Origin: Altibacter sp. HG106
Lineage (GTDB): Bacteria; Bacteroidota; Bacteroidia; Flavobacteriales; Flavobacteriaceae
Length of the DNA: 64,000 nt
Direction: 5' to 3'
Assembly: GCF_028561755.1 (NCBI RefSeq)
Contig: NZ_JAQQTD010000002.1
Coordinates: 310,001-374,000, forward strand
This document shows, piece after piece, positions 1-64,000 of this stretch; the stretch's first letter is position 1, and each line of letters begins with the position of its first letter. Both the position numbers and the translations under genes were made by a program. Under the pieces are notes generated by a model, which did no database searches, had not been told where the DNA came from, and worked only from the letters and a program-made list of their open reading frames with translations.

Positions 1-1394
1 CAATCTGGGAAGGGGAAGAACGCATCGCTCGCCATTGCAGCACCTTGCAAATCAAACTTGAAGTGATTCGCTTTGTCGATGGCTTGACGCAACGCATCTA
101 CTCTGGAGGTTTGCCCGGTTCCGCTGGCACAAAGTTGCTTGTTCTTGGCCAACACGATCGTATTCGATTTGGTGTGTTTGCAAATTTTGGAAGCAAATAA
201 CAAATCCTCTAACTGTTTTTCAGTGGGTTTATTGTGGGTCACTTCGGAAAGTCCGTTTTTGTCATCGGTTTTACTATCTCGTTCTTGTACTAAGGTGCCG
301 TTAAGACAGGTTCTAACGAGTTTTGAAGGAAGTGGGGTTTCCTTCTGAACCAGCAAAATCCTGTTCTTTTTTCCCTTGAGAATTTCGAGCGCTTCGGAAG
401 CAAACGAGGGAGCGATCACCACCTCACAAAACAAGGAATGAATTTCTTCGGCGGTCGCCTTGTCGATCTCAGTATTACTGATGAGAATCCCTCCGAAAGC
501 AGAAACCGGATCGCCCGCCAGCGCATCGACATAGGCTTGGTGAAGCGATTCTCGCTGCGCTAGACCGCAGGCATTATTGTGTTTTAAAATAGCAAAGGTG
601 GGGGCTTCGCCGGTAAACTCGGCCATGAGATTCACAGCAGCATCTACGTCTAACAGGTTGTTGTAACTTAATTCTTTTCCGTGGAGCTTATCGAACATGG
701 CTTCGAAATCTCCATAGAAATACCCTTTTTGATGTGGGTTCTCCCCATAACGAAGAGTTTTTCCCTTGCTCTCACTTAGCTTGAACGCATCGATTTTTTC
801 GTCTTTATTGAAGTAATTGAAAATGGCGGTGTCGTAATGCGATGATATCTGGAAGGCCTTTGCGGCGTAAAGCTTTCGCTGTTCCAAGGTGGTACTTCCT
901 TCCTGTTCTGAAAGCAGGGTTAAGACCTCCTGGTAGTCGTCGCGACTCGAGACACATAAGGTTTCCTTGAAGTTTTTAGCAGCCGCTCGAATTAACGAAA
1001 TACCTCCGATATCAATTTTCTCAATAATTTCCTGTGCACTGGCGTCGCTCGCCACTGTTTTTTCAAACGGATACAAATCTACGATCACCACATCTAGCTG
1101 CGGAATGCTGTATTTCCCAATTTCTTTTAAGTCGTCTTGATGATCTCCACGGTATAAAATCCCTCCAAAGATCTTGGGATGCAATGTTTTTACACGACCT
1201 CCTAATATGGAAGGATAATCGGTAAGCTCCTCTACCGGTACCACTGGAATGCCTAGCTCTTTGATGAATTTTTCGGTACCGCCGGTAGAATAAAGGGTTA
1301 CTCCCTGATCATTCAGTTTTTTGACAATGGGTTCTAAACCATCCTTGTGAAATACCGAAATTAGCGCGGAAGTAATCTTTTTGGAGTCGCTCAT
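1..1394 (-). CDS. purH: Bifunctional AICAR formyltransferase / IMP cyclohydrolase, 3' part outside window
   Basis: PurH catalyses the last two steps of de novo IMP synthesis in the cytoplasm: formylation of AICAR with 10-formyl-THF and ring closure. The minus-strand reading begins MSDSKKITSALISVFHK, has the IMP cyclohydrolase motif YSTGGTEK and GGRVKTLHPKI near the N-terminus, KHNNACGLAQ in the transformylase part, and GTGQTSRVDALRQA followed by MASDAFFPFPD near the window edge. About 464 residues are present; the family is usually a little over 500, so only the extreme C-terminus is missing. The start is the ATG at 1394, downstream of a -7 box at 1434-1441. Identification is firm. Confidence 0.96.
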   Translation of the reverse strand, partial: MSDSKKITSALISVFHKDGLEPIVKKLNDQGVTLYSTGGTEKFIKELGIPVVPVEELTDYPSILGGRVKTLHPKIFGGILYRGDHQDDLKEIGKYSIPQLDVVIVDLYPFEKTVASDASAQEIIEKIDIGGISLIRAAAKNFKETLCVSSRDDYQEVLTLLSEQEGSTTLEQRKLYAAKAFQISSHYDTAIFNYFNKDEKIDAFKLSESKGKTLRYGENPHQKGYFYGDFEAMFDKLHGKELSYNNLLDVDAAVNLMAEFTGEAPTFAILKHNNACGLAQRESLHQAYVDALAGDPVSAFGGILISNTEIDKATAEEIHSLFCEVVIAPSFASEALEILKGKKNRILLVQKETPLPSKLVRTCLNGTLVQERDSKTDDKNGLSEVTHNKPTEKQLEDLLFASKICKHTKSNTIVLAKNKQLCASGTGQTSRVDALRQAIDKANHFKFDLQGAAMASDAFFPFPD

Positions 1395-1433
1395 GAAAAG
1401 TGATTTATTCGTTAATACTGCGTAAGATAGGTG

Positions 1434-1441
1434 CAAAAATA
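1434..1441 (-). promoter_or_regulatory. -7 box TATTTTTG for purH
   Basis: On the minus strand this reads TATTTTTG, a full match to the Bacteroidota -7 consensus TAnnTTTG, about 40 bases before the purH ATG. No clear -33 TTG was found at the right distance. Confidence 0.5.
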
Positions 1442-1467
1442 AACAATAAAGGGAGATTTTTGTAACA

Positions 1468-1495
1468 TTGAGACGCATAAAAAGACCTATCTTTA
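1468..1495 (+). promoter_or_regulatory. Promoter of the MacB-like permease gene
   Basis: TTG at 1468-1470, a 17-base spacer, then TATCTTTA at 1488-1495 (one base off TAnnTTTG). It lies 28 bases before the ATG at 1523 and diverges from the purH promoter. Confidence 0.45.
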
Positions 1496-1522
1496 CCTTG
1501 CGCCATAAACCGGTTTTTCTCT

Positions 1523-2779
1523 ATGTTGATCTATCTTCGTGTTTTAAAAGAAAGCTTCAATTTTGCGATCAACGCGCTTAAAAATAATAAGCTGCGCACC
1601 TTTCTTTCGTTAGTTGGAGTGACTATTGGTATTTTTTCCATTATCGCGGTACTCGCTGCTGTAGATTCCCTCAAAAAAGAGATTGAGGGCAGCATAAGCT
1701 CCCTCGATAACAGCACCATTTTTGTAGGTCGGTTTTCCTTTGGTCCTACCGATGTTCCTCGTTGGAAATACGAGCAGTTTCCCGATGTTACCTATGAAGA
1801 ATATCAATATTTAAAACGGAATACACCCAATTTGTATGCCGCTTCCTACACCCTTAATGTGGCTGCGGAAACCGTAAAATATCAGGACAAATCGGTGGGT
1901 AACGTAGAAATTGGTGCGGTGACTGAAGAATATTACGATATTGAGGCGCTGCAGATTGCTGAAGGACGATTTTTTAACGAGCCGGAATCCATTAGTGGTG
2001 CTCCGGTGATTGTATTGGGAGACGAAATCGCACAGACCCTCTTTGGGTCGGGTCCGGAAGCCATCGGGAAGAAAGTAAGACTCTACGGTCGTAAGTTCAA
2101 CGTGATTGGGGTGCTGAAGAAGGAGGGGAGTGGTCTCTTCGGAAATAGTAAAGACACAGCAGTGTTTCTACCGGTAAATATGGTGCGTAAGATTTATGGT
2201 GTTAACAACAAAAATCTTTTTCCATTCATTGTTATCAAACCCGAAAAGGACGTAGATCAAGCCGAATTTATCGCCTTGCTCACTCAAAAATTACGACAGA
2301 TGCGAGGCCTAAAGCCTGATGAAATTGACACCTTTTTTGTCAACCAATTACAAGGATTTGCCGATTTTATCGATAACATCACAGGGCAAATGAATGTCAT
2401 CGGACTTATCATTAGTGGGTTTTCGTTGCTTGTTGGTGGGTTTGGTATTGCCAATATTATGTTTGTGAGTGTCAAGGAGCGCACCAACCTCATTGGAATT
2501 CAGAAATCGCTAGGTGCCAAGAATAAGTTTATTTTATTTCAATTCCTCTTTGAAGCAGTGATTTTGGCGGTGATAGGTGGGTTAATCGGACTCTTCTTCG
2601 TGTTTATCGTCTCGTTAATCGCGTCACAGTTTACTGGGGATTTCGAATTTGTATTATCTCCCTGGAACCTCTTCCTGGGAACGGCTATTTCGGCAGTCAT
2701 CGGACTGGTTTCCGGGATTCTTCCGGCCATATCGGCCTCGCGATTAGATCCCGTAGAGGCCATTCGAACAGGAATGTAA
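1523..2779 (+). CDS. MacB/FtsX-type ABC transporter permease
   Basis: A 418-residue inner-membrane permease of the MacB/LolC type. One transmembrane helix follows the N-terminal ALKNNKLRTFLSLVGVTIGI stretch (residues about 25-50), then a MacB periplasmic core domain (about 50-275), then three helices at about 288-315, 335-366 and 385-408, ending ISASRLDPVEAIR, the family's typical C-terminal signature. Members work with a separate ATPase (MacB-type fused or LolD-type stand-alone) to move lipoproteins, peptides or drugs by mechanotransmission. No ATPase gene is adjacent, so the partner is encoded elsewhere and the substrate cannot be told. It converges on the GAF gene with no gap. Confidence 0.85.
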   Translation: MLIYLRVLKESFNFAINALKNNKLRTFLSLVGVTIGIFSIIAVLAAVDSLKKEIEGSISSLDNSTIFVGRFSFGPTDVPRWKYEQFPDVTYEEYQYLKRNTPNLYAASYTLNVAAETVKYQDKSVGNVEIGAVTEEYYDIEALQIAEGRFFNEPESISGAPVIVLGDEIAQTLFGSGPEAIGKKVRLYGRKFNVIGVLKKEGSGLFGNSKDTAVFLPVNMVRKIYGVNNKNLFPFIVIKPEKDVDQAEFIALLTQKLRQMRGLKPDEIDTFFVNQLQGFADFIDNITGQMNVIGLIISGFSLLVGGFGIANIMFVSVKERTNLIGIQKSLGAKNKFILFQFLFEAVILAVIGGLIGLFFVFIVSLIASQFTGDFEFVLSPWNLFLGTAISAVIGLVSGILPAISASRLDPVEAIRTGM

Positions 2780-3235
2780 TTATAAGATCTTCGCGACTTC
2801 AGCGTTCACCCAAACCAGAAATTCTTCGTCTTCCGGAGAAAACGGATCAGCCGTGTGCGAATCAATGTCAATCTGACCCATATTTATTCCGTCCTTAAAC
2901 AAGGGAATCACAATTTCAGCTTTTACATAGATACTACACGCTATGTAATTGTTTTGCGCCTTTACATCAGGAACTACAAAGTTCGCATTGCTTTCGGCCA
3001 CCTGCCCGCAGATCCCTTTTCCGAAGGGGATTTCAGTATGATCGGTAGGCTCTCCCGCAAAGGCTTCCAAATGCAGTGTTTTGGTGTCGTGGTTGGCAAA
3101 GTAAAAGCCTACCCAGTCATAATACCCGATGCGTTCCTGCAATAATACACACACCTCTGTAAGTCGGTCATCAACCGATTTCTTGGGTTGTTGCAATAAG
3201 GTAACTACTTCTTTTTTTAAGATATCGAATGGCAT
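2780..3235 (-). CDS. GAF-domain protein, likely free methionine-(R)-sulfoxide reductase
   Basis: A 151-residue single GAF domain. The signature DWVGFYF (residues 40-46), GKGICG with Cys76, YIACS with Cys100 and IVIPLFKDG...GQIDIDS matches the fRMsr (E. coli YebR/MsrC) family, which reduces free methionine-R-sulfoxide in the cytoplasm. Cys76 and Cys100 correspond to E. coli Cys94 and the catalytic Cys118; the third cysteine (E. coli Cys84) is replaced by His66. Two cysteines can still support catalysis and resolution, but activity is inferred. It is divergent from xrtF; a possible -7 box TACATTTA lies at 3250-3257 on this strand. Confidence 0.8.
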   Translation of the reverse strand: MPFDILKKEVVTLLQQPKKSVDDRLTEVCVLLQERIGYYDWVGFYFANHDTKTLHLEAFAGEPTDHTEIPFGKGICGQVAESNANFVVPDVKAQNNYIACSIYVKAEIVIPLFKDGINMGQIDIDSHTADPFSPEDEEFLVWVNAEVAKIL

Positions 3236-3274
3236 GTGCGAATTTTTTGTAAATGTATTTGAAAAGGGACGCTT

Positions 3275-3301
3275 TTGCCAATTCGGAATGCTGTATTTTT
3301 G
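3275..3301 (+). promoter_or_regulatory. Promoter of xrtF
   Basis: TTG at 3275-3277 and TATTTTTG at 3294-3301, a full match to TAnnTTTG with a 16-base spacer. It lies downstream of the first in-frame start codon of the xrtF frame (3253), so transcription from here requires a later start. Confidence 0.5.
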
Positions 3302-3315
3302 TTAAAAAGCCTCTG

Positions 3316-3867
3316 TTGCGAACGATATTCAGAAAATACAAATCGGTGCTCCTTTTTTTGGGGTTGTTCTTTGGAAGTTATCTAGTGCTTAGTGGGTTGT
3401 ATGGTGGGTATCTCCATCTTTCGGAAGAAAGTGCCTACAAACCCGATCTGATCACCCACCTTGTGGCCAAACAAAGTACAGCGGTCATTCGTGTTTTTGA
3501 GTATGAGGCTATGGTAGCACCCCATCCCGATAAGCCTACGATGAAGTTGTATGTAAATGGCGACTATTTAGCGCGTATCATCGAAGGGTGTAATTCGGTG
3601 AGTATTATTATATTATTCATGGCATTTGTCATCGCATTTGCCCAACAATGGAAGAAAACGCTGCTTTATCTGTTGACCGGAGCCGTTTTAATATACAGTG
3701 TCAATTTAATTCGTATTGCAGTCTTAGCGATTGCTCTTTACGAATATCCGCAGCATGCCTCTTGGTTACACGGCATCGTTTTTCCCGGCCTGATCTACGG
3801 AATGGTGTTTCTACTGTGGATCGTTTGGGTGCGACAACTCAAACCTATAGCCAACAAGCATGAATAA
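3316..3867 (+). CDS. xrtF: Exosortase family protein XrtF
   Basis: A polytopic membrane protein of the exosortase/archaeosortase family. In the frame open from 3253, the catalytic residues are visible as EGCNSVSI (Cys113), NLIRIAVL (Arg152) and WLHG (His171), the Cys-Arg-His triad of the family. About six hydrophobic segments are present. Exosortases are transpeptidase-like enzymes that process C-terminally tagged proteins; XrtF is the flavobacterial form whose substrates are not established. The start is uncertain: the frame opens at 3253, but a good -7 box at 3294-3301 lies inside that extension, and TTG 3316 gives a product starting RTIFRKYKSVLLFLG, a natural membrane N-terminus. The gene overlaps the next by 8 bases. 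Confidence 0.85.
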   Translation: MRTIFRKYKSVLLFLGLFFGSYLVLSGLYGGYLHLSEESAYKPDLITHLVAKQSTAVIRVFEYEAMVAPHPDKPTMKLYVNGDYLARIIEGCNSVSIIILFMAFVIAFAQQWKKTLLYLLTGAVLIYSVNLIRIAVLAIALYEYPQHASWLHGIVFPGLIYGMVFLLWIVWVRQLKPIANKHE

Positions 3868-4279
3868 ACTCCTCAGAATTTTCGTTGGGATTATAGCGGT
3901 GCTAGTACTCGTGGCTATTCGTGCAAGGGCGCCACAGCTATTTTACGATCCTTTGATCGCCTATTTTAAATCGGGTCATTTATCGCAATCGCTTCCGCAG
4001 ATAGAGCTATGGAAGTGGGGGCTGCATATGGGAGCACGTTTTTGGTTGAATAGCGTGATATCACTTCTGCTGTTGTGGGCACTCTTTCAAAAACGAGGCG
4101 TGCTGTTACTCTCATCTTTGTTGTATATCGTTTTATTTATCGTGGCCATGGTGTTACTCATCGTGTTGTTGCATCTGGAAACACCATCCACCGGGGTAAT
4201 TTTCTATGTACGCCGATTTTTGATTCACCCTGTCTTAGTCTTGTTGTTAATTCCGGCGTTTTATTTTCAGCAGCGATAG
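3860..4279 (+). CDS. Exosortase F system-associated membrane protein
   Basis: A 139-residue protein with about four hydrophobic segments (residues 5-22, 60-78, 82-100, 115-135). Position directly behind xrtF, the 8-base overlap and the size fit the small membrane protein that habitually accompanies XrtF in flavobacteria. Its biochemical role is unknown; presumably it acts with XrtF in the inner membrane. The call rests mainly on context and general resemblance. Confidence 0.7.
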   Translation: MNKLLRIFVGIIAVLVLVAIRARAPQLFYDPLIAYFKSGHLSQSLPQIELWKWGLHMGARFWLNSVISLLLLWALFQKRGVLLLSSLLYIVLFIVAMVLLIVLLHLETPSTGVIFYVRRFLIHPVLVLLLIPAFYFQQR

Positions 4280-4317
4280 CAGTAATTTGTATCTTTGCGG
4301 AAAGAAATTCGTTAGAT

Positions 4318-4854
4318 ATGAGAACCCTTCAAAACTGTTTATATTTCGGCCTAGTATTAACGTTGATTGCCTGCGGAAACGAAAAGAAAGAACCGAAAAC
4401 GGTTACCGTAGATAATGAGGCGCCCATTACCATAGAAGCTTCCGAAGAAACCACTTCCTTTAATGATGCCAAGATGGAGCAAGTGTTTGATCAATACCTT
4501 GAAGTAAAAAATGCGTTAGTACAAACCGATAAGGAAGCGACACAAACGGCTGCGTCTAATTTACTCACGGCCTTTGCTAATATAGGAGTTAGTGAGAAGG
4601 CTTTTATGGCGGGGCAAGCCATGGTAGAAGCTGAAGATGTGGAGGCACAGCGAGAAGCATTTGTAGTGGTTACTGCGGAAGTAGAAACGTTATTAGAAGG
4701 AGCGCTTTCGGAAGGTGCTGTCTACAAGCAATACTGCCCTATGGCTTTCAATAATACCGGTGCTTACTGGTTAAGTGATTCCAAAGAAATTTATAATCCC
4801 TATTTTGGAGATAAGATGCTGCGTTGTGGCCGTGTCGATTCAAAGATCGAATAA
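4318..4854 (+). CDS. DUF3347-type lipoprotein
   Basis: A 178-residue exported lipoprotein. The N-terminus MRTLQNCLYFGLVLTLIACG carries a lipobox ending at the Cys of IACG. Residues about 50-150 form a helical region, and the C-terminus has the DUF3347 signature YKQYCPMAF...W...NPYFGDKMLRCG. That signature, with paired Cys and Met, also occurs in CusB-type adaptors and suggests metal (copper) binding, which is inference. The ATG at 4318 is preferred to upstream in-frame starts, which would bury the signal peptide. It sits 38 bases behind the XrtF partner gene and may share its transcript. Confidence 0.75.
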   Translation: MRTLQNCLYFGLVLTLIACGNEKKEPKTVTVDNEAPITIEASEETTSFNDAKMEQVFDQYLEVKNALVQTDKEATQTAASNLLTAFANIGVSEKAFMAGQAMVEAEDVEAQREAFVVVTAEVETLLEGALSEGAVYKQYCPMAFNNTGAYWLSDSKEIYNPYFGDKMLRCGRVDSKIE

Positions 4855-4972
4855 AAATTTTAATGTCAGTATAGCGGCTTTAGAAAGATTCACTTTTGGT
4901 TAAAAATTCGCCAATTAACAACTGACTATTAGGTTTCAAGCGTACCTTTAATTGTCTTTAAATAATGACATA

Positions 4973-5062
4973 ATGAAGGAAAAAAAGCAAACCAAGAAGC
5001 CACAAGCGAAAGCTCAGCAGCAACCTGCGAAGAAGGCTCCGAAACCTGCCAACAAGAAGTAA
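4973..5062 (+). CDS. Very small Lys/Gln/Pro-rich basic protein
   Basis: A 29-residue reading frame, ATG 4973 to TAA 5062, beginning MKEKKQTKKPQAKAQQQPAK and ending PANKK. It is made almost entirely of Lys, Gln, Ala and Pro, so it would be disordered and strongly basic. It is followed after 80 bases by a clean rho-independent terminator, which supports a real short transcript. Function unknown; binding to nucleic acid or acidic polymers would be a guess. Confidence 0.5.
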   Translation: MKEKKQTKKPQAKAQQQPAKKAPKPANKK

Positions 5063-5142
5063 GCAGATTTCTCTGGCAGTCCGTTCTTAGAGATTGGAAA
5101 TGCCTGTTACAATTTATGAATACACTTAATATGAACCTAGAA

Positions 5143-5166
5143 CCCTCTCCTTTGAGAGGGTTTTTT
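5143..5166 (+). terminator. Rho-independent terminator
   Basis: CCCTCTC, loop CTTT, GAGAGGG, then six T. Ends the unit with the 29-residue basic protein (and possibly the xrtF operon). Confidence 0.8.
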
Positions 5167-5177
5167 GTGTGGTGTTC

Positions 5178-5615
5178 TTATTCGTTGGAAGCTTCCACGG
5201 TACCAGTTCTAGACACGGTTGTCGTTTTTGCGATGGTGTCGTGAAGGGTCCAGTTTTTTGTAACAATGAAGACCAGGAAGGCGATCAAGGAAAACACCAC
5301 AGAAATCATTTTTATCAAAGAACGTTTCACGTGTTGCGTGGGCGATAGTGCTAAATGACTACTAGAGACTACATGAATACCGCTAATCAGCTTTCCTAAA
5401 GTAACGCCTCTGTGGGTGAAATCAAACAGAACAAAATACCCCAGATAGAAGAATAGTAAAAATTCGGCATTGAATTCAATGTCCATACCCCACCAGGTAT
5501 ATTGAATTGGATTAAAAAATGGGCGGATGAATGATGTAACAATGCTGGATATGATTCCTATGATAAGGCCATCGATGAGATAAGCTACTATTCTTCGTAA
5601 TGCGATCGTGTTCAT
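5178..5615 (-). CDS. RDD family membrane protein
   Basis: A 145-residue protein with the RDD family layout: LRRIVAYLIDGLIIGI at the N-terminus (Arg and Asp of the RDD motif at residues 7-15), a second helix at about 52-66, the loop RGVTLGKLISGI (69-80), and a third helix at about 103-120 followed by LHDTIAKT. RDD proteins are small inner-membrane proteins, some linked to Na+/H+ antiport; the role here is unknown. It lies 3 bases behind the secreted-protein gene, so the two form a minus-strand pair. Confidence 0.85.
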   Translation of the reverse strand: MNTIALRRIVAYLIDGLIIGIISSIVTSFIRPFFNPIQYTWWGMDIEFNAEFLLFFYLGYFVLFDFTHRGVTLGKLISGIHVVSSSHLALSPTQHVKRSLIKMISVVFSLIAFLVFIVTKNWTLHDTIAKTTTVSRTGTVEASNE

Positions 5616-5618
5616 AGT

Positions 5619-6038
5619 TTATTTTTTTTGAACCCAGTATTCGAGATCAGTGATGTTACCCTCTTCGTCTACCGCATACGTTCCGGGCTTCACCGAGATT
5701 TGATTAGCTCCCCAAGTGAAGGTATTGGAGCTTATGACGGTAACCGAATCACTATTTTTTCGCGCACTGGCTTGTTTGTGATTCTTAAAGATAGGAAAAC
5801 ATATAAAATGCTCTGTGTTGCAACAAATAGTGACTGTGGTACTAATTGTGATAAATTGACCATCAATCTCAATGGTTACGTCTTGACAAAAATTCCGACT
5901 GCTTTCGCCTGCAGGCACATATTGTGATAGCGTAGCATTATTTACTACTGTGGTTTCTTGTGCTCTGACTTCAGAAAGGGTGACTAAAATCATTACAATC
6001 ATAAGAAGGGTTCGGGTTACATAGATACGTGTTGACAT
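5619..6038 (-). CDS. Secreted cysteine-containing protein of unknown function
   Basis: A 139-residue protein starting MSTRIYVTRTLLMIVMILVT, a typical Sec signal peptide cleaved after VRA-QE. The mature part has Cys in NFCQD, TICCN and HFICF, which could form two disulfides, and a C-terminal segment of short beta-like stretches. An upstream in-frame start at 6179 would add 47 residues before the signal peptide and is rejected. No family recognised. It probably shares a transcript with the RDD gene. Confidence 0.65.
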   Translation of the reverse strand: MSTRIYVTRTLLMIVMILVTLSEVRAQETTVVNNATLSQYVPAGESSRNFCQDVTIEIDGQFITISTTVTICCNTEHFICFPIFKNHKQASARKNSDSVTVISSNTFTWGANQISVKPGTYAVDEEGNITDLEYWVQKK

Positions 6039-6231
6039 AATATAAAGGTTTATGGTGATGCCTACTCTTGCGCTTTTCGGCGGTCGCGAGCCGATTACTA
6101 CTCGGCCATAAAAGGGAGAACGAGTAGACCCATAAACAATTGATGTTATAAAATTGATAAAATACTGAAAACTATGCAATTATATTTTCTGGTGATTCAT
6201 GAAAGCAGAGTAATGTTACATCGTATCGCAT

Positions 6232-6260
6232 AAAAAAACCCTCCCGTTTTAAGGGGAGGG
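6232..6260 (-). terminator. Rho-independent terminator of groESL
   Basis: On the minus strand: GGGAGGG partner arms (CCCTCCC at 6239-6245, GGGAGGG at 6254-6260) followed by a run of seven T (6238-6232). It lies 26 bases after groEL. Confidence 0.85.
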
Positions 6261-6285
6261 TTCTTAGATAAATAGTGCTTGTTTC

Positions 6286-7926
<1,641 letters not shown>

Positions 7927-7963
7927 CTAAATTTTATGCTGTTATATATTGTTGAACTACGGT

Positions 7964-8239
7964 TTAAATGATAGCGAGAATATCATCTTCACGCATGATG
8001 AGATAATCCTTTCCATCAAATTTTAATTCGCTTCCACTGTACTTTCCGTACAATACCACGTCACCTACCTTTACGGTCATGTCGTGATCTTTTTTGCCTT
8101 TTCCGACAGCCACTACTTTTCCTTGTTGCGGCTTTTCTTTAGCCGAATCGGGAATGTATAAACCCGATGCCGTCTTTGTTTCAGCCTCTTGAGGGGCCAC
8201 TAAAACGCGGTCTGAGAGGGGTTGAATTTTTAATGCCAT
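7964..8239 (-). CDS. groES: Co-chaperonin GroES
   Basis: The 10-kDa lid of the GroEL chamber, 91 residues: [20 protein letters not shown] at the N-terminus, the mobile-loop region [19 protein letters not shown], then [15 protein letters not shown] and a C-terminal [12 protein letters not shown]. The ATG at 8239 was chosen; a TTG two codons earlier is also open. First gene of the groES-groEL operon. The 147-base gap to secG holds the secG terminator and presumably the groES promoter, which is not obvious. Confidence 0.98.
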
Positions 8240-8330
8240 ATTCAAAATTATTTTAGTTGATAAATTTTCAAAGTGTCACGCGTCAAAAGACAGAAATTGT
8301 GCCATGATCTAAAAACTGACAGATTGAAAT

Positions 8331-8360
8331 AAAAAATGCCAGCTTGTCAGAAGCTGGCAT
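8331..8360 (-). terminator. Rho-independent terminator after secG
   Basis: Perfect 10-base stem ATGCCAGCTT / AAGCTGGCAT with loop GTCAG (8336-8360); on the minus strand it is followed by six T (8336-8331). It separates the secG-miaB cluster from groESL. Confidence 0.85.
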
Positions 8361-8386
8361 TGTTTTTTGCAGTATTTCGAAACGAA

Positions 8387-8740
8387 TTATTCTTGATCGC
8401 CCTCGGTTGAAGTTCCACCGGTGTCAGTACCAGCGTCACTTTCGGTAGCCGGCATGGTCGCTTCTAAATTATCTTGTTGGTAGTCTTCCACCTGACTTCC
8501 GCTGCCTCCCATGATGGGAATGTTTGAAAGTAAGATAAGCGCTAACATTACGGTCGCCAAGGTCCAGGTACTCTTGTCTAAGAAATCGGTTGTTTTCTTA
8601 ACACCACCCATTTGCTGACCGCCGCCACCGCCAAACGTGGAAGAAAGTCCGCCACCTTTTGGATTCTGTACCATGATCACTACCACCAACAAAAAGGCGA
8701 TAAAGATGATCAAAACGAGGAATATTGTAAATGTACTCAT
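8387..8740 (-). CDS. secG: Preprotein translocase subunit SecG
   Basis: A 117-residue SecYEG channel subunit. Two helices (residues about 4-24 and 58-77) flank the SecG signature MVQNPKGGGLSSTFGGGGGQ. The C-terminal 40 residues are an acidic, Gln/Asp/Thr-rich tail (QVEDYQQDNLEATMPATES...), longer than in E. coli and common in Bacteroidota. It lies 6 bases after the TPR gene and ends the cluster before a strong terminator. Confidence 0.95.
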   Translation of the reverse strand: MSTFTIFLVLIIFIAFLLVVVIMVQNPKGGGLSSTFGGGGGQQMGGVKKTTDFLDKSTWTLATVMLALILLSNIPIMGGSGSQVEDYQQDNLEATMPATESDAGTDTGGTSTEGDQE

Positions 8741-8746
8741 ATCGAA

Positions 8747-9634
8747 TTACGAATTTTTTAATTTTTCTATGGCCCGAATTTGGTCTGCAAAGAAACCACT
8801 TTTTTCGGGATTTTTCAAAATTAAAATTTTATAGGCCTGAATGGCTTTTTTATAGTTTTTCTGTTGTAAATAAACCTTCGCCAAGGTCTCTGTCATTAGG
8901 GATTCCTGTGGTTTTGTAAAGGGTTTAGCAAGGTTTTTATTCCCTTCGGAAGGGCGCGAAGTAGGTTCTAATTTTGGTGTTTCCTGTATAAATTTGTCGA
9001 TAAGCGCAAATTTGCGCGCTTTTTCTTCTTCATTTTCATCTTCGGCACCTGTTGTTTCCTCCCGTTCAATAGGTTCGGCCTTGGTCAGTTTTAGCCATTC
9101 GGCAAACGAATGAGTGTCTGCTTTGGTAAACGGAAGCGGAGCTTCCGGCTTCACCGTGTCTGAAGGTTTTTCAGTCGCGGTCGTTTCGGAAGTTGGTGTC
9201 TCAGTGAGATCGACGACCGAGGCTACTTTGCGTTCGAATAGTTCTGGATTTAAAATGGCTTCCGCTTTTTTCAGCTCTGCCTTCATTTTGTTGTCGAGGT
9301 CAACGCTCACGGCTTCCGAAACATTTTCCGCAATAACTTCAATTTCGTTCACGGAAGGATCGTGCTGAAGAATTTGCTCTGAGATCTTGTTCTGCACAAA
9401 CTCTTCCGATGTGATATAATCAAACAATATATCCCGATCGGTAGTATGCGCTGCCGTTTTTTTTAGTGCCTCATTGTATAGGTAGCTGCCTTGGTTTTTG
9501 AGTCCTTTGAGCTGTAAGGCGCGCGCACTTTGGAAGTAAGGAAATTTTTCCACTACTGTTTCCAACGCCTTCATATGAGACTCGTCGATCTCCTGTGGAT
9601 GTGCTAATAGGTATGTGTAGCGATCTGTTGTCAT
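8747..9634 (-). CDS. TPR-containing protein of the secG-lptE cluster
   Basis: A 295-residue cytoplasmic protein starting MTTDRYTYLLAHP. Residues 5-60 form a helical region (ALETVVEKFPYFQSARALQL), the middle is low-complexity, rich in Glu/Thr/Pro, and the C-terminus has one clear tetratricopeptide unit (ETLAKVYLQQKNYKKAIQAY, residues about 244-263). Such a layout suggests a scaffold. The start overlaps the lptE stop codon as TAATG, which argues for translational coupling and rules out the TTG two codons upstream. The exact function is unknown; the conserved position beside lptE and secG hints at envelope work. Confidence 0.7.
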   Translation of the reverse strand: MTTDRYTYLLAHPQEIDESHMKALETVVEKFPYFQSARALQLKGLKNQGSYLYNEALKKTAAHTTDRDILFDYITSEEFVQNKISEQILQHDPSVNEIEVIAENVSEAVSVDLDNKMKAELKKAEAILNPELFERKVASVVDLTETPTSETTATEKPSDTVKPEAPLPFTKADTHSFAEWLKLTKAEPIEREETTGAEDENEEEKARKFALIDKFIQETPKLEPTSRPSEGNKNLAKPFTKPQESLMTETLAKVYLQQKNYKKAIQAYKILILKNPEKSGFFADQIRAIEKLKNS

Positions 9635-10140
9635 TACCAATTTGCGAGCGAGGCGTTAAAAATATCTTGAGTAATCCGTTCAAAAATCTCTGCCAGAGCA
9701 TTCTCTAATTGCGCTCCTGTTAGTTGCGCGCTTCCGCCGTAATCAAAGTAGAAGGAAAAGCGTTGTTCAAAATCTTTTTCAGGTTCTAGCGTGTTGAAGA
9801 ACCGAACGTTCACAGAAATAGTGAGTCGGTTTTGCGCCGCCGTACTTTGTGCGGTCGCCGTAATAGGAGCTACGTAGTACTCGGTGATCTCGCCTTCGTA
9901 AATAAGATCACCACCATTGTTTACAAGGTCTAAACTGGTTTGCGTAAGAATAAGATCCTGTAAAAGGATGGTAAAGTCTCGCGCAATTCCCGGTTCTACA
10001 ATGGGCGCATTGTTTAAAAAGTTATTGACCTGAAAAGTGCTGGCATTCCCTACATTGGCGCCTGTAAAGGAGTAGACGCCACATCCTTGCAACAAGCTAC
10101 ACGAAAAGAGTAAAAGGATAAGATGTTTGCAACGATTCAT
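9634..10140 (-). CDS. lptE: LptE-family LPS-assembly lipoprotein
   Basis: A 168-residue lipoprotein with signal MNRCKHLILLLFSCSLLQGC (lipobox LLQGC, mature Cys20). The mature part begins GVYSFTGANVG and fits the Bacteroidota LptE family, the plug lipoprotein of the outer-membrane LptD LPS translocon. In these bacteria similarity to E. coli LptE is mainly in length, lipobox and context. It stands 4 bases after the sigma-54 activator gene and is coupled to the TPR gene by a TAATG overlap. Confidence 0.85.
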   Translation of the reverse strand: MNRCKHLILLLFSCSLLQGCGVYSFTGANVGNASTFQVNNFLNNAPIVEPGIARDFTILLQDLILTQTSLDLVNNGGDLIYEGEITEYYVAPITATAQSTAAQNRLTISVNVRFFNTLEPEKDFEQRFSFYFDYGGSAQLTGAQLENALAEIFERITQDIFNASLANW

Positions 10141-10144
10141 AGCC

Positions 10145-11419
10145 TTAGAGATTGTATTGTTTGATCTTTCGATATAAGGTGCGTTCGCTGATACCTAACT
10201 CTTCGGCCGCCGCTTTTCGTTTTCCGTTGTTCTTTTCCAGCGATTTTTTGATCAATTCCAGTTCTTTGTCCTGAAGGGAGAGGCTTTCCTCTTCTTCTAT
10301 ATCTTCGGCGAAATCGTATCGGTCTTTCGGTTCTCCTGAAGGTTCGGGAATGCTCAGCACTTCTACATCGTGCGCGTCCTCTTCCTCTTCGGCATCCACC
10401 ATAGAAGATAACTTGTCTTTGTACGAATTATTTTCCGCATAGATCTTATTGATCAAAGAAGAATTCTCCTCCTGCACATCTTTGGCGTTGCCATTCTTCA
10501 TCAATTCGAGCGTAAGCTTCTTTAGGTCGTTCACATCGCGTTGCATATCGAACAGCACTTTATAGAGAATTTCTCGTTCGCTGCTAAAATCGCTTTCTTG
10601 TTTTTTCTGCTGAATGACGGCCGGTAAGTTGCTCCCCACGTCAGGGAGGTAGTTTCGCAGGGTGTCGTAGGTGATCTGACGCTCTTGCTCCAGTACTGAA
10701 ATTTGTTCTGTGATATTCCGCAATTGACGGATGTTTCCGCCCCAATGATACTTTAACAACAAGCGAACAGCCGCATCTTCAAGTCGGATTGTCGGCATTT
10801 TATACTTCTGAGAAAAATCGGCAGCAAACTTTCGGAACAATAAGTGGATGTCTTCCCCACGATTCCGAAGCGGTGGTAAATTGATCTCCACGGTACTAAG
10901 TCGGTAGTAAAGATCTTCTCGAAATCGTCCTTTGGAAATTGCCTCCGCCATGTTCACATTCGTGGCGGCCACGATACGTACGTCCGTTTTTTGTGTTTTA
11001 GAGGAACCTACTTTTAAAAACTCACCGTTTTCCAGAATTCGTAACAAACGAACCTGTGTAGGAAGCGGAAGTTCTCCTACCTCGTCCAAAAAAATCGTTC
11101 CCCCGTCAGCTACTTCGAAGTATCCACTGCGGGTAGCCGTTGCCCCGGTAAACGCCCCTTTTTCGTGTCCAAAGAGTTCACTATCAATAGTGCCTTCGGG
11201 AATGGCGCCACAGTTTACGGCGATATATTTATTGTGCTTTCGGTGGGAGAGCGAATGTATGATACGCGGAATGCTTTCTTTTCCTACTCCGCTTTCTCCG
11301 GTAACCAACACCGAAATATCGGTAGGGGCCACGCGAATGGACTTCTCGATGGCGCGATCCAGTTTTTGGTCACTTCCTATAATTCCGAAACGTTGTTTAA
11401 CGGCTTGTACGCTTTCCAT
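10145..11419 (-). CDS. Sigma-54-dependent transcriptional activator without receiver domain
   Basis: A 424-residue AAA+ bacterial enhancer-binding protein. The Walker A motif is GESGVGKE (residues about 40-47), the sigma-54 contact loop GAFTGA follows LFGHEK, Walker B is GGTIFLDEVGEL, and an arginine-finger region follows at REDLYYRLS. A linker of about 110 acidic residues leads to a Fis-type helix-turn-helix at the end (KRKAAAEELGISERTLYRKI). There is no N-terminal receiver, PAS or GAF domain, so the signal input is not visible. It drives open-complex formation at RpoN promoters. It sits 6 bases behind miaB and 4 ahead of lptE. Confidence 0.92.
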   Translation of the reverse strand: MESVQAVKQRFGIIGSDQKLDRAIEKSIRVAPTDISVLVTGESGVGKESIPRIIHSLSHRKHNKYIAVNCGAIPEGTIDSELFGHEKGAFTGATATRSGYFEVADGGTIFLDEVGELPLPTQVRLLRILENGEFLKVGSSKTQKTDVRIVAATNVNMAEAISKGRFREDLYYRLSTVEINLPPLRNRGEDIHLLFRKFAADFSQKYKMPTIRLEDAAVRLLLKYHWGGNIRQLRNITEQISVLEQERQITYDTLRNYLPDVGSNLPAVIQQKKQESDFSSEREILYKVLFDMQRDVNDLKKLTLELMKNGNAKDVQEENSSLINKIYAENNSYKDKLSSMVDAEEEEDAHDVEVLSIPEPSGEPKDRYDFAEDIEEEESLSLQDKELELIKKSLEKNNGKRKAAAEELGISERTLYRKIKQYNL

Positions 11420-11425
11420 AGGTAT

Positions 11426-12883
11426 TTAATTATTTTCTGAATACCCCACAGCCTTCCCCAATAGGGTAGCGGTGGTGCAATCTTCGATTTTTACCATCAC
11501 AAAGTCACCAACCTTATACTGTTCCTTCGGAAATACTGCCACCGTGTTTTGCTCGGTACGACCGCTCCATTCGGCATCGCTTTTTCGCGATTCCTTTTCG
11601 ATTAGCACCTCCACCGTTTTCCCCACAAATTCCTGAGTGCGATAGGCGCTGTGCTTTTGTTGCAGGTTTACGATCTCGATAAGACGTCGTTTCTTGACTT
11701 CCTCCGGCACGTCATCTTCCAATTTTCGAGCGGCCATGGTGCCGGGACGTTCCGAATACATAAACATAAACCCAAAGTCGTATTTCACGTATTCCATCAA
11801 GCTTAGAGTGTCCTTATGGTCTTCTTCGGTTTCCGTGGGGAAGCCAGAGATCATATCTTGCGAAATGGCACAGTTAGGAATAATGTCACGAATCGTATCG
11901 ATGAGCGCCATATACTCCTCTCGAGTATGCTGTCGATTCATTTCTTTTAAAATTCTCGTGCTTCCACTTTGCACCGGTAAGTGAATATAGTTGCAAATGT
12001 TCGGGTATTTTGCCATGCTATGCAGTACGTCTTCCGTCATGTCCTGCGGATTGCTAGTAGAAAAGCGAATACGCATTTTGGGTTGGGCCTGGGCTACGAG
12101 TTCCAGCAGTTGCGCAAAATTGGTGGCCGTAGCTTTCTGCATGTCAGTGGCATTTTTAAAGTCTTTTTTGAGTCCGCCGCCATACCATAAATAACTATCC
12201 ACGTTCTGCCCCAAAAGCGTAATTTCTTTATAGCCCTTTTCCGCCAGATCATTTACTTCATCGATAATGCTCAAAGGATTTCTGCTGCGTTCTCTTCCGC
12301 GGGTAAAGGGCACCACGCAAAACGTACACATATTGTCACATCCTCGAGTGATGCTCACGAAGGCCGTCACACCATTTCCGCCCAGGCGAACCGGAGCAAC
12401 ATCTCCGTAGGTCTCTTCTTTCGACAGGATCACGTTCACCGCGTCACGACCGGCTTCTACTTCTTCTAACAAATTAGGAAGGTCTTTGTAGGCATCGGGG
12501 CCCACGACCATATCTACGATCTTTTCTTCCTCTAAAAACTTACTTTTTAGCCGTTCTGCCATGCAGCCCAAGACCCCGACTTTCATATTGGGATTGTGCT
12601 GTTTTTTTACCGCGTTGTACTTTTCGAGGCGTTTGCGAACAGTTTGTTCGGCTTTGTCACGAATGGAACACGTATTTACCAGTACCAGATCGGCTTCCTC
12701 CATCTTTTGGGTTGTATTGAAACCTTGTTTAGCAAGAATTGAAGCGACAATTTCGCTATCGCTAAAATTCATCTGACAACCATAACTTTCAATGTAAAGT
12801 TTACGACTGTTCGATCCTTCAGGAGTTTGCATCAACGCTTCCCCCTGCTTGCTTTCATCAATAATCTTCTCTTGGGTCTCCAT
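11426..12883 (-). CDS. miaB: tRNA-2-methylthio-N6-dimethylallyladenosine synthase MiaB
   Basis: A 485-residue radical-SAM methylthiotransferase that converts i6A37 to ms2i6A37 in tRNAs reading UNN codons. The N-terminal UPF0004 domain has its three cluster cysteines in [19 protein letters not shown] and LGCMAER; the radical-SAM motif is [17 protein letters not shown]; the C-terminal TRAM domain covers about the last 65 residues (GKTVEVLIE...). The N-terminal 25 residues before LYIESYGCQ are an extension usual in Bacteroidota. It heads the minus-strand run miaB - activator - lptE - TPR - secG. Confidence 0.97.
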
Positions 12884-12973
12884 AAATAAGTGTCTGGTGC
12901 TTCTGCTTTCAATTGAATCAGCAAAGATACAATTAAATTTAAGTTTGTGTCAAAATGGCAGCTTTCTTTTTCC

Positions 12974-12981
12974 TAATTTTG
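12974..12981 (+). promoter_or_regulatory. -7 box TAATTTTG
   Basis: Full match to TAnnTTTG, 27 bases before ATG 13009. It lies inside the upstream extension of that reading frame and therefore supports 13009 over 12955 as the start. Confidence 0.5.
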
Positions 12982-13008
12982 GGTCATCAACTGACAACCA
13001 ACCTGCTC

Positions 13009-13797
13009 ATGGAACATTCTATTTTCAAGCGTATTGAGGCTGCACCCAAACCCGATTTTGGAGACATTCTCACCAAAAGTTTTAATTTGTTTAAAGAAGT
13101 TTGGACGCAAGGCTTGTTACACGGACTCCTAAGTATGGCGTTTGTGTTTCCTTTTATAGTGATCGTTTATATTCCTATGATTCCATTCTACATCGAAGCT
13201 TTTGAGGCCAGTCAGTATGGTTATGAGCCCTCTTTCGATTATGCCCCGGCGGCGATTGTAGGATATGCTTTGTTGATTTTGGTGTTGAGCTTTGTGATGC
13301 AAATTTTTGTATTCGCGATCAATCTTCATTTTTATCGGGTGATGAAGAAAGCCGATTTTCAAACCCATGAAGATACGGGGGGCTACTTTACGTATTTGAA
13401 AGGCAATTTTGGAAAATTATTTGTGCTGAACCTGGCGGTCTTCGGAATTGCCATACTCGCTGCCTTACTGTGTTATTTACCAATCTTTTACGTGATGGTG
13501 CCGCTGCAGCTCATTGCGCCCATCTTTGCGTTTAATTCAGAATTATCTGTTTCCGACACCATCAAGGCAAGCTTTAAGTTGGGTAATCGTTTCTGGTTGA
13601 TCATCTTCGGCTTGATCATTGTTTCTTCCATGATCGCTCAATTGGGCATATTGGCGTGTTTTATTGGGGTTATTGTTACGGCGTATTTTGTGCACATTCC
13701 CATGTATTATGTCTATAAAGACACGATAGGGTTTACGGAGGGCCCGACGGCAGCCCCCGAAGCGCCAGATACTGGTGCGATAAACGAATCATTCTGA
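13009..13797 (+). CDS. Polytopic membrane protein of unknown function
   Basis: A 262-residue membrane protein starting MEHSIFKRIEAAPKPDFGDI. After an amphipathic N-terminus (FGDILTKSFNLFKEVW) it has about five to six hydrophobic segments (residues roughly 40-62, 88-115, 145-175, 178-190, 203-240). The layout of a soluble helix followed by repeated helix pairs, and the phrase DTIKASFKLG before the last pair, resemble the glycerophosphodiesterase-membrane-domain/DUF975 type, but I cannot assign it firmly. The start is chosen from the -7 box at 12974-12981. A terminator follows at 13957. Confidence 0.7.
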   Translation: MEHSIFKRIEAAPKPDFGDILTKSFNLFKEVWTQGLLHGLLSMAFVFPFIVIVYIPMIPFYIEAFEASQYGYEPSFDYAPAAIVGYALLILVLSFVMQIFVFAINLHFYRVMKKADFQTHEDTGGYFTYLKGNFGKLFVLNLAVFGIAILAALLCYLPIFYVMVPLQLIAPIFAFNSELSVSDTIKASFKLGNRFWLIIFGLIIVSSMIAQLGILACFIGVIVTAYFVHIPMYYVYKDTIGFTEGPTAAPEAPDTGAINESF

Positions 13798-13956
13798 GGG
13801 ATTGAAATGTTTTGAATGGTATTCCTGTGGGCTGTATGCCTGAAAGAATTATCATTTGAGACGCAACCTTTCAGAAATATCACATCTTCTAGGTGCTTTT
13901 CTGAAACAGGAAAAGTAAAGTTTAGTATTTATTGGAAGTGAAATACCTTGATAGAG

Positions 13957-13981
13957 AGCCCGCATAACTTGCGGGCTTTTT
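13957..13981 (+). terminator. Rho-independent terminator
   Basis: Stem AGCCCGCA / TGCGGGCT with loop TAACT, then T-run to 13981. Ends the transcript of the membrane protein and lies ahead of the topA promoter. Confidence 0.8.
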
Positions 13982-14013
13982 GTTTCGACAGCGATGTATT
14001 TAAAAAAATCCTA

Positions 14014-14021
14014 TACTTTTG
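14014..14021 (+). promoter_or_regulatory. -7 box TACTTTTG for topA
   Basis: Full match to TAnnTTTG, 20 bases before the topA ATG, just downstream of a terminator. Confidence 0.55.
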
Positions 14022-14040
14022 TACTCCTAAAAAGTTGACG

Positions 14041-16536
14041 ATGGCAAAGAATTTAGTGATAGTGGAGTCTCCTGCGAAAGCCAAAACCATAGAAAAATTT
14101 CTCGGAAAAGATTTCAAGGTAACCTCGAGTTTTGGACATATAGCGGATCTGCCTTCCAAAGAATTGGGCGTGGATACCGAAGGGGATTTTACACCTAAAT
14201 ATATAGTCTCTCCTGATAAAAAGAGTTTGGTCAAGGAATTGAAGAATCTGGCCAAAAAAGCAGAAACTATTTGGTTGGCGAGTGATGAAGACCGCGAAGG
14301 AGAAGCCATCGCCTGGCACCTTGCTGAAGAATTAGATCTTTCGGATGCCAATACCAAACGTATCGTGTTTCACGAAATCACGAAGTCGGCTATTCTCAAA
14401 GCGATTGAAAACCCTCGTAGCATAGACTACAACCTGGTCAATGCGCAGCAAGCCCGCCGCGTCCTAGATCGATTGGTGGGATACGAATTGTCTCCGGTAT
14501 TATGGCGGAAGGTGAAAGGCGGACTCTCAGCCGGGCGTGTGCAAAGTGTGGCTGTACGACTAATCGTAGAGCGTGAGCGCGACATTGAAGCCTTCACACC
14601 CCAAGCCTCCTATCGCGTGGATGCCGTTTTTGAAACAGAGGAAGGTAGTTCGTTCAAAGCAAAACTTCCGAAAAATATAGAGACTGAAGCCGCTGCGCGC
14701 ACCTTTCTTGAGCGCAATAAGGGAGCCGAATATGCTATTGCAGAACTAACTAAAAAACCCGCCAAGAAATCTCCGGCAGCACCGTTTACCACTAGTACCT
14801 TACAGCAGGAGGCGTCTCGAAAGCTATATTTTTCAGTAGGGAAAACCATGACGATTGCACAGCGACTCTACGAAGCCGGTCTCATTACTTATATGCGAAC
14901 CGATAGCGTGAATTTATCGCAAGACGCACGAAACGCTGCCCAGAAGGAAATTGAAACCTCTTACGGTTCAAAATATAGCAAACCCCGAAACTATAAGGGG
15001 AAGTCAAAAGGCGCACAAGAGGCGCACGAAGCCATTCGACCCACCGATATGAGCAAGCACTCCATTAGCGGCGATCGCGATCAGGAGCGTTTGTACGATC
15101 TTATCTGGAAACGAACCATCGCATCTCAGATGAGTGATGCCCAATTAGAGCGTACACAGGTGAAAATTGAGATCAAAGCCGCACAACCGGTGGAAGAGCA
15201 ATTTCACGCTAATGGGGAAATGATCAAATTCGATGGTTTCTTAAAGGTGTATCTGGAAGGAACCGATACCGAAGACGAAGAGCAAGACGGGATGCTTCCG
15301 CACCTTTCCGAAGGAGAGCTGCTCAATAACGACTATATTACGGCAACCCAGCGATTTACTAGACCGCCCTATCGCTTTACGGAAGCGTCGCTGGTGAAAC
15401 AATTGGAAGAACTGGGCATTGGGCGTCCCTCTACCTATGCTCCTACCATTTCTACCATTATCAGTAGAAATTATGTGGAAAAAGGGTCTATTGAAGGCGA
15501 GCCACGGGCGTATTTGCAAATGGTGTTGGAAGAAGACACGCTCAAGCAAAAGGAATTGACAGAAACTGTGGGAAGTGATAAAGGAAAGTTGGTTCCCACC
15601 GATATTGGGATGATCGTGAATGATTTCTTGGTGGAGCACTTCGGAAACATTCTCGATTATAATTTCACGGCGAAGGTGGAGGAAGACTTTGATGATATCG
15701 CCGAAGGAAAAGAAGAGTGGACGCAGATGATGAAAGACTTCTACAAGAAGTTTCATCCGCATGTGGAAGATGTGCAGGAAAACGCCGATCGCGAAAGCGG
15801 TGAGCGTATCTTGGGGGAAGATCCCGAAACGGGACGGCCGGTGTTGGTTCGTTTAGGGAAGTACGGTCCCATGGCGCAAATTGGAGCGCCCGACGATGAG
15901 GAAAAGAAATTTGCCAGTTTGCGACCCGATCAGCAATTGCATTTAGTGACCTTTGAAGAAGTATTAGACCTCTTCAAGCTTCCGAAGACGCTCGGCGTGT
16001 ATGAAGGGGAAGAGGTGGAAGTGAATAATGGACGCTATGGTCCTTATGTTCGCTTCGGAAAGAAATTTATTTCCCTTCCGAAGGGGAAAGATCCCTTAGA
16101 CGTAGATATGGCTTTGGCCAAAGAACTGATCGAACAAAAGAAGAAGGCCGATGCGCCTATTTACGAATACGAAGGACTTCCGGTGCAGAAAGGGAAGGGT
16201 CGTTTCGGTCCTTTTATCAAGTGGAATGACATGTTTATTAATGTCAATAAAAAATATGACTTCGATAATCTTTCCGAAGAAGACATCATCCAACTGATCG
16301 AAGATAAGAAGCAAAAGGAGATCGATAAATTGGTAAACGAATGGCCCGATGAAGGCATACGTTTGGAGAAGGCACGTTGGGGTCGCTTCAAGTTGATCAA
16401 AGGAAAAACCAAAATTGAACTGCCAAAAACCACGAAGGCCGATAAAATGACGCTGGAAGAAGCACAAGAACTTCTGGAAAAGAAGGCGCCTAAAAAGAAA
16501 ACCCGAAAGCGTAAAAGCACTGCGAAGAAAAAATGA
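14041..16536 (+). CDS. topA: DNA topoisomerase I
   Basis: An 831-residue type IA topoisomerase that relaxes negative supercoils. The Toprim domain starts MAKNLVIVESPAKAKTIEKF; DEDREGEAIAWHL carries the metal-binding acidic residues; the active-site tyrosine is Tyr284 in GLITYMRTDS; GIGRPSTYAPT is in the conserved core. The last 240 residues hold several repeats around GRFGPF/GRYGPYVRFG that replace the E. coli zinc ribbons, and the protein ends in a Lys/Arg-rich tail (KKKTRKRKSTAKKK). The start at 14041 is preferred because the 31-residue upstream extension overlaps the terminator and promoter. The stop overlaps the next gene by 4 bases (ATGA). Confidence 0.98.
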   Translation: MAKNLVIVESPAKAKTIEKFLGKDFKVTSSFGHIADLPSKELGVDTEGDFTPKYIVSPDKKSLVKELKNLAKKAETIWLASDEDREGEAIAWHLAEELDLSDANTKRIVFHEITKSAILKAIENPRSIDYNLVNAQQARRVLDRLVGYELSPVLWRKVKGGLSAGRVQSVAVRLIVERERDIEAFTPQASYRVDAVFETEEGSSFKAKLPKNIETEAAARTFLERNKGAEYAIAELTKKPAKKSPAAPFTTSTLQQEASRKLYFSVGKTMTIAQRLYEAGLITYMRTDSVNLSQDARNAAQKEIETSYGSKYSKPRNYKGKSKGAQEAHEAIRPTDMSKHSISGDRDQERLYDLIWKRTIASQMSDAQLERTQVKIEIKAAQPVEEQFHANGEMIKFDGFLKVYLEGTDTEDEEQDGMLPHLSEGELLNNDYITATQRFTRPPYRFTEASLVKQLEELGIGRPSTYAPTISTIISRNYVEKGSIEGEPRAYLQMVLEEDTLKQKELTETVGSDKGKLVPTDIGMIVNDFLVEHFGNILDYNFTAKVEEDFDDIAEGKEEWTQMMKDFYKKFHPHVEDVQENADRESGERILGEDPETGRPVLVRLGKYGPMAQIGAPDDEEKKFASLRPDQQLHLVTFEEVLDLFKLPKTLGVYEGEEVEVNNGRYGPYVRFGKKFISLPKGKDPLDVDMALAKELIEQKKKADAPIYEYEGLPVQKGKGRFGPFIKWNDMFINVNKKYDFDNLSEEDIIQLIEDKKQKEIDKLVNEWPDEGIRLEKARWGRFKLIKGKTKIELPKTTKADKMTLEEAQELLEKKAPKKKTRKRKSTAKKK

Positions 16537-17693
16537 TCGAATTTCTTTCCCCCGTCCCTAAATCGGTTGTAGCCCACCGCGAGATATTACCTGAGGGAGT
16601 CCTCGGAAAACAGATAAAGATACACGCCACGAAAGGTGACCTGCCTTCTTTAAAGGGGGTGGCCTTGGCTCTGGTGGGAATTCAAGAACATCGCAATGAC
16701 ATTAATTACATCGGGGGAGTGCCGCAATTTGAAGCGGTGCGAAAAAGCTTTTACCAACTCTTCCCGGGAAATTGGGCGACTTCCATCATCGATTTGGGAA
16801 ATATTGAGGCGGGAGAAACCGTACAAGACACGTACTTTGCAGTTCGAACGGTGCTTTCCGCTTTGCTACAGAAAAAGGTAATTCCGCTGCTCTTAGGCGG
16901 AAGTCAGGATTTGGTGTTTCCGCTGTATAGAGCGTACGATGAGGTAGGTGAGATGGTGAACATGGTCAATATTGACAGTCGGTTTGACCTGGGCGATGCC
17001 GAAAAACCGATCTCAAATGTTTCGTACGTAGGGAAAATTATCGTCGAGAAGCCTTATAACTTATTTAATTACAGTGTGCTGGGATATCAGTCGTATTTCA
17101 ACCCGGCGGCAGAGATCACTCTCATGGAGAAGTTGTTTTTCGATGCCTATCGCCTGGGGGAGGTCACCAAAGACATTACATCCGTAGAGCCCATCATGCG
17201 TGCTGCCGATATCGTTACCTTAGATATTTCCGCAATAAAAAGCGCCGAAATGAGTTATCATAATACGAGTCCCAATGGCTTAGACGGCCGCGAAGTATGT
17301 GCTTTGGCACGCTATGCCGGGATCAGTAATCGGGTAACGTCCTTTGGCGTGTTCGAAATGAGTGCTTTAGATCGAATGAATTCCGGGGCGATGTTGATCG
17401 CTCAAGTGCTGTGGTACTTTATAGAAGGAGTCAACTTTAGAATTGCAGATGAAGATTTTGAAGATGAGGCTCATTATATAACGTATCAGGTTCCTGTGGA
17501 CGATACGGTCTTGGTTTTCAAAAAGAGTAAGAAAACCGGGCGATGGTGGATGGAACTGCCGTTTATTTCGAATGTTAATAATAAATTAAAAAGAAGAACG
17601 TTATTACCTTGCACTTATGGCGATTATTTGGGTGCAACGAATCAGGAAATTCCTGAACGATGGTGGAAAGCCCGTCGAAAAAATGAAGTATAA
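16533..17693 (+). CDS. Arginase/formiminoglutamase-fold protein with degenerate metal site
   Basis: A 386-residue protein of the ureohydrolase superfamily, coupled to topA by an ATGA overlap and lying directly ahead of gldK. The fold landmarks are present: GGSQDLVFP (residues 122-130) for the usual GGDHS, NIDSRFDLGD (146-155) for the usual DAHxD, and LDISAI (230-235) for SxDxD. Of the six metal ligands expected, the His of motif 1 is Gln125, the His of motif 2 is Arg150, and the second Asp of motif 3 is Ser233. A binuclear manganese site could not form as in arginase, so it is probably a non-catalytic relative. Databases tend to name it formimidoylglutamase, which I would not trust. Confidence 0.75.
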   Translation: MIEFLSPVPKSVVAHREILPEGVLGKQIKIHATKGDLPSLKGVALALVGIQEHRNDINYIGGVPQFEAVRKSFYQLFPGNWATSIIDLGNIEAGETVQDTYFAVRTVLSALLQKKVIPLLLGGSQDLVFPLYRAYDEVGEMVNMVNIDSRFDLGDAEKPISNVSYVGKIIVEKPYNLFNYSVLGYQSYFNPAAEITLMEKLFFDAYRLGEVTKDITSVEPIMRAADIVTLDISAIKSAEMSYHNTSPNGLDGREVCALARYAGISNRVTSFGVFEMSALDRMNSGAMLIAQVLWYFIEGVNFRIADEDFEDEAHYITYQVPVDDTVLVFKKSKKTGRWWMELPFISNVNNKLKRRTLLPCTYGDYLGATNQEIPERWWKARRKNEV

Positions 17694-17808
17694 CCTAGCG
17701 AACTAAGTACATTCAGCTTCAAGCGTTTTTTTATAAAATTGTTGCTTTTTTGAAATTTTATAGATAGGTTTACGCCCTTGAATCTGACAAAATTTAACCT
17801 AAATACCT

Positions 17809-19185
17809 ATGAAGAAGTCGATTGCATTCATTGCGATTCTGTCCTTATTATTAAGTTGTAATGCTGGAGACAGAGGTGAATTGGTGGGAGCCCAAGGGAA
17901 GAAGTGGCACCCCGAAAAGCCTTACGGTATGACCTTGATCCCTGGTGGTTCTTTCATCATGGGTAAATCTGATGATGATTTTGTTGCAGTTAATGACGCC
18001 CCTACCAAAACGGTAACGGTGCGTTCGTTCTATATGGATGAAACTGAAATCACGAATGCCGAATACCGACAATTCGTCGAGTGGGTACGTGATTCTACGG
18101 TTCGTCTAAAGCTCGCCATCCTGGCGGATGAAGTAGGCGCCGCTCCCGGAGAGGACGGTATTGGTGAATACGCCTTTGTCGATCAAGAAGGAGGAGAAGA
18201 AGAAATGACGCCATACGAACAATATATGTATGATAATTATTATGGTATGGGCGAAGATTTTTACGCAGGTCGTAAGATCAATCGCGATATCGATCTTGTT
18301 TGGGACACCGAAGAATATCCTGACGTGTATTATGCGGAGGTTATGGACACCATGTACATTCCTGCGGAAGAAGCCTATAATGGGCAGCGTACCATCGACG
18401 TCAATAAATTAAAGTTCCAGTATACCTACATGGATATTCAGGCAGCAGCTCGTTCGAACGGGAAGCGCTCTGACTTTATCAAGAAAGAGGAAATCATGGT
18501 CTATCCCGACACTACGGTGTGGATCAAGGATTTCAACTATTCGTATAATGAACCCATGCACAACGATTATTTCTGGCATGAGGCTTATGGAGACTATCCC
18601 GTAGTGGGCGTTAACTGGAAACAAGCGAAAGCCTTCTGTGCGTGGAGAACCTTGTACAAAAATTCGTATCAGAAATCACGTCGTCGTCAACATGTAAACT
18701 CCTTCCGTCTTCCGGGTGAAGCCGAGTGGGAATATGCCGCGCGTGGCGGTCTGGAATCAGGTACCTATCCATGGGGTGGTCCGTATGCCAAAAATGACCG
18801 AGGATGTTTTATGGCCAACTTTAAGCCCTTGCGTGGTGACTATGCGGCAGATCAAGCCTTATACACAGTAGAGGCCGATGCCTACGAGCCAAACGATTTC
18901 AACCTTTACAACATGGCTGGTAACGTAAGCGAATGGGTAGCTTCTTCTTACGATCCTGCTGCTTATGAGTATACCTCTACCATGAACCCCAACGTTAACG
19001 ACGATGAGAACATGCGCAAAGTGGTGCGTGGAGGATCGTGGAAAGACGTAGCCTATTTCTTGCAAGTAAGTACGCGTGATTACGAATACGCAGACTCTGC
19101 TAGAAGTTATATTGGTTTCCGAACCGTACAAGACTACATGGGAACTGATGTAACCCTAAATCAAGCCTATGGAGATGCGCGATAA
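17809..19185 (+). CDS. gldK: Type IX secretion / gliding lipoprotein GldK
   Basis: A 458-residue outer-membrane lipoprotein (signal MKKSIAFIAILSLLLSC, lipobox Cys17) of the formylglycine-generating-enzyme (SUMF1) fold: GMTLIPGGSFIMGKSDDD near residue 42, FRLPGEAEWEYAARGG at about 301-316, NMAGNVSEWVASSYDP and VVRGGSWKD near the C-terminus. GldK forms, with GldN, the periplasmic ring of the T9SS beneath the outer membrane. The catalytic cysteines of true FGE are not evident, in line with a structural role. First gene of gldKLMN; a weak promoter (TTG 17739-17741, TAGGTTTA 17765-17772) precedes it. Confidence 0.96.
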   Translation: MKKSIAFIAILSLLLSCNAGDRGELVGAQGKKWHPEKPYGMTLIPGGSFIMGKSDDDFVAVNDAPTKTVTVRSFYMDETEITNAEYRQFVEWVRDSTVRLKLAILADEVGAAPGEDGIGEYAFVDQEGGEEEMTPYEQYMYDNYYGMGEDFYAGRKINRDIDLVWDTEEYPDVYYAEVMDTMYIPAEEAYNGQRTIDVNKLKFQYTYMDIQAAARSNGKRSDFIKKEEIMVYPDTTVWIKDFNYSYNEPMHNDYFWHEAYGDYPVVGVNWKQAKAFCAWRTLYKNSYQKSRRRQHVNSFRLPGEAEWEYAARGGLESGTYPWGGPYAKNDRGCFMANFKPLRGDYAADQALYTVEADAYEPNDFNLYNMAGNVSEWVASSYDPAAYEYTSTMNPNVNDDENMRKVVRGGSWKDVAYFLQVSTRDYEYADSARSYIGFRTVQDYMGTDVTLNQAYGDAR

Positions 19186-19250
19186 GCGCTCCTTACAATA
19201 TCAAAGAACTCAATCTTAACTACTTAACTTAACTAAAAAACGAATGTATT

Positions 19251-19892
19251 ATGGCACAGTCTAAATCATCAAAACGACTTTTTAACATGGCCTATGGCCT
19301 TGGAGCTTCTATTGTAATCTTAGGAGCACTTTTTAAAATCCTTCACTGGGAATTAGGTCCCCTTAACGGAGGTATTCTTTTGGCCATTGGTCTGATTACC
19401 GAAGCGATCATTTTCGCTATTTCTGCTTTTGAACCGGTAGAAGATGATCTTGACTGGTCTTTAGTGTATCCCGAATTAGCTGGTGGAAAGACAATGACGA
19501 AGAAGGAAGAGCCTAAAGACGCTCAAGGAATTCTTTCTAAGAAATTAGATGCGATGTTGAAGGAAGCGAAAATCGATTCTGAATTGATGAGCAGCTTAGG
19601 AGACAGCATTCGCTCTTTCGAAGGTGCTGCAAAGAATATGGCGCCTACTGCTGAAGCAATGACCTCCACGAAAAAATACAGTGAAGAGATGGCATTGGCT
19701 GCCGCTCAAATGGAATCGTTAAACAGCTTGTATAAAGTTCAGGTAGAATCTACCAGCCGTCAGGCAGAAGTGAACGAACAAGTTGCCGAAAATGCCGCTC
19801 AATTGAAGCAGCAAATGGAGCACTTGGCGTCAAACTTATCTTCGTTAAACGGAGTATATGGTGGAATGCTTTCTGCAATGAACCGAAACTAA
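19251..19892 (+). CDS. gldL: Type IX secretion motor subunit GldL
   Basis: A 213-residue inner-membrane protein starting MAQSKSSKRLFNMAYGLGAS. Two transmembrane helices (residues about 13-34 and 39-59) contain GALFKILHWELGPLNG, with the conserved acidic residue in helix two (ITEAIIFAISAFEP); the rest is a cytoplasmic helical domain. GldL surrounds a GldM dimer and uses the proton-motive force to power protein export and gliding. It lies 65 bases after gldK and 39 before gldM. Confidence 0.97.
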   Translation: MAQSKSSKRLFNMAYGLGASIVILGALFKILHWELGPLNGGILLAIGLITEAIIFAISAFEPVEDDLDWSLVYPELAGGKTMTKKEEPKDAQGILSKKLDAMLKEAKIDSELMSSLGDSIRSFEGAAKNMAPTAEAMTSTKKYSEEMALAAAQMESLNSLYKVQVESTSRQAEVNEQVAENAAQLKQQMEHLASNLSSLNGVYGGMLSAMNRN

Positions 19893-19931
19893 GGTTCCCT
19901 TAGATATTTTTATTAATTCAAAAAACTAAAG

Positions 19932-21506
19932 ATGGCTAAAGGAGCATTATCCCCGCGGCAGAAGATGATTAACCTAATGTACTTGGTGTTCATCGCTATG
20001 CTTGCACTGAATATGTCCAAAGAGGTACTTTCCGCATTTGGACTTCTAAACGAAAAGATCAATTCGGCAAATACACAGGCGAGTCAGCGTAACCAGGCCT
20101 TTATGGATGGGTTAGCGACCAAGGCCAGTGATGAGCCCGAACAATATGCGGCGGTAGAAGCCAAAGCACAAGAAATTGCAACCATTTCAAACGAATTGGA
20201 TACGTATCTGGAAGGTTTAAAGGCTGGAGCGGTAGCGAATGTTGAAGACCCTCAGGATTATGAAGTAATGGACAAGCCAGATTACTTCAACAACTTGTTT
20301 TTCCGGGGTGAAAATTTGAAGCCCGAGGGACAAGAGTTTATCGATAAAATGGCTGCTTACCGCAACGGTATGATGGAAGTTTTGTCTGATACAGCCGTCG
20401 CTAAGAAAGTGGCAGGCGCTGATGAAATCAAAGCGAGTCTTGAAGAAAACTTTGGAACCGGACAAGTGGAAACACGAGATGGAACCAAACAAGACTGGTT
20501 GAATTACCACTACGAAGGCTTCCCATTGATCGCGTCCTTGACAAAAATGACGTCTATCCAAAATGATGTAAAGACGAATAAAAGTGAGATCCTTCAGAAA
20601 ATGTTATCGGGTCAACAAGCCGCGGCACTTTCTTTCAGTAACTACTCTACGATCATGGATGTTGAAAAATCAGCATACTATTCGGGAGAAACCTTTAACG
20701 GAGCGATCATGCTAGGGCGTACCGATGCGAGCACTGTGCCTCAGGAGGTAAATCTTACGCTAGATGGAAGACCGCTTTCTGAAGACCAATACTCAGTTCA
20801 AGGCGGGCGCGTAGTCTTAAACGTAGGCGCTGGTAGTCCTGGAGATCACAAGATCGAAGGAATGCTGGTATACGGAGAAGGAGGAGAAAAAGTAGAAGTT
20901 CCTGTAAAAACAGGTTTCGCTACGATTTCTAAACCGAATGCTGCCGTTATCTCTGCCGATAAGATGAACGTTGTATACCGTGGAGTAGATAACCCAATGA
21001 CGATCTCTATTCCTGGAATTCCAGATAATAAAGTTTCTGCTTCTGCAAGTGGATTATCAAAAACATCGGGTAGTAAGTACGTGATGCGTCCCGGAACCGG
21101 AAGAACGGTGAACATTTCTGCAAGTGGTACCCTTCCAGACGGACAGAAAGTAAATACGACTTCAGAATTCCGTATTAAAGACATCCCTGCACCGGTAGGA
21201 TCCGTGCGTGGAGAAACAGGAATCGTTCGTATGCAGCGTGAAGGACTTGAAATTTCAAGTATTGGTGCGTTGTTAGAAGATTTCGACTTCGACTTAAACC
21301 TTCGTGTGACTGGATTTAGCTTTAAAGTGTCTGGACAACCAACGGTTCGTGTTAACGGAACTTCGCTTAACGCACAGGCCAAAGCGGCATTGCGTCGTGC
21401 TGGTCGCGGAGAAGCGGTACAAATTTTTGATATCAATACTAATATTGCAGGTAGTGGCGTTAAGTTAAAGAAGACCGCTCCTGTAGTGATCGAATTGACA
21501 AACTAG
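19932..21506 (+). CDS. gldM: Type IX secretion motor/shaft subunit GldM
   Basis: A 524-residue protein with one N-terminal transmembrane helix (MINLMYLVFIAMLALNMS, residues about 12-29) that sits inside the GldL pentamer, and a long periplasmic part of four beta-rich domains reaching to the GldK/GldN ring. The N-terminal LSPRQKMINLMYLVFIAMLA is characteristic. Length and order (gldL-gldM-gldN) are canonical. Confidence 0.97.
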   Translation: MAKGALSPRQKMINLMYLVFIAMLALNMSKEVLSAFGLLNEKINSANTQASQRNQAFMDGLATKASDEPEQYAAVEAKAQEIATISNELDTYLEGLKAGAVANVEDPQDYEVMDKPDYFNNLFFRGENLKPEGQEFIDKMAAYRNGMMEVLSDTAVAKKVAGADEIKASLEENFGTGQVETRDGTKQDWLNYHYEGFPLIASLTKMTSIQNDVKTNKSEILQKMLSGQQAAALSFSNYSTIMDVEKSAYYSGETFNGAIMLGRTDASTVPQEVNLTLDGRPLSEDQYSVQGGRVVLNVGAGSPGDHKIEGMLVYGEGGEKVEVPVKTGFATISKPNAAVISADKMNVVYRGVDNPMTISIPGIPDNKVSASASGLSKTSGSKYVMRPGTGRTVNISASGTLPDGQKVNTTSEFRIKDIPAPVGSVRGETGIVRMQREGLEISSIGALLEDFDFDLNLRVTGFSFKVSGQPTVRVNGTSLNAQAKAALRRAGRGEAVQIFDINTNIAGSGVKLKKTAPVVIELTN

Positions 21507-21521
21507 AATAAACAAACGAAT

Positions 21522-22421
21522 ATGACTCTTAAGAATGTTGTTTTATGTGGAATTGGCCTCTTGATGGGAGTAAGTGCACACGCACAGCTCAACGTCTTGA
21601 ATGCCAAAACGCCGGAAGAGATCGGGAAGAAAACCGAAGCTCAGATCGCCTACGATAACGACGAACCGTTGCCGTATGGGTATACCGATGAGCGAGATGT
21701 ACTTTGGTCGAAAACCACCTGGGAAATCATCGATCTCGATGAGCGCGTGAACTTCCCACTGTACTACCCGATCGACACCAACAACATTGGAGCCGAACGC
21801 CGATCGTTATACGATGTATTAGTTCGTGGTATCAAAGACGGTAAGATCGAGGATGTATATGCAGATTCGTACTTTACGGAAAAGCGTACCTTGGATGATT
21901 TAAGTGCATCTTTGGTATACAGTGATACAACCGACCTAGGTATTGAGCAGTTTAACGCTGAAGGTACCGTAGATCGACAGTACATTCGTCGATTTACACT
22001 GGATGCCGGTGATATTGAAGAGTGGCGAATTCGTGGAATTTGGTATCTAGACAAACGCCAGGGGGAGTTGAAATATCGTCTCCTAGGATTGTGTCCGGTA
22101 GCCAATGAAGCGCGTGCCAAAGCCTTTCCTGATGATAACATCGATTCTAAGGTGGAATTATTCTGGGTGTGGTTTCCGGGTGCTCGTGAAGTATTACACA
22201 ATGCCAAAGCCTTTAACCGAAAGAATACATCACAGCCTATTTCCTATGATCATCTGTTGAACTCAAGAAGATTCAATGCCGTAATCTACAAAGAAGACAA
22301 CGTTCAGGGCGACCGAGGCGTAGCCGATTATATCAACGACAATGCGCTGATGCAGTTGTTGGAGTCGGAGCGCATTAAAGAGCAAATTCGAAATATTGAG
22401 ATCGATCTCTGGAACTATTAA
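21522..22421 (+). CDS. gldN: Type IX secretion ring protein GldN
   Basis: A 299-residue periplasmic protein with signal peptide (MTLKNVVLCGIGLLMGVSAH, cleavage near AHAQ). The stretch ERDVLWSKTTWEIIDLDERVNFPLYYP (residues about 57-83) and the later IYKEDNVQGDRGVADY mark the GldN/PorN family, which pairs with GldK in the outer-membrane-proximal ring. Last gene of the operon, 15 bases after gldM and followed by a terminator. Confidence 0.96.
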   Translation: MTLKNVVLCGIGLLMGVSAHAQLNVLNAKTPEEIGKKTEAQIAYDNDEPLPYGYTDERDVLWSKTTWEIIDLDERVNFPLYYPIDTNNIGAERRSLYDVLVRGIKDGKIEDVYADSYFTEKRTLDDLSASLVYSDTTDLGIEQFNAEGTVDRQYIRRFTLDAGDIEEWRIRGIWYLDKRQGELKYRLLGLCPVANEARAKAFPDDNIDSKVELFWVWFPGAREVLHNAKAFNRKNTSQPISYDHLLNSRRFNAVIYKEDNVQGDRGVADYINDNALMQLLESERIKEQIRNIEIDLWNY

Positions 22422-22443
22422 TTAGTTTCAAGTAATATATTGT

Positions 22444-22476
22444 AAACCCTCTTGAGCGATGCTTGAGAGGGTTTTT
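22444..22476 (+). terminator. Rho-independent terminator after gldN
   Basis: Nine-base arms AAACCCTCT (22444-22452) and AGAGGGTTT (22466-22474), then T. Closes gldKLMN. The next gene's -7 box starts two bases after it. Confidence 0.8.
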
Positions 22477-22477
22477 C

Positions 22478-22485
22478 TATTTTTG
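22478..22485 (+). promoter_or_regulatory. -7 box TATTTTTG close to a start codon
   Basis: Full TAnnTTTG match, only three bases before ATG 22489, so transcription would start at or just after the ATG. Either the mRNA is leaderless or the box is fortuitous. Confidence 0.35.
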
Positions 22486-22488
22486 CGC

Positions 22489-23529
22489 ATGCAGCAGCTG
22501 GATTATATCATTGTGGGTTTAGGGATTGGCGGACTCGCCCTGGCGCGCCGATTGGAAGAACGAGGGCACTCTTTTGTGGTATTCGATACTCAAGAAGACG
22601 GTGCTACGGCGGTGGCCGGAGGTACCATCAATCCGGTGGTGCTGAAACGCTTTAAAGCGGTCTGGAAGGCTTCGGAATTTTTTGAATCGGCTCAACACTT
22701 TTATCGAGATCTGCAAAAAGACCTGTCTCCCGAATTTCTAGACGAAATTCCGGTACGCCGCATCTTGCAAAGTGCAGAAGAACAAAACGACTGGTTGGTG
22801 GCCAGTGATTCAGAACAATGCAAAACGTTTTTAAGGTCACAAATTGCTGTCAATCCATACGAGGCGATAAAAGCTCCATTTGGTCTGGGTACTGTACGCA
22901 ATACATTACAGCTTAAAACACCCCTCCTCTTAGAAGGCTTCCGAAGCTATTTACAACACCAGCAACGATGGGTGAATGAATCCTTTGCGTATGACCAATT
23001 GCAACGGGTCGAGGGCGTCCTTCAGTATAAACAATGGCAAGCAAAGCGTGTGATATTTTGTGAAGGGGTAGGAGCCTTGCGTAATCCGTATTTTCTTCCA
23101 AAGAATATCCTTCCAAAGAAAGGAGAGTATATTACCATTCGGGCTCCTAAACTCGAACTCGACGCAGTACTTAAAGGCCCCTTTTTCATCATACCGCTTG
23201 GGAAGGACACCTACCGTGTGGGAGCAACCTTTATCCATAAAGATCTCAGTCCCACTCCCACGAGTGGCAGTTTAGAGACGTTGGAGAAAGCCCTCATTAA
23301 AATGCTGCACTGCAACTACGAGATCATCGGTCGAAGTGTTGGGATGCGGCCTACGGTCGCCGATCGAAAGCCATTGTTGGGATGGTTTGAGACAGACCAG
23401 CTTTGTTTTATGAACGGATTGGGAACACGAGGCCTGTTTATGGCACCCTTGTTGGCTACTTGGTTGCTGGATGCCTTAGAAGGAGCCCAACCACTACCTA
23501 CAGAAGTAGACCTAAAACGGTTTTTGTGA
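22489..23529 (+). CDS. FAD-dependent oxidoreductase (DAO family)
   Basis: A 346-residue flavoprotein of the D-amino-acid-oxidase/DadA type. The N-terminal dinucleotide-binding motif is DYIIVGLGIGGLALARRLEE with the closing acidic residue in FVVFD; AVAGGTINPVVLKRF follows the Rossmann motif as in MnmC-C/glycine-oxidase relatives, and GTRGLFMAPLLATWLL at the C-terminus is the second flavin-binding segment. The substrate is unknown. ATG 22489 is chosen since the upstream extension lies in the terminator. Confidence 0.85.
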   Translation: MQQLDYIIVGLGIGGLALARRLEERGHSFVVFDTQEDGATAVAGGTINPVVLKRFKAVWKASEFFESAQHFYRDLQKDLSPEFLDEIPVRRILQSAEEQNDWLVASDSEQCKTFLRSQIAVNPYEAIKAPFGLGTVRNTLQLKTPLLLEGFRSYLQHQQRWVNESFAYDQLQRVEGVLQYKQWQAKRVIFCEGVGALRNPYFLPKNILPKKGEYITIRAPKLELDAVLKGPFFIIPLGKDTYRVGATFIHKDLSPTPTSGSLETLEKALIKMLHCNYEIIGRSVGMRPTVADRKPLLGWFETDQLCFMNGLGTRGLFMAPLLATWLLDALEGAQPLPTEVDLKRFL

Positions 23530-23535
23530 TGGTAA

Positions 23536-23910
23536 TTACTTTGCTTTTTCCGGATCGTATTTGAAAAAGAAATTGATCCAAATGTTTCGGGAGAGACGTA
23601 CGATCACCGGAAGCATCACGATTAAGGTTCCCATGATCACAAAAAAGGTATTTAATCGATTCAGCCCGAACATAAAAAATGCAATGATAAATGCTGCCAC
23701 GGCAAATGCGACGCCCACGCCATAACTCACATACATGGCACCATAGAAGAAAGATGGTTCTATCTTGAATTTGGTGTGGCAATGCGGACAGTGTTCGTGC
23801 ATTTTCAGCGTTTCTGAAAGCACATAGGGATTCGGATTTTTATACATCTTTCCGCTGTGACACACCGGGCAGGTACTGGTAAAGATACTGTAGACTTTGG
23901 TTCCTTTCAT
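23536..23910 (-). CDS. DUF983 family zinc-ribbon membrane protein
   Basis: A 124-residue protein starting MKGTKVYSIFTSTCPVCHSG. Two CxxC pairs (CPVCH and CPHCH, about residues 14-17 and 41-44) form a likely zinc ribbon, followed by SFFYGAMYVSYGVGVAF and two helices (about 57-78 and 82-100). This is the DUF983 layout; the function is not known, although relatives often lie near haem-copper oxidase genes. The start is placed at 23910, after the -7 box at 23929-23936; the upstream in-frame extension to 23976 would overlap the divergent ABC-F gene. Confidence 0.85.
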   Translation of the reverse strand: MKGTKVYSIFTSTCPVCHSGKMYKNPNPYVLSETLKMHEHCPHCHTKFKIEPSFFYGAMYVSYGVGVAFAVAAFIIAFFMFGLNRLNTFFVIMGTLIVMLPVIVRLSRNIWINFFFKYDPEKAK

Positions 23911-23928
23911 TCGCTTTTGTTTCCTTCT

Positions 23929-23946
23929 CAAAATTAAGCATCTTTG
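23929..23946. promoter_or_regulatory. Overlapping divergent -7 boxes
   Basis: Minus strand TAATTTTG (23936-23929) for the DUF983 gene, plus strand CATCTTTG (23939-23946, one base off) for the ABC-F gene. The two boxes are two bases apart, so RNA polymerase can probably use only one at a time. Confidence 0.45.
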
Positions 23947-23965
23947 CACAAAATAGCAGACATTC

Positions 23966-25882
23966 ATGTTGAACATTCACGATCTTTCGGTTTCTTTTCA
24001 AGGCGATGCGTTGTTTAGTGGTATTACCTTTCAGCTTACTCCTGGCGATCGTGTGGGGCTCGTTGGAAAGAATGGTGCCGGGAAATCAACCTTGTTGAAA
24101 ATTATTGCCAGAGAGCAGGAATACGATAAGGGTCAAATTGCCACCGATAAAGAAGTTTCTATTGGCTTTCTGAAACAGGACATCGATTTTGAACAAGGCC
24201 GAACCGTTCTGGAGGAAGCCTACCAAGCTTTTACTGAGATCAAACGGCTGGAGAAAAAATTAGCGAACATCAATGAACAGCTTGCCGAGCGAACCGATTA
24301 CGAAAGCGATGGGTATCATCAATTGATGGTAGATCTCAATGAGGTGCAGCATCAATATGAAATCATTGGAGGGTATAATTATCAAGGCGATACCGAGCGA
24401 ATTTTACAAGGGCTCGGGTTTCAGCGAGAGGATTTTAATAAAACAACCGAAACCTTTTCTGGTGGTTGGCGAATGCGCATTGAATTGGCGAAGCTATTAC
24501 TTCAGAATAACGATATTCTACTATTAGATGAGCCTACGAACCATCTCGATATTGAATCTATTTTATGGCTCGAAGATTTCCTGAATGCCTATCCCGGCGT
24601 GGTTATGTTGGTATCGCACGATAAGATGTTCTTAGACCGGGTCACCAATCGCACCATCGAGATTTCCTTAGGATCAATTTACGATTTTCCGAAGCCGTAT
24701 TCTAAATACTTGGTGGTTCGTTCTGAACTAAGAGAGCAACAATTGGCGGCTCAAAAGAATCAGCAAAAACAAATTGAGCATACCGAAAAGCTCATCGAAA
24801 AGTTTCGCGCGAAAGCCACCAAAGCATCCATGGCGCAATCGCTAATCAAAAAGCTAGATAAGATTGATCGCATTGAGGTAGATGAAGAAGATACCGCGGT
24901 CATGAGTTTGCGTTTTCCCCTCTCTGTGACGCCCGGAAAGGTAGTGCTGGAAGCTGAGAAGATTTCAAAGAATTATGGTCAGAAAGAAGTGCTTCGGAAT
25001 ATTGACCTCATGATCGAACGCGGAAGCAAGATCGCCTTTGTGGGGCAGAATGGGCAGGGAAAGTCCACACTGGCGAAGATCATAGTGGGAGAGATCGAAC
25101 ATCAGGGACAACTGAAGTTGGGGCATAATGTTCAAATTGGGTATTTCGCGCAAAACCAGGCCGAATACCTCGACGGAAGCAAAACCGTGGAAGATACCAT
25201 GCTCGATGCGGCTGATGAGAAAACACGACCGCGGGTTCGTGATATTCTTGGGGCGTTCTTGTTTCGGGGAGAGGAAGTAGACAAATACGTACGTGTGTTA
25301 TCTGGGGGCGAACGCAACCGACTCGCTTTAGCGAAACTCTTGTTGCAACCCTTCAACGTGTTGGTCATGGATGAGCCTACCAATCACTTAGACATTCAAT
25401 CTAAAAATGTGCTAAAAGAAGCCTTGAACAATTTTGAGGGTACCTTGCTCTTGGTATCTCACGACCGAGACTTCTTGCAAGGCTTGAGCGAACGTGTGTA
25501 CGAGTTTAAAGATCACAAGATTAAAGAGTATTTAGGCGATATCGACTATTTCTTGGAACAGCGAAACCTTCAGAACCTACGAGAGGCAGAGAAACGCGAA
25601 CAACAGAAGAAAGAGGTACCGCAGAAAACGTCTGAAGGAAAATTAGATTATAAGGCACAGAAAAAACTAAAATCGCTTCAGAATAAATTGAGCAATACCG
25701 AAGCCAAAATCGCCAGTCTTGAACGAGAAATCAAAGAGCACGACGTCGCGATGGAAACCAATTACGATGAAACGGTTTCAGATCCTACCTTCTTCGATAT
25801 TTATGAGAAGAAAAAAAACGAGGTGCAGCGTCTTATGGAAGCCTGGGAAGAACTTACCCTCCAAATTGAAGCCCTGAACTAA
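23966..25882 (+). CDS. ABC-F family ATPase (Uup-like)
   Basis: A 638-residue soluble protein with two ABC ATPase domains and no membrane part. Walker A motifs are GLVGKNGAGKSTLL (residues about 31-44) and FVGQNGQGKSTLAK (about 357-370); signatures are FSGGWRMRIELAK and LSGGERNRLALAK; Walker B is LLLDEPTNHLD and VMDEPTNHLD. A P-site-type linker lies between the domains, and the C-terminus is a coiled coil (KLKSLQNKLSNTEAKIASL...) as in Uup. ABC-F proteins act on ribosomes or, for Uup, on DNA/ribosome quality control. A resistance role is not indicated. Confidence 0.9.
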   Translation: MLNIHDLSVSFQGDALFSGITFQLTPGDRVGLVGKNGAGKSTLLKIIAREQEYDKGQIATDKEVSIGFLKQDIDFEQGRTVLEEAYQAFTEIKRLEKKLANINEQLAERTDYESDGYHQLMVDLNEVQHQYEIIGGYNYQGDTERILQGLGFQREDFNKTTETFSGGWRMRIELAKLLLQNNDILLLDEPTNHLDIESILWLEDFLNAYPGVVMLVSHDKMFLDRVTNRTIEISLGSIYDFPKPYSKYLVVRSELREQQLAAQKNQQKQIEHTEKLIEKFRAKATKASMAQSLIKKLDKIDRIEVDEEDTAVMSLRFPLSVTPGKVVLEAEKISKNYGQKEVLRNIDLMIERGSKIAFVGQNGQGKSTLAKIIVGEIEHQGQLKLGHNVQIGYFAQNQAEYLDGSKTVEDTMLDAADEKTRPRVRDILGAFLFRGEEVDKYVRVLSGGERNRLALAKLLLQPFNVLVMDEPTNHLDIQSKNVLKEALNNFEGTLLLVSHDRDFLQGLSERVYEFKDHKIKEYLGDIDYFLEQRNLQNLREAEKREQQKKEVPQKTSEGKLDYKAQKKLKSLQNKLSNTEAKIASLEREIKEHDVAMETNYDETVSDPTFFDIYEKKKNEVQRLMEAWEELTLQIEALN

Positions 25883-25922
25883 CATTTAATATACTTTTAA
25901 CGGTTGTCGCTCCAAGGCGCAC

Positions 25923-25930
25923 TATTTTTG
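25923..25930 (+). promoter_or_regulatory. -7 box TATTTTTG for the RND operon
   Basis: Full TAnnTTTG match, 25 bases before the ATG, with TTG at 25904-25906 (16-base spacer). Confidence 0.5.
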
Positions 25931-25955
25931 AAAAACTAACTCTCAAAGCCTTGGC

Positions 25956-27104
25956 ATGCGTAAATTAATCCTCACTCTACTGGGTGTTCTTATCATCGGT
26001 ATTTCTATCGTAGCGGCTTATTTTATCATCGAAAGTAATACGAAAACAAAGCCAAAAGTTGATAAAGTAATCAAGACCGTTTTTGCTGAGGAAGTTCAAA
26101 ACGGTGTGGTACCTATTACGATTCCTGCGAACGGAAATCTAGTGGCGAAAAACCGACTGGAATTATACGCCGAAGTTCAAGGGGTTTTTCAGAATAGCGC
26201 ACACGATTTTAAAGCCGGGCAAACCTATCGCAGAGGCGAAACCTTGTTGCGCATCAATGCGGCAGAATATTACGCTTCCGTGCAATCGGCGAAAAGTGAC
26301 TTCTACAATTTAGTGACTTCCCTAATGCCTGATTTACGCCTGGATTATCCGCAAGCCTTTCCGAAGTGGCAACAATATTTAGATGAATTCAATTTGAATG
26401 AATCGGTGCCCGAATTACCGAGTATTGATGATGAGAAAGTGAATTACTTCATCACCGGTCGCGGCGTATTGGCTTCCTATTACAATATTAAAAACTTAGA
26501 GCAACGCCTCGGGAAATACAGTATTAGAGCCCCCTTTACGGGAACAGTCACTGAAGCGTTGGTGACGCAAGGAACGTTAATTCGACAAGGACAAAAACTA
26601 GGTGAGTTCATTGACACCTCGGTGTATGAATTGGAGTTGTCTATCGGAAAAACCTATAGCGATCTTTTGGGATTGAATGAAAAAGTCACTTTGGCGACCC
26701 TGGAAGGAAACAATACCTATACCGGTACGGTGAGCCGTATCAATGCACGAGTAGATCAAGCCACACAAACCATTCAGGTGTTTGTTGAAGTGAAAGGTGA
26801 AAACCTGAAAGAAGGCATGTATCTGGAAGCGCAATTGGAAGCGAAAGACGAACCCAATGCCATCGAGATTTCCAGAAAACTATTGGTTGACGAAGACGAA
26901 ATTTTTATCGTGCGAGATAGCGTGTTAAATACCATAACGATTGATCCCGTGTACTTTTCACCCAAAACAGTGGTGGTAAAAGGAGTGCCTGACGGTACAA
27001 AGATATTGGCGAAACCTATTCCCGGGGCCTACGCCGGAATGCGCGTTAAAGTGAATGAAGAGTCACTGCCGGGAGACGCTTCTTCGAATCAAGTGGTGCA
27101 GTGA
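25956..27104 (+). CDS. RND efflux periplasmic adaptor (HlyD/MexA family)
   Basis: A 382-residue membrane-fusion protein anchored by an N-terminal helix (LILTLLGVLIIGISIVAAYF). VVPITIPANGNLVAKNRLELYAEVQG opens the barrel/lipoyl part, FKAGQTYRRGETLLRINAAE is the first lipoyl half, KYSIRAPFTGTVTEALVTQGTLIRQG the second, followed by beta-barrel and membrane-proximal domains. The hairpin between the halves is short. It bridges the RND pump and TolC, whose genes follow directly. Confidence 0.93.
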   Translation: MRKLILTLLGVLIIGISIVAAYFIIESNTKTKPKVDKVIKTVFAEEVQNGVVPITIPANGNLVAKNRLELYAEVQGVFQNSAHDFKAGQTYRRGETLLRINAAEYYASVQSAKSDFYNLVTSLMPDLRLDYPQAFPKWQQYLDEFNLNESVPELPSIDDEKVNYFITGRGVLASYYNIKNLEQRLGKYSIRAPFTGTVTEALVTQGTLIRQGQKLGEFIDTSVYELELSIGKTYSDLLGLNEKVTLATLEGNNTYTGTVSRINARVDQATQTIQVFVEVKGENLKEGMYLEAQLEAKDEPNAIEISRKLLVDEDEIFIVRDSVLNTITIDPVYFSPKTVVVKGVPDGTKILAKPIPGAYAGMRVKVNEESLPGDASSNQVVQ

Positions 27105-27105
27105 G

Positions 27106-30100
27106 ATGAGAAAGGTAATTAGTTATTTTATAAAGTATGAAGTGGCGGTCAATGTCTTGATCATCGCCTTCATCATCTTTGGAGTATTGGGTATTTTTCA
27201 GCTGCAATCCTCCTTCTTTCCCTTACAAGACCCGGAGATTATAAACATAAGCATTGCGTATCCAGGAGCAGCGCCGCAAGAGATCGAGGAGGGTGTGGTT
27301 TTAAAAATTGAAGACAACCTAAAAGGTCTCAAAGGAATAGAGCGCGTAACTTCTACTTCCCGGGAAAATGGGGGAAGTATCACTGTTGAGATTGATAGTG
27401 ACGAAGACATCGACGCAATGCTGGCAGAAGTTAAGAATGCCGTAGATCGCGTTCCAAACTTTCCCACCGGGATGGAACCGCTGGTGGTCGCAAAGCAAGA
27501 ACGCATACGGCAAACCATCGATTTTGCGATCAGCGGAGATAATATCGAACTCAGTGCGTTAAAGCAAATTGGCAGACAGGTTGAGAATGATCTACGCGCG
27601 ATGGAGGGCATTTCACAAATTTCGGTTTCGGGATATCCCGAAGAGGAGATTGAGATCGCGGTTCGGGAAAACGATCTGCTGGCGTATAATCTAACGTTTG
27701 CTGAGGTGGCTTCCGCCGTGAGTCAGGCGAATATTTTATCGACCGGTGGAAACATTAAAACCGAAGCCGAAGATTATCTGATTCGGGCCAATAACCGTTC
27801 GTACTATGGAGACGAATTAAACAACCTGGTGGTACGTGCTCAGAATGATGGAACGGTCGTTCGATTACAGGATGTGGCAACCGTTCGCGATCGTTTTTCG
27901 GAAACTCCCAATGCCTCCTATTTCAATGGAAACGTCGCGGTCAATATTGAAATTACCAATACCAATAACGAAGACCTTATTTCCACCGCAGAACAGGTAA
28001 ACGAATACATCGTAGAATTCAATCAAAAATACGATGGGGTACAAATCGATGTGGTTTCAGATTCGTCTATCCGACTCCAACAACGTACGCAGCTCCTATT
28101 AGAGAATGGTGCGGTTGGTATTTTACTCGTGCTTATTTTCTTATCGTTTTTTCTTAATACCCGACTGGCTTTTTGGGTGGCCTTTGGATTGCCTATTGCT
28201 TTCTTGGGGATGTTCATCTTTGCCGCGCAATTTGGTGTGACCATCAATGTGCTATCGCTCTTCGGAATGATTATCGTGATCGGGATTCTGGTGGACGACG
28301 GAATTGTTATTTCAGAAAATATTTACCAACATTACGAACGTGGAAAACCACGTATTCAAGCGGCCATCGACGGTACCATGGAAGTGATGCCGCCCATTCT
28401 GTCGGCTATTATCACCACGGTATTGGCCTTTTCTACCTTTTTGTTTCTCGATGGGCGTATTGGTGACTTTTTTAGTGAAGTCTCTGTAATTGTAATGCTT
28501 ACCCTCATCGTTTCACTCGTGGAAGCCTTGATCATTCTCCCCGCCCATATTGCCCACTCGAAGGCATTGGTGCACGAAGATGAAGTGGATAAAAAGAACA
28601 AAAAGGGCATCGATAAGTTTTTTATGAAACTTAGAGTGTTCAATGAATACGGCGATCGCTTTATGCGCTATTGTCGAGATAATATTTACAGTCCGATGTT
28701 ACGCTTTGCCCTGAAGCAACGGTTCATCACCTTTGCGATTATGCTTGCCTTTATGATCTTAACCATTGGCGCTATGCAAGGTGGTATTATTCGTTCCGCG
28801 TTTTTCCCAAGTATAGCCAGCGACCGGGTGAGTATCGACCTGTTGATGCCGGAAGGTACTAACCCAGCGATCACTGACTCCATCATTACTTATGTAGAAT
28901 CGGCGGCCTGGCGGGTGAATGAAGATTATACCGCACGTCAAACTGACAACAAGCAGGTGGTTGAAAATATTATCAAACGTGTAGGGCCCGGAAACAATAA
29001 AGCGAGCTTACAGGTAAATCTGCTGCCGGGAGAAGAGCGCGATTTTGGTTCTCCTGAAATAACCGCCTCCATTCGGGAAGAAGTAGGAGAGGTGTACGGG
29101 GTAGAGCGACTTACGTTTGGTAGTGGTGGAAACTTTGGCGGGAGTCCGGTGTCTGTCTCGCTCTTAGGAAACAATACGGAAGAACTCAAAGCGGCCAAAA
29201 ATGAGTTGCGATTGAATTTGGAGAACAATTCTATGTTGGCCGATGTTACCGATACCGACCCGGAAGGAATTAAAGAAATTAACATCCGACTCAAAGAAAA
29301 CGCCTATGCGTTAGGACTTAATTTACGCGAAGTGATGAGTCAGGTGCGCGCTGGATTCTTTGGGTTACAAGCGCAACGATTTCAACGAGGCCAGGACGAA
29401 ATTCGGGTATGGGTGCGTTTCGACCGAATTAACAGAGAATCGATTACTGACCTGGATGACATGCGGATTGTTACGCCTACAGGACAGCGTGTGCCCTTTG
29501 CCGAGATTGCCGATTACAATATCGCGAGAGGTGATGAAAGTATAAGTCACTTAAACGGGCTACGAGAGATACAGGTAAATGCGGACATGAAGAACCCAAA
29601 AGATAGCCCCACCGAGGTACTGGCGGAAATTGAAAACTTGGTCATGCCCGAAATACTTTCAAAGTACCCAACGGTAACGGCCTTGTATGAAGGACAGAAT
29701 AGGGAGGCGTTGAAATTACAACGTTCGGCAAACACCGTAGTGCCTATAGTCATCTTTTTGATCTATGTGGTGATTGCGTTTACTTTCCGAAGCTATAGTC
29801 AGCCGCTCTTATTGATACTCATGATACCGTTTAGCTTTATCGCGGTGGCCTGGGGTCACTGGATTCATGATTTCCCTATCAATATCCTTTCAGCCTTAGG
29901 AATTATCGCTTTGGTTGGAATTATGGTGAACGACGGACTCGTACTTATCGGAAAATTCAACACCTACCTCAAGGAAGGGATGAAATTTGATGAAGCCTTG
30001 TATGAAGCCGGAAGAACACGTTTCAGAGCGATCTTTTTAACCTCCTTGACGACGATTGCAGGGATTGCACCCTTGCTCCTGGAAAAGAGCAGACAGGCCC

Positions 30101-30303
30101 AATTCTTAAAGCCGATGGCCATCTCTATTGCCTACGGAATTGGAATTGCGACCATTCTCACCCTCATCATCCTACCCTTGTTATTGAGCTTTACCAACAG
30201 CGTAAAAACAGGTAGTAAATGGTTGCTTACGGGGAACAAAATTGATAAAGAAGAAGTAGAACGCGCCATCAAAGAACAGAAAGAACAGCATGAAGCAGCT
30301 TAA
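27106..30303 (+). CDS. RND-family efflux pump permease (AcrB-like)
   Basis: A 1065-residue inner-membrane proton-driven transporter of the HAE-type RND family: an N-terminal helix (VAVNVLIIAFIIFGVLGI), a periplasmic porter domain, helix cluster with the acidic pair in VIGILVDDGIVISENIY (residues about 395-411), and a second repeat with LVGIMVNDGLVLIGKFNTYL, where Asn replaces one Asp. The start at ATG 27106 is one base after the adaptor stop codon; a further upstream in-frame start lies inside the adaptor gene. Substrate not predictable. Confidence 0.94.
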   Translation: MRKVISYFIKYEVAVNVLIIAFIIFGVLGIFQLQSSFFPLQDPEIINISIAYPGAAPQEIEEGVVLKIEDNLKGLKGIERVTSTSRENGGSITVEIDSDEDIDAMLAEVKNAVDRVPNFPTGMEPLVVAKQERIRQTIDFAISGDNIELSALKQIGRQVENDLRAMEGISQISVSGYPEEEIEIAVRENDLLAYNLTFAEVASAVSQANILSTGGNIKTEAEDYLIRANNRSYYGDELNNLVVRAQNDGTVVRLQDVATVRDRFSETPNASYFNGNVAVNIEITNTNNEDLISTAEQVNEYIVEFNQKYDGVQIDVVSDSSIRLQQRTQLLLENGAVGILLVLIFLSFFLNTRLAFWVAFGLPIAFLGMFIFAAQFGVTINVLSLFGMIIVIGILVDDGIVISENIYQHYERGKPRIQAAIDGTMEVMPPILSAIITTVLAFSTFLFLDGRIGDFFSEVSVIVMLTLIVSLVEALIILPAHIAHSKALVHEDEVDKKNKKGIDKFFMKLRVFNEYGDRFMRYCRDNIYSPMLRFALKQRFITFAIMLAFMILTIGAMQGGIIRSAFFPSIASDRVSIDLLMPEGTNPAITDSIITYVESAAWRVNEDYTARQTDNKQVVENIIKRVGPGNNKASLQVNLLPGEERDFGSPEITASIREEVGEVYGVERLTFGSGGNFGGSPVSVSLLGNNTEELKAAKNELRLNLENNSMLADVTDTDPEGIKEINIRLKENAYALGLNLREVMSQVRAGFFGLQAQRFQRGQDEIRVWVRFDRINRESITDLDDMRIVTPTGQRVPFAEIADYNIARGDESISHLNGLREIQVNADMKNPKDSPTEVLAEIENLVMPEILSKYPTVTALYEGQNREALKLQRSANTVVPIVIFLIYVVIAFTFRSYSQPLLLILMIPFSFIAVAWGHWIHDFPINILSALGIIALVGIMVNDGLVLIGKFNTYLKEGMKFDEALYEAGRTRFRAIFLTSLTTIAGIAPLLLEKSRQAQFLKPMAISIAYGIGIATILTLIILPLLLSFTNSVKTGSKWLLTGNKIDKEEVERAIKEQKEQHEAA

Positions 30304-31615
30304 GCATGCCTTACTTATTGTAGGAATTCTCTTCTCGAGTTATAGCATAGGGCAAGTGGGCCCGGTGCTTTCTAAAGAGGAAGCGATTGAAGAGACCCTT
30401 TCCAATAACTTTGGAATAGAAATAGCGGGTAACGACCTTGAAATAGCAGATAATAATCAAGGTATTCTCAATTCAGGATACCTACCTCGACTCACTGGAA
30501 ATGCCGGAGCCAATTACAATGTGGAAGACCAGGAGGTGGTACTTCGAGACGGGTCGGAAAATAATGTCGAGGGTGCGGAAACCGAGCGTTACAACGCGTC
30601 TTTGAACCTGAACTATACGTTATTTGATGGATTGGGAAGGTGGTACACCTACAAGCGCTTAAAAGAGGAATATAACCTCACAGAATTACAAGTACGGCAG
30701 ACCATAGAAACCACTACATTGCAGCTCTTTTCGGTGTATTATGAGGTCGCCAGAATTACCGAAAATGTGGCCGTGTTAAAGCAAACCTATAACAATACAC
30801 GCGATCGATTAACGCGTGCGGAGTACAGTTTTGAATACGGACAGGTAAATAAATTGGAGGTGCTTAATGCCGAAGTCGACCTGGTTACCGATAGCATTAA
30901 CTTAATGAACGCTCGTCAACAGTTGCGCAATACCAAGCGCGATCTTACGGTGGTGTTAAATAGCGATCTGGATCGTAATTTTGAAGTGGATACCACGGTG
31001 TCCTTTATCGGAGAATTGCAACTTGAAAATTTCGTTCGAACTGCCGACACGAACAATGTTCGTTTACTTCAGGCGCAAAAGAATATTTCTATTACCAATT
31101 ATGATTATAAGGCCAGTAGATCAATATTCTTACCAACCATTGGTTTAAGCGGGTCTTACGGTTGGAATCAAGGTAATTTTCCGGTAACCAGCTTTGCCAC
31201 GAGCAGCACCACCACTGGGTATTCTGCGGGGGTCAGTTTGACGTGGAATTTGTTTGATGGCGGAAGTGGTATTACCAATGTGAAGAATCTTCGTATTCAG
31301 CAAGATTCTCAGGAGTTGTTGTTGCAGCAGATCACGCTCGAGGTGAATAGAGATATTGCCAATGCTCAAGGAAATTATGAGAACCTCTTAGAGGTATTTC
31401 GACTGCAAGAACAAAATGTTACGACGGCGCAAAATAATTATGACCGCTCGCAAGAACGCTACAAACTAGGGCAAATCACTTCCGTAGAACTAAGACAGGC
31501 ACAAATCAACTTGCTCAATGCGAAGACCAATAAGAATTTGGCAAAATACGAAGCGAAATTGGCAGAATTAGAATTACTGCAACTTACCGGACAACTGCTG
31601 AACGTTGATTTTTAA
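30290..31615 (+). CDS. TolC-family outer-membrane efflux protein
   Basis: A 441-residue outer-membrane channel with signal peptide (ILFSSYSIGQ). The two internal repeats typical of TolC are visible: an early SKEEAIEETLSNNFGIEIAGNDLEIADNN-like helix start and a second half with KNLRIQQDSQELLLQQITLEV and AQNNYDRSQERYKLGQITSVELRQAQ near the C-terminus. It overlaps the RND pump gene by 14 bases, completing an adaptor-pump-channel operon. Confidence 0.93.
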   Translation: MKQLKHALLIVGILFSSYSIGQVGPVLSKEEAIEETLSNNFGIEIAGNDLEIADNNQGILNSGYLPRLTGNAGANYNVEDQEVVLRDGSENNVEGAETERYNASLNLNYTLFDGLGRWYTYKRLKEEYNLTELQVRQTIETTTLQLFSVYYEVARITENVAVLKQTYNNTRDRLTRAEYSFEYGQVNKLEVLNAEVDLVTDSINLMNARQQLRNTKRDLTVVLNSDLDRNFEVDTTVSFIGELQLENFVRTADTNNVRLLQAQKNISITNYDYKASRSIFLPTIGLSGSYGWNQGNFPVTSFATSSTTTGYSAGVSLTWNLFDGGSGITNVKNLRIQQDSQELLLQQITLEVNRDIANAQGNYENLLEVFRLQEQNVTTAQNNYDRSQERYKLGQITSVELRQAQINLLNAKTNKNLAKYEAKLAELELLQLTGQLLNVDF

Positions 31616-31718
31616 GCGCTTGCCTTAGGAAAAATCCCCTTTCAATTTGGTGGGAAAGCCTTCTGTAATCATGGAAACTTTGGTTACTTTTCAACTGTAT
31701 CAATCGTTACGTGACATT

Positions 31719-33443
31719 ATGGAGGATAAGAATACCGTTAAATTATGCATTACCATGGCTGGAGCTGTTTCGGCAGGCGCCTATACAGCGGGCGTTCTGG
31801 ACTATCTATTAGATACCCTAGCCCTCTGGGAAGCGGCTAAGGAGAAAAACCGAAAATTGGGCCCCAGTGACCCAAACTACGACCACAGTATTCCGATGCA
31901 TCAGGTAGAAATAGACGTTCTGAGCGGCTCTTCTGCCGGAGGAATTTCATGTACGCTGATGCTCCTGGCACTGGCGGATAAAAAATACCGCAGTTTCGGC
32001 AGTAGAAACGAACTGGGAGAAAACAATGTGTTTTATCAAAGTTGGGTGCATATGGCCGATGATGAACAGAGCGATACCCTCGATAAATTGTTAAAAGTAG
32101 ATGACCTAAAACAGTACAAAGCGGTTCATTCACTGCTCAACACCCTTCCAATCGAAGAAATAGCCGATAATGCCTTACAGGTGAAAGAACCTAGAGTGTT
32201 GCCCAAATTTGCTTCCGATAGTCTGGATGTTATTCTTACGACAACCAACTTACGCGGTCTCAATTTTCAAGTAAATTTTGATCAATTAGACCGCTCCGGT
32301 TCCAAAGGAACGATCATTACCAATCACGGTGGATTTTTCCGCTACAAGCTCACTAATGAAAAATTCAAGGTGGGAATTCCTGAATCAAAAGAAGAGCTTT
32401 ATTACGTGTTAGACCTTCAAGATGAAAAACATATCAATTATCTGAAAAATGCGACCCTGAGCACGGCCGCTTTTCCGGTGGGACTAGAATCGCGGGAGAT
32501 GAAGGTAGCTTCCGAGTACATTCAGCGCTACCCAAAGTACCTCTTCAACGAGAGTGCCGGAATAACCGCCTTACTTCCCGATGGTGATACCTATAGCTTC
32601 ACTTCGGTAGATGGTGGTGTTATTAATAATGAGCCTTATGGAATTGGGCTGCGAATATTGAAGGAAAAGAATCCCGAGCATTGCAAAAATGAAAAGTATG
32701 CGGTCATCATGGTGGATCCCTTTCCCAATAAGGATCGGGATGTGGCGTACACAGGCAAAGGTATCTTTGCAACCTTATCAGGCTTGTTTAAGGCGCTTCG
32801 GAATCAAGTGATGTTCAACCAAGATGGTATTATTGATGCCCTCGATACGAACGACCGTACCAAGTTCTTAATTGAACCCATCCGAAAAGTAGAGAAAAAC
32901 GGGGCATGGGTACGTCCTAAAAGTGACCTGGCAAGTGCGCCCATTGCGGGATTTGCCGGGTTTATTAATAGTGACTTCCGAAAACACGACTTTCAGCTGG
33001 GTCGCAAAAACTGCCAGAATTTCTTACGGTATCACTTTGCCGTGGCTCAAGAAAATACCGAAAAGCGTCTAAGTGTTACCCTGCCGGAGGAGGCTATAAA
33101 GCGTTTCGAATTTGCGTTGCCTCCACGAGACCCTAACGGGAAAAAGTACTTTCCGTTTATTCCGGACCTTCGGGTAAAGTGTAATTTCGACGAGCAACTG
33201 GATGTAGCTGCTTTTGGAGAAGATGCCAAAATCAATTTATTTGCCTACCCTAAAGTGTCGTTCAGGGAGTTCGAGAAACGCTACAAGAAAAAAATAAAAA
33301 ACCGAATCGGCTATTTAGTGAAATATATGGTGAATAGTTCGGTGCTTTCTGGGCTGGCCAATTTCTTTTACGCCAAACGGGCCGGCTATCGGTTCGTAAA
33401 AGAAAACCTGGAGCAGGAACTCCGGGACAATGAATTACTGTAG
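31719..33443 (+). CDS. Patatin-like phospholipase family protein
   Basis: A 574-residue protein whose N-terminus MEDKNTVKLCITMAGAVSAG leads into a glycine-rich oxyanion region (AGAVSAGAYTAGVLDYLL). The nucleophile elbow is VLSGSSAGGISC (GxSxG), and the aspartate of the Ser-Asp dyad is in TSVDGGVINNEPYG. This is the patatin fold, a lipid acyl hydrolase. No signal peptide, so it should be cytoplasmic or membrane-associated. Start uncertain: in-frame codons also exist at 31671 and 31647; 31719 is the last before the conserved part and follows a weak -7-like TACTTTTC. Confidence 0.85.
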   Translation: MEDKNTVKLCITMAGAVSAGAYTAGVLDYLLDTLALWEAAKEKNRKLGPSDPNYDHSIPMHQVEIDVLSGSSAGGISCTLMLLALADKKYRSFGSRNELGENNVFYQSWVHMADDEQSDTLDKLLKVDDLKQYKAVHSLLNTLPIEEIADNALQVKEPRVLPKFASDSLDVILTTTNLRGLNFQVNFDQLDRSGSKGTIITNHGGFFRYKLTNEKFKVGIPESKEELYYVLDLQDEKHINYLKNATLSTAAFPVGLESREMKVASEYIQRYPKYLFNESAGITALLPDGDTYSFTSVDGGVINNEPYGIGLRILKEKNPEHCKNEKYAVIMVDPFPNKDRDVAYTGKGIFATLSGLFKALRNQVMFNQDGIIDALDTNDRTKFLIEPIRKVEKNGAWVRPKSDLASAPIAGFAGFINSDFRKHDFQLGRKNCQNFLRYHFAVAQENTEKRLSVTLPEEAIKRFEFALPPRDPNGKKYFPFIPDLRVKCNFDEQLDVAAFGEDAKINLFAYPKVSFREFEKRYKKKIKNRIGYLVKYMVNSSVLSGLANFFYAKRAGYRFVKENLEQELRDNELL

Positions 33444-33448
33444 TTAAA

Positions 33449-33631
33449 ATGATAGAACACTTTTTTCAATGTCCCCATTGCTGGGAACCCATATCCATGT
33501 TGGTTGATGTTTCTGTATCGCAGCAAACCTATATTGAAGATTGTGAGGTGTGTTGCAATCCTATTCAAATTCATGTGCATTGTCAGGGAGGTGCTATTGA
33601 ATCGTTTGAAGCGCATAGTATCGAGCAATAA
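33449..33631 (+). CDS. CPXCG motif-containing cysteine-rich protein
   Basis: A 60-residue zinc-ribbon-like protein. FQCPHCWEPISMLVD and YIEDCEVCCNPIQI give two Cys pairs (CPHC at residues 8-11 and CEVC at about 32-35) as in the CPXCG family; the second Cys pair is extended by one Cys. Function unknown. It lies 5 bases after the patatin gene. Confidence 0.85.
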   Translation: MIEHFFQCPHCWEPISMLVDVSVSQQTYIEDCEVCCNPIQIHVHCQGGAIESFEAHSIEQ

Positions 33632-33636
33632 TTTTG
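33629..33636 (+). promoter_or_regulatory. -7 box TAATTTTG
   Basis: Full TAnnTTTG match overlapping the stop of the CPXCG gene, 26 bases before ATG 33663. It decides the start of the next gene. Confidence 0.5.
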
Positions 33637-33662
33637 TACCTTGTATTGATAAAGAGCGACTT

Positions 33663-34028
33663 ATGATCTCCAGTTTCAGTTTTTCGGACAATACCGTTGG
33701 CTTTTTGATCGAAGGTAAATTTACTTCCGAACAAGGAGACAAGTTACAACGTCTCATCGTCAACAAGCTGGAAACCTTTCCGAAGATCAACCTCTATCTG
33801 GAAGACGCTTACATTGATGGCTTCTCTTTACAGGCGGTATTCGATAATGTATTGTTCAAATTCAATCACGCCAAGAGTTTTCATAAGATCGCCCTGGTGA
33901 CCAATCGCAATTGGATTCATCTCTGCGGAAAGATTGACGACTTCATCATGGAAGGCGAAGTACGATCCTTTCCTACCGAACAGCGCTTAAAAGCCATGTC
34001 TTGGATTGCCGAAGCTCCCATAGATTAG
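33663..34028 (+). CDS. SpoIIAA/STAS-like domain protein
   Basis: A 121-residue soluble protein starting MISSFSFSDNTVGFLIEGKF. The alternation of strands and helices, with the phrase EGKFTSEQGDKLQRLIVNKLE and KINLYLEDAYIDGFSLQAVF, matches the SpoIIAA-like (CRAL-TRIO lipid-binding or STAS-like) small-domain family. Function unknown. The frame is open upstream to 33504, but that part overlaps the CPXCG gene and a -7 box; hence the later start. It converges with the next minus-strand gene, one base apart. Confidence 0.75.
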   Translation: MISSFSFSDNTVGFLIEGKFTSEQGDKLQRLIVNKLETFPKINLYLEDAYIDGFSLQAVFDNVLFKFNHAKSFHKIALVTNRNWIHLCGKIDDFIMEGEVRSFPTEQRLKAMSWIAEAPID

Positions 34029-34029
34029 C

Positions 34030-35568
34030 CTAGTCGTCATCGTCGTTGTGATCTAAGATAGCCTTCCGAAGCCCGGCCATGATATTGATCCAGATATAAT
34101 TAAAAGCAGATTTGTTCTTAACGCGCGCGGTGGTTGCCTTCCCTTCCTTAAAATTGTCTTCTTCATCGCTCGATTCTTTATTGACCACCGCATTCGCCAA
34201 TAAATTGGTAATTTCTTTGGTGTCTCGGCCTTCCTCTTCTAACATGCGAATCCTAAAGTTCTTAAAATTGGTTTTCAGGTTGATGTGGCCTTGGTCATCG
34301 TCGCCAGTAATGGTAAAGTAGGTCTTATTGATACGTCCCTCTAAGGCCATACGGGAGGAAGGAATGGTAAAGCTGTTCATCACTTGCGACTGGAACGCTC
34401 CGGCTTCACATTCAAAGGTAAATCGGTCTAAGGTATCTTGTACGCGAAACGTCCAAAGGGCGTCGATTGAGGTATTTTTAAAAATATGGGTGGTGACGTC
34501 TATGCGGGTTTGCGTACTGTCTGGGTAGGTGTTGCCTACATTGGCGATAGCTGCTTGAAAGTTAGAGAACGTAACTTCTCCCGGAGGTTCGGAGGTCGTT
34601 ATTTTCTCACGATATATTAATTTCAAATTTTCCACATCAACCGAATCTATTCCTAGCGGAAACGACAGCTCCCGAAGAAGTTGGCCGAACATGGGCTTAA
34701 AGCTGGTATCGTCGGGCAAACGTTTATCACGATAGATTTTGATGTCCGGTTGCGACAATCGCAAAGACCGGGCATACACACCCCAGGAAGTCGCTTGATG
34801 TCGTGCCTTAAATCCGTTGAAGGTCAATTTCGGAATCACAATATCGTAATGGTCTTTTTCTTTTGGAGAGGCCTTGGACAAGTCAGCTTCCGAACCTTGC
34901 GTAGTGATCCGAAATTCGTCCAAACGCAATTGCGCGTCTTCTAACTGAATATTGTTCAGGGTAAGTTGGTCAAAAGCATTGAGTTGCACAAACAACGAAT
35001 CGGAAGAAAATGAAACTTCGTCGTACGAGGGAATCTTCTTTTGAATGGGAGCTATGTTATTAATCGCTGCGGAAACATTGGCGAGGTACATTTTGAGGCT
35101 ATCGGCTTCCTGCAACACCTCAATAGTGGCATTGTTCAGTTGAACGTTCTTAATCTGAAAGGTTTTAGTTGACTTCTTTTTTCCAGAATCTGAGGTAGGG
35201 AATGAGCGGGCCGAATAATATTGAAGTTGTGGTTGGTCCAATCGGAGGTTTTTGATGCGAATGGCATCCTTAACGAGGTACCCCCAATAGTCAATACCCT
35301 GAAGTCGCACCTTTTCTAGAGAAACCTTTAAAACGGGCTGAGCGGCACTATCGTTTATGCGCAAGGTGGGTTGTTGAAGTGCATACGTTGCAGTCCACAG
35401 ATTAAACTCACTTTTTTGATATTCTAATGCATATTCGTTAGGAAGTGCTTCTGAAATGGCGGCATCAATTTTAGCACGGATCACAACCGTTCCGATGCCA
35501 TAGCCAAGTAAAAAGATCAGAAGTAAGATTCCCGCTGTGAGAAGCAGGCGTTTGCGTGTTTTTGACAT
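34030..35568 (-). CDS. Large membrane-anchored protein of unknown function (AsmA/DUF748-like layout)
   Basis: A 512-residue protein starting MSKTRKRLLLTAGILLLIFL, one N-terminal transmembrane anchor, then an all-beta-looking periplasmic region with recurring phrases of the type V.L.N.T.EV or IKNLRLDQPQLQYY. Such repeated amphipathic strands resemble AsmA/DUF748 proteins of the inner membrane that span toward the outer membrane. The C-terminus is helical and acidic (IMAGLRKAILDHNDDDD). The assignment is by pattern only. The start lies six codons inside the longest frame. Confidence 0.65.
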   Translation of the reverse strand: MSKTRKRLLLTAGILLLIFLLGYGIGTVVIRAKIDAAISEALPNEYALEYQKSEFNLWTATYALQQPTLRINDSAAQPVLKVSLEKVRLQGIDYWGYLVKDAIRIKNLRLDQPQLQYYSARSFPTSDSGKKKSTKTFQIKNVQLNNATIEVLQEADSLKMYLANVSAAINNIAPIQKKIPSYDEVSFSSDSLFVQLNAFDQLTLNNIQLEDAQLRLDEFRITTQGSEADLSKASPKEKDHYDIVIPKLTFNGFKARHQATSWGVYARSLRLSQPDIKIYRDKRLPDDTSFKPMFGQLLRELSFPLGIDSVDVENLKLIYREKITTSEPPGEVTFSNFQAAIANVGNTYPDSTQTRIDVTTHIFKNTSIDALWTFRVQDTLDRFTFECEAGAFQSQVMNSFTIPSSRMALEGRINKTYFTITGDDDQGHINLKTNFKNFRIRMLEEEGRDTKEITNLLANAVVNKESSDEEDNFKEGKATTARVKNKSAFNYIWINIMAGLRKAILDHNDDDD

Positions 35569-35643
35569 ATAATTAAAAATAAACAATCCATGACTACTCC
35601 AAAAAAGTTTGTGAGAAACTGTTAAATTTCGCTGGTATTTGAC

Positions 35644-35673
35644 TTGTCAGAATTAAAAATGATTGTATCTTTG
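35644..35673 (+). promoter_or_regulatory. Consensus promoter of the initiator tRNA gene
   Basis: TTG at 35644-35646, a 19-base spacer, TATCTTTG at 35666-35673. Both elements match the Bacteroidota consensus, and the tRNA begins 11 bases later. Confidence 0.65.
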
Positions 35674-35683
35674 CCTTCCACAT

Positions 35684-35756
<73 letters not shown>

Positions 35757-35762
35757 CGAAGG

Positions 35763-35791
35763 AAAACTCCTCAGAAATGAGGAGTTTTTTT
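35763..35791 (+). terminator. Rho-independent terminator after tRNA-fMet
   Basis: Arms AAAACTCCTCA (35763-35773) and TGAGGAGTTTT (35778-35788), loop GAAA, T-run through 35791. Shows that the tRNA is a single-gene transcript. Confidence 0.85.
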
Positions 35792-35950
35792 ATGGAAGAA
35801 TATGTAGTATATATATTGGATTCTGAAACGGCTGGAAAAGTCTATACAGGTTTCACTTCAAACCTGATTTCTAGGATGCTTTCTCATAACAAGTTGGGTA
35901 AAGGTTGGACGGTAAGGTATGGGTCTTGGTGGCTTTTTACATTCGTTTAG
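35792..35950 (+). pseudogene. Truncated GIY-YIG nuclease domain remnant
   Basis: ATG 35792 to TAG 35950, 52 residues. MEEYVVYILDSETAGKVYTG then FTSNLISRMLSHNKLGKGWT matches the front half of small Bacteroidota GIY-YIG proteins (the VYIL and VYTG pair, the Arg of LISRM, and the SHN stretch), which are usually about 80-100 residues. After YGSWWLFTFV the frame stops, and the expected C-terminal half with the catalytic Glu is absent. The ATG directly abuts the tRNA terminator and no promoter is apparent. Probably a decayed gene. Confidence 0.6.
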
Positions 35951-36016
35951 GGGTAAATCTAGCTGCGATACTGGAAAATAGAAGAACCATCGAGGCATGC
36001 TGAAGACGACAACTTC

Positions 36017-36892
36017 TTACTTCTGTCCTTTCTTAAACCCATAGGTGTTTTGACGAACAAAATCTTTGGGAAAGGCGTCATCTCCGGGAAACCCTAATTC
36101 GATCGTCCCGCTATCTTCCGGAATATAATGGGTCTTGAAGAGATAGTCCCACAGGCTTAAACTAATCCCGAAATTGACGCCATAGGTGCCTTTCGGCAGC
36201 TCATACGCGTGATGATACAGGTGCATGACAGGGTTATTAAAAATGTATTTGAGCGGCCCCCAGGTAATTTTGATGTTCGCATGATTAAAATGTCCGATGG
36301 TAATGGCCAAAAAGTGGACGATAAACGCTTGCGCGGGCTCAAAGCCAAACAAAATCATTACCCCGAACGTTTTCAAGGGCTTGTAGAGAATGTTTTCCAT
36401 CCAGTGGTACCGCAAATGTGCCGCGAAACCCATTTCTTTCACGCTGTGATGCACTTTATGATACTTCCACAAAAATGAATATTTATGAAGCAACACATGT
36501 GTAAACCATTGAACAAAGTCTAACACGACAAAGAAGACCAACAATTGCAACCACATAGGCCATTCCGAAGGATCAAAAAGGGCTAACGTGTCCTCTTGGA
36601 TTCCCAAATCCTCAAATCCCAACTGCAAGAGTTTGTAAATACCACTGATAGCAATCGCAAAGAGGAAGAAATTAAAAAACATGTAGAAGGCGTCCAGCCA
36701 AAAATCTTGGCGGAATATCGCTTGCTCCTTTCGCCAGGGGAAAATAATTTCCAAACCCCAAATGACGAGGGAGATCACAATCAATCCCCAAAAGTAATTG
36801 GTATACCAGGGAACATTGAAGAGTATTGAGTTCCAGGTCCAATCCAGCGTGTTCAAAAACGCTTCCAAAAAGCCATTCACGTACCGCTCCAT
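36017..36892 (-). CDS. Fatty acid hydroxylase / sterol desaturase family protein
   Basis: A 291-residue membrane protein with about four helices and the eight-histidine di-iron signature of the superfamily: DFVQWFTHVLLHKY, KYHKVHHSV, the HFNHANI stretch and MHLYHHAYELP. These enzymes use O2 and a di-iron centre to hydroxylate or desaturate lipid chains in the membrane. The start at ATG 36892 (MERYVNGFLEAFLN) is chosen since 64 further in-frame codons upstream are not conserved-looking. The lipid substrate is unknown. Confidence 0.87.
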   Translation of the reverse strand: MERYVNGFLEAFLNTLDWTWNSILFNVPWYTNYFWGLIVISLVIWGLEIIFPWRKEQAIFRQDFWLDAFYMFFNFFLFAIAISGIYKLLQLGFEDLGIQEDTLALFDPSEWPMWLQLLVFFVVLDFVQWFTHVLLHKYSFLWKYHKVHHSVKEMGFAAHLRYHWMENILYKPLKTFGVMILFGFEPAQAFIVHFLAITIGHFNHANIKITWGPLKYIFNNPVMHLYHHAYELPKGTYGVNFGISLSLWDYLFKTHYIPEDSGTIELGFPGDDAFPKDFVRQNTYGFKKGQK

Positions 36893-37140
36893 GGGTGTTA
36901 TTTTTAATTTAAAAGTGCCCGCCCTTGGTCGAATTATTGAAGGGCACATTACACGAATAGTGTTCCAAAAGTGCGATAAGATATGGATTAATACAACCTT
37001 TTCTTCGGAAATCCTTCCACGGTGTGCTGTGTAACTATGGTTACTGTTTTGGAAAGATAGCATGTGTATCTTTACGCTATTCACAATGCTTCGGAAGCGA
37101 GATCCTTGAGTATGTTTCAGAGGCCTAAAAAATTCACATC

Positions 37141-38553
37141 ATGAAAGTAGAACAAATATATACCGGATGCCTGGCACACGCCGCTTATTATATCGAGAAC
37201 AATGGCGAAGCTGCTATTTTTGACCCCTTACGAGAAGTAGCACCCTATTTGGAACGTGCCAAACAAGATCAAGCCACCATTAAATATGTTTTTGAAACAC
37301 ATTTCCACGCCGATTTTGTGAGTGGCCATCTCGATCTTCAGAAGAAAGCGGGCGCAGCAATTGTTTTTGGACCGGGAGCGGCGCCAGAATACGAGGCGAT
37401 TACCGCCAGGGACGGTCAGATTTTTTCCGTTGGAAATTATCAAGTAAAGGTTATTCACACCCCTGGTCATACCATGGAAAGTACCACCTATTTGTTAGTT
37501 GACGAAAATGGGAAAGAGCACGGGATCATTACCGGGGACACCTTGTTTATTGGAGATGTGGGACGGCCCGACCTGGCCCAACACGTGGTTGCCGATCTGA
37601 CCGAAGAAAAGCTCGCCGGGCATCTCTACGATTCTCTTCGCAATAAGATCATGCCGTTAAGCGACGATCTCATTGTCTACCCCAATCACGGGGCGGGTTC
37701 GGCCTGTGGTAAAATGATGAGCAAAGAAACCACCGATACCCTGGGAAACCAGAAAAAGCTCAACTACGCCTTGCGACCCGATATGACCAAAGAAGAATTC
37801 ATTGAAGAATTGCTCACAGGGCTTACCAAGCCTCCCGGATATTTCCCTCAAAATGTGTTGATGAATATTAAGGGATACGATAGCTTAGACGAGGTCAAAG
37901 CGCGCGCCTTCACTCCGATGTCACCCACCGTTTTTGAAACTGTGGCCAATGAAACTGGGGCGTTAGTATTAGATACGCGCGATGCCGAAACCTTTGCCAA
38001 AGGATTTATTCCCAATAGTATCAATATTGGCCTGGAGGGCAATTTTGCACAATGGGTGGGTGAAATGATCCCTGATGTTACACAACAGATCTTACTGGTT
38101 ACCGAGCCGGGAACCGAAGACGAAGCGGTAACACGTCTTTCTCGTGTTGGGTACGATCATACCATTGGGTATTTGGACGGAAGTTTTCCTAGTTGGAAGG
38201 CAGACAACAGACCGTTCAACACTATAGATCGGGTGGATGCCGCAGAGGTCGCTTCAGCCTATGACGAAAATTCTTTGATCATTGACGTTCGAAAGAAAAG
38301 CGAATACGATTCGGAACATATTATCAATGCCGTGAACATTCCGTTGAATGAAATCAACAAACATTTGGCTGAAATTCCGAAGGACAAGACGTTCTATCTG
38401 CACTGCGCCGGTGGTTATCGCAGTATGATCGCTGCTTCCATCTTAAAGCAGCGCGGTTGGGATGAGGTGATCGATGTGCGCGCTGGTTTTGAAGCCTTAA
38501 AGGAAACCAACCTGCCCAAATCAGACTATGTGTGTCCCACCACCTTATTATAA
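37141..38553 (+). CDS. Persulfide-dioxygenase-like metallo-beta-lactamase fused to two rhodanese domains
   Basis: A 470-residue protein. Residues 1-250 are an ETHE1-like metallo-beta-lactamase domain with THFHADFVSGH (residues 53-63), HTPGHT and GDTLFIGDVGRPDLA. Then come two rhodanese domains: the first (about 265-360) has VLDTRDAETFAKGF but no cysteine in its active loop; the second (about 370-465) has the loop HCAGGYRS with Cys422. The combination suggests oxidation of glutathione- or protein-persulfides to sulfite with rhodanese transfer of sulfane sulfur. No signal peptide, so cytoplasmic. Single gene with a terminator behind. Confidence 0.9.
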   Translation: MKVEQIYTGCLAHAAYYIENNGEAAIFDPLREVAPYLERAKQDQATIKYVFETHFHADFVSGHLDLQKKAGAAIVFGPGAAPEYEAITARDGQIFSVGNYQVKVIHTPGHTMESTTYLLVDENGKEHGIITGDTLFIGDVGRPDLAQHVVADLTEEKLAGHLYDSLRNKIMPLSDDLIVYPNHGAGSACGKMMSKETTDTLGNQKKLNYALRPDMTKEEFIEELLTGLTKPPGYFPQNVLMNIKGYDSLDEVKARAFTPMSPTVFETVANETGALVLDTRDAETFAKGFIPNSINIGLEGNFAQWVGEMIPDVTQQILLVTEPGTEDEAVTRLSRVGYDHTIGYLDGSFPSWKADNRPFNTIDRVDAAEVASAYDENSLIIDVRKKSEYDSEHIINAVNIPLNEINKHLAEIPKDKTFYLHCAGGYRSMIAASILKQRGWDEVIDVRAGFEALKETNLPKSDYVCPTTLL

Positions 38554-38573
38554 ATTAAGTACCTGGAATATGG

Positions 38574-38612
38574 AAAGAGGGGCTCGGTTTCGTATCGAGC
38601 CTCTTTTTTTTT
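38574..38612 (+). terminator. Rho-independent terminator
   Basis: AAAGAGG..CTCG arm pairs with CGAGCCTCTTT, with a small GG bulge, followed by a long T-run (38603-38612). Ends the metallo-beta-lactamase/rhodanese transcript. Confidence 0.75.
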
Positions 38613-38657
38613 GGTACTTATTAAAAACAGCTACCCAAATGGGCAGGATGGGGTAGC

Positions 38658-38700
38658 TGACAAAAATCATCTTTTTCTTACGTGCCAGGCACTACCTTCG
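38658..38700 (+). promoter_or_regulatory. Fnr-type operator plus -7 box of the usp gene (site a)
   Basis: TGACAAAAATCA at 38658-38669 (one base off a perfect TGAC-N4-GTCA palindrome; flanks C and T as in the other three sites), 23 bases, then TACCTTCG at 38693-38700 (one base off TAnnTTTG). No TTG in the -33 window. ATG 38724. Confidence 0.75.
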
Positions 38701-38723
38701 TTATAACTTTTAATCACAACGCT

Positions 38724-39563
38724 ATGAAGACAATTTTAGTTCCTACTGATTTTTCACCGCATTCTGAAAATGCCTTGAGAGCCGCCGCGAGCATTGCCAA
38801 GAAAAAGAACGCCCAGATCATGGTGGTACACATGATTGGATTGGAAAGCGGACTCCTAACGTCGAATACCGATCTACCCACCGAAGCTTCTGTGTTCTAC
38901 GTTAAATTGGCCGAAAAACGCTTTTCTGAACTATTAGATCAGGTATATCTAAAAGATATTCAGGTGAAGTCTATGGTAAAAAAATACCGGAATTTTTCAG
39001 AAATAAATACGCTGGCCGCGGAACTTGAAACCGACTTGATCGTTATGAGCTCACACGGTGCCAGTGGTATCGAAGAGCTATTTCTGGGATCGAATACCGA
39101 AAAAGTGATCAGAACGTCTGAAATCCCCGTGTTGGTGATCAAACAATTTGTAGCTGATTTTGATATTGATTTAGGGGTGTTTGCAAGCGATTTTTCTTCG
39201 GAAGCGGTTAGCGTCTACATAGAAGCAAAGCAATTTTTCGACTTGTTTCAAGCTACCATGAAAACGGTTTATGTCAATATTCCCGGTAGGAACTTCAAAA
39301 CGAGTTCTGAAATTGACAAATTGCTCTATGATTTCTTTGAAGAAGCCGGATATGAAAATCCATCGGAAGCGGTTTCACAAGTCTCTATTGTTTCCGATAA
39401 GACCGTAGAACAAGGCGTGCTAGCCTATAGCGACCTTATCGATTCAGATGTAATAGTAGTGCCTACCCATGGTCGAAGAGGCTTGTCTCATTTGCTCCGC
39501 GGGAGTATTTCCGAAGATGTGGCAAACCACTCGCATAAACCGGTACTTACCATGAAATTATGA
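38724..39563 (+). CDS. Tandem universal stress protein
   Basis: A 279-residue protein of two Usp domains. Domain 1: MKTILVPTDFSPHSENALRA to about residue 145, with SSHGASGIEELFLGSNTEKV as the ATP-binding loop (G-2x-G-9x-G-S); domain 2: about 150-279, with PTHGRRGLSHLLRGSISEDV. Tandem Usp proteins bind ATP and appear in micro-oxic or anoxic survival in several bacteria. It carries the same operator as the cco and hem genes, tying it to oxygen limitation. Convergent with the Fnr-type gene, 3 bases apart. Confidence 0.9.
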   Translation: MKTILVPTDFSPHSENALRAAASIAKKKNAQIMVVHMIGLESGLLTSNTDLPTEASVFYVKLAEKRFSELLDQVYLKDIQVKSMVKKYRNFSEINTLAAELETDLIVMSSHGASGIEELFLGSNTEKVIRTSEIPVLVIKQFVADFDIDLGVFASDFSSEAVSVYIEAKQFFDLFQATMKTVYVNIPGRNFKTSSEIDKLLYDFFEEAGYENPSEAVSQVSIVSDKTVEQGVLAYSDLIDSDVIVVPTHGRRGLSHLLRGSISEDVANHSHKPVLTMKL

Positions 39564-39566
39564 GGG

Positions 39567-40268
39567 TTAAAGTCCTTCTGAAAGATTGTAAAGCGACTTC
39601 TTGTCTTCCAGTTTGATACGCTTTCCGGAAGTACTTACCAGTCCTTCTTTCTTAAACTTGGTAAGAGTACGTATGAGTAATTCGGTTGCCGTCCCTACCA
39701 CGTCTGCAATGTCGGCTCGGGATAACTGAAGGTATAGGTATCCGTCTTCGTCTTCGCCGAAATGGCTATCGAGGTATAATAAAACTTCGGCAAGACGTTG
39801 GCGGACACTTTTATGCGCCATATTTACAATGACATCATCGGCAAATTTCAGTTCCTGCGCCATCATCTTGAGCACGGCATTGGTAAAAAGCGGATTGTTT
39901 TGTAAACTCTCCTCGATATGTGTCTTCGGAATAAAACACACTTCCATATTTTCCAGCGCTGTGGCGCTCAAGTTGGTAGTTTCCGAAGCAATGACCGAGC
40001 GTTGTCCCAGCACCTCACCCTTGGAAGCGATCTTCACGATTTGATCGCGCCCGTTATCGCTCATTTTAGAAAGTTTAGAAATACCGTTCCGAACGCAAAA
40101 CACCCCATTGAGGCGTTCGCCTTCTTCGAAAATAGATTCGCCTTTTTTGATACTTCTGGTTTCTTTGCTATCCGACATGCGTTTTAACTCCTCTTTCTTC
40201 AAGGCCTTAAAACTGTTCATTTGTCTTATGATACAATTCTCGCAGCGCGATTGTGCTTTTTTATCCAT
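39567..40268 (-). CDS. Crp/Fnr-family transcriptional regulator
   Basis: A 233-residue regulator: cyclic-nucleotide-binding-type beta-roll (residues about 20-135), dimer helix, and a winged HTH (about 165-230) with recognition helix GTATELLIRTLTKFKKEGL. The recognition Glu and Arg (E..xxR) match E. coli FNR, where they read TTGAT-type half-sites. Cluster cysteines: Cys9 and Cys12 (RCENC) align with FNR Cys20/Cys23 and Cys111 (EVCFIP) with Cys122; the position of FNR Cys29 is Asn18. Thus an Fe-S sensor with three Cys plus another ligand is possible. The likely regulator of the four TGAC-N4-GTCA promoters around it. Confidence 0.9.
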   Translation of the reverse strand: MDKKAQSRCENCIIRQMNSFKALKKEELKRMSDSKETRSIKKGESIFEEGERLNGVFCVRNGISKLSKMSDNGRDQIVKIASKGEVLGQRSVIASETTNLSATALENMEVCFIPKTHIEESLQNNPLFTNAVLKMMAQELKFADDVIVNMAHKSVRQRLAEVLLYLDSHFGEDEDGYLYLQLSRADIADVVGTATELLIRTLTKFKKEGLVSTSGKRIKLEDKKSLYNLSEGL

Positions 40269-40275
40269 TGCGTAA

Positions 40276-40283
40276 CAAAGCTA
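40276..40283 (-). promoter_or_regulatory. -7 box TAGCTTTG for the Fnr-type gene
   Basis: Full TAnnTTTG match on the minus strand, seven bases before the ATG at 40268, giving a very short leader. No TGAC-N4-GTCA site nearby, so no autoregulation is evident. Confidence 0.4.
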
Positions 40284-40322
40284 ACAGATTTCTAATGATT
40301 TTGAAAGAGGGAGGTGTATTCC

Positions 40323-40544
40323 TTATCGCCCAAGGTCGGGACGATCTTCGTAGAAATCGTCAAAGGTCTTGTCGGTTTGATAGTCATCCCGAAGGATTCG
40401 ATATACCGTGTAGACGAGGATTGCCTGGCCCGCGCAGGTGAGTACAAATACCCAGGAATAGGAACCTCCTAACGTAGCAAAGCAAAGGGTGGTAATAAGC
40501 AGTAAGGTGGTAACGCCTAATAAGGTGAGGGCAGAAAGTTTCAT
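40323..40544 (-). CDS. Small membrane protein of unknown function
   Basis: A 73-residue protein, MKLSALTLLGVTTLLLITTL at the N-terminus, with two hydrophobic helices (about 4-26 and 32-49) and a soluble C-terminus VYRILRDDYQTDKTFDDFYEDRPDLGR. It lies between the Fnr-type gene and ccoI, divergent from ccoI. A possible -7 box TACCTTTC precedes it, but no operator at the 23-base distance. No family recognised. Confidence 0.65.
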   Translation of the reverse strand: MKLSALTLLGVTTLLLITTLCFATLGGSYSWVFVLTCAGQAILVYTVYRILRDDYQTDKTFDDFYEDRPDLGR

Positions 40545-40617
40545 AACATATTTTTAGAAAGGTACGGATTACCACGTCAAAAGGGTGTCAATAAATTCCT
40601 AAAAAAGAGGATACGGC

Positions 40618-40660
40618 TGACAAAAGTCATCTTTTTCGCCCCCTTACTTTGTCACCTTTG
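40618..40660 (+). promoter_or_regulatory. Fnr-type operator plus -7 box of ccoI (site b)
   Basis: TGACAAAAGTCA at 40618-40629, 23 bases, CACCTTTG at 40653-40660 (one base off TAnnTTTG). ATG at 40707. No TTG in the -33 window. Confidence 0.8.
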
Positions 40661-40706
40661 TATCCATCAGATAAGGGCGTGTATCGTCCTAAGCATTGTA
40701 AAGGAT

Positions 40707-43142
40707 ATGGAATTATGTTTTCACTGTGGGGATCCTTGTAAGGAGACAGCGATTGTTGCGCAAGACAAGCATTTTTGTTGTCACGGATGCAAAACCGTTT
40801 ACGATATACTAAATGACAACGACCTTTCGCATTATTATAATCTCGAAACAAGACCTGGAATTTCTCCCTCCCGATTTGACGGAAAATTTGATTTTCTGGA
40901 AAACGATTCCATTGTCGAGAAGCTACTGGATTTCAATGAAAACAACGTTCAAGTAGTCACGTTTACCATACCATCGATTCATTGTAGCTCCTGTATCTGG
41001 GTCTTGGAAAACTTGCATAAAATAGAACCCGCCGTACAAAGCGTACAAGTAAACTTTCCGAAGAAAACCGCGCGAATCACCTATGCTGCCAACGAACTGA
41101 AGCTGCTTGACGTCGTTGTCTTATTAAGTAAAATAGGCTACGAACCCTACATTTCTCTAGAGGACGCCACTAAGGAAGACGCCCGTATCGACCGAAGTTT
41201 GATCTACAAACTAGGGGTAGCAGGTTTTGCCTTTGGGAATATCATGTTTTTGTCGTTTCCCGAATATTTTGAAGTTCACGACTTCTGGTTAGACCGTTTC
41301 AAACATTTGTTTCGTTGGTTGATGTTCGGGTTTTCGTTGCCGGTGGTCCTGTATTCGGGACAGGATTATTTAATTTCAGCCTTCAAGAGCTTGCGCGCTA
41401 AAATGCTCAATATTGACATTCCTATCGCATTAGGAATTATCGTGCTCTTTGCGCGTTCTACGCTAGAGATTGCGATGGATTGGGGAACCGGCTTTTTCGA
41501 TAGCCTATCGGGCTTGGTATTCTTTTTACTACTCGGAAAATTTTTTCAGCAAAAAACCTATTCCTTCCTCTCTTTTGAGCGCGATTACAAATCGTATTTT
41601 CCCATAGCGGTGACGCGGTTGCGAAAGCTAACTTCGGAAGGCAATACTTCCATCAAAGAAGAACAAGCGCAGATAAACGAATTAGCTCCGGGCGACCGTA
41701 TTTTAATTCGGAATGAAGAATTGATACCCGTCGACGGGATCTTAATCAACGGGAACGCCTTGATTGACTATAGTTTTGTGACCGGGGAAGCCGAACCCGT
41801 CACAAAGCAGTCGGGAGATACCTTGTATGCAGGAGGGCGACAACAGGCGGGTATCATAGAGGTAGAGGTAATTGCTTCCGTGGCCCAAAGTTATCTAACT
41901 CAGTTATGGGCGAATGACGTATTTTCGAAACGGCACACCACTTTTTACAAGGGCATTACCAATACGGTGAGCAAACACTTTACGATAAGTCTTTTGGCTA
42001 TTGCCATTATCGCCACCACCTTTTGGCTATATTACGAACCCTCCTTGGCGCTCAATGTTTTTACGGCGGTTCTTATCGTCGCCTGTCCCTGTGCGATTGC
42101 ACTGGCTGCGCCTTTCACTTTAGGAAACATGCTCAGAATTTTCGGGCGTCACAAATTATATGCGAAAAACAGCGCGGTTATTGAGCAATTGGCCGAGGTA
42201 GATACGGTGGTTTTCGACAAAACCGGAACCCTTACCACTACTAAAAAAAGTGTGATCACCTATGAGGGAATCGCCCTTACTTCGGAAGAAGAGCGTTTGC
42301 TTACGGCTACCTTGCGAGCTTCCAATCATCCGTTAAGTAGATCGCTATACGATATGCTTCAGGTCAACGACATCTATACGTTGGATGAATTCACAGAGGA
42401 AGTAGGGCAAGGAATAACAGGGCGAAAAGAATACAATCAAGTGAAGGTGGGAGGGTATGATTTTGTCGCAAAAAATTTGCCACAACATGAAGCGCCTCTT
42501 TCTTCCAACCGAACCAGTGTTCACATAAGCACGAACAAGCAATACAAAGGGTGCTATGTATTCTACCACGAATACCGTACAGGGGTGCAAGCGGTGTTTG
42601 ACGCCTTATCTCCTTCAAACGAACTTGTGGTCTTATCTGGCGATAATGATGGAGAGAAGGCATATCTATCAAAATTACTTCCGAAGAAAACGCGATTTGC
42701 TTTCAATCAAAAGCCAGAAGACAAGTTAGTATTCATTAAACGTCTGCAGCAGGATGGAAAGAAAGTGCTTATGGTGGGCGACGGATTGAATGATGCAGGA
42801 GCCCTGGCACAAAGTGATGTGGGGATTGTAATTTCCGAGAACATCAACGTTTTTTCGCCAGCCTGCGATGGTATTTTAGATGCTGCTCGTTTCAACGACC
42901 TTCCACGATTTATCCAACTTTCTGAAAAGGCGAGAGCGGTGATCAAATATGCCTTTTTATTTTCTCTGCTCTACAACTTAATAGGATTAGGGTTTGCCGT
43001 CATAGGACATCTGAAACCGGTGATTGCGGCTGTTTTAATGCCACTGAGTTCAATAAGCATTGTCGTTTTCACTACCCTCTACACTTACGTGCTTGGAAGA
43101 CAATTGCAAACAAAAGGGACCCGTCAAAGTTCGGTGCGATGA
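40707..43142 (+). CDS. ccoI: Copper-translocating P-type ATPase for cbb3 oxidase assembly
   Basis: An 811-residue P1B ATPase of the FixI/CcoI/CopA2 type, exporting copper for loading of the cbb3 oxidase. The N-terminus is Cys-rich (MELCFHCGDPC; HFCCHGCKTVYDIL), as in this subfamily, then an HMA domain with IHCSSCIWVLE, eight transmembrane helices with the ion-binding CPCAIALAAPF, the phosphorylation site DKTGTLT, and GDGLNDAGALAQSD. Position between an Fnr-type gene and ccoS, and operator (b), fit the cbb3 role. Confidence 0.93.
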   Translation: MELCFHCGDPCKETAIVAQDKHFCCHGCKTVYDILNDNDLSHYYNLETRPGISPSRFDGKFDFLENDSIVEKLLDFNENNVQVVTFTIPSIHCSSCIWVLENLHKIEPAVQSVQVNFPKKTARITYAANELKLLDVVVLLSKIGYEPYISLEDATKEDARIDRSLIYKLGVAGFAFGNIMFLSFPEYFEVHDFWLDRFKHLFRWLMFGFSLPVVLYSGQDYLISAFKSLRAKMLNIDIPIALGIIVLFARSTLEIAMDWGTGFFDSLSGLVFFLLLGKFFQQKTYSFLSFERDYKSYFPIAVTRLRKLTSEGNTSIKEEQAQINELAPGDRILIRNEELIPVDGILINGNALIDYSFVTGEAEPVTKQSGDTLYAGGRQQAGIIEVEVIASVAQSYLTQLWANDVFSKRHTTFYKGITNTVSKHFTISLLAIAIIATTFWLYYEPSLALNVFTAVLIVACPCAIALAAPFTLGNMLRIFGRHKLYAKNSAVIEQLAEVDTVVFDKTGTLTTTKKSVITYEGIALTSEEERLLTATLRASNHPLSRSLYDMLQVNDIYTLDEFTEEVGQGITGRKEYNQVKVGGYDFVAKNLPQHEAPLSSNRTSVHISTNKQYKGCYVFYHEYRTGVQAVFDALSPSNELVVLSGDNDGEKAYLSKLLPKKTRFAFNQKPEDKLVFIKRLQQDGKKVLMVGDGLNDAGALAQSDVGIVISENINVFSPACDGILDAARFNDLPRFIQLSEKARAVIKYAFLFSLLYNLIGLGFAVIGHLKPVIAAVLMPLSSISIVVFTTLYTYVLGRQLQTKGTRQSSVR

Positions 43143-43164
43143 AGGATATAAAATACGTGGGAAC

Positions 43165-43207
43165 TGACAAAAGTCATCATTTAGGAAATCGGGCCATGCT
43201 ACTTTTA
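43165..43207 (+). promoter_or_regulatory. Fnr-type operator plus -7 box of ccoS (site c)
   Basis: TGACAAAAGTCA at 43165-43176, 23 bases, TACTTTTA at 43200-43207 (one base off TAnnTTTG). ATG at 43228. The site lies 22 bases behind the ccoI stop, giving ccoS-NOQP its own promoter. Confidence 0.8.
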
Positions 43208-43227
43208 CACCGTATTAAAACTTCCAT

Positions 43228-43443
43228 ATGAATATTATTTATCTGCTTTTAACCATTAGTGTTATCGTTGCTCTCGGCTTTTTCGTAGCCTTTGTGCTTT
43301 CGGTGCGAAAAGGGCAGTATGACGACGTATACACTCCCTCGGTGCGAATGCTGTTTGATGATGAACTCGTTAAAGGAAAGACCGAAGTATCCACCAAAAA
43401 CAAGCAATCAATACCAACTCAAGAACAACAAGGATCATTATGA
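43228..43443 (+). CDS. ccoS: cbb3-type oxidase assembly protein CcoS
   Basis: A 71-residue single-helix membrane protein. One helix (residues 3-27) is followed by the CcoS signature KGQYDDVYTPSVRMLFDDE. CcoS is required for cofactor insertion in cbb3 oxidase. The C-terminus is hydrophilic. The stop overlaps the ccoN start by 4 bases (ATGA). Confidence 0.93.
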   Translation: MNIIYLLLTISVIVALGFFVAFVLSVRKGQYDDVYTPSVRMLFDDELVKGKTEVSTKNKQSIPTQEQQGSL

Positions 43444-45644
43444 AATTAGACACTTTTTACTACGACAATAAGATCGTTCGTAAGTTTGTAATCGCAACAT
43501 TATTTTGGGGCATTATTGGGATGAGCGTGGGGCTCCTGCTCGCCTTTATGTTTTTATTCCCAAACCTCACGGATGGTATTTCCTGGTTGAGTTTCGGGCG
43601 GTTACGTCCGCTTCATACCAACGCGGTGATCTTCGCTTTTGTTGGAAACGCCATCTTTGCCGGGGTCTATTATTCTACCCAGCGCCTCCTAAAAGCGCGT
43701 ATGTGGAAAAATTGGCTCAGTAATTTCAATTTTTGGGGCTGGCAGCTGATCATTTTAGGCGCTGCCATCACACTTCCGCTAGGATATACCACCTCTAAAG
43801 AATACGCAGAACTGGAATGGCCTTTCGATATCGCCATTGCCCTGGTATGGGTCGCTTTTGGCGCCAACCTTATTGGGACGATCTTAAAGCGTCGTCAACG
43901 ACACCTGTATGTCGCCATTTGGTTTTATATCGCCACCTTCGTAACGGTTGCGGTGCTTCATATTGTCAATAGCATCGAATTGCCTATTAGCGCCCTAAAA
44001 AGCTATTCGGCCTATGCTGGAGTGCAAGATGCCTTGGTACAATGGTGGTACGGTCATAACGCGGTTGCCTTTTTCCTTACCACACCGTTCCTGGGGTTGA
44101 TGTACTATTTTGTTCCGAAGGCGGCAAATAGACCCGTCTATTCGTACCGTCTGTCGATTATCCACTTTTGGTCGCTCATCTTTATCTATATCTGGGCAGG
44201 GCCACACCACTTGTTATACACTTCCTTACCGGGTTGGGCACAGAGCTTAGGGGTCGCTTTTTCGGTGATGCTGATCGCCCCTTCCTGGGGGGGGATGATC
44301 AACGGACTCCTAACCTTGCGCGGTGCCTGGGATAAGGTGCGTACCGACCCCGTGTTGAAGTTTATGGTGGTCGCGATTACCGGATACGGGATGGCGACTT
44401 TTGAAGGTCCCATGCTGTCTTTGAAGAACGTGAACGCCATCGCACACTTCACCGATTGGATCATTGCCCACGTGCACGTAGGCGCTTTGGCTTGGAATGG
44501 CTTCCTCACCTTTGGAATGGTGTATTGGCTGGTTCCGAAGTTATTCAAAACCAAATTGTGGTCAACGAAATTAGCGAACGTCCATTTCTGGATCGGTACG
44601 TTGGGAATCATTATGTATGCGCTACCCATGTATGTAGCCGGATTTGTACAAGCCTTTATGTGGAAACAATTCAATCCTGATGGTACCTTGGTCTATGGAA
44701 ACTTTCTGGAAACCGTCAGCGAGATAATCCCCATGTACTGGATGCGTGCGATAGGAGGAAGCCTTTATATCGTAGGGGCAATCATTGGGGTGTACAACGC
44801 CTATAAAACCGCTCGCTCCGGAAGCAAGGTAACCGATGAGCTAGCCGAAGCGGCTCCTTTAGAACGTGTCACCAAGAAGAGAACCGTGAAAGAAGGATGG
44901 CATACCTGGTTAGAACGACGTCCTGTCAAGTTAACGCTGTATGCGACCATCGCGATTCTTATTGGTGGTATCGTACAGATCATGCCCTCTCTCTTAGTGG
45001 ATGATTACGTCCCAAAAATTTCCAGTGTGAAACCGTATACGCCATTGGAGCTGGAAGGGCGCGATATCTATATACGTGAAAGCTGTAACGCCTGCCATTC
45101 GCAAATGGTACGGCCCTTCCGAAGCGAGGTAGAACGCTATGGCGAATATTCTAAAGCAGGAGAGTTTGTGTACGATCATCCCTTCCTGTGGGGAAGCAAG
45201 CGAACCGGGCCCGACTTGCATCGTATTGGTCAAAAATACAGCGATAACTGGCATCTAAATCACTTCTACGATCCGCAGAGCACCTCTTCCGGTTCGATCA
45301 TGCCTTCGTACAAGTGGCTCATTCGGAATAAACTGGATAAAAGCATGACAGAGAAGAAAATGCAGGCTATGATCTCTTTAGGAGTGCCATATTCTGAAGA
45401 AGATGTAGCGCGCGCACAAGCATGGATGAGCGAACAAGGAACACAGATCGAGCAGAACTTATATGCCGATCCCGATTTCGCTAAAACGTACGAAGCCGAT
45501 AAGACCTATGCGGCTGAAAATGGCGAAGAATTTATTGAAATGCGTGATCGCGAGGTGGTCGCCCTTATCGCCTATCTACAGCGGTTAGGAACCGATATTA
45601 ACGTGCCTGAAGGAGAAGAGACGGCAGTAAACTTAAACGACTAA
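43440..45644 (+). CDS. ccoNO: Fused cbb3 cytochrome c oxidase subunit I/II (CcoN-CcoO)
   Basis: A 734-residue fusion typical of Bacteroidota. Residues about 1-480 are CcoN, the twelve-helix haem-copper subunit (RPLHTNAVIFAFVGNAIFAG; the copper-ligand stretch WWYGHNAVAFFLT; GPHHLLYTSLP; the haem ligands in IIAHVHVGALAWNG). After a linker and one helix (residues about 500-520) comes CcoO, a membrane-anchored mono-haem cytochrome c with CNACH at residues 549-553 and MVRPFRSEVERYGEYS. The complex reduces O2 at low concentrations and pumps protons. Translationally coupled to ccoS. Confidence 0.96.
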   Translation: MKLDTFYYDNKIVRKFVIATLFWGIIGMSVGLLLAFMFLFPNLTDGISWLSFGRLRPLHTNAVIFAFVGNAIFAGVYYSTQRLLKARMWKNWLSNFNFWGWQLIILGAAITLPLGYTTSKEYAELEWPFDIAIALVWVAFGANLIGTILKRRQRHLYVAIWFYIATFVTVAVLHIVNSIELPISALKSYSAYAGVQDALVQWWYGHNAVAFFLTTPFLGLMYYFVPKAANRPVYSYRLSIIHFWSLIFIYIWAGPHHLLYTSLPGWAQSLGVAFSVMLIAPSWGGMINGLLTLRGAWDKVRTDPVLKFMVVAITGYGMATFEGPMLSLKNVNAIAHFTDWIIAHVHVGALAWNGFLTFGMVYWLVPKLFKTKLWSTKLANVHFWIGTLGIIMYALPMYVAGFVQAFMWKQFNPDGTLVYGNFLETVSEIIPMYWMRAIGGSLYIVGAIIGVYNAYKTARSGSKVTDELAEAAPLERVTKKRTVKEGWHTWLERRPVKLTLYATIAILIGGIVQIMPSLLVDDYVPKISSVKPYTPLELEGRDIYIRESCNACHSQMVRPFRSEVERYGEYSKAGEFVYDHPFLWGSKRTGPDLHRIGQKYSDNWHLNHFYDPQSTSSGSIMPSYKWLIRNKLDKSMTEKKMQAMISLGVPYSEEDVARAQAWMSEQGTQIEQNLYADPDFAKTYEADKTYAAENGEEFIEMRDREVVALIAYLQRLGTDINVPEGEETAVNLND

Positions 45645-45647
45645 GCT

Positions 45648-45848
45648 ATGTTGAAATTTGTGAAAGGAAATCTGGAAAACATTGATGGGGTGGCACTTTA
45701 CCCGATCATCTCATTGCTCATCTTCTTCCTCTTTTTTGTAGGGTTATTCTGGTGGGTGTTTACGGCCAAGAAGGCACATATCAAAGAAGTGAGTCGCATT
45801 CCGCTAGAAGATAAAAATAGCACCAACCAAAAATCAACTGAATTATGA
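45648..45848 (+). CDS. ccoQ: cbb3 oxidase small subunit CcoQ
   Basis: A 66-residue single-helix protein (helix at about 17-39: YPIISLLIFFLFFVGLFW), with a soluble lysine-rich C-terminus as in CcoQ/FixQ. It sits 3 bases behind ccoNO and overlaps ccoP by 4 bases. The sequence itself is short and weakly diagnostic; context makes the call. Confidence 0.85.
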   Translation: MLKFVKGNLENIDGVALYPIISLLIFFLFFVGLFWWVFTAKKAHIKEVSRIPLEDKNSTNQKSTEL

Positions 45849-46831
45849 GAAGTACCGCATCTATTATTAGAGTTATCGGGTTTACCCTGTTTGGATACCT
45901 ATTTGTCAATTATATAGGTTCCACCGGCGATACCTCCATATTTGTAGAACAGCCCTGGTTGTGGGCGGTACTTGCGGTAGTTGTGCTGATCTACATGGCC
46001 ATTGAGATTAGTCTTGGGGCGCTTGAAAATGTACTGTACCGCACGCTATCCGCCGAGGCCAAAGAACACTATGATCAAGAACGTGCCAAAGCGAAGGCCA
46101 ACCAATTCGGATGGGTGAAGCGAACCTATAAGAAGCTTGTAGGCGGTAAACCCATTGAAAAGGAAGGGGAGATCATTCTGGACCACAACTACGACGGCAT
46201 TCGTGAATTGGATAACAAGCTTCCGCCATGGTGGGTATACGGGTTTTATGCTACGATCATTTTTGCCGCCATTTATTTGATTCGGTTTGAGTTGTTCAAA
46301 GATTATAATCAGGTAGACGAGTACGAAGCCGCCGTGGCTCAGGCCAAGGTAGAAATTGAAGCGTATAAAAAGACCGCCAAAGATATGGTCGATGTCAATA
46401 CGGTACAACTGCTTACCGAAGTAAGCGATTTGAATTCGGGTAAGAGCATTTTTGAAGGCAATTGCGTAGCCTGTCACAAGGCCAGTGGTGGTGGCGGAAT
46501 TGGCCCGAACTTGACGGATGATCACTGGATTTTGGGTGGGGGAATTAAAAATGTATTCAACACTATTTCTGAAGGCGGGCGTCCTGGAAAAGGGATGATC
46601 GCCTGGAAAGCCGATCTAAAGCCTTCCGAAATGGCACAAGTAGCGAGTTATGTACTCAGTCTTCACGGAAGCAATCCGGAGGACGCAAAGGAAGCGGAAG
46701 GAGATATTTGGTTAGATCCTGAAGCTCCCGTGGAAGCGATCGAGGTAGAAGTCATCGACAGTACCAAAATCCGAATGATAATTGAAGATCAGCCGGTTAC
46801 CGGCGATGTGGTTAACGATTCTATACAGTAA
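45845..46831 (+). CDS. ccoP: cbb3 oxidase cytochrome c subunit CcoP
   Basis: A 328-residue membrane-anchored cytochrome. Two N-terminal helices (about 9-25 and 35-55), the CcoP N-terminal domain signature NYDGIRELDNKLPPWWVYGF (about 118-137) with a third helix, then a cytochrome c domain with CVACH at residues 207-211 and a distal Met in GKGMIAWKADL. Only one CxxCH is present, while proteobacterial CcoP has two. The acidic C-terminal tail (about 50 residues) has no known equivalent. Coupled to ccoQ by overlap. Confidence 0.94.
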   Translation: MRSTASIIRVIGFTLFGYLFVNYIGSTGDTSIFVEQPWLWAVLAVVVLIYMAIEISLGALENVLYRTLSAEAKEHYDQERAKAKANQFGWVKRTYKKLVGGKPIEKEGEIILDHNYDGIRELDNKLPPWWVYGFYATIIFAAIYLIRFELFKDYNQVDEYEAAVAQAKVEIEAYKKTAKDMVDVNTVQLLTEVSDLNSGKSIFEGNCVACHKASGGGGIGPNLTDDHWILGGGIKNVFNTISEGGRPGKGMIAWKADLKPSEMAQVASYVLSLHGSNPEDAKEAEGDIWLDPEAPVEAIEVEVIDSTKIRMIIEDQPVTGDVVNDSIQ

Positions 46832-46833
46832 GC

Positions 46834-47148
46834 ATGTTGGTACTCAATGACATCGTATTTAACCTAACGCAGAAGCAGTCTCCTGTCGTTCAAAAGATCT
46901 ATGATCATCGAGGAAAGCAATTGATCGCTGTGGGATTGGCACACGGGTCTACCTTACACCAGTATCAACCCAGTCCCAAAACCAAAATTATGGTGGTACA
47001 AGGGGAAATCGATGTGAATACGGCAACACATAGCTACCGTCTGGAACGGTTCGACTCTTTCGATGTCCCCGAAGAAGCCTATTCGATTACCGGCGTATTC
47101 GATGCGGTCTTCTTAGTGATGAATGCGAATTCCGAAACAGGTATATAA
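46834..47148 (+). CDS. Cupin-like small protein in the cco operon
   Basis: A 104-residue soluble protein (MLVLNDIVFNLTQKQSPVVQ...). The pattern KQLIAVGLAHGSTLHQYQPSPKTKIMVVQGEIDV, then RLERFDSFDVPE, is the cupin beta-barrel layout with its two short motifs, though metal-binding His residues are largely missing (one His in STLHQY). It starts 3 bases after ccoP and ends within 8 bases of the ccoG start. Its role in cbb3 biogenesis is unknown. Confidence 0.7.
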   Translation: MLVLNDIVFNLTQKQSPVVQKIYDHRGKQLIAVGLAHGSTLHQYQPSPKTKIMVVQGEIDVNTATHSYRLERFDSFDVPEEAYSITGVFDAVFLVMNANSETGI

Positions 47149-47155
47149 CGGTATC

Positions 47156-48577
47156 ATGGCAGAACAGGGAAAGGACAATTTTAGAGATACGATCGGCACG
47201 CTCAATGAAGAAGGAAAGCGGGCTTGGGTATTCCCGAAAAAACCATCGGGAAAATGGTACGAGTACCGAAAATATGTAAGTTACATACTACTGCTCTTTT
47301 TGTTCAGCGCGCCTTTTGTCAAGATCAATGGCAACCAGTTTTTGATGTTCAATGTGTTGGAGCGTCGCTTCAATATCTTTGGGGCTCCTTTTTGGCCTCA
47401 AGATTTCCACCTTTTTGTGATCATGATGATCATTGGGGTGGTCTTCGTGATCTTTTTCACGGTGGCCTTTGGTAGATTGTTCTGTGGCTGGGTATGTCCG
47501 CAAACCATATTTATGGAAATGGTCTTCCGTCGGATAGAATATTGGATTGAAGGCGATCGCGGAAAGCAAATACGCTTGGACAAAATGCCCTGGAACAAAG
47601 AAAAAATCCGGAAGCGAGTCACCAAATGGGTGGTGTTTTTTATCATATCCTTTTTCATTGCCAATGTGTTTTTGGCTTATCTCATAGGAAGCGATCAACT
47701 TATTCGATACATTACAGAAGGACCGTTTCAACACGTGAGCACCCTTATTTCCTTGCTCATTTTTACCGGGGTCTTCTATTTTGTCTTTGCCTGGTTTCGA
47801 GAGCAGGTATGCATTATTGCCTGTCCGTATGGTCGCTTACAAGGCGTACTGCTCGATACCAAGTCGATTGTAGTAGCCTACGATCACAAACGAGGCGAGA
47901 AAGAAGAAGGACGAGCGCGTTTTAAGAAAAATGAAGACCGGGCCGCGACCGGCAAGGGCGATTGTATTGACTGTTTTCAATGTGTGCAAGTATGTCCTAC
48001 CGGAATAGATATCAGAAATGGAACACAGCTAGAGTGTGTAAACTGTACGGCCTGCATCGATGCCTGTGACGCCATGATGGAAGCCGTAAACCTGCCGAAG
48101 GGATTGATTCGATATGCCAGTGAAGAAAACATCGAGAAGAAAAAGAAATTTGAATTCACGCCACGCCTCAAGGGATACTCTGTGGTGTTGGGCATCTTGA
48201 TCGCTGTATTTGTGGGAATGTTGTTCTTGCGGAATGACGTAGAAGCGCGTGTCTTGCGATTGCCCGGACAGTTGTACGAGCGAAAGGAGAACAATATGAT
48301 CAGCAATGTGTACACGTTCAAACTTGTGAATAAGACAGTTGATGAAATTGAAAATGTCACCTTTCAATTGAAATCGCATAAAGGAATCATTAAAGTGGTC
48401 TCTCATGATTCTTTTGATATTCCTGAACAAGGCATGGCAGAAGGTACGCTTTTCATCGAGATCAATGCCAGTGCACTAACGGGCGACAAAGATCGGGTGG
48501 AAATTGAAGTGCTCAGCGGCGATACCGTGATAGAAACTACTACCACGGCCTTTTTAGGTCCCAGAAGCTATAAATAA
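47156..48577 (+). CDS. ccoG: cbb3 oxidase accessory protein CcoG (polyferredoxin)
   Basis: A 473-residue membrane iron-sulfur protein; in other bacteria CcoG reduces Cu(II) for cbb3 assembly. Helices flank FGRLFCGWVCPQTIFMEMVF; a ferredoxin-like segment has CIDCFQCVQVCPTGIDI and CVNCTACIDACDAM (two 4Fe-4S sites); a C-terminal immunoglobulin-like domain (about 360-473, YERKENNMISNVYTFKLVNK...) is in the periplasm. The ATG at 47156 is chosen; 11 more in-frame codons upstream overlap the cupin gene. Confidence 0.94.
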   Translation: MAEQGKDNFRDTIGTLNEEGKRAWVFPKKPSGKWYEYRKYVSYILLLFLFSAPFVKINGNQFLMFNVLERRFNIFGAPFWPQDFHLFVIMMIIGVVFVIFFTVAFGRLFCGWVCPQTIFMEMVFRRIEYWIEGDRGKQIRLDKMPWNKEKIRKRVTKWVVFFIISFFIANVFLAYLIGSDQLIRYITEGPFQHVSTLISLLIFTGVFYFVFAWFREQVCIIACPYGRLQGVLLDTKSIVVAYDHKRGEKEEGRARFKKNEDRAATGKGDCIDCFQCVQVCPTGIDIRNGTQLECVNCTACIDACDAMMEAVNLPKGLIRYASEENIEKKKKFEFTPRLKGYSVVLGILIAVFVGMLFLRNDVEARVLRLPGQLYERKENNMISNVYTFKLVNKTVDEIENVTFQLKSHKGIIKVVSHDSFDIPEQGMAEGTLFIEINASALTGDKDRVEIEVLSGDTVIETTTTAFLGPRSYK

Positions 48578-48611
48578 AGAAACGAGATGAGGGAAACGAT
48601 CTATACGAATA

Positions 48612-48700
48612 TTGCGTGAGGGAATGCAGTGAAAATCCCGCAGCCGTAAGGCGAGGAATTGCAACGAAATGCCCGACCGTGCTACAGCGCGGGCACGCCC
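48612..48700 (+). repeat. Dispersed intergenic repeat, copy A
   Basis: An 89-base segment starting TTGCGTGAGGGAATGCAG and ending GCGCGGGCACGCCC. It matches the reverse complement of 56417-56495 over most of its length (shared TGCGT.AGGGA..GCAG.G..ATC and GCCCGACCGTGC....GCGCGGG.ACGCCC). The right part can fold as a hairpin (TGCCCG / CGGGCA). It lies between ccoG and the Cys-rich gene, inside the cco operon. Confidence 0.7.
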
Positions 48701-48714
48701 AAAAATATCAACCT

Positions 48715-48888
48715 ATGAAAACTAACAAGAAGAAGCAATGTTGTAAAGATTGCCAGGGGGGAAGCCCCGGAAAGAATGAAGCTTGTAAGCTGCGATTGCT
48801 TGCAGGCAAACAACAACACCTGCCGGCTAAAACAACGAATGTATCATCCATAAAATCCGTTAATGCGGTGTATCGTCATGAAAATTAA
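48715..48888 (+). CDS. Small cysteine-rich protein between ccoG and ccoH
   Basis: A 57-residue protein starting MKTNKKKQCCKDCQGGSPGK, with Cys in CCKDC and NEACKLR, then a Lys/Gln/Val-rich tail ending YRHEN. The Cys arrangement could bind a metal, possibly copper or zinc, which is inference. The stop overlaps the ccoH start over 11 bases, suggesting coupling. A longer in-frame extension (from 48616) consists of repeat DNA and is not believable. No family recognised. Confidence 0.55.
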   Translation: MKTNKKKQCCKDCQGGSPGKNEACKLRLLAGKQQHLPAKTTNVSSIKSVNAVYRHEN

Positions 48889-49324
48889 TTGGGGATTTGG
48901 GATCGTCATCGGCATGACCTTGTTCATCAGCTTCATTATGTATCTGGTGATACGAATGACAACGGAAGAGGCCTTTGACCACGATATGGTTACTGAAAAT
49001 TATTATGCCAAAGAAATGGTGTATCAGCGGGAAATTGACGCCGAAACCAACACTAAAAACCTAAACGGCAAGATTAAAAGTAGTAAGGTGGCCGAAGGTT
49101 GGGAATTGGTCTTCCCAGCCGAATTAGAGCCTTCTAAGATTTCGGGCAAGCTATACGTTTACCGCCCGTCGAATGAAGATCTCGATACCGAGTGGCCACT
49201 TGATCTGGACAGTCCTCGACTCGTGATTCCGAAAGAGAATTTGCTCGATGGCCGGTGGAACATCACCCTCGATTGGGAATATGAGGGCCAGCACTATATG
49301 TATAAAGAAGCGATAACCTACTAA
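48878..49324 (+). CDS. ccoH: FixH/CcoH family protein
   Basis: A 148-residue protein with one N-terminal helix (NWGFGIVIGMTLFISFIMYLV) followed by the FixH signature TEEAFDHDMVTENYYAKEM and a beta-rich periplasmic domain with WNITLDWEYEGQHYMYKE. FixH/CcoH stabilises cbb3 oxidase during assembly. The start at ATG 48878 lies within the end of the Cys-rich gene. Confidence 0.9.
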   Translation: MKINWGFGIVIGMTLFISFIMYLVIRMTTEEAFDHDMVTENYYAKEMVYQREIDAETNTKNLNGKIKSSKVAEGWELVFPAELEPSKISGKLYVYRPSNEDLDTEWPLDLDSPRLVIPKENLLDGRWNITLDWEYEGQHYMYKEAITY

Positions 49325-49325
49325 A

Positions 49326-50033
49326 ATGATCTGGTCGGGCTTGTTATTCGGACTCCTGGGAAGTTTGCACTGCGTGGGCATGTGTGGGCCGATTGCCTTT
49401 TTGCTTCCGCTGGACCGGCAAAGCAGAAGCAAACGCTGGGCGCAGCTTATGAGTTACCACGCAGGACGACTTAGTACCTACGCCTTGCTAGGGGCGTTGC
49501 TCGGATGGGTAGGTCAACGCTTCCAGCTATTCGGTTTTCAACAACAGCTCTCTGTGGTTATTGGTGTGTTGATGATCGCTACGGTACTCCTTCCGCATCG
49601 CGTCTTGAATCGCTATGCGATCTCGAAACCGCTCTACCGATGGGTCGGCACCATCAAAGGTACGCTGGGAACGGAATTAAAAAAACGGGATCCAGGCACC
49701 TTCTTTACTATTGGCTTTCTCAATGGGTTGTTGCCATGCGGACTCGTATACATGGCTATTTTTGGAGCGATGGCGATGGGTGGGGTGAGTTACGGAGCAC
49801 TCTATATGGTCTTATTTGGATTGGGTACCGTTCCGTTGATGACTACGGCGGTGTACCTCGGAAATTTCTTAAAGGGCAGCCTTCGGAAAAAGATCGTAAA
49901 AGTGATTCCCGTGGTGATCGTGCTCGTGGGCTTATTATTTGTCCTACGTGGTATGGGGCTTGGTATCAAATTTATATCGCCCCCAGATTCGGTGGCTATC
50001 GAGCAGGTAGGCGCCACTCATAGTTGTCACTAA
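49326..50033 (+). CDS. Sulfite exporter TauE/SafE-like membrane protein
   Basis: A 235-residue polytopic protein with about six helices, starting MIWSGLLFGLLGSLHCVGMC, with the HCVGMCGP motif characteristic of the SafE-like family found in cbb3 gene clusters (CcoH/cytochrome assembly neighbours). The metal-binding-looking HCxGMC motif suggests copper or redox work in cbb3 maturation rather than sulfite export; this is inference. One base after ccoH. Confidence 0.85.
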   Translation: MIWSGLLFGLLGSLHCVGMCGPIAFLLPLDRQSRSKRWAQLMSYHAGRLSTYALLGALLGWVGQRFQLFGFQQQLSVVIGVLMIATVLLPHRVLNRYAISKPLYRWVGTIKGTLGTELKKRDPGTFFTIGFLNGLLPCGLVYMAIFGAMAMGGVSYGALYMVLFGLGTVPLMTTAVYLGNFLKGSLRKKIVKVIPVVIVLVGLLFVLRGMGLGIKFISPPDSVAIEQVGATHSCH

Positions 50034-50051
50034 CATTTAATTCTTAACCAT

Positions 50052-50204
50052 ATGAAATCACTTTTATTACCGCTAGTAGATTGGGACATGGGTACCATCA
50101 TCATTGGAGTGTTCGCCTTTGTCTGTATTGTTCTTGTAGCCATTGTCATTGGATTTATGAACAGTGGGAAGGAGAATGAGGATGAACCTCACGCAAACAA
50201 GTAA
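50052..50204 (+). CDS. 50-residue single-helix membrane protein
   Basis: ATG 50052 to TAA 50204. MKSLLLPLVDWDMGTIIIGV and then FAFVCIVLVAIVIGFMNSGK form one long helix (residues about 14-36), followed by an acidic tail ENEDEPHANK. Position 18 bases behind the SafE-like gene and 3 bases ahead of the next mini gene shows it belongs to the cco operon. No family recognised; possibly an oxidase-associated subunit, in the manner of CcoQ-like or CydX-like proteins. Confidence 0.65.
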   Translation: MKSLLLPLVDWDMGTIIIGVFAFVCIVLVAIVIGFMNSGKENEDEPHANK

Positions 50205-50207
50205 GCT

Positions 50208-50366
50208 ATGGAAGCATTGGCGATCTTATTGACAGCATGCTTCGGTCTGTTTTTGCTCATAGTGTTCTTCGGAACTATAGGTAGCATGATCCGTATGGAA
50301 TTCCGAAGAAGGAATTCCAAACAAACCTCCTTACAAAAGAAGAACGCAGACGAGGCTGCGTTCTAG
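50208..50366 (+). CDS. 52-residue single-helix membrane protein
   Basis: ATG 50208 to TAG 50366. A hydrophobic helix (residues 3-23: LAILLTACFGLFLLIVFFG) is followed by a basic tail MIRMEFRRRNSKQTSLQKKN and ends ADEAAF. It starts 3 bases after the preceding mini gene. The last codons form a 9-base inverted repeat (50341-50364) around the stop. No family recognised. Confidence 0.6.
   Translation: MEALAILLTACFGLFLLIVFFGTIGSMIRMEFRRRNSKQTSLQKKNADEAAF
50341..50364 (+). terminator. Hairpin overlapping a stop codon at the end of the cco operon
   Basis: Perfect arms AGAACGCAG (50341-50349) and CTGCGTTCT (50356-50364), loop ACGAGG. It ends two bases before the stop codon is complete and is not followed by a T-run, so it is a possible 3'-end stabiliser or weak terminator rather than a classical one. 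Confidence 0.4.
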
Positions 50367-50393
50367 GACTACTAACTAAAAAGGGGAATAGTA

Positions 50394-51755
50394 TTATACC
50401 GTCATGGAAAACAATCGAGTTTCCGGACGTCTTCGTTGCAATCGAAGATCAAACGGAAGACATACATTTCGAACAAATGGTTTTCCCGCTTCCGTGATAC
50501 GAAGGTTAGTGGCTTCCAAGGCTACAAGACCGTCTCTTTCGAGTTCCGATAATTGCGTTAGGATCTCCGCCATTTGAGGGAGTTGCATGGCTTCGGAATC
50601 CCACGAGGTTTCAAACCGGCACATGAGATTCAGAATATGTTTTCTTACGATAAGGTCTTCTTGGGTGAGTAAATGTCCACGAAATACTGGAAGCTCATGG
50701 GCGCGCAACGCCGCATAATATTCAGGTAGCGTCTTCACATTCTGAGCGAATCCGCTCCAGCTATCTCCAATGGCGGAAACGCCTAGCCCCAGCATCATTT
50801 TGGTTGCTGCGGTGGTGTAGCCCATAAAGTTTCGGTGTAGTTTTCCGTTTTGCTGCGCCAACGCAAGGTCGTCTGAAGGCAGCGCGAAATGATCCATGCC
50901 TATTTCACGATAGCCAGCTTGCTCAAGCATCGCCTTGCCAAGTTCGTACTGACGGCGTTTTTCGGCGGCGGTGGGGAGATCAGCCTCCTGATAGCCACGT
51001 TGTCCGTTCCCTTTGATCCAGGGAACATGGGCGTAGCTGTAAAATGCTAGTCGGTCGGGCCGCAAGCGCAGGGTTTGCTCAATGGTATATGCCACATGCG
51101 CTTCGGTTTGAAAGGGGAGTCCGAATACCAAATCATGTCCCACAGAAGTATAGCCAATAGCACGAGCTTGTTGAGTTACCTCTGCTACATTTTCGAACGG
51201 CTGTACGCGATGAATCGCACGTTGCACCGTTTCATTATAGTCTTGAACTCCATAACAAACCCTTCGGAAGCCATTGCGATACAAGGTGTTAAGGTGGGTT
51301 TGCGTGGTGTTATTAGGATGGCCTTCAAAACTGAACTCGGCTTCGGGATGAAGAGACGCTCTCGTAAACAAGCCCGCCAATAAGGCTTCAAGGTTTTCCG
51401 CGGAAAAAAAGGTAGGCGTACCACCACCCAAATGAAGTTGTTGAATGATGGGTGCATACCCTAACAGTTCACAATACATTTCAAATTCCCGTAACACCGC
51501 TTTGATGTAAGGAAGCTCCACCAAATGGTTTTTGGTGATGCGTTTGGTACAACCACAAAAAGTGCACATGCTTTCACAAAAAGGTAGGTGAATGTACACG
51601 CTAATTCCCGTTTCGGGGCTGGCTATTTGCTGTAAGGATTGTTCCCAACCCTGGGCAGAGAAACGCTCGGTATTCCAATAAGGGACCGTGGGATAGCTAG
51701 TATACCGCGGTCCGGGAACATTGTATTTGGTGATTAATAAAGTGTTGTCAATCAT
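50394..51755 (-). CDS. hemN: Oxygen-independent coproporphyrinogen III oxidase HemN
   Basis: A 453-residue radical-SAM enzyme that converts coproporphyrinogen III to protoporphyrinogen IX without oxygen, needed for haem synthesis when O2 is low. GPRYTSYPTVP opens the protein; the cluster motif is CESMCTFCGC (Cys60, Cys64, Cys67, and Cys69 of the usual CxxxCxxCxC), followed by LGGGTPTF. Its ATG overlaps the stop of the 94-residue gene (ATGA). The pair is driven by operator (d). Confidence 0.95.
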   Translation of the reverse strand: MIDNTLLITKYNVPGPRYTSYPTVPYWNTERFSAQGWEQSLQQIASPETGISVYIHLPFCESMCTFCGCTKRITKNHLVELPYIKAVLREFEMYCELLGYAPIIQQLHLGGGTPTFFSAENLEALLAGLFTRASLHPEAEFSFEGHPNNTTQTHLNTLYRNGFRRVCYGVQDYNETVQRAIHRVQPFENVAEVTQQARAIGYTSVGHDLVFGLPFQTEAHVAYTIEQTLRLRPDRLAFYSYAHVPWIKGNGQRGYQEADLPTAAEKRRQYELGKAMLEQAGYREIGMDHFALPSDDLALAQQNGKLHRNFMGYTTAATKMMLGLGVSAIGDSWSGFAQNVKTLPEYYAALRAHELPVFRGHLLTQEDLIVRKHILNLMCRFETSWDSEAMQLPQMAEILTQLSELERDGLVALEATNLRITEAGKPFVRNVCLPFDLRLQRRRPETRLFSMTV

Positions 51756-52036
51756 AAGAACAAACTCACTACAATAACCAGAGTGTTAACGATAGTGCTG
51801 GCCACTAATAGCTTGAAGATCAATTTGGGTTTCTGGACCGTGAGAATTGCTGCATTATGGGCCGTGCAAATACCTACACAGATCATCACTAACGCCATAT
51901 GCCAGAAGCTGTGACCGAAGGAAAGTATTTGCATGATTGCGATGGAGCCCAGGCAGGTAGAAAGAATAATTCCTAAGGCTGAATAGCCCATTATATTGTT
52001 CGTAAAATCTTTCTCAAGTTGTGCAAAGGTTGTCAT
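51752..52036 (-). CDS. 94-residue membrane protein coupled to hemN
   Basis: MTTFAQLEKDFTNNIMGYSA then three hydrophobic segments (residues about 17-38, 43-63, 73-92). The stop overlaps the hemN ATG by 4 bases, so the two are translationally coupled and transcribed from the operator/promoter at 52063-52105. No family recognised. Co-regulation with hemN suggests a role in the oxygen-limited haem or respiratory system, which is inference. Confidence 0.7.
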   Translation of the reverse strand: MTTFAQLEKDFTNNIMGYSALGIILSTCLGSIAIMQILSFGHSFWHMALVMICVGICTAHNAAILTVQKPKLIFKLLVASTIVNTLVIVVSLFL

Positions 52037-52062
52037 ACCACTGATTTTTAATAGTTACAGGG

Positions 52063-52105
52063 CAAAGATACCTTGGGTTATACAGGGTTTTTATGACTTT
52101 TGTCA
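52063..52105 (-). promoter_or_regulatory. Fnr-type operator plus -7 box of the hemN operon (site d)
   Basis: On the minus strand TGACAAAAGTCA (52105-52094), 23 bases, TATCTTTG (52070-52063), a full TAnnTTTG match. ATG of the first gene at 52036. The operator lies in the last codons of the upstream gene (its C-terminal TDKSHK). Confidence 0.82.
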
Positions 52106-52671
52106 GTTGAATGGTTTGTGGACAATTTAGGATCTAAGATGTTGGTCTCAAACCCATCAATACTTTGCGTATTTTTTTCTTGCCAATACTGTTCAATGCG
52201 CTCCTGACCTTGTTTTTCGGCCCAGTCGTGTAGCACGGTACGTTCTTCTTTATATTCCATGAACGGAACTGCATATCCACAAGAGGTTTGTACTAAATCT
52301 ACCTGCATTTCAATGATTTGCCGCGCACCTGGAGTTTCAGGAAATAGACCTATGTGTTGTTGATAGGCGGCATCTCTAGGATGATAGATGGAAGCTGTTC
52401 CGTATAAACGAAGAATGAGTGGTTTACCTTCAAAAGCGCAAAACATGATCGTCATACGCGGGTGTTTCAGTAAATGCGCTGCCGTTTCGTTCCCGCTGCC
52501 GGTGAGATTGAGCCATACTACCTTGTTCGCGTTAAGAACACGAAATGAATCCATTCCCTTTGGAGAAACATTCACGCGTCCTTCCGCAGCCGCAGTACCC
52601 ACAAAGAAGATCGGCTGTTTTTCAATAAAGTTCTTCAATTCTGGAGTGATGGCATCCAATTGTTTTCCCAT
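52078..52671 (-). CDS. Pyridoxamine 5'-phosphate oxidase-family protein
   Basis: A 197-residue FMN-binding split-barrel protein: PIFFVGTAAAEGRVNVSPKG (residues about 20-39), VVWLNLTGSGNETAAHLLKH, RMTIMFCAFEGKPLILRLYG. This is the PPOX-type domain of general flavoproteins; the reaction is unknown. The protein's last 13 codons include operator (d) for the next operon. Start at ATG 52671. Confidence 0.85.
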   Translation of the reverse strand: MGKQLDAITPELKNFIEKQPIFFVGTAAAEGRVNVSPKGMDSFRVLNANKVVWLNLTGSGNETAAHLLKHPRMTIMFCAFEGKPLILRLYGTASIYHPRDAAYQQHIGLFPETPGARQIIEMQVDLVQTSCGYAVPFMEYKEERTVLHDWAEKQGQERIEQYWQEKNTQSIDGFETNILDPKLSTNHSTDKSHKNPV

Positions 52672-52754
52672 AGCTGGCGTTTAAAAAAATTCGTCAATGT
52701 ATCACCGTAACATTCGACAGAAAGATACGATATCTCTATGTTTCGATCCATTCG

Positions 52755-53804
52755 TTAATAGGTCAATACTTCAAAATCTTTTACCTGGTGTAAGAATTTT
52801 TCGAGGTAGCTTTTGTGTGCCGACCCAATGATCACCAACAATTTCTTGCCGGGATGTTTCGCGGCGACCGCAAGGATGTTGGCGGCGATCTGTAAATTCC
52901 GCATTTCCCAATACGAATAGCGCGCCCGGTCTGATCGCGAATCGAATTCGGTCTTCAGCCATAATTCCCACTGTGCTTTGTAATCCTGATCCATATAGGT
53001 GTCGCTATTGATATACTCATAAAGAGCGGTAAGGTCCTTTTCGGTCACCCCTGTATTCATGAGTTGCTGTGATTTGGTATATACAGGTAGTTCCATCACC
53101 ATAGCAATGAATTCTGGATGTTCTTCTAGGTCTTTTTCAAACATCGGGAAATACTTCTTCTGAAACGACATCTCTTGAAAATTATCGATGGGTTCAATGA
53201 TATTATGTCCACTTCGGAAGGCCAGCGGCACTGCCATCGAATAATATTCGTTGGCATTATCCAGCTTGCTTGCTAAATAGGTCGTTAGTTTTTGGTCAAA
53301 TTCGGAAGAAAATAATGCTTCCTGCTCCTGTAGGTACCTATACTGAAGCACGGCTGCCGGAATGTTGGCGGTGGCAACATAGTGATAGAGTAGTTCTTTT
53401 CGCTCGGGAAGGGTCAACGATTCTTTTTTCAGCAGCACATAGATACGGTCCTTGGCTTGAGCGAAGGATACTTTTCTGAATTGCTGCACCGAATCGGCCC
53501 AGCGAAGGTGATTGGCATCTCGCGATGTCAATTGGAAGTCGGGATCCTTTCTTCGATCAATATCGTATAACAATTGACCGGGCATTTTCTCGATGCAGAC
53601 CACATCAAAGTTGAAGGTTTCGAGTTTTTGAACGACCGGTTCGATCATTTGTGGGTCGAAATTGTCTATCTGACTCAAATGTGTGGTACCTAAAATAAGA
53701 ACCTGAGTTTTTTTAGCGGTATTTTGAGCTTTTGCAGCACCTAGGCTTAGTAGTAATAGTAGCAACAGAAAGCGTTGAGATGAACGTATCGAAGTGTATG
53801 TCAT
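52755..53804 (-). CDS. DUF5694-type secreted protein
   Basis: A 349-residue protein with signal peptide (RFLLLLLLLSLGAAKAQ, cleaved near residue 27). The mature part starts KKTQVLILGTTHLSQIDNFD, has VVCIEKMPGQLLYDID and a C-terminal NILAVAAKHPGKKLLVIIGS ending in a cluster with SAHKSYLEKFL. The GTTHL start and the late GSAH motif recall TraB/PrgY-type domains, in line with the DUF5694 family of Bacteroidota. Function unknown; located outside the cytoplasm. Confidence 0.75.
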   Translation of the reverse strand: MTYTSIRSSQRFLLLLLLLSLGAAKAQNTAKKTQVLILGTTHLSQIDNFDPQMIEPVVQKLETFNFDVVCIEKMPGQLLYDIDRRKDPDFQLTSRDANHLRWADSVQQFRKVSFAQAKDRIYVLLKKESLTLPERKELLYHYVATANIPAAVLQYRYLQEQEALFSSEFDQKLTTYLASKLDNANEYYSMAVPLAFRSGHNIIEPIDNFQEMSFQKKYFPMFEKDLEEHPEFIAMVMELPVYTKSQQLMNTGVTEKDLTALYEYINSDTYMDQDYKAQWELWLKTEFDSRSDRARYSYWEMRNLQIAANILAVAAKHPGKKLLVIIGSAHKSYLEKFLHQVKDFEVLTY

Positions 53805-53837
53805 AGATGCTATAAGATACGATTTTTCATAGGAATT

Positions 53838-54971
53838 CTATTCGCGAATGCGGGTTCGGTAAATAAGATTCCATACCCCAGAGTTTGCTTCTACTATATC
53901 CGGGAGGCCATCTCCATTGAGGTCGCCTGTAATTACCTTATAGGTGTCTTCTTTAAGATCTTTGTTCAGGGCAATCTCGCTAAATGTCCCCGATTCGCTC
54001 CCCAATTGGACATAATTCACATCCTCCGCATTGCCAAAAACCAGGTCGGGCCAGCCATCCTTATTGAAATCGGCTACCGCAACAGAAGCCGTCATTCGGG
54101 AGGTTTCAAAAGCGTACGTTCTTGTAAATTTCGATTCGGCGTCTCCGTAAAAAATCTGGTTAGGCGTGCCCAGGTTTCCAATAATGATATCGATAAAGCC
54201 ATCCCGATCGATGTCGTGAAGTGCCACCGACCGGCTATCATCCTCCTTAGTTCCGAAAGGGGTAGGTTGCTCAAACGCTCGGTTTCCCTTTCCGAAGTAG
54301 ATAAAGTTAACCGACTTCCGTTCCGCCGTAACCAAATCCAGATGGCCATCACGATTGATATCAGCAATTGCAATCTGAATCGTGGGATCTTTTTCCGCCC
54401 CAAAAGTTATGCAGGTATCAAACGACCCGGAACCATCATTCCAACAGATCTCATTCGGTGCGTTCCGATGGGCCAAGACAATGTCTAAGTCGCTATCATT
54501 GTCTAGATCGACTAGGCGGATACCACGAGTGGGAGCAATGGCGCCAAAACTTCCTTGCCACGTAAATTCTTGACCTTTTCCACCGAAATAAAGGGCGTTT
54601 GGAATATTGTCGTTAGCGACCAGTAGGTCCATATAACCATCCTGATTGACATCGGCCGCGACCATTTCATAACTGGCATCCATAAGGCCAATAGGTTGCC
54701 CTTGTTTAAAGTTGCCTTTTCCGTCGTTGTAGAACAGGTAATTTTGTTCGGCCCAATGCCTGCCATTGGCCACCAGCGCGTCTAAGTCGCCATCATTGTC
54801 CATATCGGCCAAAGAAATTCCGGCCGTGCGATTCGACTGGGTTCCAATGGAAAGAAATCCGTCAAAGTTTTGGAAAACGACTGTTTGTGCGGTTCCGAAG
54901 AAACTAACACCTGCAAAAAAACCGAAAACTAGTAGTTTGCGAGGTATCCCAATACGAGAGAACATAATCAT
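53838..54971 (-). CDS. Secreted FG-GAP/VCBS repeat protein
   Basis: A 377-residue secreted protein with signal peptide (LLVFGFFAGVSFFGTAQ) and about six or seven FG-GAP repeats of the type DMDNDGDLDALVANG, DVNQDGYMDLLVAND, DLDNDSDLDIVLAHR, DINRDGHLDLVTAER, DIDRDGFIDIIIGN. These form a calcium-binding beta propeller. No catalytic domain is fused. The start overlaps the DinB-like gene's stop (ATGA). The role is unknown; possibly a surface or adhesion protein, though no C-terminal sorting domain of the T9SS is seen. Confidence 0.8.
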   Translation of the reverse strand: MIMFSRIGIPRKLLVFGFFAGVSFFGTAQTVVFQNFDGFLSIGTQSNRTAGISLADMDNDGDLDALVANGRHWAEQNYLFYNDGKGNFKQGQPIGLMDASYEMVAADVNQDGYMDLLVANDNIPNALYFGGKGQEFTWQGSFGAIAPTRGIRLVDLDNDSDLDIVLAHRNAPNEICWNDGSGSFDTCITFGAEKDPTIQIAIADINRDGHLDLVTAERKSVNFIYFGKGNRAFEQPTPFGTKEDDSRSVALHDIDRDGFIDIIIGNLGTPNQIFYGDAESKFTRTYAFETSRMTASVAVADFNKDGWPDLVFGNAEDVNYVQLGSESGTFSEIALNKDLKEDTYKVITGDLNGDGLPDIVEANSGVWNLIYRTRIRE

Positions 54972-55435
54972 TGCAATAACATTTTTTTGATGATCACTAC
55001 TTGCCCTAAATGATAATAGCAGTGCTCGATCATCATATTAATGTTATGCCGGTAATTTCCATAAGTCCCATTGACGAAAGGGTGCTCTAATTGTTCATCC
55101 GATAGGGCTTCTATGTGGGTCGCGAATTTTTCAGCATCGTTCCAAAGGGTAGTCAAAATACGTTCCCATTGTTCTTGAGAGGTCACGGGAGGAAAATCAA
55201 AACTGAATTTGTCGCGAATGGTTAAATCGCCTCCTTCAAAAACCTGTAGCACACCGTGAATATAGTAATGAATGTGTTGCGCCAGTTGAGACAGGCTGTT
55301 GCGGGAATGTATTTGTTGGGTGGCCAGTTCCCAGTGGGTTCCCTCCAGTTGATCTTTATAGTTCGTAAAAGCGATAGAGGTGCCGTTGAGCAGGGCTTCT
55401 CTGAAACGTTTGGCAAGTTGTGCAGATGCGGTCAT
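54968..55435 (-). CDS. DinB-like (DUF1572) protein
   Basis: A 155-residue four-helix protein, MTASAQLAKRFREALLNGTS, with the metal-binding His pattern of the DinB/YfiT superfamily: LAQHIHYYIHGVLQVF (His about 53-59) and MMIEHCYYHLGQVVIIKK near the C-terminus. DinB-like proteins are often thiol transferases or of unknown function. Translationally coupled to the FG-GAP gene by ATGA. Confidence 0.8.
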   Translation of the reverse strand: MTASAQLAKRFREALLNGTSIAFTNYKDQLEGTHWELATQQIHSRNSLSQLAQHIHYYIHGVLQVFEGGDLTIRDKFSFDFPPVTSQEQWERILTTLWNDAEKFATHIEALSDEQLEHPFVNGTYGNYRHNINMMIEHCYYHLGQVVIIKKMLLQ

Positions 55436-55508
55436 GAGGTTAATTTTAGGACAAGGTACTATATTCCCAAGAAGAAAAAAAGAGGACAGCTACCATGCGT
55501 GTATTGCC

Positions 55509-55516
55509 TATCTTTG
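55509..55516 (+). promoter_or_regulatory. -7 box TATCTTTG for era
   Basis: Full TAnnTTTG match, 12 bases before the era ATG. Confidence 0.5.
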
Positions 55517-55528
55517 TAAAAAATTACT

Positions 55529-56413
55529 ATGGCACACAAAGCAGGTTTTGTAAACATCATCGGAAATCCCAACGTAGGGAAAAGTACGCTTATGAATGCT
55601 TTTGTGGGCGAACGGCTCTCTATTATAACGTCCAAAGCCCAGACCACGCGTCATCGCATTTTAGGAATCGTGAATGGAGATGATTTTCAGGTGGTCTTGA
55701 GCGATACGCCGGGCATCATTAAACCCGCCTATACCCTGCAGGAGAATATGATGGACTTTGTAAAATCGGCTTTTGAAGACGCCGATGTGTTGCTGTATTT
55801 GGTAGAGTTAGGAGAAAAAGATTTAAAAGACGAGGCCTTTTTTCAGAAGATCACAAACGCTACTATTCCGGTATTGTTGCTGATCAATAAAATCGACAAA
55901 GGCGATGAAACCCAACTTGCCGAAGCCCTTTCCCTCTGGCAAGAAAAAGTACCCAATGCCGAAATCTTTGCCATCTCTGCCCTGGAGAATTTTGGCGTGC
56001 AAGAGGTGTTCACCCGCATTCTCCAATTATTACCAGAATCACCCCCATTTTATCCCAAAGATCAGTTAACCGACAAGCCCGAGCGCTTTTTCGTCAATGA
56101 GATCATTCGCGAAAAAATTCTGATGCATTACAAAAAAGAGATTCCGTATTCGGTGGAAATTGATACCGAAGAATTTTTTGAAGAAGAGGAACTCATTCGC
56201 ATTCGCAGTGTCATCATGGTAGAACGCGACACCCAAAAGGGAATTCTTATCGGGCACAAAGGAGCCGCCATTAAGCGGGTAGGTGTAGAGGCTCGTAAGG
56301 ATCTCGAGGCCTTCTTCGGAAAGCAGGTCCATCTGGAAACCTATGTAAAAGTCAATAAAAACTGGCGTAGTGACGATCGGCAACTACGTCGGTTCGGATA
56401 TCAACAAAAATAA
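55529..56413 (+). CDS. era: Ribosome-assembly GTPase Era
   Basis: A 294-residue GTPase with a C-terminal KH domain that binds the 3' end of 16S rRNA during 30S assembly. G1 is GNPNVGKSTL, G2/G3 are TTRHRI and DTPGI, G4 is NKID, and the KH part has GHKGAAIKRVGVEARKDLE. Length canonical. The next gene, der, is another ribosome GTPase with its own promoter. Confidence 0.97.
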   Translation: MAHKAGFVNIIGNPNVGKSTLMNAFVGERLSIITSKAQTTRHRILGIVNGDDFQVVLSDTPGIIKPAYTLQENMMDFVKSAFEDADVLLYLVELGEKDLKDEAFFQKITNATIPVLLLINKIDKGDETQLAEALSLWQEKVPNAEIFAISALENFGVQEVFTRILQLLPESPPFYPKDQLTDKPERFFVNEIIREKILMHYKKEIPYSVEIDTEEFFEEEELIRIRSVIMVERDTQKGILIGHKGAAIKRVGVEARKDLEAFFGKQVHLETYVKVNKNWRSDDRQLRRFGYQQK

Positions 56414-56416
56414 GTA

Positions 56417-56495
56417 GGGCGTTCCCGCGCCTACGGCACGGTCGGGCTATCCGCTGTATGCCCGTGGGGCGATGCCGCTGCTATCCCTAACGCAG
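56417..56495 (-). repeat. Dispersed intergenic repeat, copy B
   Basis: A 79-base segment that, read on the minus strand, begins TGCGTTAGGGATAGCAGCGG and ends GCGCGGGAACGCCC. It is homologous to copy A at 48612-48700 in the opposite orientation, with small gaps. It starts four bases after the era stop codon, so it is the 3' end of the era transcript. Confidence 0.7.
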
Positions 56496-56540
56496 GCTAT
56501 AAAAACAGCATGTTCTTTCCACCATATTCGGCTAATGCGT

Positions 56541-56548
56541 TACCTTTG
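56541..56548 (+). promoter_or_regulatory. -7 box TACCTTTG for der
   Basis: Full TAnnTTTG match, 17 bases before the der ATG. Confidence 0.5.
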
Positions 56549-56565
56549 CAGTCAATTCTAAGTCT

Positions 56566-57870
56566 ATGAGCAGTATTGTTGCCATTGTAGGTCGGCCTAA
56601 TGTAGGAAAATCTACCTTTTTCAATCGATTGATCCAACGTCGCGAGGCTATTGTGGATGCGGTAAGCGGAGTCACGCGAGACCGTCATTACGGTAAATCG
56701 GATTGGAACGGAAAAGAGTTTTCCCTCATCGACACCGGGGGGTATGTACGAGGCAGCGACGATGTGTTTGAAGCCGAAATCGACAAACAAGTAGAGCTCG
56801 CCATCGAAGAGGCCGATGCTATCATTTTTATGGTAGATGTAGAATCTGGCGTCACAGGCATGGACGAAGAAGTCGCGCAATTGCTACGACGCAGTAAAAA
56901 ACCCGTATTTCTCACCGTCAATAAGGTAGATTCTGCTACCCGAGTGAATGATGCTGTGGAATTCTACTCGCTAGGTTTCGAGCAATATTACACCATCTCA
57001 GGGATCAATGGTAGCGGTACAGGCGAATTGTTAGACGATCTGGTCAAAATTTTGCCAGACGAGCCGGAAGCCGAAGAAGAAACCTTGCCGCGCTTTGCCG
57101 TAGTAGGGCGGCCCAATGCCGGAAAATCTTCTTTTATCAATGCCCTGATTGGAAAAGAGCGTTTTGTGGTTACGGATATTGCGGGAACCACCCGAGATAG
57201 TATCGATACGAAATACAGTCGGTTTGGGTTTGAATTCAACTTAGTGGATACGGCCGGAATTCGGCGTAAAAGCAAGGTGAAAGAAGACCTGGAATTCTAC
57301 AGTGTAATGCGAAGCGTGCGCGCCATCGAACATTGCGATGTGGCTATTCTGGTCTTTGATGCCACCCGCGGATTCGACGGACAAGTGCAGAATATCTTCT
57401 GGCTGGCGCAGCGCAACAACAAGGGGATCGTGATATTGGCCAACAAATGGGACAAGGTGGAAAAGGACCATAAGACTACCAAAGAAATGGAAGCTTATAT
57501 CAAAAAGGAATGCGCACCCTTTGTCGATGTTCCCATTGTGTTCATTTCCGTATTGAACAAACAGCGTATATTCAAAGCGATCGAATCGGCTGTAAAAGTC
57601 TATGAAAACCGAACCAAGAAGATCAAGACAAGCAAGCTGAACGATGTGATGTTACCGATTATTCAAGCAACACCCCCACCAGCCACAAAAGGGAAATACG
57701 TTAAGATCAAATTCTGTACGCAACTCCCCACCCCGTATCCAAGCTTCGCGTTTTTCGCCAACCTTCCACAGTATGTAAAAGATCCCTACAAACGATTTTT
57801 AGAGAATAAGTTGCGCGATCAATTTGATTTTAAGGGGGTGCCTATTACTATTTATATTAGAAAGAAGTAA
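56566..57870 (+). CDS. der: Ribosome-assembly GTPase Der (EngA)
   Basis: A 434-residue double GTPase for 50S assembly. Domain 1: [18 protein letters not shown]; domain 2: [10 protein letters not shown] (residues about 180-189), [17 protein letters not shown]; then the KH-like C-terminus ending YIRKK. Canonical length. Confidence 0.97.
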
Positions 57871-57890
57871 GTTTTGACCGTCAGCGTTGG

Positions 57891-57932
57891 AAAAAACTTG
57901 CGTCGATTCCATAAACGGCCTCAACGCAAGTT
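57891..57932 (-). terminator. Rho-independent terminator
   Basis: Arms AACTTGCGT (57895-57903) and ACGCAAGTT (57924-57932), perfect 9-base stem with a 20-base loop; on the minus strand followed by six T. Serves the secreted-protein gene on the minus strand. Confidence 0.65.
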
Positions 57933-57948
57933 ATGATACTATAAACTC

Positions 57949-58464
57949 TTAATATTTTGGGAGCAACATATCGGCAGTACTCATGTACTCAAATGGATTT
58001 TTTTCACTCCAGCCGATGTAATGAAGGGTAACTTCCTCTTTGTGATTCACATAAAATCTGAATTCGTATATCAAAACACTTCCTTCGTGATATCCGATAT
58101 AGGTATGTCTAAAATAGCGATCGCTTCCCTGTAAAAATCCTTCCTCGATAAGGTCATAATCATCGAGGTCGCCATACAATCCCTTTGGAGGTTTCAAGCT
58201 AATGATTTCGAACTTGCCCAAGTATTCATTACGTTGGGATATTTTTTTAGTTTCATCCCAGGTAGCTCCCAAACTGTTTACGATGAAATCGGCATTTTCC
58301 TTGAGTTTTTTGTCTTTGAAGTTGGTAAAAAAGGTGTTTGCGATAGCCTTTGCCTCGGCAATGTAGGCCTTTTTAGGCATGGCGTGTATGTCGAGTTCTT
58401 GTGCAGAAATGTTAAACATTGAAACAAAACAAATTGTGACACAGAGGAGTAGCTTATTTTTCAT
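57949..58464 (-). CDS. Secreted protein of unknown function
   Basis: A 171-residue protein with signal peptide (MKNKLLLCVTICFVSMFNIS, cleaved near AQE). The mature part is rich in aromatic residues (RYFRHTYIGYHEGSVLIYEF, EVTLHYIGWSEKNPFEYM) and ends in TADMLLPKY. It has the look of a small beta-rich lipocalin/NTF2-like domain, but no family is recognised. An in-frame extension to 58572 upstream of the signal peptide is rejected. Confidence 0.7.
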   Translation of the reverse strand: MKNKLLLCVTICFVSMFNISAQELDIHAMPKKAYIAEAKAIANTFFTNFKDKKLKENADFIVNSLGATWDETKKISQRNEYLGKFEIISLKPPKGLYGDLDDYDLIEEGFLQGSDRYFRHTYIGYHEGSVLIYEFRFYVNHKEEVTLHYIGWSEKNPFEYMSTADMLLPKY

Positions 58465-58816
58465 AAAAATGTGATAATGATAAAAGATTAAAATATAAGA
58501 GGTAGCAATATAGAGGTTTATTAGGGGTAGAAAAATTTTAATTATAAACGACACAACGCCAGAGACATCCATTAGTGATTTCCCATTGTTGAATTATATC
58601 GATCGCACCACCGCCCATTACGGCGGCTTACCTTAAGCTCATTATAATCTTGATAATGATGACAAACATTACCAGCCTCCTGAGGCTCCTCGATTGGTTC
58701 TTACGGAAAGTTTATCCCATTTTGTGCTTCGCAACGTACAAAATGGTCTAAACAACCACCGCCCATTACGGCGGCTTACCTTAAGCTCATTATAATCTTG
58801 ATAATGATGACGAACA
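58465..58816. other. Gene-poor stretch with duplicated 3' gene end
   Basis: No gene seen. It holds the 3' side of the TPM gene (58817), two 83-base direct repeats (58607-58689 and 58755-58837) and, between them, a 65-base segment with a 9-base inverted repeat (58717-58725 / 58738-58746). The left part (58465-58600) is AT-rich and carries the presumed promoter of the secreted protein gene. Confidence 0.7.
58607..58689. repeat. 83-base direct repeat, copy 1
   Basis: Starts ACCACCGCCCATTACGGCGG, ends CAGCCTCCTGAGGCTCC. One base differs from copy 2 148 bases further (gacAaac versus gacGaac at 58663 region). Read on the minus strand, its start encodes the codons for GASGGW and a stop, like the true end of the TPM gene. 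Confidence 0.9.
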
Positions 58817-58837
58817 TTACCAGCCTCCTGAGGCTCC
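58755..58837. repeat. 83-base direct repeat, copy 2
   Basis: Second copy, covering the last seven codons of the TPM gene and 62 bases downstream of its stop codon. Contains a short internal hairpin CCGCC-cattac-GGCGG. Confidence 0.9.
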
Positions 58838-59596
58838 GCCGCCACCAAAGCCGCCTCCTCCGAAGCCGCCGCTGAAGCCACCACCGCCACCAAAGCTGCC
58901 GCCACCGCTACTGTAACCACCGGTGCGTCCCATATTGCTCAGGATGATCACGTCTAGCAAACTGCCACCGCCACCGCGACCGCCTTTTCCGCCACCGCGA
59001 CTTCTCAAGATGATAATTAAAATAAAGAACAGTAAAATGATCACCGAAGCGTATGGGATCTTGGAATCCTTCCGTTGTTTTCGATCTTCCTTAAATTCTC
59101 CTCGTAGGGCGGCAAATAGTGCGTCAGCTCCTTGATCGAGTCCGCTGTAAAAATCCCCTTTTTTAAATTCAGGGATCATGATCCTGTTGATAATACGTTC
59201 GGCCATGAGGTCGGTCACGCGATACTCAATTCCGTAGCCGGTATTGATGTCGATCTTTCGATCGTCCTTAGCCAAGAGAATAAGTATTCCGTTATCTTCA
59301 TCGGCCTGGCCAATACCCCACTGCTGCCCCCAACGCGCGCCCAACATTGAGATGTCTTCACCTTTTGTGGTTCCAATAATAGCGACAACGATTTGGGTGG
59401 AGGTGGAGTCGGCGTATCCAACTAATTTCCGTTCCAAACTACTCTTTTGAGTGGGAGACAACAGCTCGATGTAATCGTATACGGAAGTTTGTTGTTTCGG
59501 AAGTTCTGGAATGTCGTATTGCGCCAGCGCAGACAGTGTTCCGAAGAGAAACACGAGCCAACAAAGACACGTCTTGGGCATTCGTGGGTTCATCAT
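58817..59596 (-). CDS. TPM-domain protein with signal peptide and glycine-rich tail
   Basis: A 259-residue YgcG-like protein. Signal peptide MMNPRMPKTCLCWLVFLFGT, TPM phosphatase-like domain (residues about 35-175; VYDYIELLSPTQKSSLERKL, ILILLAKDDRKIDINTGYGI), a transmembrane helix (YASVIILLFFILIIIL, 184-200), and a Gly/Ser-rich tail of about 55 residues ending in GGFGGGGASGGW. The domain may bind metal or act on phosphate; the tail is typical of the family. The start overlaps the other TPM gene (ATGA). Confidence 0.87.
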   Translation of the reverse strand: MMNPRMPKTCLCWLVFLFGTLSALAQYDIPELPKQQTSVYDYIELLSPTQKSSLERKLVGYADSTSTQIVVAIIGTTKGEDISMLGARWGQQWGIGQADEDNGILILLAKDDRKIDINTGYGIEYRVTDLMAERIINRIMIPEFKKGDFYSGLDQGADALFAALRGEFKEDRKQRKDSKIPYASVIILLFFILIIILRSRGGGKGGRGGGGSLLDVIILSNMGRTGGYSSGGGSFGGGGGFSGGFGGGGFGGGGASGGW

Positions 59597-60030
59597 CCTA
59601 TGGAAATATCGTCGGGCAATTCGTTTTTGTCATTCTTCCGAAATGGAAAGTGTTTCTTTAGTTGAAGTCCGGCTTCTTCAATACCTGCAATCAATCCTTG
59701 TTTCATATTCCCATCTTTAAAGTGCGTAATAATGATATCACGGGTACTGTCCCAAAAATCAGGAGCTACCACATCGTTGATGCCGCTATCTCCTAAGATC
59801 ACCAGAGTGCGATCTTCCACAGCCACGTAGATCAAGACCCCGTTGCTCAATTTGGTATTGTCCATATGAAGGAAGTCGAATACTTCGGCGGCCCGTTCAA
59901 ATGGATCAAGATCGGTATGCGCTTCCAGGTGTACTCGAATTTCTCCGGAAGTGTTTTTCTCGGCATTCCGAATGGCTTCAATAATGGCTGCTTCTTCTTC
60001 CGCAGCAAGAAAATCTTCTACTTTCGACAT
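59593..60030 (-). CDS. TPM-domain protein, cytoplasmic form
   Basis: A 145-residue protein with the TPM domain only (MSKVEDFLAAEEEAAIIEAI..., LSNGVLIYVAVEDRTLVILG, IIITHFKDGNMKQGLIAGIE) and no signal or helix. Forms an operon with the preceding LemA gene (10 bases) and the longer TPM gene (overlap). LemA with one or two TPM proteins is a common flavobacterial set with unknown biochemical function. Confidence 0.87.
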   Translation of the reverse strand: MSKVEDFLAAEEEAAIIEAIRNAEKNTSGEIRVHLEAHTDLDPFERAAEVFDFLHMDNTKLSNGVLIYVAVEDRTLVILGDSGINDVVAPDFWDSTRDIIITHFKDGNMKQGLIAGIEEAGLQLKKHFPFRKNDKNELPDDISIG

Positions 60031-60040
60031 ACAAAGGGTA

Positions 60041-60640
60041 TTAGTTGCTAAAATCGAATTCTACCTCTGGAGCGACTTCAGCGCCCGCTTCACTCTTAAA
60101 ATAGGCACGCTCTTCAAACCCGAGTATTCCCGCAAAGAAATTGGCAGGGAACTTTTTCACTTTGGTATTATAGGTTTGTGCCGTTTCGTTGTAACGGTTG
60201 CGCTCTACGTTGATCCTATTTTCGGTACGTTCTAATTCGTTGATCAATTCCTTAAAGTTCTCGTTCGCTTTTAGGTCGGGATAGCGCTCAAACACAGCCA
60301 AAAGTCTTGATAAGGCAGAACTCAAACCGCTTTGAACTTCCTGAAATTGTTGTAGTTGTCCGGGGGTGATATTGCTAGGGTCGATGGTCACTGCCGTCGC
60401 TTTGCTGCGTGCTTCGATGACTTGCGTCAGGGTTTCACGCTCAAATTCAGCATAGCCTCTGGCGGTGCTCACAATATTCGGAATGAGATCGGCACGACGT
60501 TGGTACGCGCTCTCTACATTTCCCCATTGGGCTTCGGCGCTTTCATCGAGCTCGACAAGGGAGTTGTTCAACGAAGCGATATATCCACCAAGAATGAGTA
60601 CAAGCCCCAAAATAACGATGAGGGGTAGCCATTTTTTCAT
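60041..60640 (-). CDS. LemA family protein
   Basis: A 199-residue protein, N-terminal helix KKWLPLIVILGLVLILGGYI anchored in the membrane with the rest outside or in the cytoplasm; the LemA signature WGNVESAYQRRADLIPNIV (about 39-57) is followed by a long helix bundle and VFERYPDLKANENFKELINEL. Works with the TPM proteins beside it; in many bacteria LemA is linked to envelope stress. Confidence 0.92.
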   Translation of the reverse strand: MKKWLPLIVILGLVLILGGYIASLNNSLVELDESAEAQWGNVESAYQRRADLIPNIVSTARGYAEFERETLTQVIEARSKATAVTIDPSNITPGQLQQFQEVQSGLSSALSRLLAVFERYPDLKANENFKELINELERTENRINVERNRYNETAQTYNTKVKKFPANFFAGILGFEERAYFKSEAGAEVAPEVEFDFSN

Positions 60641-60652
60641 AAGAAACAGAAT

Positions 60653-60982
60653 TTAAAGTTGGTCTTTGATTTTCAGTAATTCGGCTTTCACCGATTCCAA
60701 TTTACGAATTATCTCAAAGTTGCTGAAGGTTTTCTTTTTGTTTTCTTTCAGGTGCGTTTTGGCGCCTTCCAAGGTAAAACCACGTTCCTTTACCAAGTGG
60801 TAGATCAATTCCAGATTCTTGATATCTTCGGGCGTAAACTTGCGATTGCCTTTGGCGTTCTTCTTCGGTTGAAGGACATCAAATTCTTTTTCCCAGTACC
60901 GAATGAGCGAAGCGTTCACCTCAAAAGCTTCGGCAACTTCTCCGATGCTGTAATAGCGCTTCTCCGGTAATTCGACATGCAT
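60653..60982 (-). CDS. MerR-family transcriptional regulator
   Basis: A 109-residue regulator with the N-terminal MerR HTH: RYYSIGEVAEAFEVNASLIR and the wing YWEKEFDVLQPKKNAKGNRKF, then a helix of the dimer coiled coil (EDIKNLELIYHLVKERGFTLEGAKTHLKENKK). No effector domain or Cys, so the inducer is unknown. It overlaps the M23 gene's stop codon as TAATG, so they are co-translated. Confidence 0.9.
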   Translation of the reverse strand: MHVELPEKRYYSIGEVAEAFEVNASLIRYWEKEFDVLQPKKNAKGNRKFTPEDIKNLELIYHLVKERGFTLEGAKTHLKENKKKTFSNFEIIRKLESVKAELLKIKDQL

Positions 60983-61959
60983 TAGTCTAAGGATTGGTTT
61001 TCTTGCTGTGACTTCTCTAAAAGTACGGCAAATTCTTCAGCCGTTAGGTTTCCGTAGTAGAAATTAATCGGATTGATACGTTCCCCATCCTTGAACACTT
61101 CATAATGTAAATGCGGGGCTTCACTTCGTCCGGTACTTCCTACAAATCCAATAAGATCGCCGCGTTTTACTTTTTGCCCCTGGCGAACATTGTATTTGTA
61201 AAGATGGGCGTAAAGGCTCTCGTAGCCAAAGCCGTGCTCGATGCGAATGTGGTTTCCATAGCCCGAAGCGGTATTGTCGGCTCGACTCACAACACCGTCT
61301 CCCGAAGCATAAATTGGCGTCCCACGGGGCGCCGTGAAGTCCATTCCCCAATGGAATTTACGCGCCTTGGTAAAAGGATCGGTTCGATATCCGTAGCCAG
61401 AAGCCATACGCGTTAGGTCTTCGTTTCTCACGGGTTGAATCGCCGGAATAGCGGCTAATAATTTCTCTTTATTTTCGGCGAGTTGTGCAATCTCATCTAG
61501 GGACCGCGATTGGACCACAATTTGCTTGGTTAGAATATCAATACGTTTGTGTGCATTAACGACCAACTTCGAATTGTCAAAACCTTCCAGCTCCTGATAG
61601 CGATTTACTCCGCCAAACCCGGCTTTACGCTGATTTTCAGGAATCGGATTGGCTTCAAAATACACACGGTATAAATTATTATCGCGATCTGCCAACTGAT
61701 CCAAGACGGTTTCGGCCTGGTCCATCTTACGGTTTAACAGCTCGTATTGCAGCTCCATATTGGCCAATTCGCGTTTTAAGGCCTTTTCTTTGGGCGTTTC
61801 TACATACGGAAGGTTGAGGTAGATCACCAAAAGCACGAATCCGCTTAAGAAGATTCCTAAGAGACTCAACAGTACAATACCCAATTTTCTACCTTTTTTC
61901 TGTTCGATTTTTCGGTACGAAAGGGTTTCGCTATCGTAGTAATATTTGACTTTAGACAT
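60982..61959 (-). CDS. M23-family metallopeptidase (LytM/NlpD-type)
   Basis: A 325-residue peptidoglycan endopeptidase. One N-terminal helix (residues about 27-49), a coiled coil (EKALKRELANMELQYELLNR), and a C-terminal LytM domain (about 190-300) with HWGMDFTAPRGTPIYASGDG (zinc His and Asp) and SEAPHLHYEVF. Periplasmic, anchored to the inner membrane. It shares a transcript with the MerR gene; a -7 box lies at 62021-62028. Confidence 0.92.
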   Translation of the reverse strand: MSKVKYYYDSETLSYRKIEQKKGRKLGIVLLSLLGIFLSGFVLLVIYLNLPYVETPKEKALKRELANMELQYELLNRKMDQAETVLDQLADRDNNLYRVYFEANPIPENQRKAGFGGVNRYQELEGFDNSKLVVNAHKRIDILTKQIVVQSRSLDEIAQLAENKEKLLAAIPAIQPVRNEDLTRMASGYGYRTDPFTKARKFHWGMDFTAPRGTPIYASGDGVVSRADNTASGYGNHIRIEHGFGYESLYAHLYKYNVRQGQKVKRGDLIGFVGSTGRSEAPHLHYEVFKDGERINPINFYYGNLTAEEFAVLLEKSQQENQSLD

Positions 61960-61974
61960 ACGCTAAAAAAGTCC

Positions 61975-61982
61975 TATTTTTG
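61975..61982 (+). promoter_or_regulatory. -7 box TATTTTTG for alaS
   Basis: Full TAnnTTTG match, about 97 bases before the alaS ATG, so the leader would be about 90 nt long. No tRNA-sensing T-box was seen. Confidence 0.45.
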
Positions 61983-62020
61983 CGGTTGATTGAACACGAC
62001 GTTCAGAAGCTAACGCATTG

Positions 62021-62028
62021 CAAAGATA
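62021..62028 (-). promoter_or_regulatory. -7 box TATCTTTG for the M23-MerR operon
   Basis: On the minus strand a full TAnnTTTG match, 61 bases before the M23 ATG; inside the alaS leader, so the two promoters point at each other across about 40 bases. Confidence 0.45.
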
Positions 62029-62078
62029 AAAATTGTTTGCATTGTAGGAGAAAACGTCATTTTTAAGCTGTTTTACCT

Positions 62079-64000
62079 ATGAATTCCAACGATATACGTA
62101 GTCGGTTTTTAGACTTTTTTAAATCGAAGTCACATACCATTGTCCCCTCGGCCCCAATGGTGATGAAAAACGACCCCACGCTGATGTTTACCAATGCCGG
62201 TATGAATCAGTTTAAAGAATATTTTTTAGGGAATAAAGAATCGAAGGATGTCCGTATTACCGATACGCAAAAGTGTTTGCGCGTAAGCGGAAAACACAAC
62301 GATCTGGAAGAGGTGGGGATGGATACCTATCATCACACCATGTTCGAGATGCTGGGCAATTGGAGTTTTGGAGATTATTTTAAAGAAGAGGCGATTGCCT
62401 GGGCGTGGGAGTTACTCACAGAAGTTTTCCAAATGGATCCTTCGATGCTTTACGTTACTATTTTTGAAGGGGATGCTTCGGAAGGACTGGAACGCGATAC
62501 CGAAGCCTTCAATTTTTGGAAACAATGGGTGCCGGAAGAACGAATTCTATTAGGCAATAAAAAAGATAATTTTTGGGAAATGGGCGAACAAGGCCCCTGT
62601 GGCCCCTGTAGTGAGATTCATGTTGATATCCGTTCCGAAGAAGAAAAAAAGAAAACACCGGGAGCTGATTTAGTGAATCAAGACCATCCACAAGTAGTGG
62701 AGATCTGGAACCTGGTTTTTATGCAGTTCAACCGAAAGGCCAACGGTAGTCTCGAGCCTTTACCCGCGCAACATGTAGACACCGGCATGGGTTTCGAACG
62801 TTTGTGTATGGTGTTGCAAGGCAAACAAAGTAATTATGACACGGATGTCTTTACGCCCTTAATTCGCGAGATCGAAGCCATCACGAACAGTACCTACGGA
62901 AAGGACGAAAAAATCGATATCGCCATTCGTGTGATTGCCGACCACGTTCGGGCGGTGGCATTTTCGATTGCCGATGGACAATTACCTAGTAACAATGGAG
63001 CAGGCTATGTGATTCGCCGAATTTTACGACGTGCCATTCGGTATGGCTTCACCTTCCTCGACCAACAGCAACCTTTCATTTATAAATTGACAGAAACCTT
63101 GGTCAAGCAAATGGGCGATGCGTTTCCGGAACTTCGGAAAGAAAAGAACCTGATCGTGAATGTGATTCGCGAGGAGGAAGCCTCCTTCTTACGAACCCTG
63201 GATCAAGGATTGGTATTGCTGGAGAATATCATTCAAGGGGCTTCCGATAAGGAGATCTCCGGAACAAAAGTGTTCGAACTGTATGATACCTATGGATTTC
63301 CTGATGACCTAACCGGGCTGATTCTTCGTGAGCGCGGATATCACTACGATAAGCAGGCATTCGATGCAGCATTGCAAAAGCAGAAAGATCGTTCGCGTTC
63401 TGCTGCGAAGGTGCAAACGGGAGATTGGGTGATCTTGGAAGAGGACGCGGAAGAAGAATTTATTGGCTATGATAGTCTGGAAACTTCGGTTCGGATTACC
63501 CGGTATCGAAAAACAGAAAGTAAGAAAGAAGGCGAAGTGTATCAATTGGTTTTCAACTTAACACCGTTTTATCCGGAAGGAGGCGGACAGGTTGGAGATA
63601 AGGGGTATCTGCAAGCGCCAAACGGAGAGGTGGTCTATATTGTAGACACCAAAAAAGAGAACAACCTGATCATCCATTTTGCCAAGAACCTTCCTCGAAA
63701 TCCCGAGGAGACCTTTAAAGCGGTGGTGGACGCTAAACAACGATCACGAACGGCTTCCAATCACACCGCGACGCATTTATTACATCAAGCGCTTCGGAAT
63801 GTGCTAGGGGAACACGTAGAACAGAAAGGATCGATGGTACACAGCAGAAACCTGCGATTCGACTTTTCGCATTTCAGCAAGGTTTCCGAAGAAGAACTCA
63901 AAACCGTAGAAGATTTTGTGAATGCGCGAATTCGGGAAGGGTTAGCGCTTCAGGAACAACGCAATCAACCGTATCAAGAAGCATTAAATGAGGGGGCCAT
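62079..64000 (+). CDS. alaS: Alanyl-tRNA synthetase, 3' part outside window
   Basis: About 640 residues are in the window, of roughly 870 expected. [20 protein letters not shown] opens the class II catalytic core; [46 protein letters not shown] (motif) and [12 protein letters not shown] (motif 3) follow. After about residue 460 the editing domain begins ([15 protein letters not shown]), with the metal-binding [11 protein letters not shown]. Cytoplasmic aminoacylation of tRNA-Ala plus editing of Ser/Gly. Start ATG 62079. Confidence 0.97.

Follow-up and report, generated by a model that had tools for sequence, protein, structure and literature searches.

The 64,000-nucleotide stretch of Altibacter sp. 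HG106 DNA analysed here (the window) encodes a Crp/Fnr-family regulator that, judged from its sequence, is a variant of FNR that is conserved, clearly delimited and frequent among Bacteroidota. Its C58, carried on a strand of the barrel, most likely replaces FNR C29 as the fourth cluster ligand. We put at roughly 0.64 the probability that the protein serves as this genome's FNR, activating the cbb3 oxidase genes, usp and probably hemN by way of an oxygen-labile Fe-S cluster with C9, C12, C58 and C111 as ligands. We file it as an FNR variant because it is FNR-like by every indirect sign, yet the defining cysteine spacing of FNR is absent.

Family membership and cysteine pattern

The protein matches the Pfam domains cNMP_binding (PF00027, 64.1 bits) and HTH_Crp_2 (PF13545, 56.1 bits), each above its cut-off, and so belongs to the Crp/Fnr superfamily; fold matches of its structure model, with Z scores of up to 28.1, support a cNMP-binding-like barrel and a Crp-type HTH. 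Its scores are below the cut-offs of the NCBIfam models for Fnr (PRK11161.1, 107.1 against 228) and FnrL (87.6 against 300). The Altibacter genome encodes four cNMP-binding proteins, of which the profile P0001 matches only this one at E 0.001; the cNMP proteins L249-L251 of the same genome gave no match in the homologue search. The gene and the codons discussed below are as follows.

39567-40268, minus strand: Crp/Fnr-family regulator, 233 aa, four cysteines; complete ORF with ATG start
40242-40244, minus strand: Cys9 codon (FNR Cys20), invariant in 57/57 homologues
40233-40235, minus strand: Cys12 codon (FNR Cys23), invariant in 57/57
40215-40217, minus strand: Asn18 codon at the FNR Cys29 position, probable helix N-cap, at a break between helices in the model
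40095-40097, minus strand: Cys58 codon (FNR Ala70), proposed fourth ligand, invariant in 57/57
39936-39938, minus strand: Cys111 codon (FNR Cys122), from the FNR alignment and the model, invariant in 57/57
39654-39695, minus strand: recognition-helix region G192-F205, with E196, I199 and R200 invariant in 57/57

Cysteines occur at positions 9, 12, 58 and 111 exactly, with none C-terminal of 111. The preliminary description had equated C9 and C12 with FNR Cys20 and Cys23, and C111 with Cys122, leaving Asn18 at the place of Cys29, and this pairing was recovered in alignments with two FNR proteins. Against the A. fischeri protein, using the sequence of the solved structure, C9 and C12 fall on the cysteines of CQDC, N18 on the third cysteine, C111 on the cysteine of MVCEIP and C58 on the Ala of LYAIRSG. 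Alignment with an E. coli FNR sequence gives the same pairing (C20, C23, C29, C122 and A70). Three of the four FNR cysteines (20, 23, 29 and 122) are therefore present and the one at position 29 is Asn18, and the N-terminal loop and barrel together still hold four conserved cysteines. In the recognition helix, FNR Glu209 and Arg213 are retained as E196 and R200, and Ser212 is replaced by Ile199, as had also been described.

Conservation was scored in 57 loci, own gene included. These are the best-scoring matches in 120 genomes of the family and 296 genomes of the phylum to which the window belongs, hence a selected set, and four of the rows are only 39-42% identical to the window protein. C9, C12, C58, C111, E196, I199 and R200 are identical in 57/57 rows, so chance is not an issue. 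A strain-specific mutation is ruled out, as the four cysteines are shared by all 57 rows and by a genome of the same genus (G012, 97% identical). Position 18 is N in 38 rows, S in 17, T in 2 and Cys in 0. Of the two residues put forward for an orthologue alignment in the preliminary description, Cys58 is thus conserved and Asn18 is not, and relatives with Cys at position 18, which would have spoken against the original proposal, were not found among the 57. The window protein also has N107 (39948-39950) where D is found in 55/57 rows, and H152 (39813-39815) where Q is found in 53/57.

The structure model, built from an alignment of 47 of these sequences (A1), has a pLDDT of 92.1. C58 lies within strand 55-61 and C111 within strand 108-114, presumably the third and eighth strands of the Crp/Fnr barrel, which lie next to each other in the jelly roll. 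In this model N18 separates helix 13-17 from helix 19-22 and has the look of a helix cap; with its position at a helix start and its variation among N, S and T it is not a plausible ligand, and it was rejected as one. Five solved holo-FNR structures align with the model from residue 6-8 on (Z 24-25, rmsd 2.8-2.9), the mixed-cluster form 9qlx from residue 9, and five FNR forms with a degraded, [2Fe-2S] or absent cluster from residue 25-35 only, where these ranges give just the first and last aligned residues.

C58 and the third N-terminal cysteine

The alignment A1 was also used to scan named genomes, and we retained the best 80 of 510 confirmed relatives (78/80 titled Flavobacteriaceae, 80/80 Bacteroidota), to which a further 80 regions around weaker matches in the phylum, containing orthologues and paralogues, were added. 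The resulting set of 250 proteins includes 30 homologues of a sister family and E. coli FNR, and some near-duplicates. L155, with an interrupted frame, and L193-L195, without a match at E 1e-8, were left out before counting.

An N-terminal CxxC is present in 193/250 homologues (E. coli FNR included), and all 193 carry C111. Where the CxxC is the only source of N-terminal cysteines, C58 is always found (155/155). Conversely, each of the 20 CxxC proteins without C58, E. coli FNR among them, has at least three N-terminal cysteines, in the patterns CxxCx4C (x5 in FNR), Cx4CxxC with or without a further xxC, and CxxCx8C. C58 also occurs in 18/38 proteins with three or more N-terminal cysteines, although in four of these 18 (L033, L045, L064 and L109) the extra cysteine is upstream of CxxC and is probably an artefact of start-codon choice. 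As either C58 or a third N-terminal cysteine is always there, every CxxC protein in the set has at least four cysteines at these positions. When the set is thinned to 60% non-redundancy, C58 is found in 26/26 proteins with two N-terminal cysteines versus 13/24 with more (Fisher p 7e-5, uncorrected for kinship). An independent-pairs test on a 94-row tree found 3 pairs on well-supported branches and was not significant (median p 0.5); the best tree implies at least 7 changes of C58, with many weak branches. The C58 type is distributed across at least ten Bacteroidota families (f1, f4, f8, f9, f22, f24, f27, f42, f46 and f50).

The preliminary description had suggested that any cluster must use a different fourth ligand, with Cys58 or the Asp/Glu of the next helix as candidates. 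The first candidate is strengthened by these counts, being invariant and the sole further conserved Cys, Asp, Glu or His that is peculiar to the CxxC type. The second was rejected, because no acid is conserved in that helix. More generally, comparing homologues with and without CxxC did not reveal any Asp, Glu or His whose conservation is specific to the CxxC type. E49 reaches 84% in the group lacking CxxC as well, and the acid at 186, which that group has in 57/57, is, like E196, part of the DNA-binding domain. What began as a guess about C58 has, on these comparisons, become the leading hypothesis.

Rather unlikely, in our estimate, is a cluster held by C9, C12 and C111 plus a non-cysteine or outside ligand (Asp/Glu, Asn18, water or a thiol), with C58 as a buried structural residue. 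Such an arrangement has a parallel in B. subtilis Fnr, which uses Asp141 and three cysteines according to excerpts of PMC3520743. Against it stand the missing specific acid or His, the variability of position 18 (N 106, S 44, T 3, A 1 and E 1 in the 155 proteins with two N-terminal cysteines), and the tie between C58 and the loop, since C58 is present in all 155 of these proteins and absent from 11/24 non-redundant ones with more N-terminal cysteines.

A further point in favour of the four-cysteine site comes from f2, a sister family of the order with matches in 117/120 genomes. We examined 54 f2 homologues, comprising the 30 best-scoring loci, 20 further ones and L158-L161. None of the 54 has an N-terminal CxxC; C58 only is kept in 15, C111 only in 6, neither in 33 and both in 0. 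This looks like the decay of a shared site following loss of the loop. However, persistence of C58 in 15/54 proteins without CxxC or C111 means that a cysteine is tolerated there without a cluster, which favours the three-cysteine arrangement and weakens the argument for C58 as a ligand. C58 and C111 without N-terminal cysteines are also seen in L185 and L191, and C58 alone in L143_4920.

Paralogues show further cysteine arrangements. Divergent second Crp/Fnr paralogues are encoded in the orthologue's locus in three cases (L067 9271, L071 9249 and L074 2466); they have one or two N-terminal cysteines, C58 in 2/3 and C111 in 3/3. Elsewhere in the phylum are paralogues with three or four N-terminal cysteines and without C58, forming two groups, one with L164, L166, L174, L181, L190, L210-L214 and L217 and the other with L167-L169, L171, L175, L182 and L189.

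Gene neighbourhood and predicted operators

The regulator gene adjoins genes for CcoI (a P-type ATPase), CcoS (Pfam FixS), a fused CcoN-CcoO, CcoP, CcoG and CcoH (Pfam FixH), and usp and hemN are close by. Four predicted operators, each with a promoter-like box, precede genes of this region.

38657-38670, plus strand: operator CTGACAAAAATCAT upstream of usp (probable ATG at 38724; Pfam Usp), with box TACCTTCG at 38693-38700
40617-40630, plus strand: operator CTGACAAAAGTCAT upstream of ccoI (40707), with box CACCTTTG at 40653-40660
40707-43142, plus strand: ccoI-like heavy-metal P-type ATPase, TIGR01525 at 338.1 bits, just below the cut-off of 346.25
43164-43177, plus strand: operator CTGACAAAAGTCAT upstream of ccoS (43228; Pfam FixS) and ccoNO, with box TACTTTTA at 43200-43207
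43440-45644, plus strand: fused ccoN-ccoO cbb3 oxidase subunits; PRK14485, ccoN and ccoO above cut-off
52093-52106, minus strand: operator CTGACAAAAGTCAT upstream of a 94-aa ORF (51752-52036) that precedes hemN (50394-51755, above cut-off), with box TATCTTTG at 52063-52070

Among the named loci (best 80 of 510), a CcoI match is found in 76/80, or 59/61 when only loci of more than 20 kb are considered, CcoNO in 69/80 and CcoP in 66/80. A TGA-N6-TCA site lies between 220 bp upstream and 40 bp downstream of the ccoI start in 74 of these 76 loci, against 6.1 loci expected from mononucleotide shuffling. In the same best 80 of 510, the predicted operator upstream of ccoI has the consensus [A/C]TGA[C/T]AAATRTCAT, and its general form is [A/C]TGAY-N4-RTCAT. 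A box within one mismatch of TAnnTTTG starts exactly 22 bp after the 14-mer in 68/70 loci with the stricter site (also from the best 80 of 510), where about 1 is expected. Only 1 locus has an exact TAnnTTTG, and as the first base is seldom T, AnnTTTG describes the box better. Provided that this box corresponds to the -7 element used by these bacteria, the operator would be centred near -41, where class II FNR promoters have theirs.

The 64-kb window holds four such operator-box pairs (those of usp, ccoI, ccoS and the 94-aa ORF), whereas 60 mononucleotide shuffles gave a mean of 0.02 and at most 1. With an exact AnnTTTG box there are four matches in the whole genome, two of them outside the window, and 0 in the reversed control. 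One of these two (G000 C18:122588-122631, in L282 and L283) precedes a 140-aa ORF without a Pfam match and an AraC-type HTH ORF, directly after an ORF of the TonB-receptor type; by sequence it is a possible further regulon member. The other (L286 1501-1544, G000 C20:397116-397159) is located between a NifU-domain ORF and an ORF for a flavoprotein of the disulfide-reductase type, which by eye is ferredoxin-NADP-reductase-like and is followed by a 110-aa ORF that appears, again by eye, ferredoxin-like.

Some searches gave no excess over chance. In the window, TTGAC-N4-GTCAA and TGAC-N6-GTCA with mismatches allowed were not above expectation; TGAC-N4-RTCA without mismatch gave 10 strand-wise matches versus 3.3 expected, with as many in 1/100 shuffles. 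The sites at 5981 and 60418 are probably chance matches, having no promoter box alongside, and the latter lies within an ORF. Among the named loci (best 80 of 510), sites were found upstream of HemN in 1/9 (0.8 expected) and in the stretch directly before CcoNO in 2/69 (5.6 expected); in the window, the sites related to hemN and CcoNO are one small ORF further upstream. The HemN count speaks against a link to hemN that holds generally.

FNR half-sites are TTGAT, and Ser212 contacts the outer base. The predicted sites share the TGA-N6-TCA core of the TTGAT-N4-ATCAA operator, with the outer base mostly A or C for T: in the ccoI sites of the best 80 of 510, T occupies this position in 3/78 left halves and the right half is TCAT in 74/78. 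Ile199, invariant at the Ser212 position, may be the cause of this altered outer base. It had earlier been offered as an explanation for TGAC half-sites, a part of the proposal that does not hold, as 54 of the 78 sites have C and 21 have T as their inner base and TGAC is not the distinguishing feature.

The surroundings of the gene also bear on two readings in which no cluster is involved. In the first, which we consider less likely still than a three-cysteine cluster, the cysteines are free of iron and form either a redox disulfide switch (C58-C111 and C9-C12) or a Zn(Cys)4 site. Zinc sites, too, typically combine CxxC with two more conserved cysteines, and FixK2 is an example of a cysteine-based switch known in the family (PMC12937710, in excerpt). 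Yet three of the four positions are those of FNR cluster ligands, the neighbourhood and operators are FNR-like, and the same phylum has paralogues with three FNR-like N-terminal cysteines and C111. In the second, the protein is a Crp-type regulator of cco genes that acts independently of its cysteines and responds to some other signal or to its own abundance. The f2 proteins L158-L161 could be read in this way: their genes, like that of the window protein, are neighbours of those for CcoI and CcoNO, all four of their cysteines are gone, and a TGA-N6-TCA site upstream of ccoI is retained. Carbon sensing has also been predicted for Flavobacteriales and Saprospiraceae homologues, which are possibly of another type (excerpts of PMC8510549). 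Invariance of the four cysteines across at least ten families of the phylum makes a cysteine-independent regulator very improbable here.

Proposed mechanism and relation to known systems

We infer a bound iron-sulfur cluster, with C58 as one of its ligands, and a response to oxygen. In the absence of oxygen the cluster would form and the dimer would bind [A/C]TGAY-N4-RTCAT centred near -41, from where it would activate transcription in class-II fashion; oxygen would break the cluster and end DNA binding. C9 and C12 on the short N-terminal loop would hold the cluster together with C58 and C111 on barrel strands, in contrast to the three-plus-one arrangement of FNR. With the fourth ligand placed in the rigid core, as proposed, the protein should transmit its signal differently from E. 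coli FNR and may also differ from it in oxygen sensitivity.

The Gram-negative FNR proteins of E. coli and A. fischeri are similar in fold, in the positions of CxxC and C122, in the Glu and Arg of the recognition helix, in the TGA-N6-TCA operator core and in targets of the cco, usp and hemN type. They differ in having the fourth cysteine at Cys29, where the window protein has it at 58 (FNR Ala70), in Ser212, which is Ile here, and in the outer operator base, which is T in place of A/C. Rhodobacter FnrL, one precedent for a different ligand set, resembles the window protein in having four cysteines placed otherwise than in FNR and in targeting ccoN and uspA; its sites are mostly of the TTGAT form, but some begin with ATGA or CTGA, as do the sites predicted here (PMC4634722, in excerpt). 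The window protein is nevertheless under the FnrL cut-off. B. subtilis Fnr, with Asp141, sets a precedent for a non-standard fourth ligand (PMC3520743, in excerpt), although its cysteines are C-terminal and the window protein has no cysteine in that region. The paralogues of the same phylum with three N-terminal cysteines (such as L166 and L210) share CxxC and C111, but have a CxxCx4C loop and no C58. Searches of an open-access library turned up no account of a C58-type ligand and no study of FNR or its ligands in these bacteria.

Taken across the phylum, these proteins may represent a Bacteroidota-wide class of oxygen sensors in which the FNR cluster is held two-plus-two, by the N-terminal loop and two barrel strands, and in which loop and barrel cysteines have been swapped in evolution; we favour this wider interpretation slightly over its negation. 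Surveys keyed on the four canonical FNR cysteines can overlook proteins of the C58 type; one genome survey set aside a Xanthomonadales homologue without the canonical cysteines (excerpts of PMC8510549). Should C58 be the fourth ligand, such surveys could be missing an FNR that is widespread in a large phylum, and the operator, followed after 22 bp by an AnnTTTG box, would provide a signature for prediction of its regulon. The C58 type would also be a natural ligand swap in a model Fe-S sensor, open to investigation by one point mutation.
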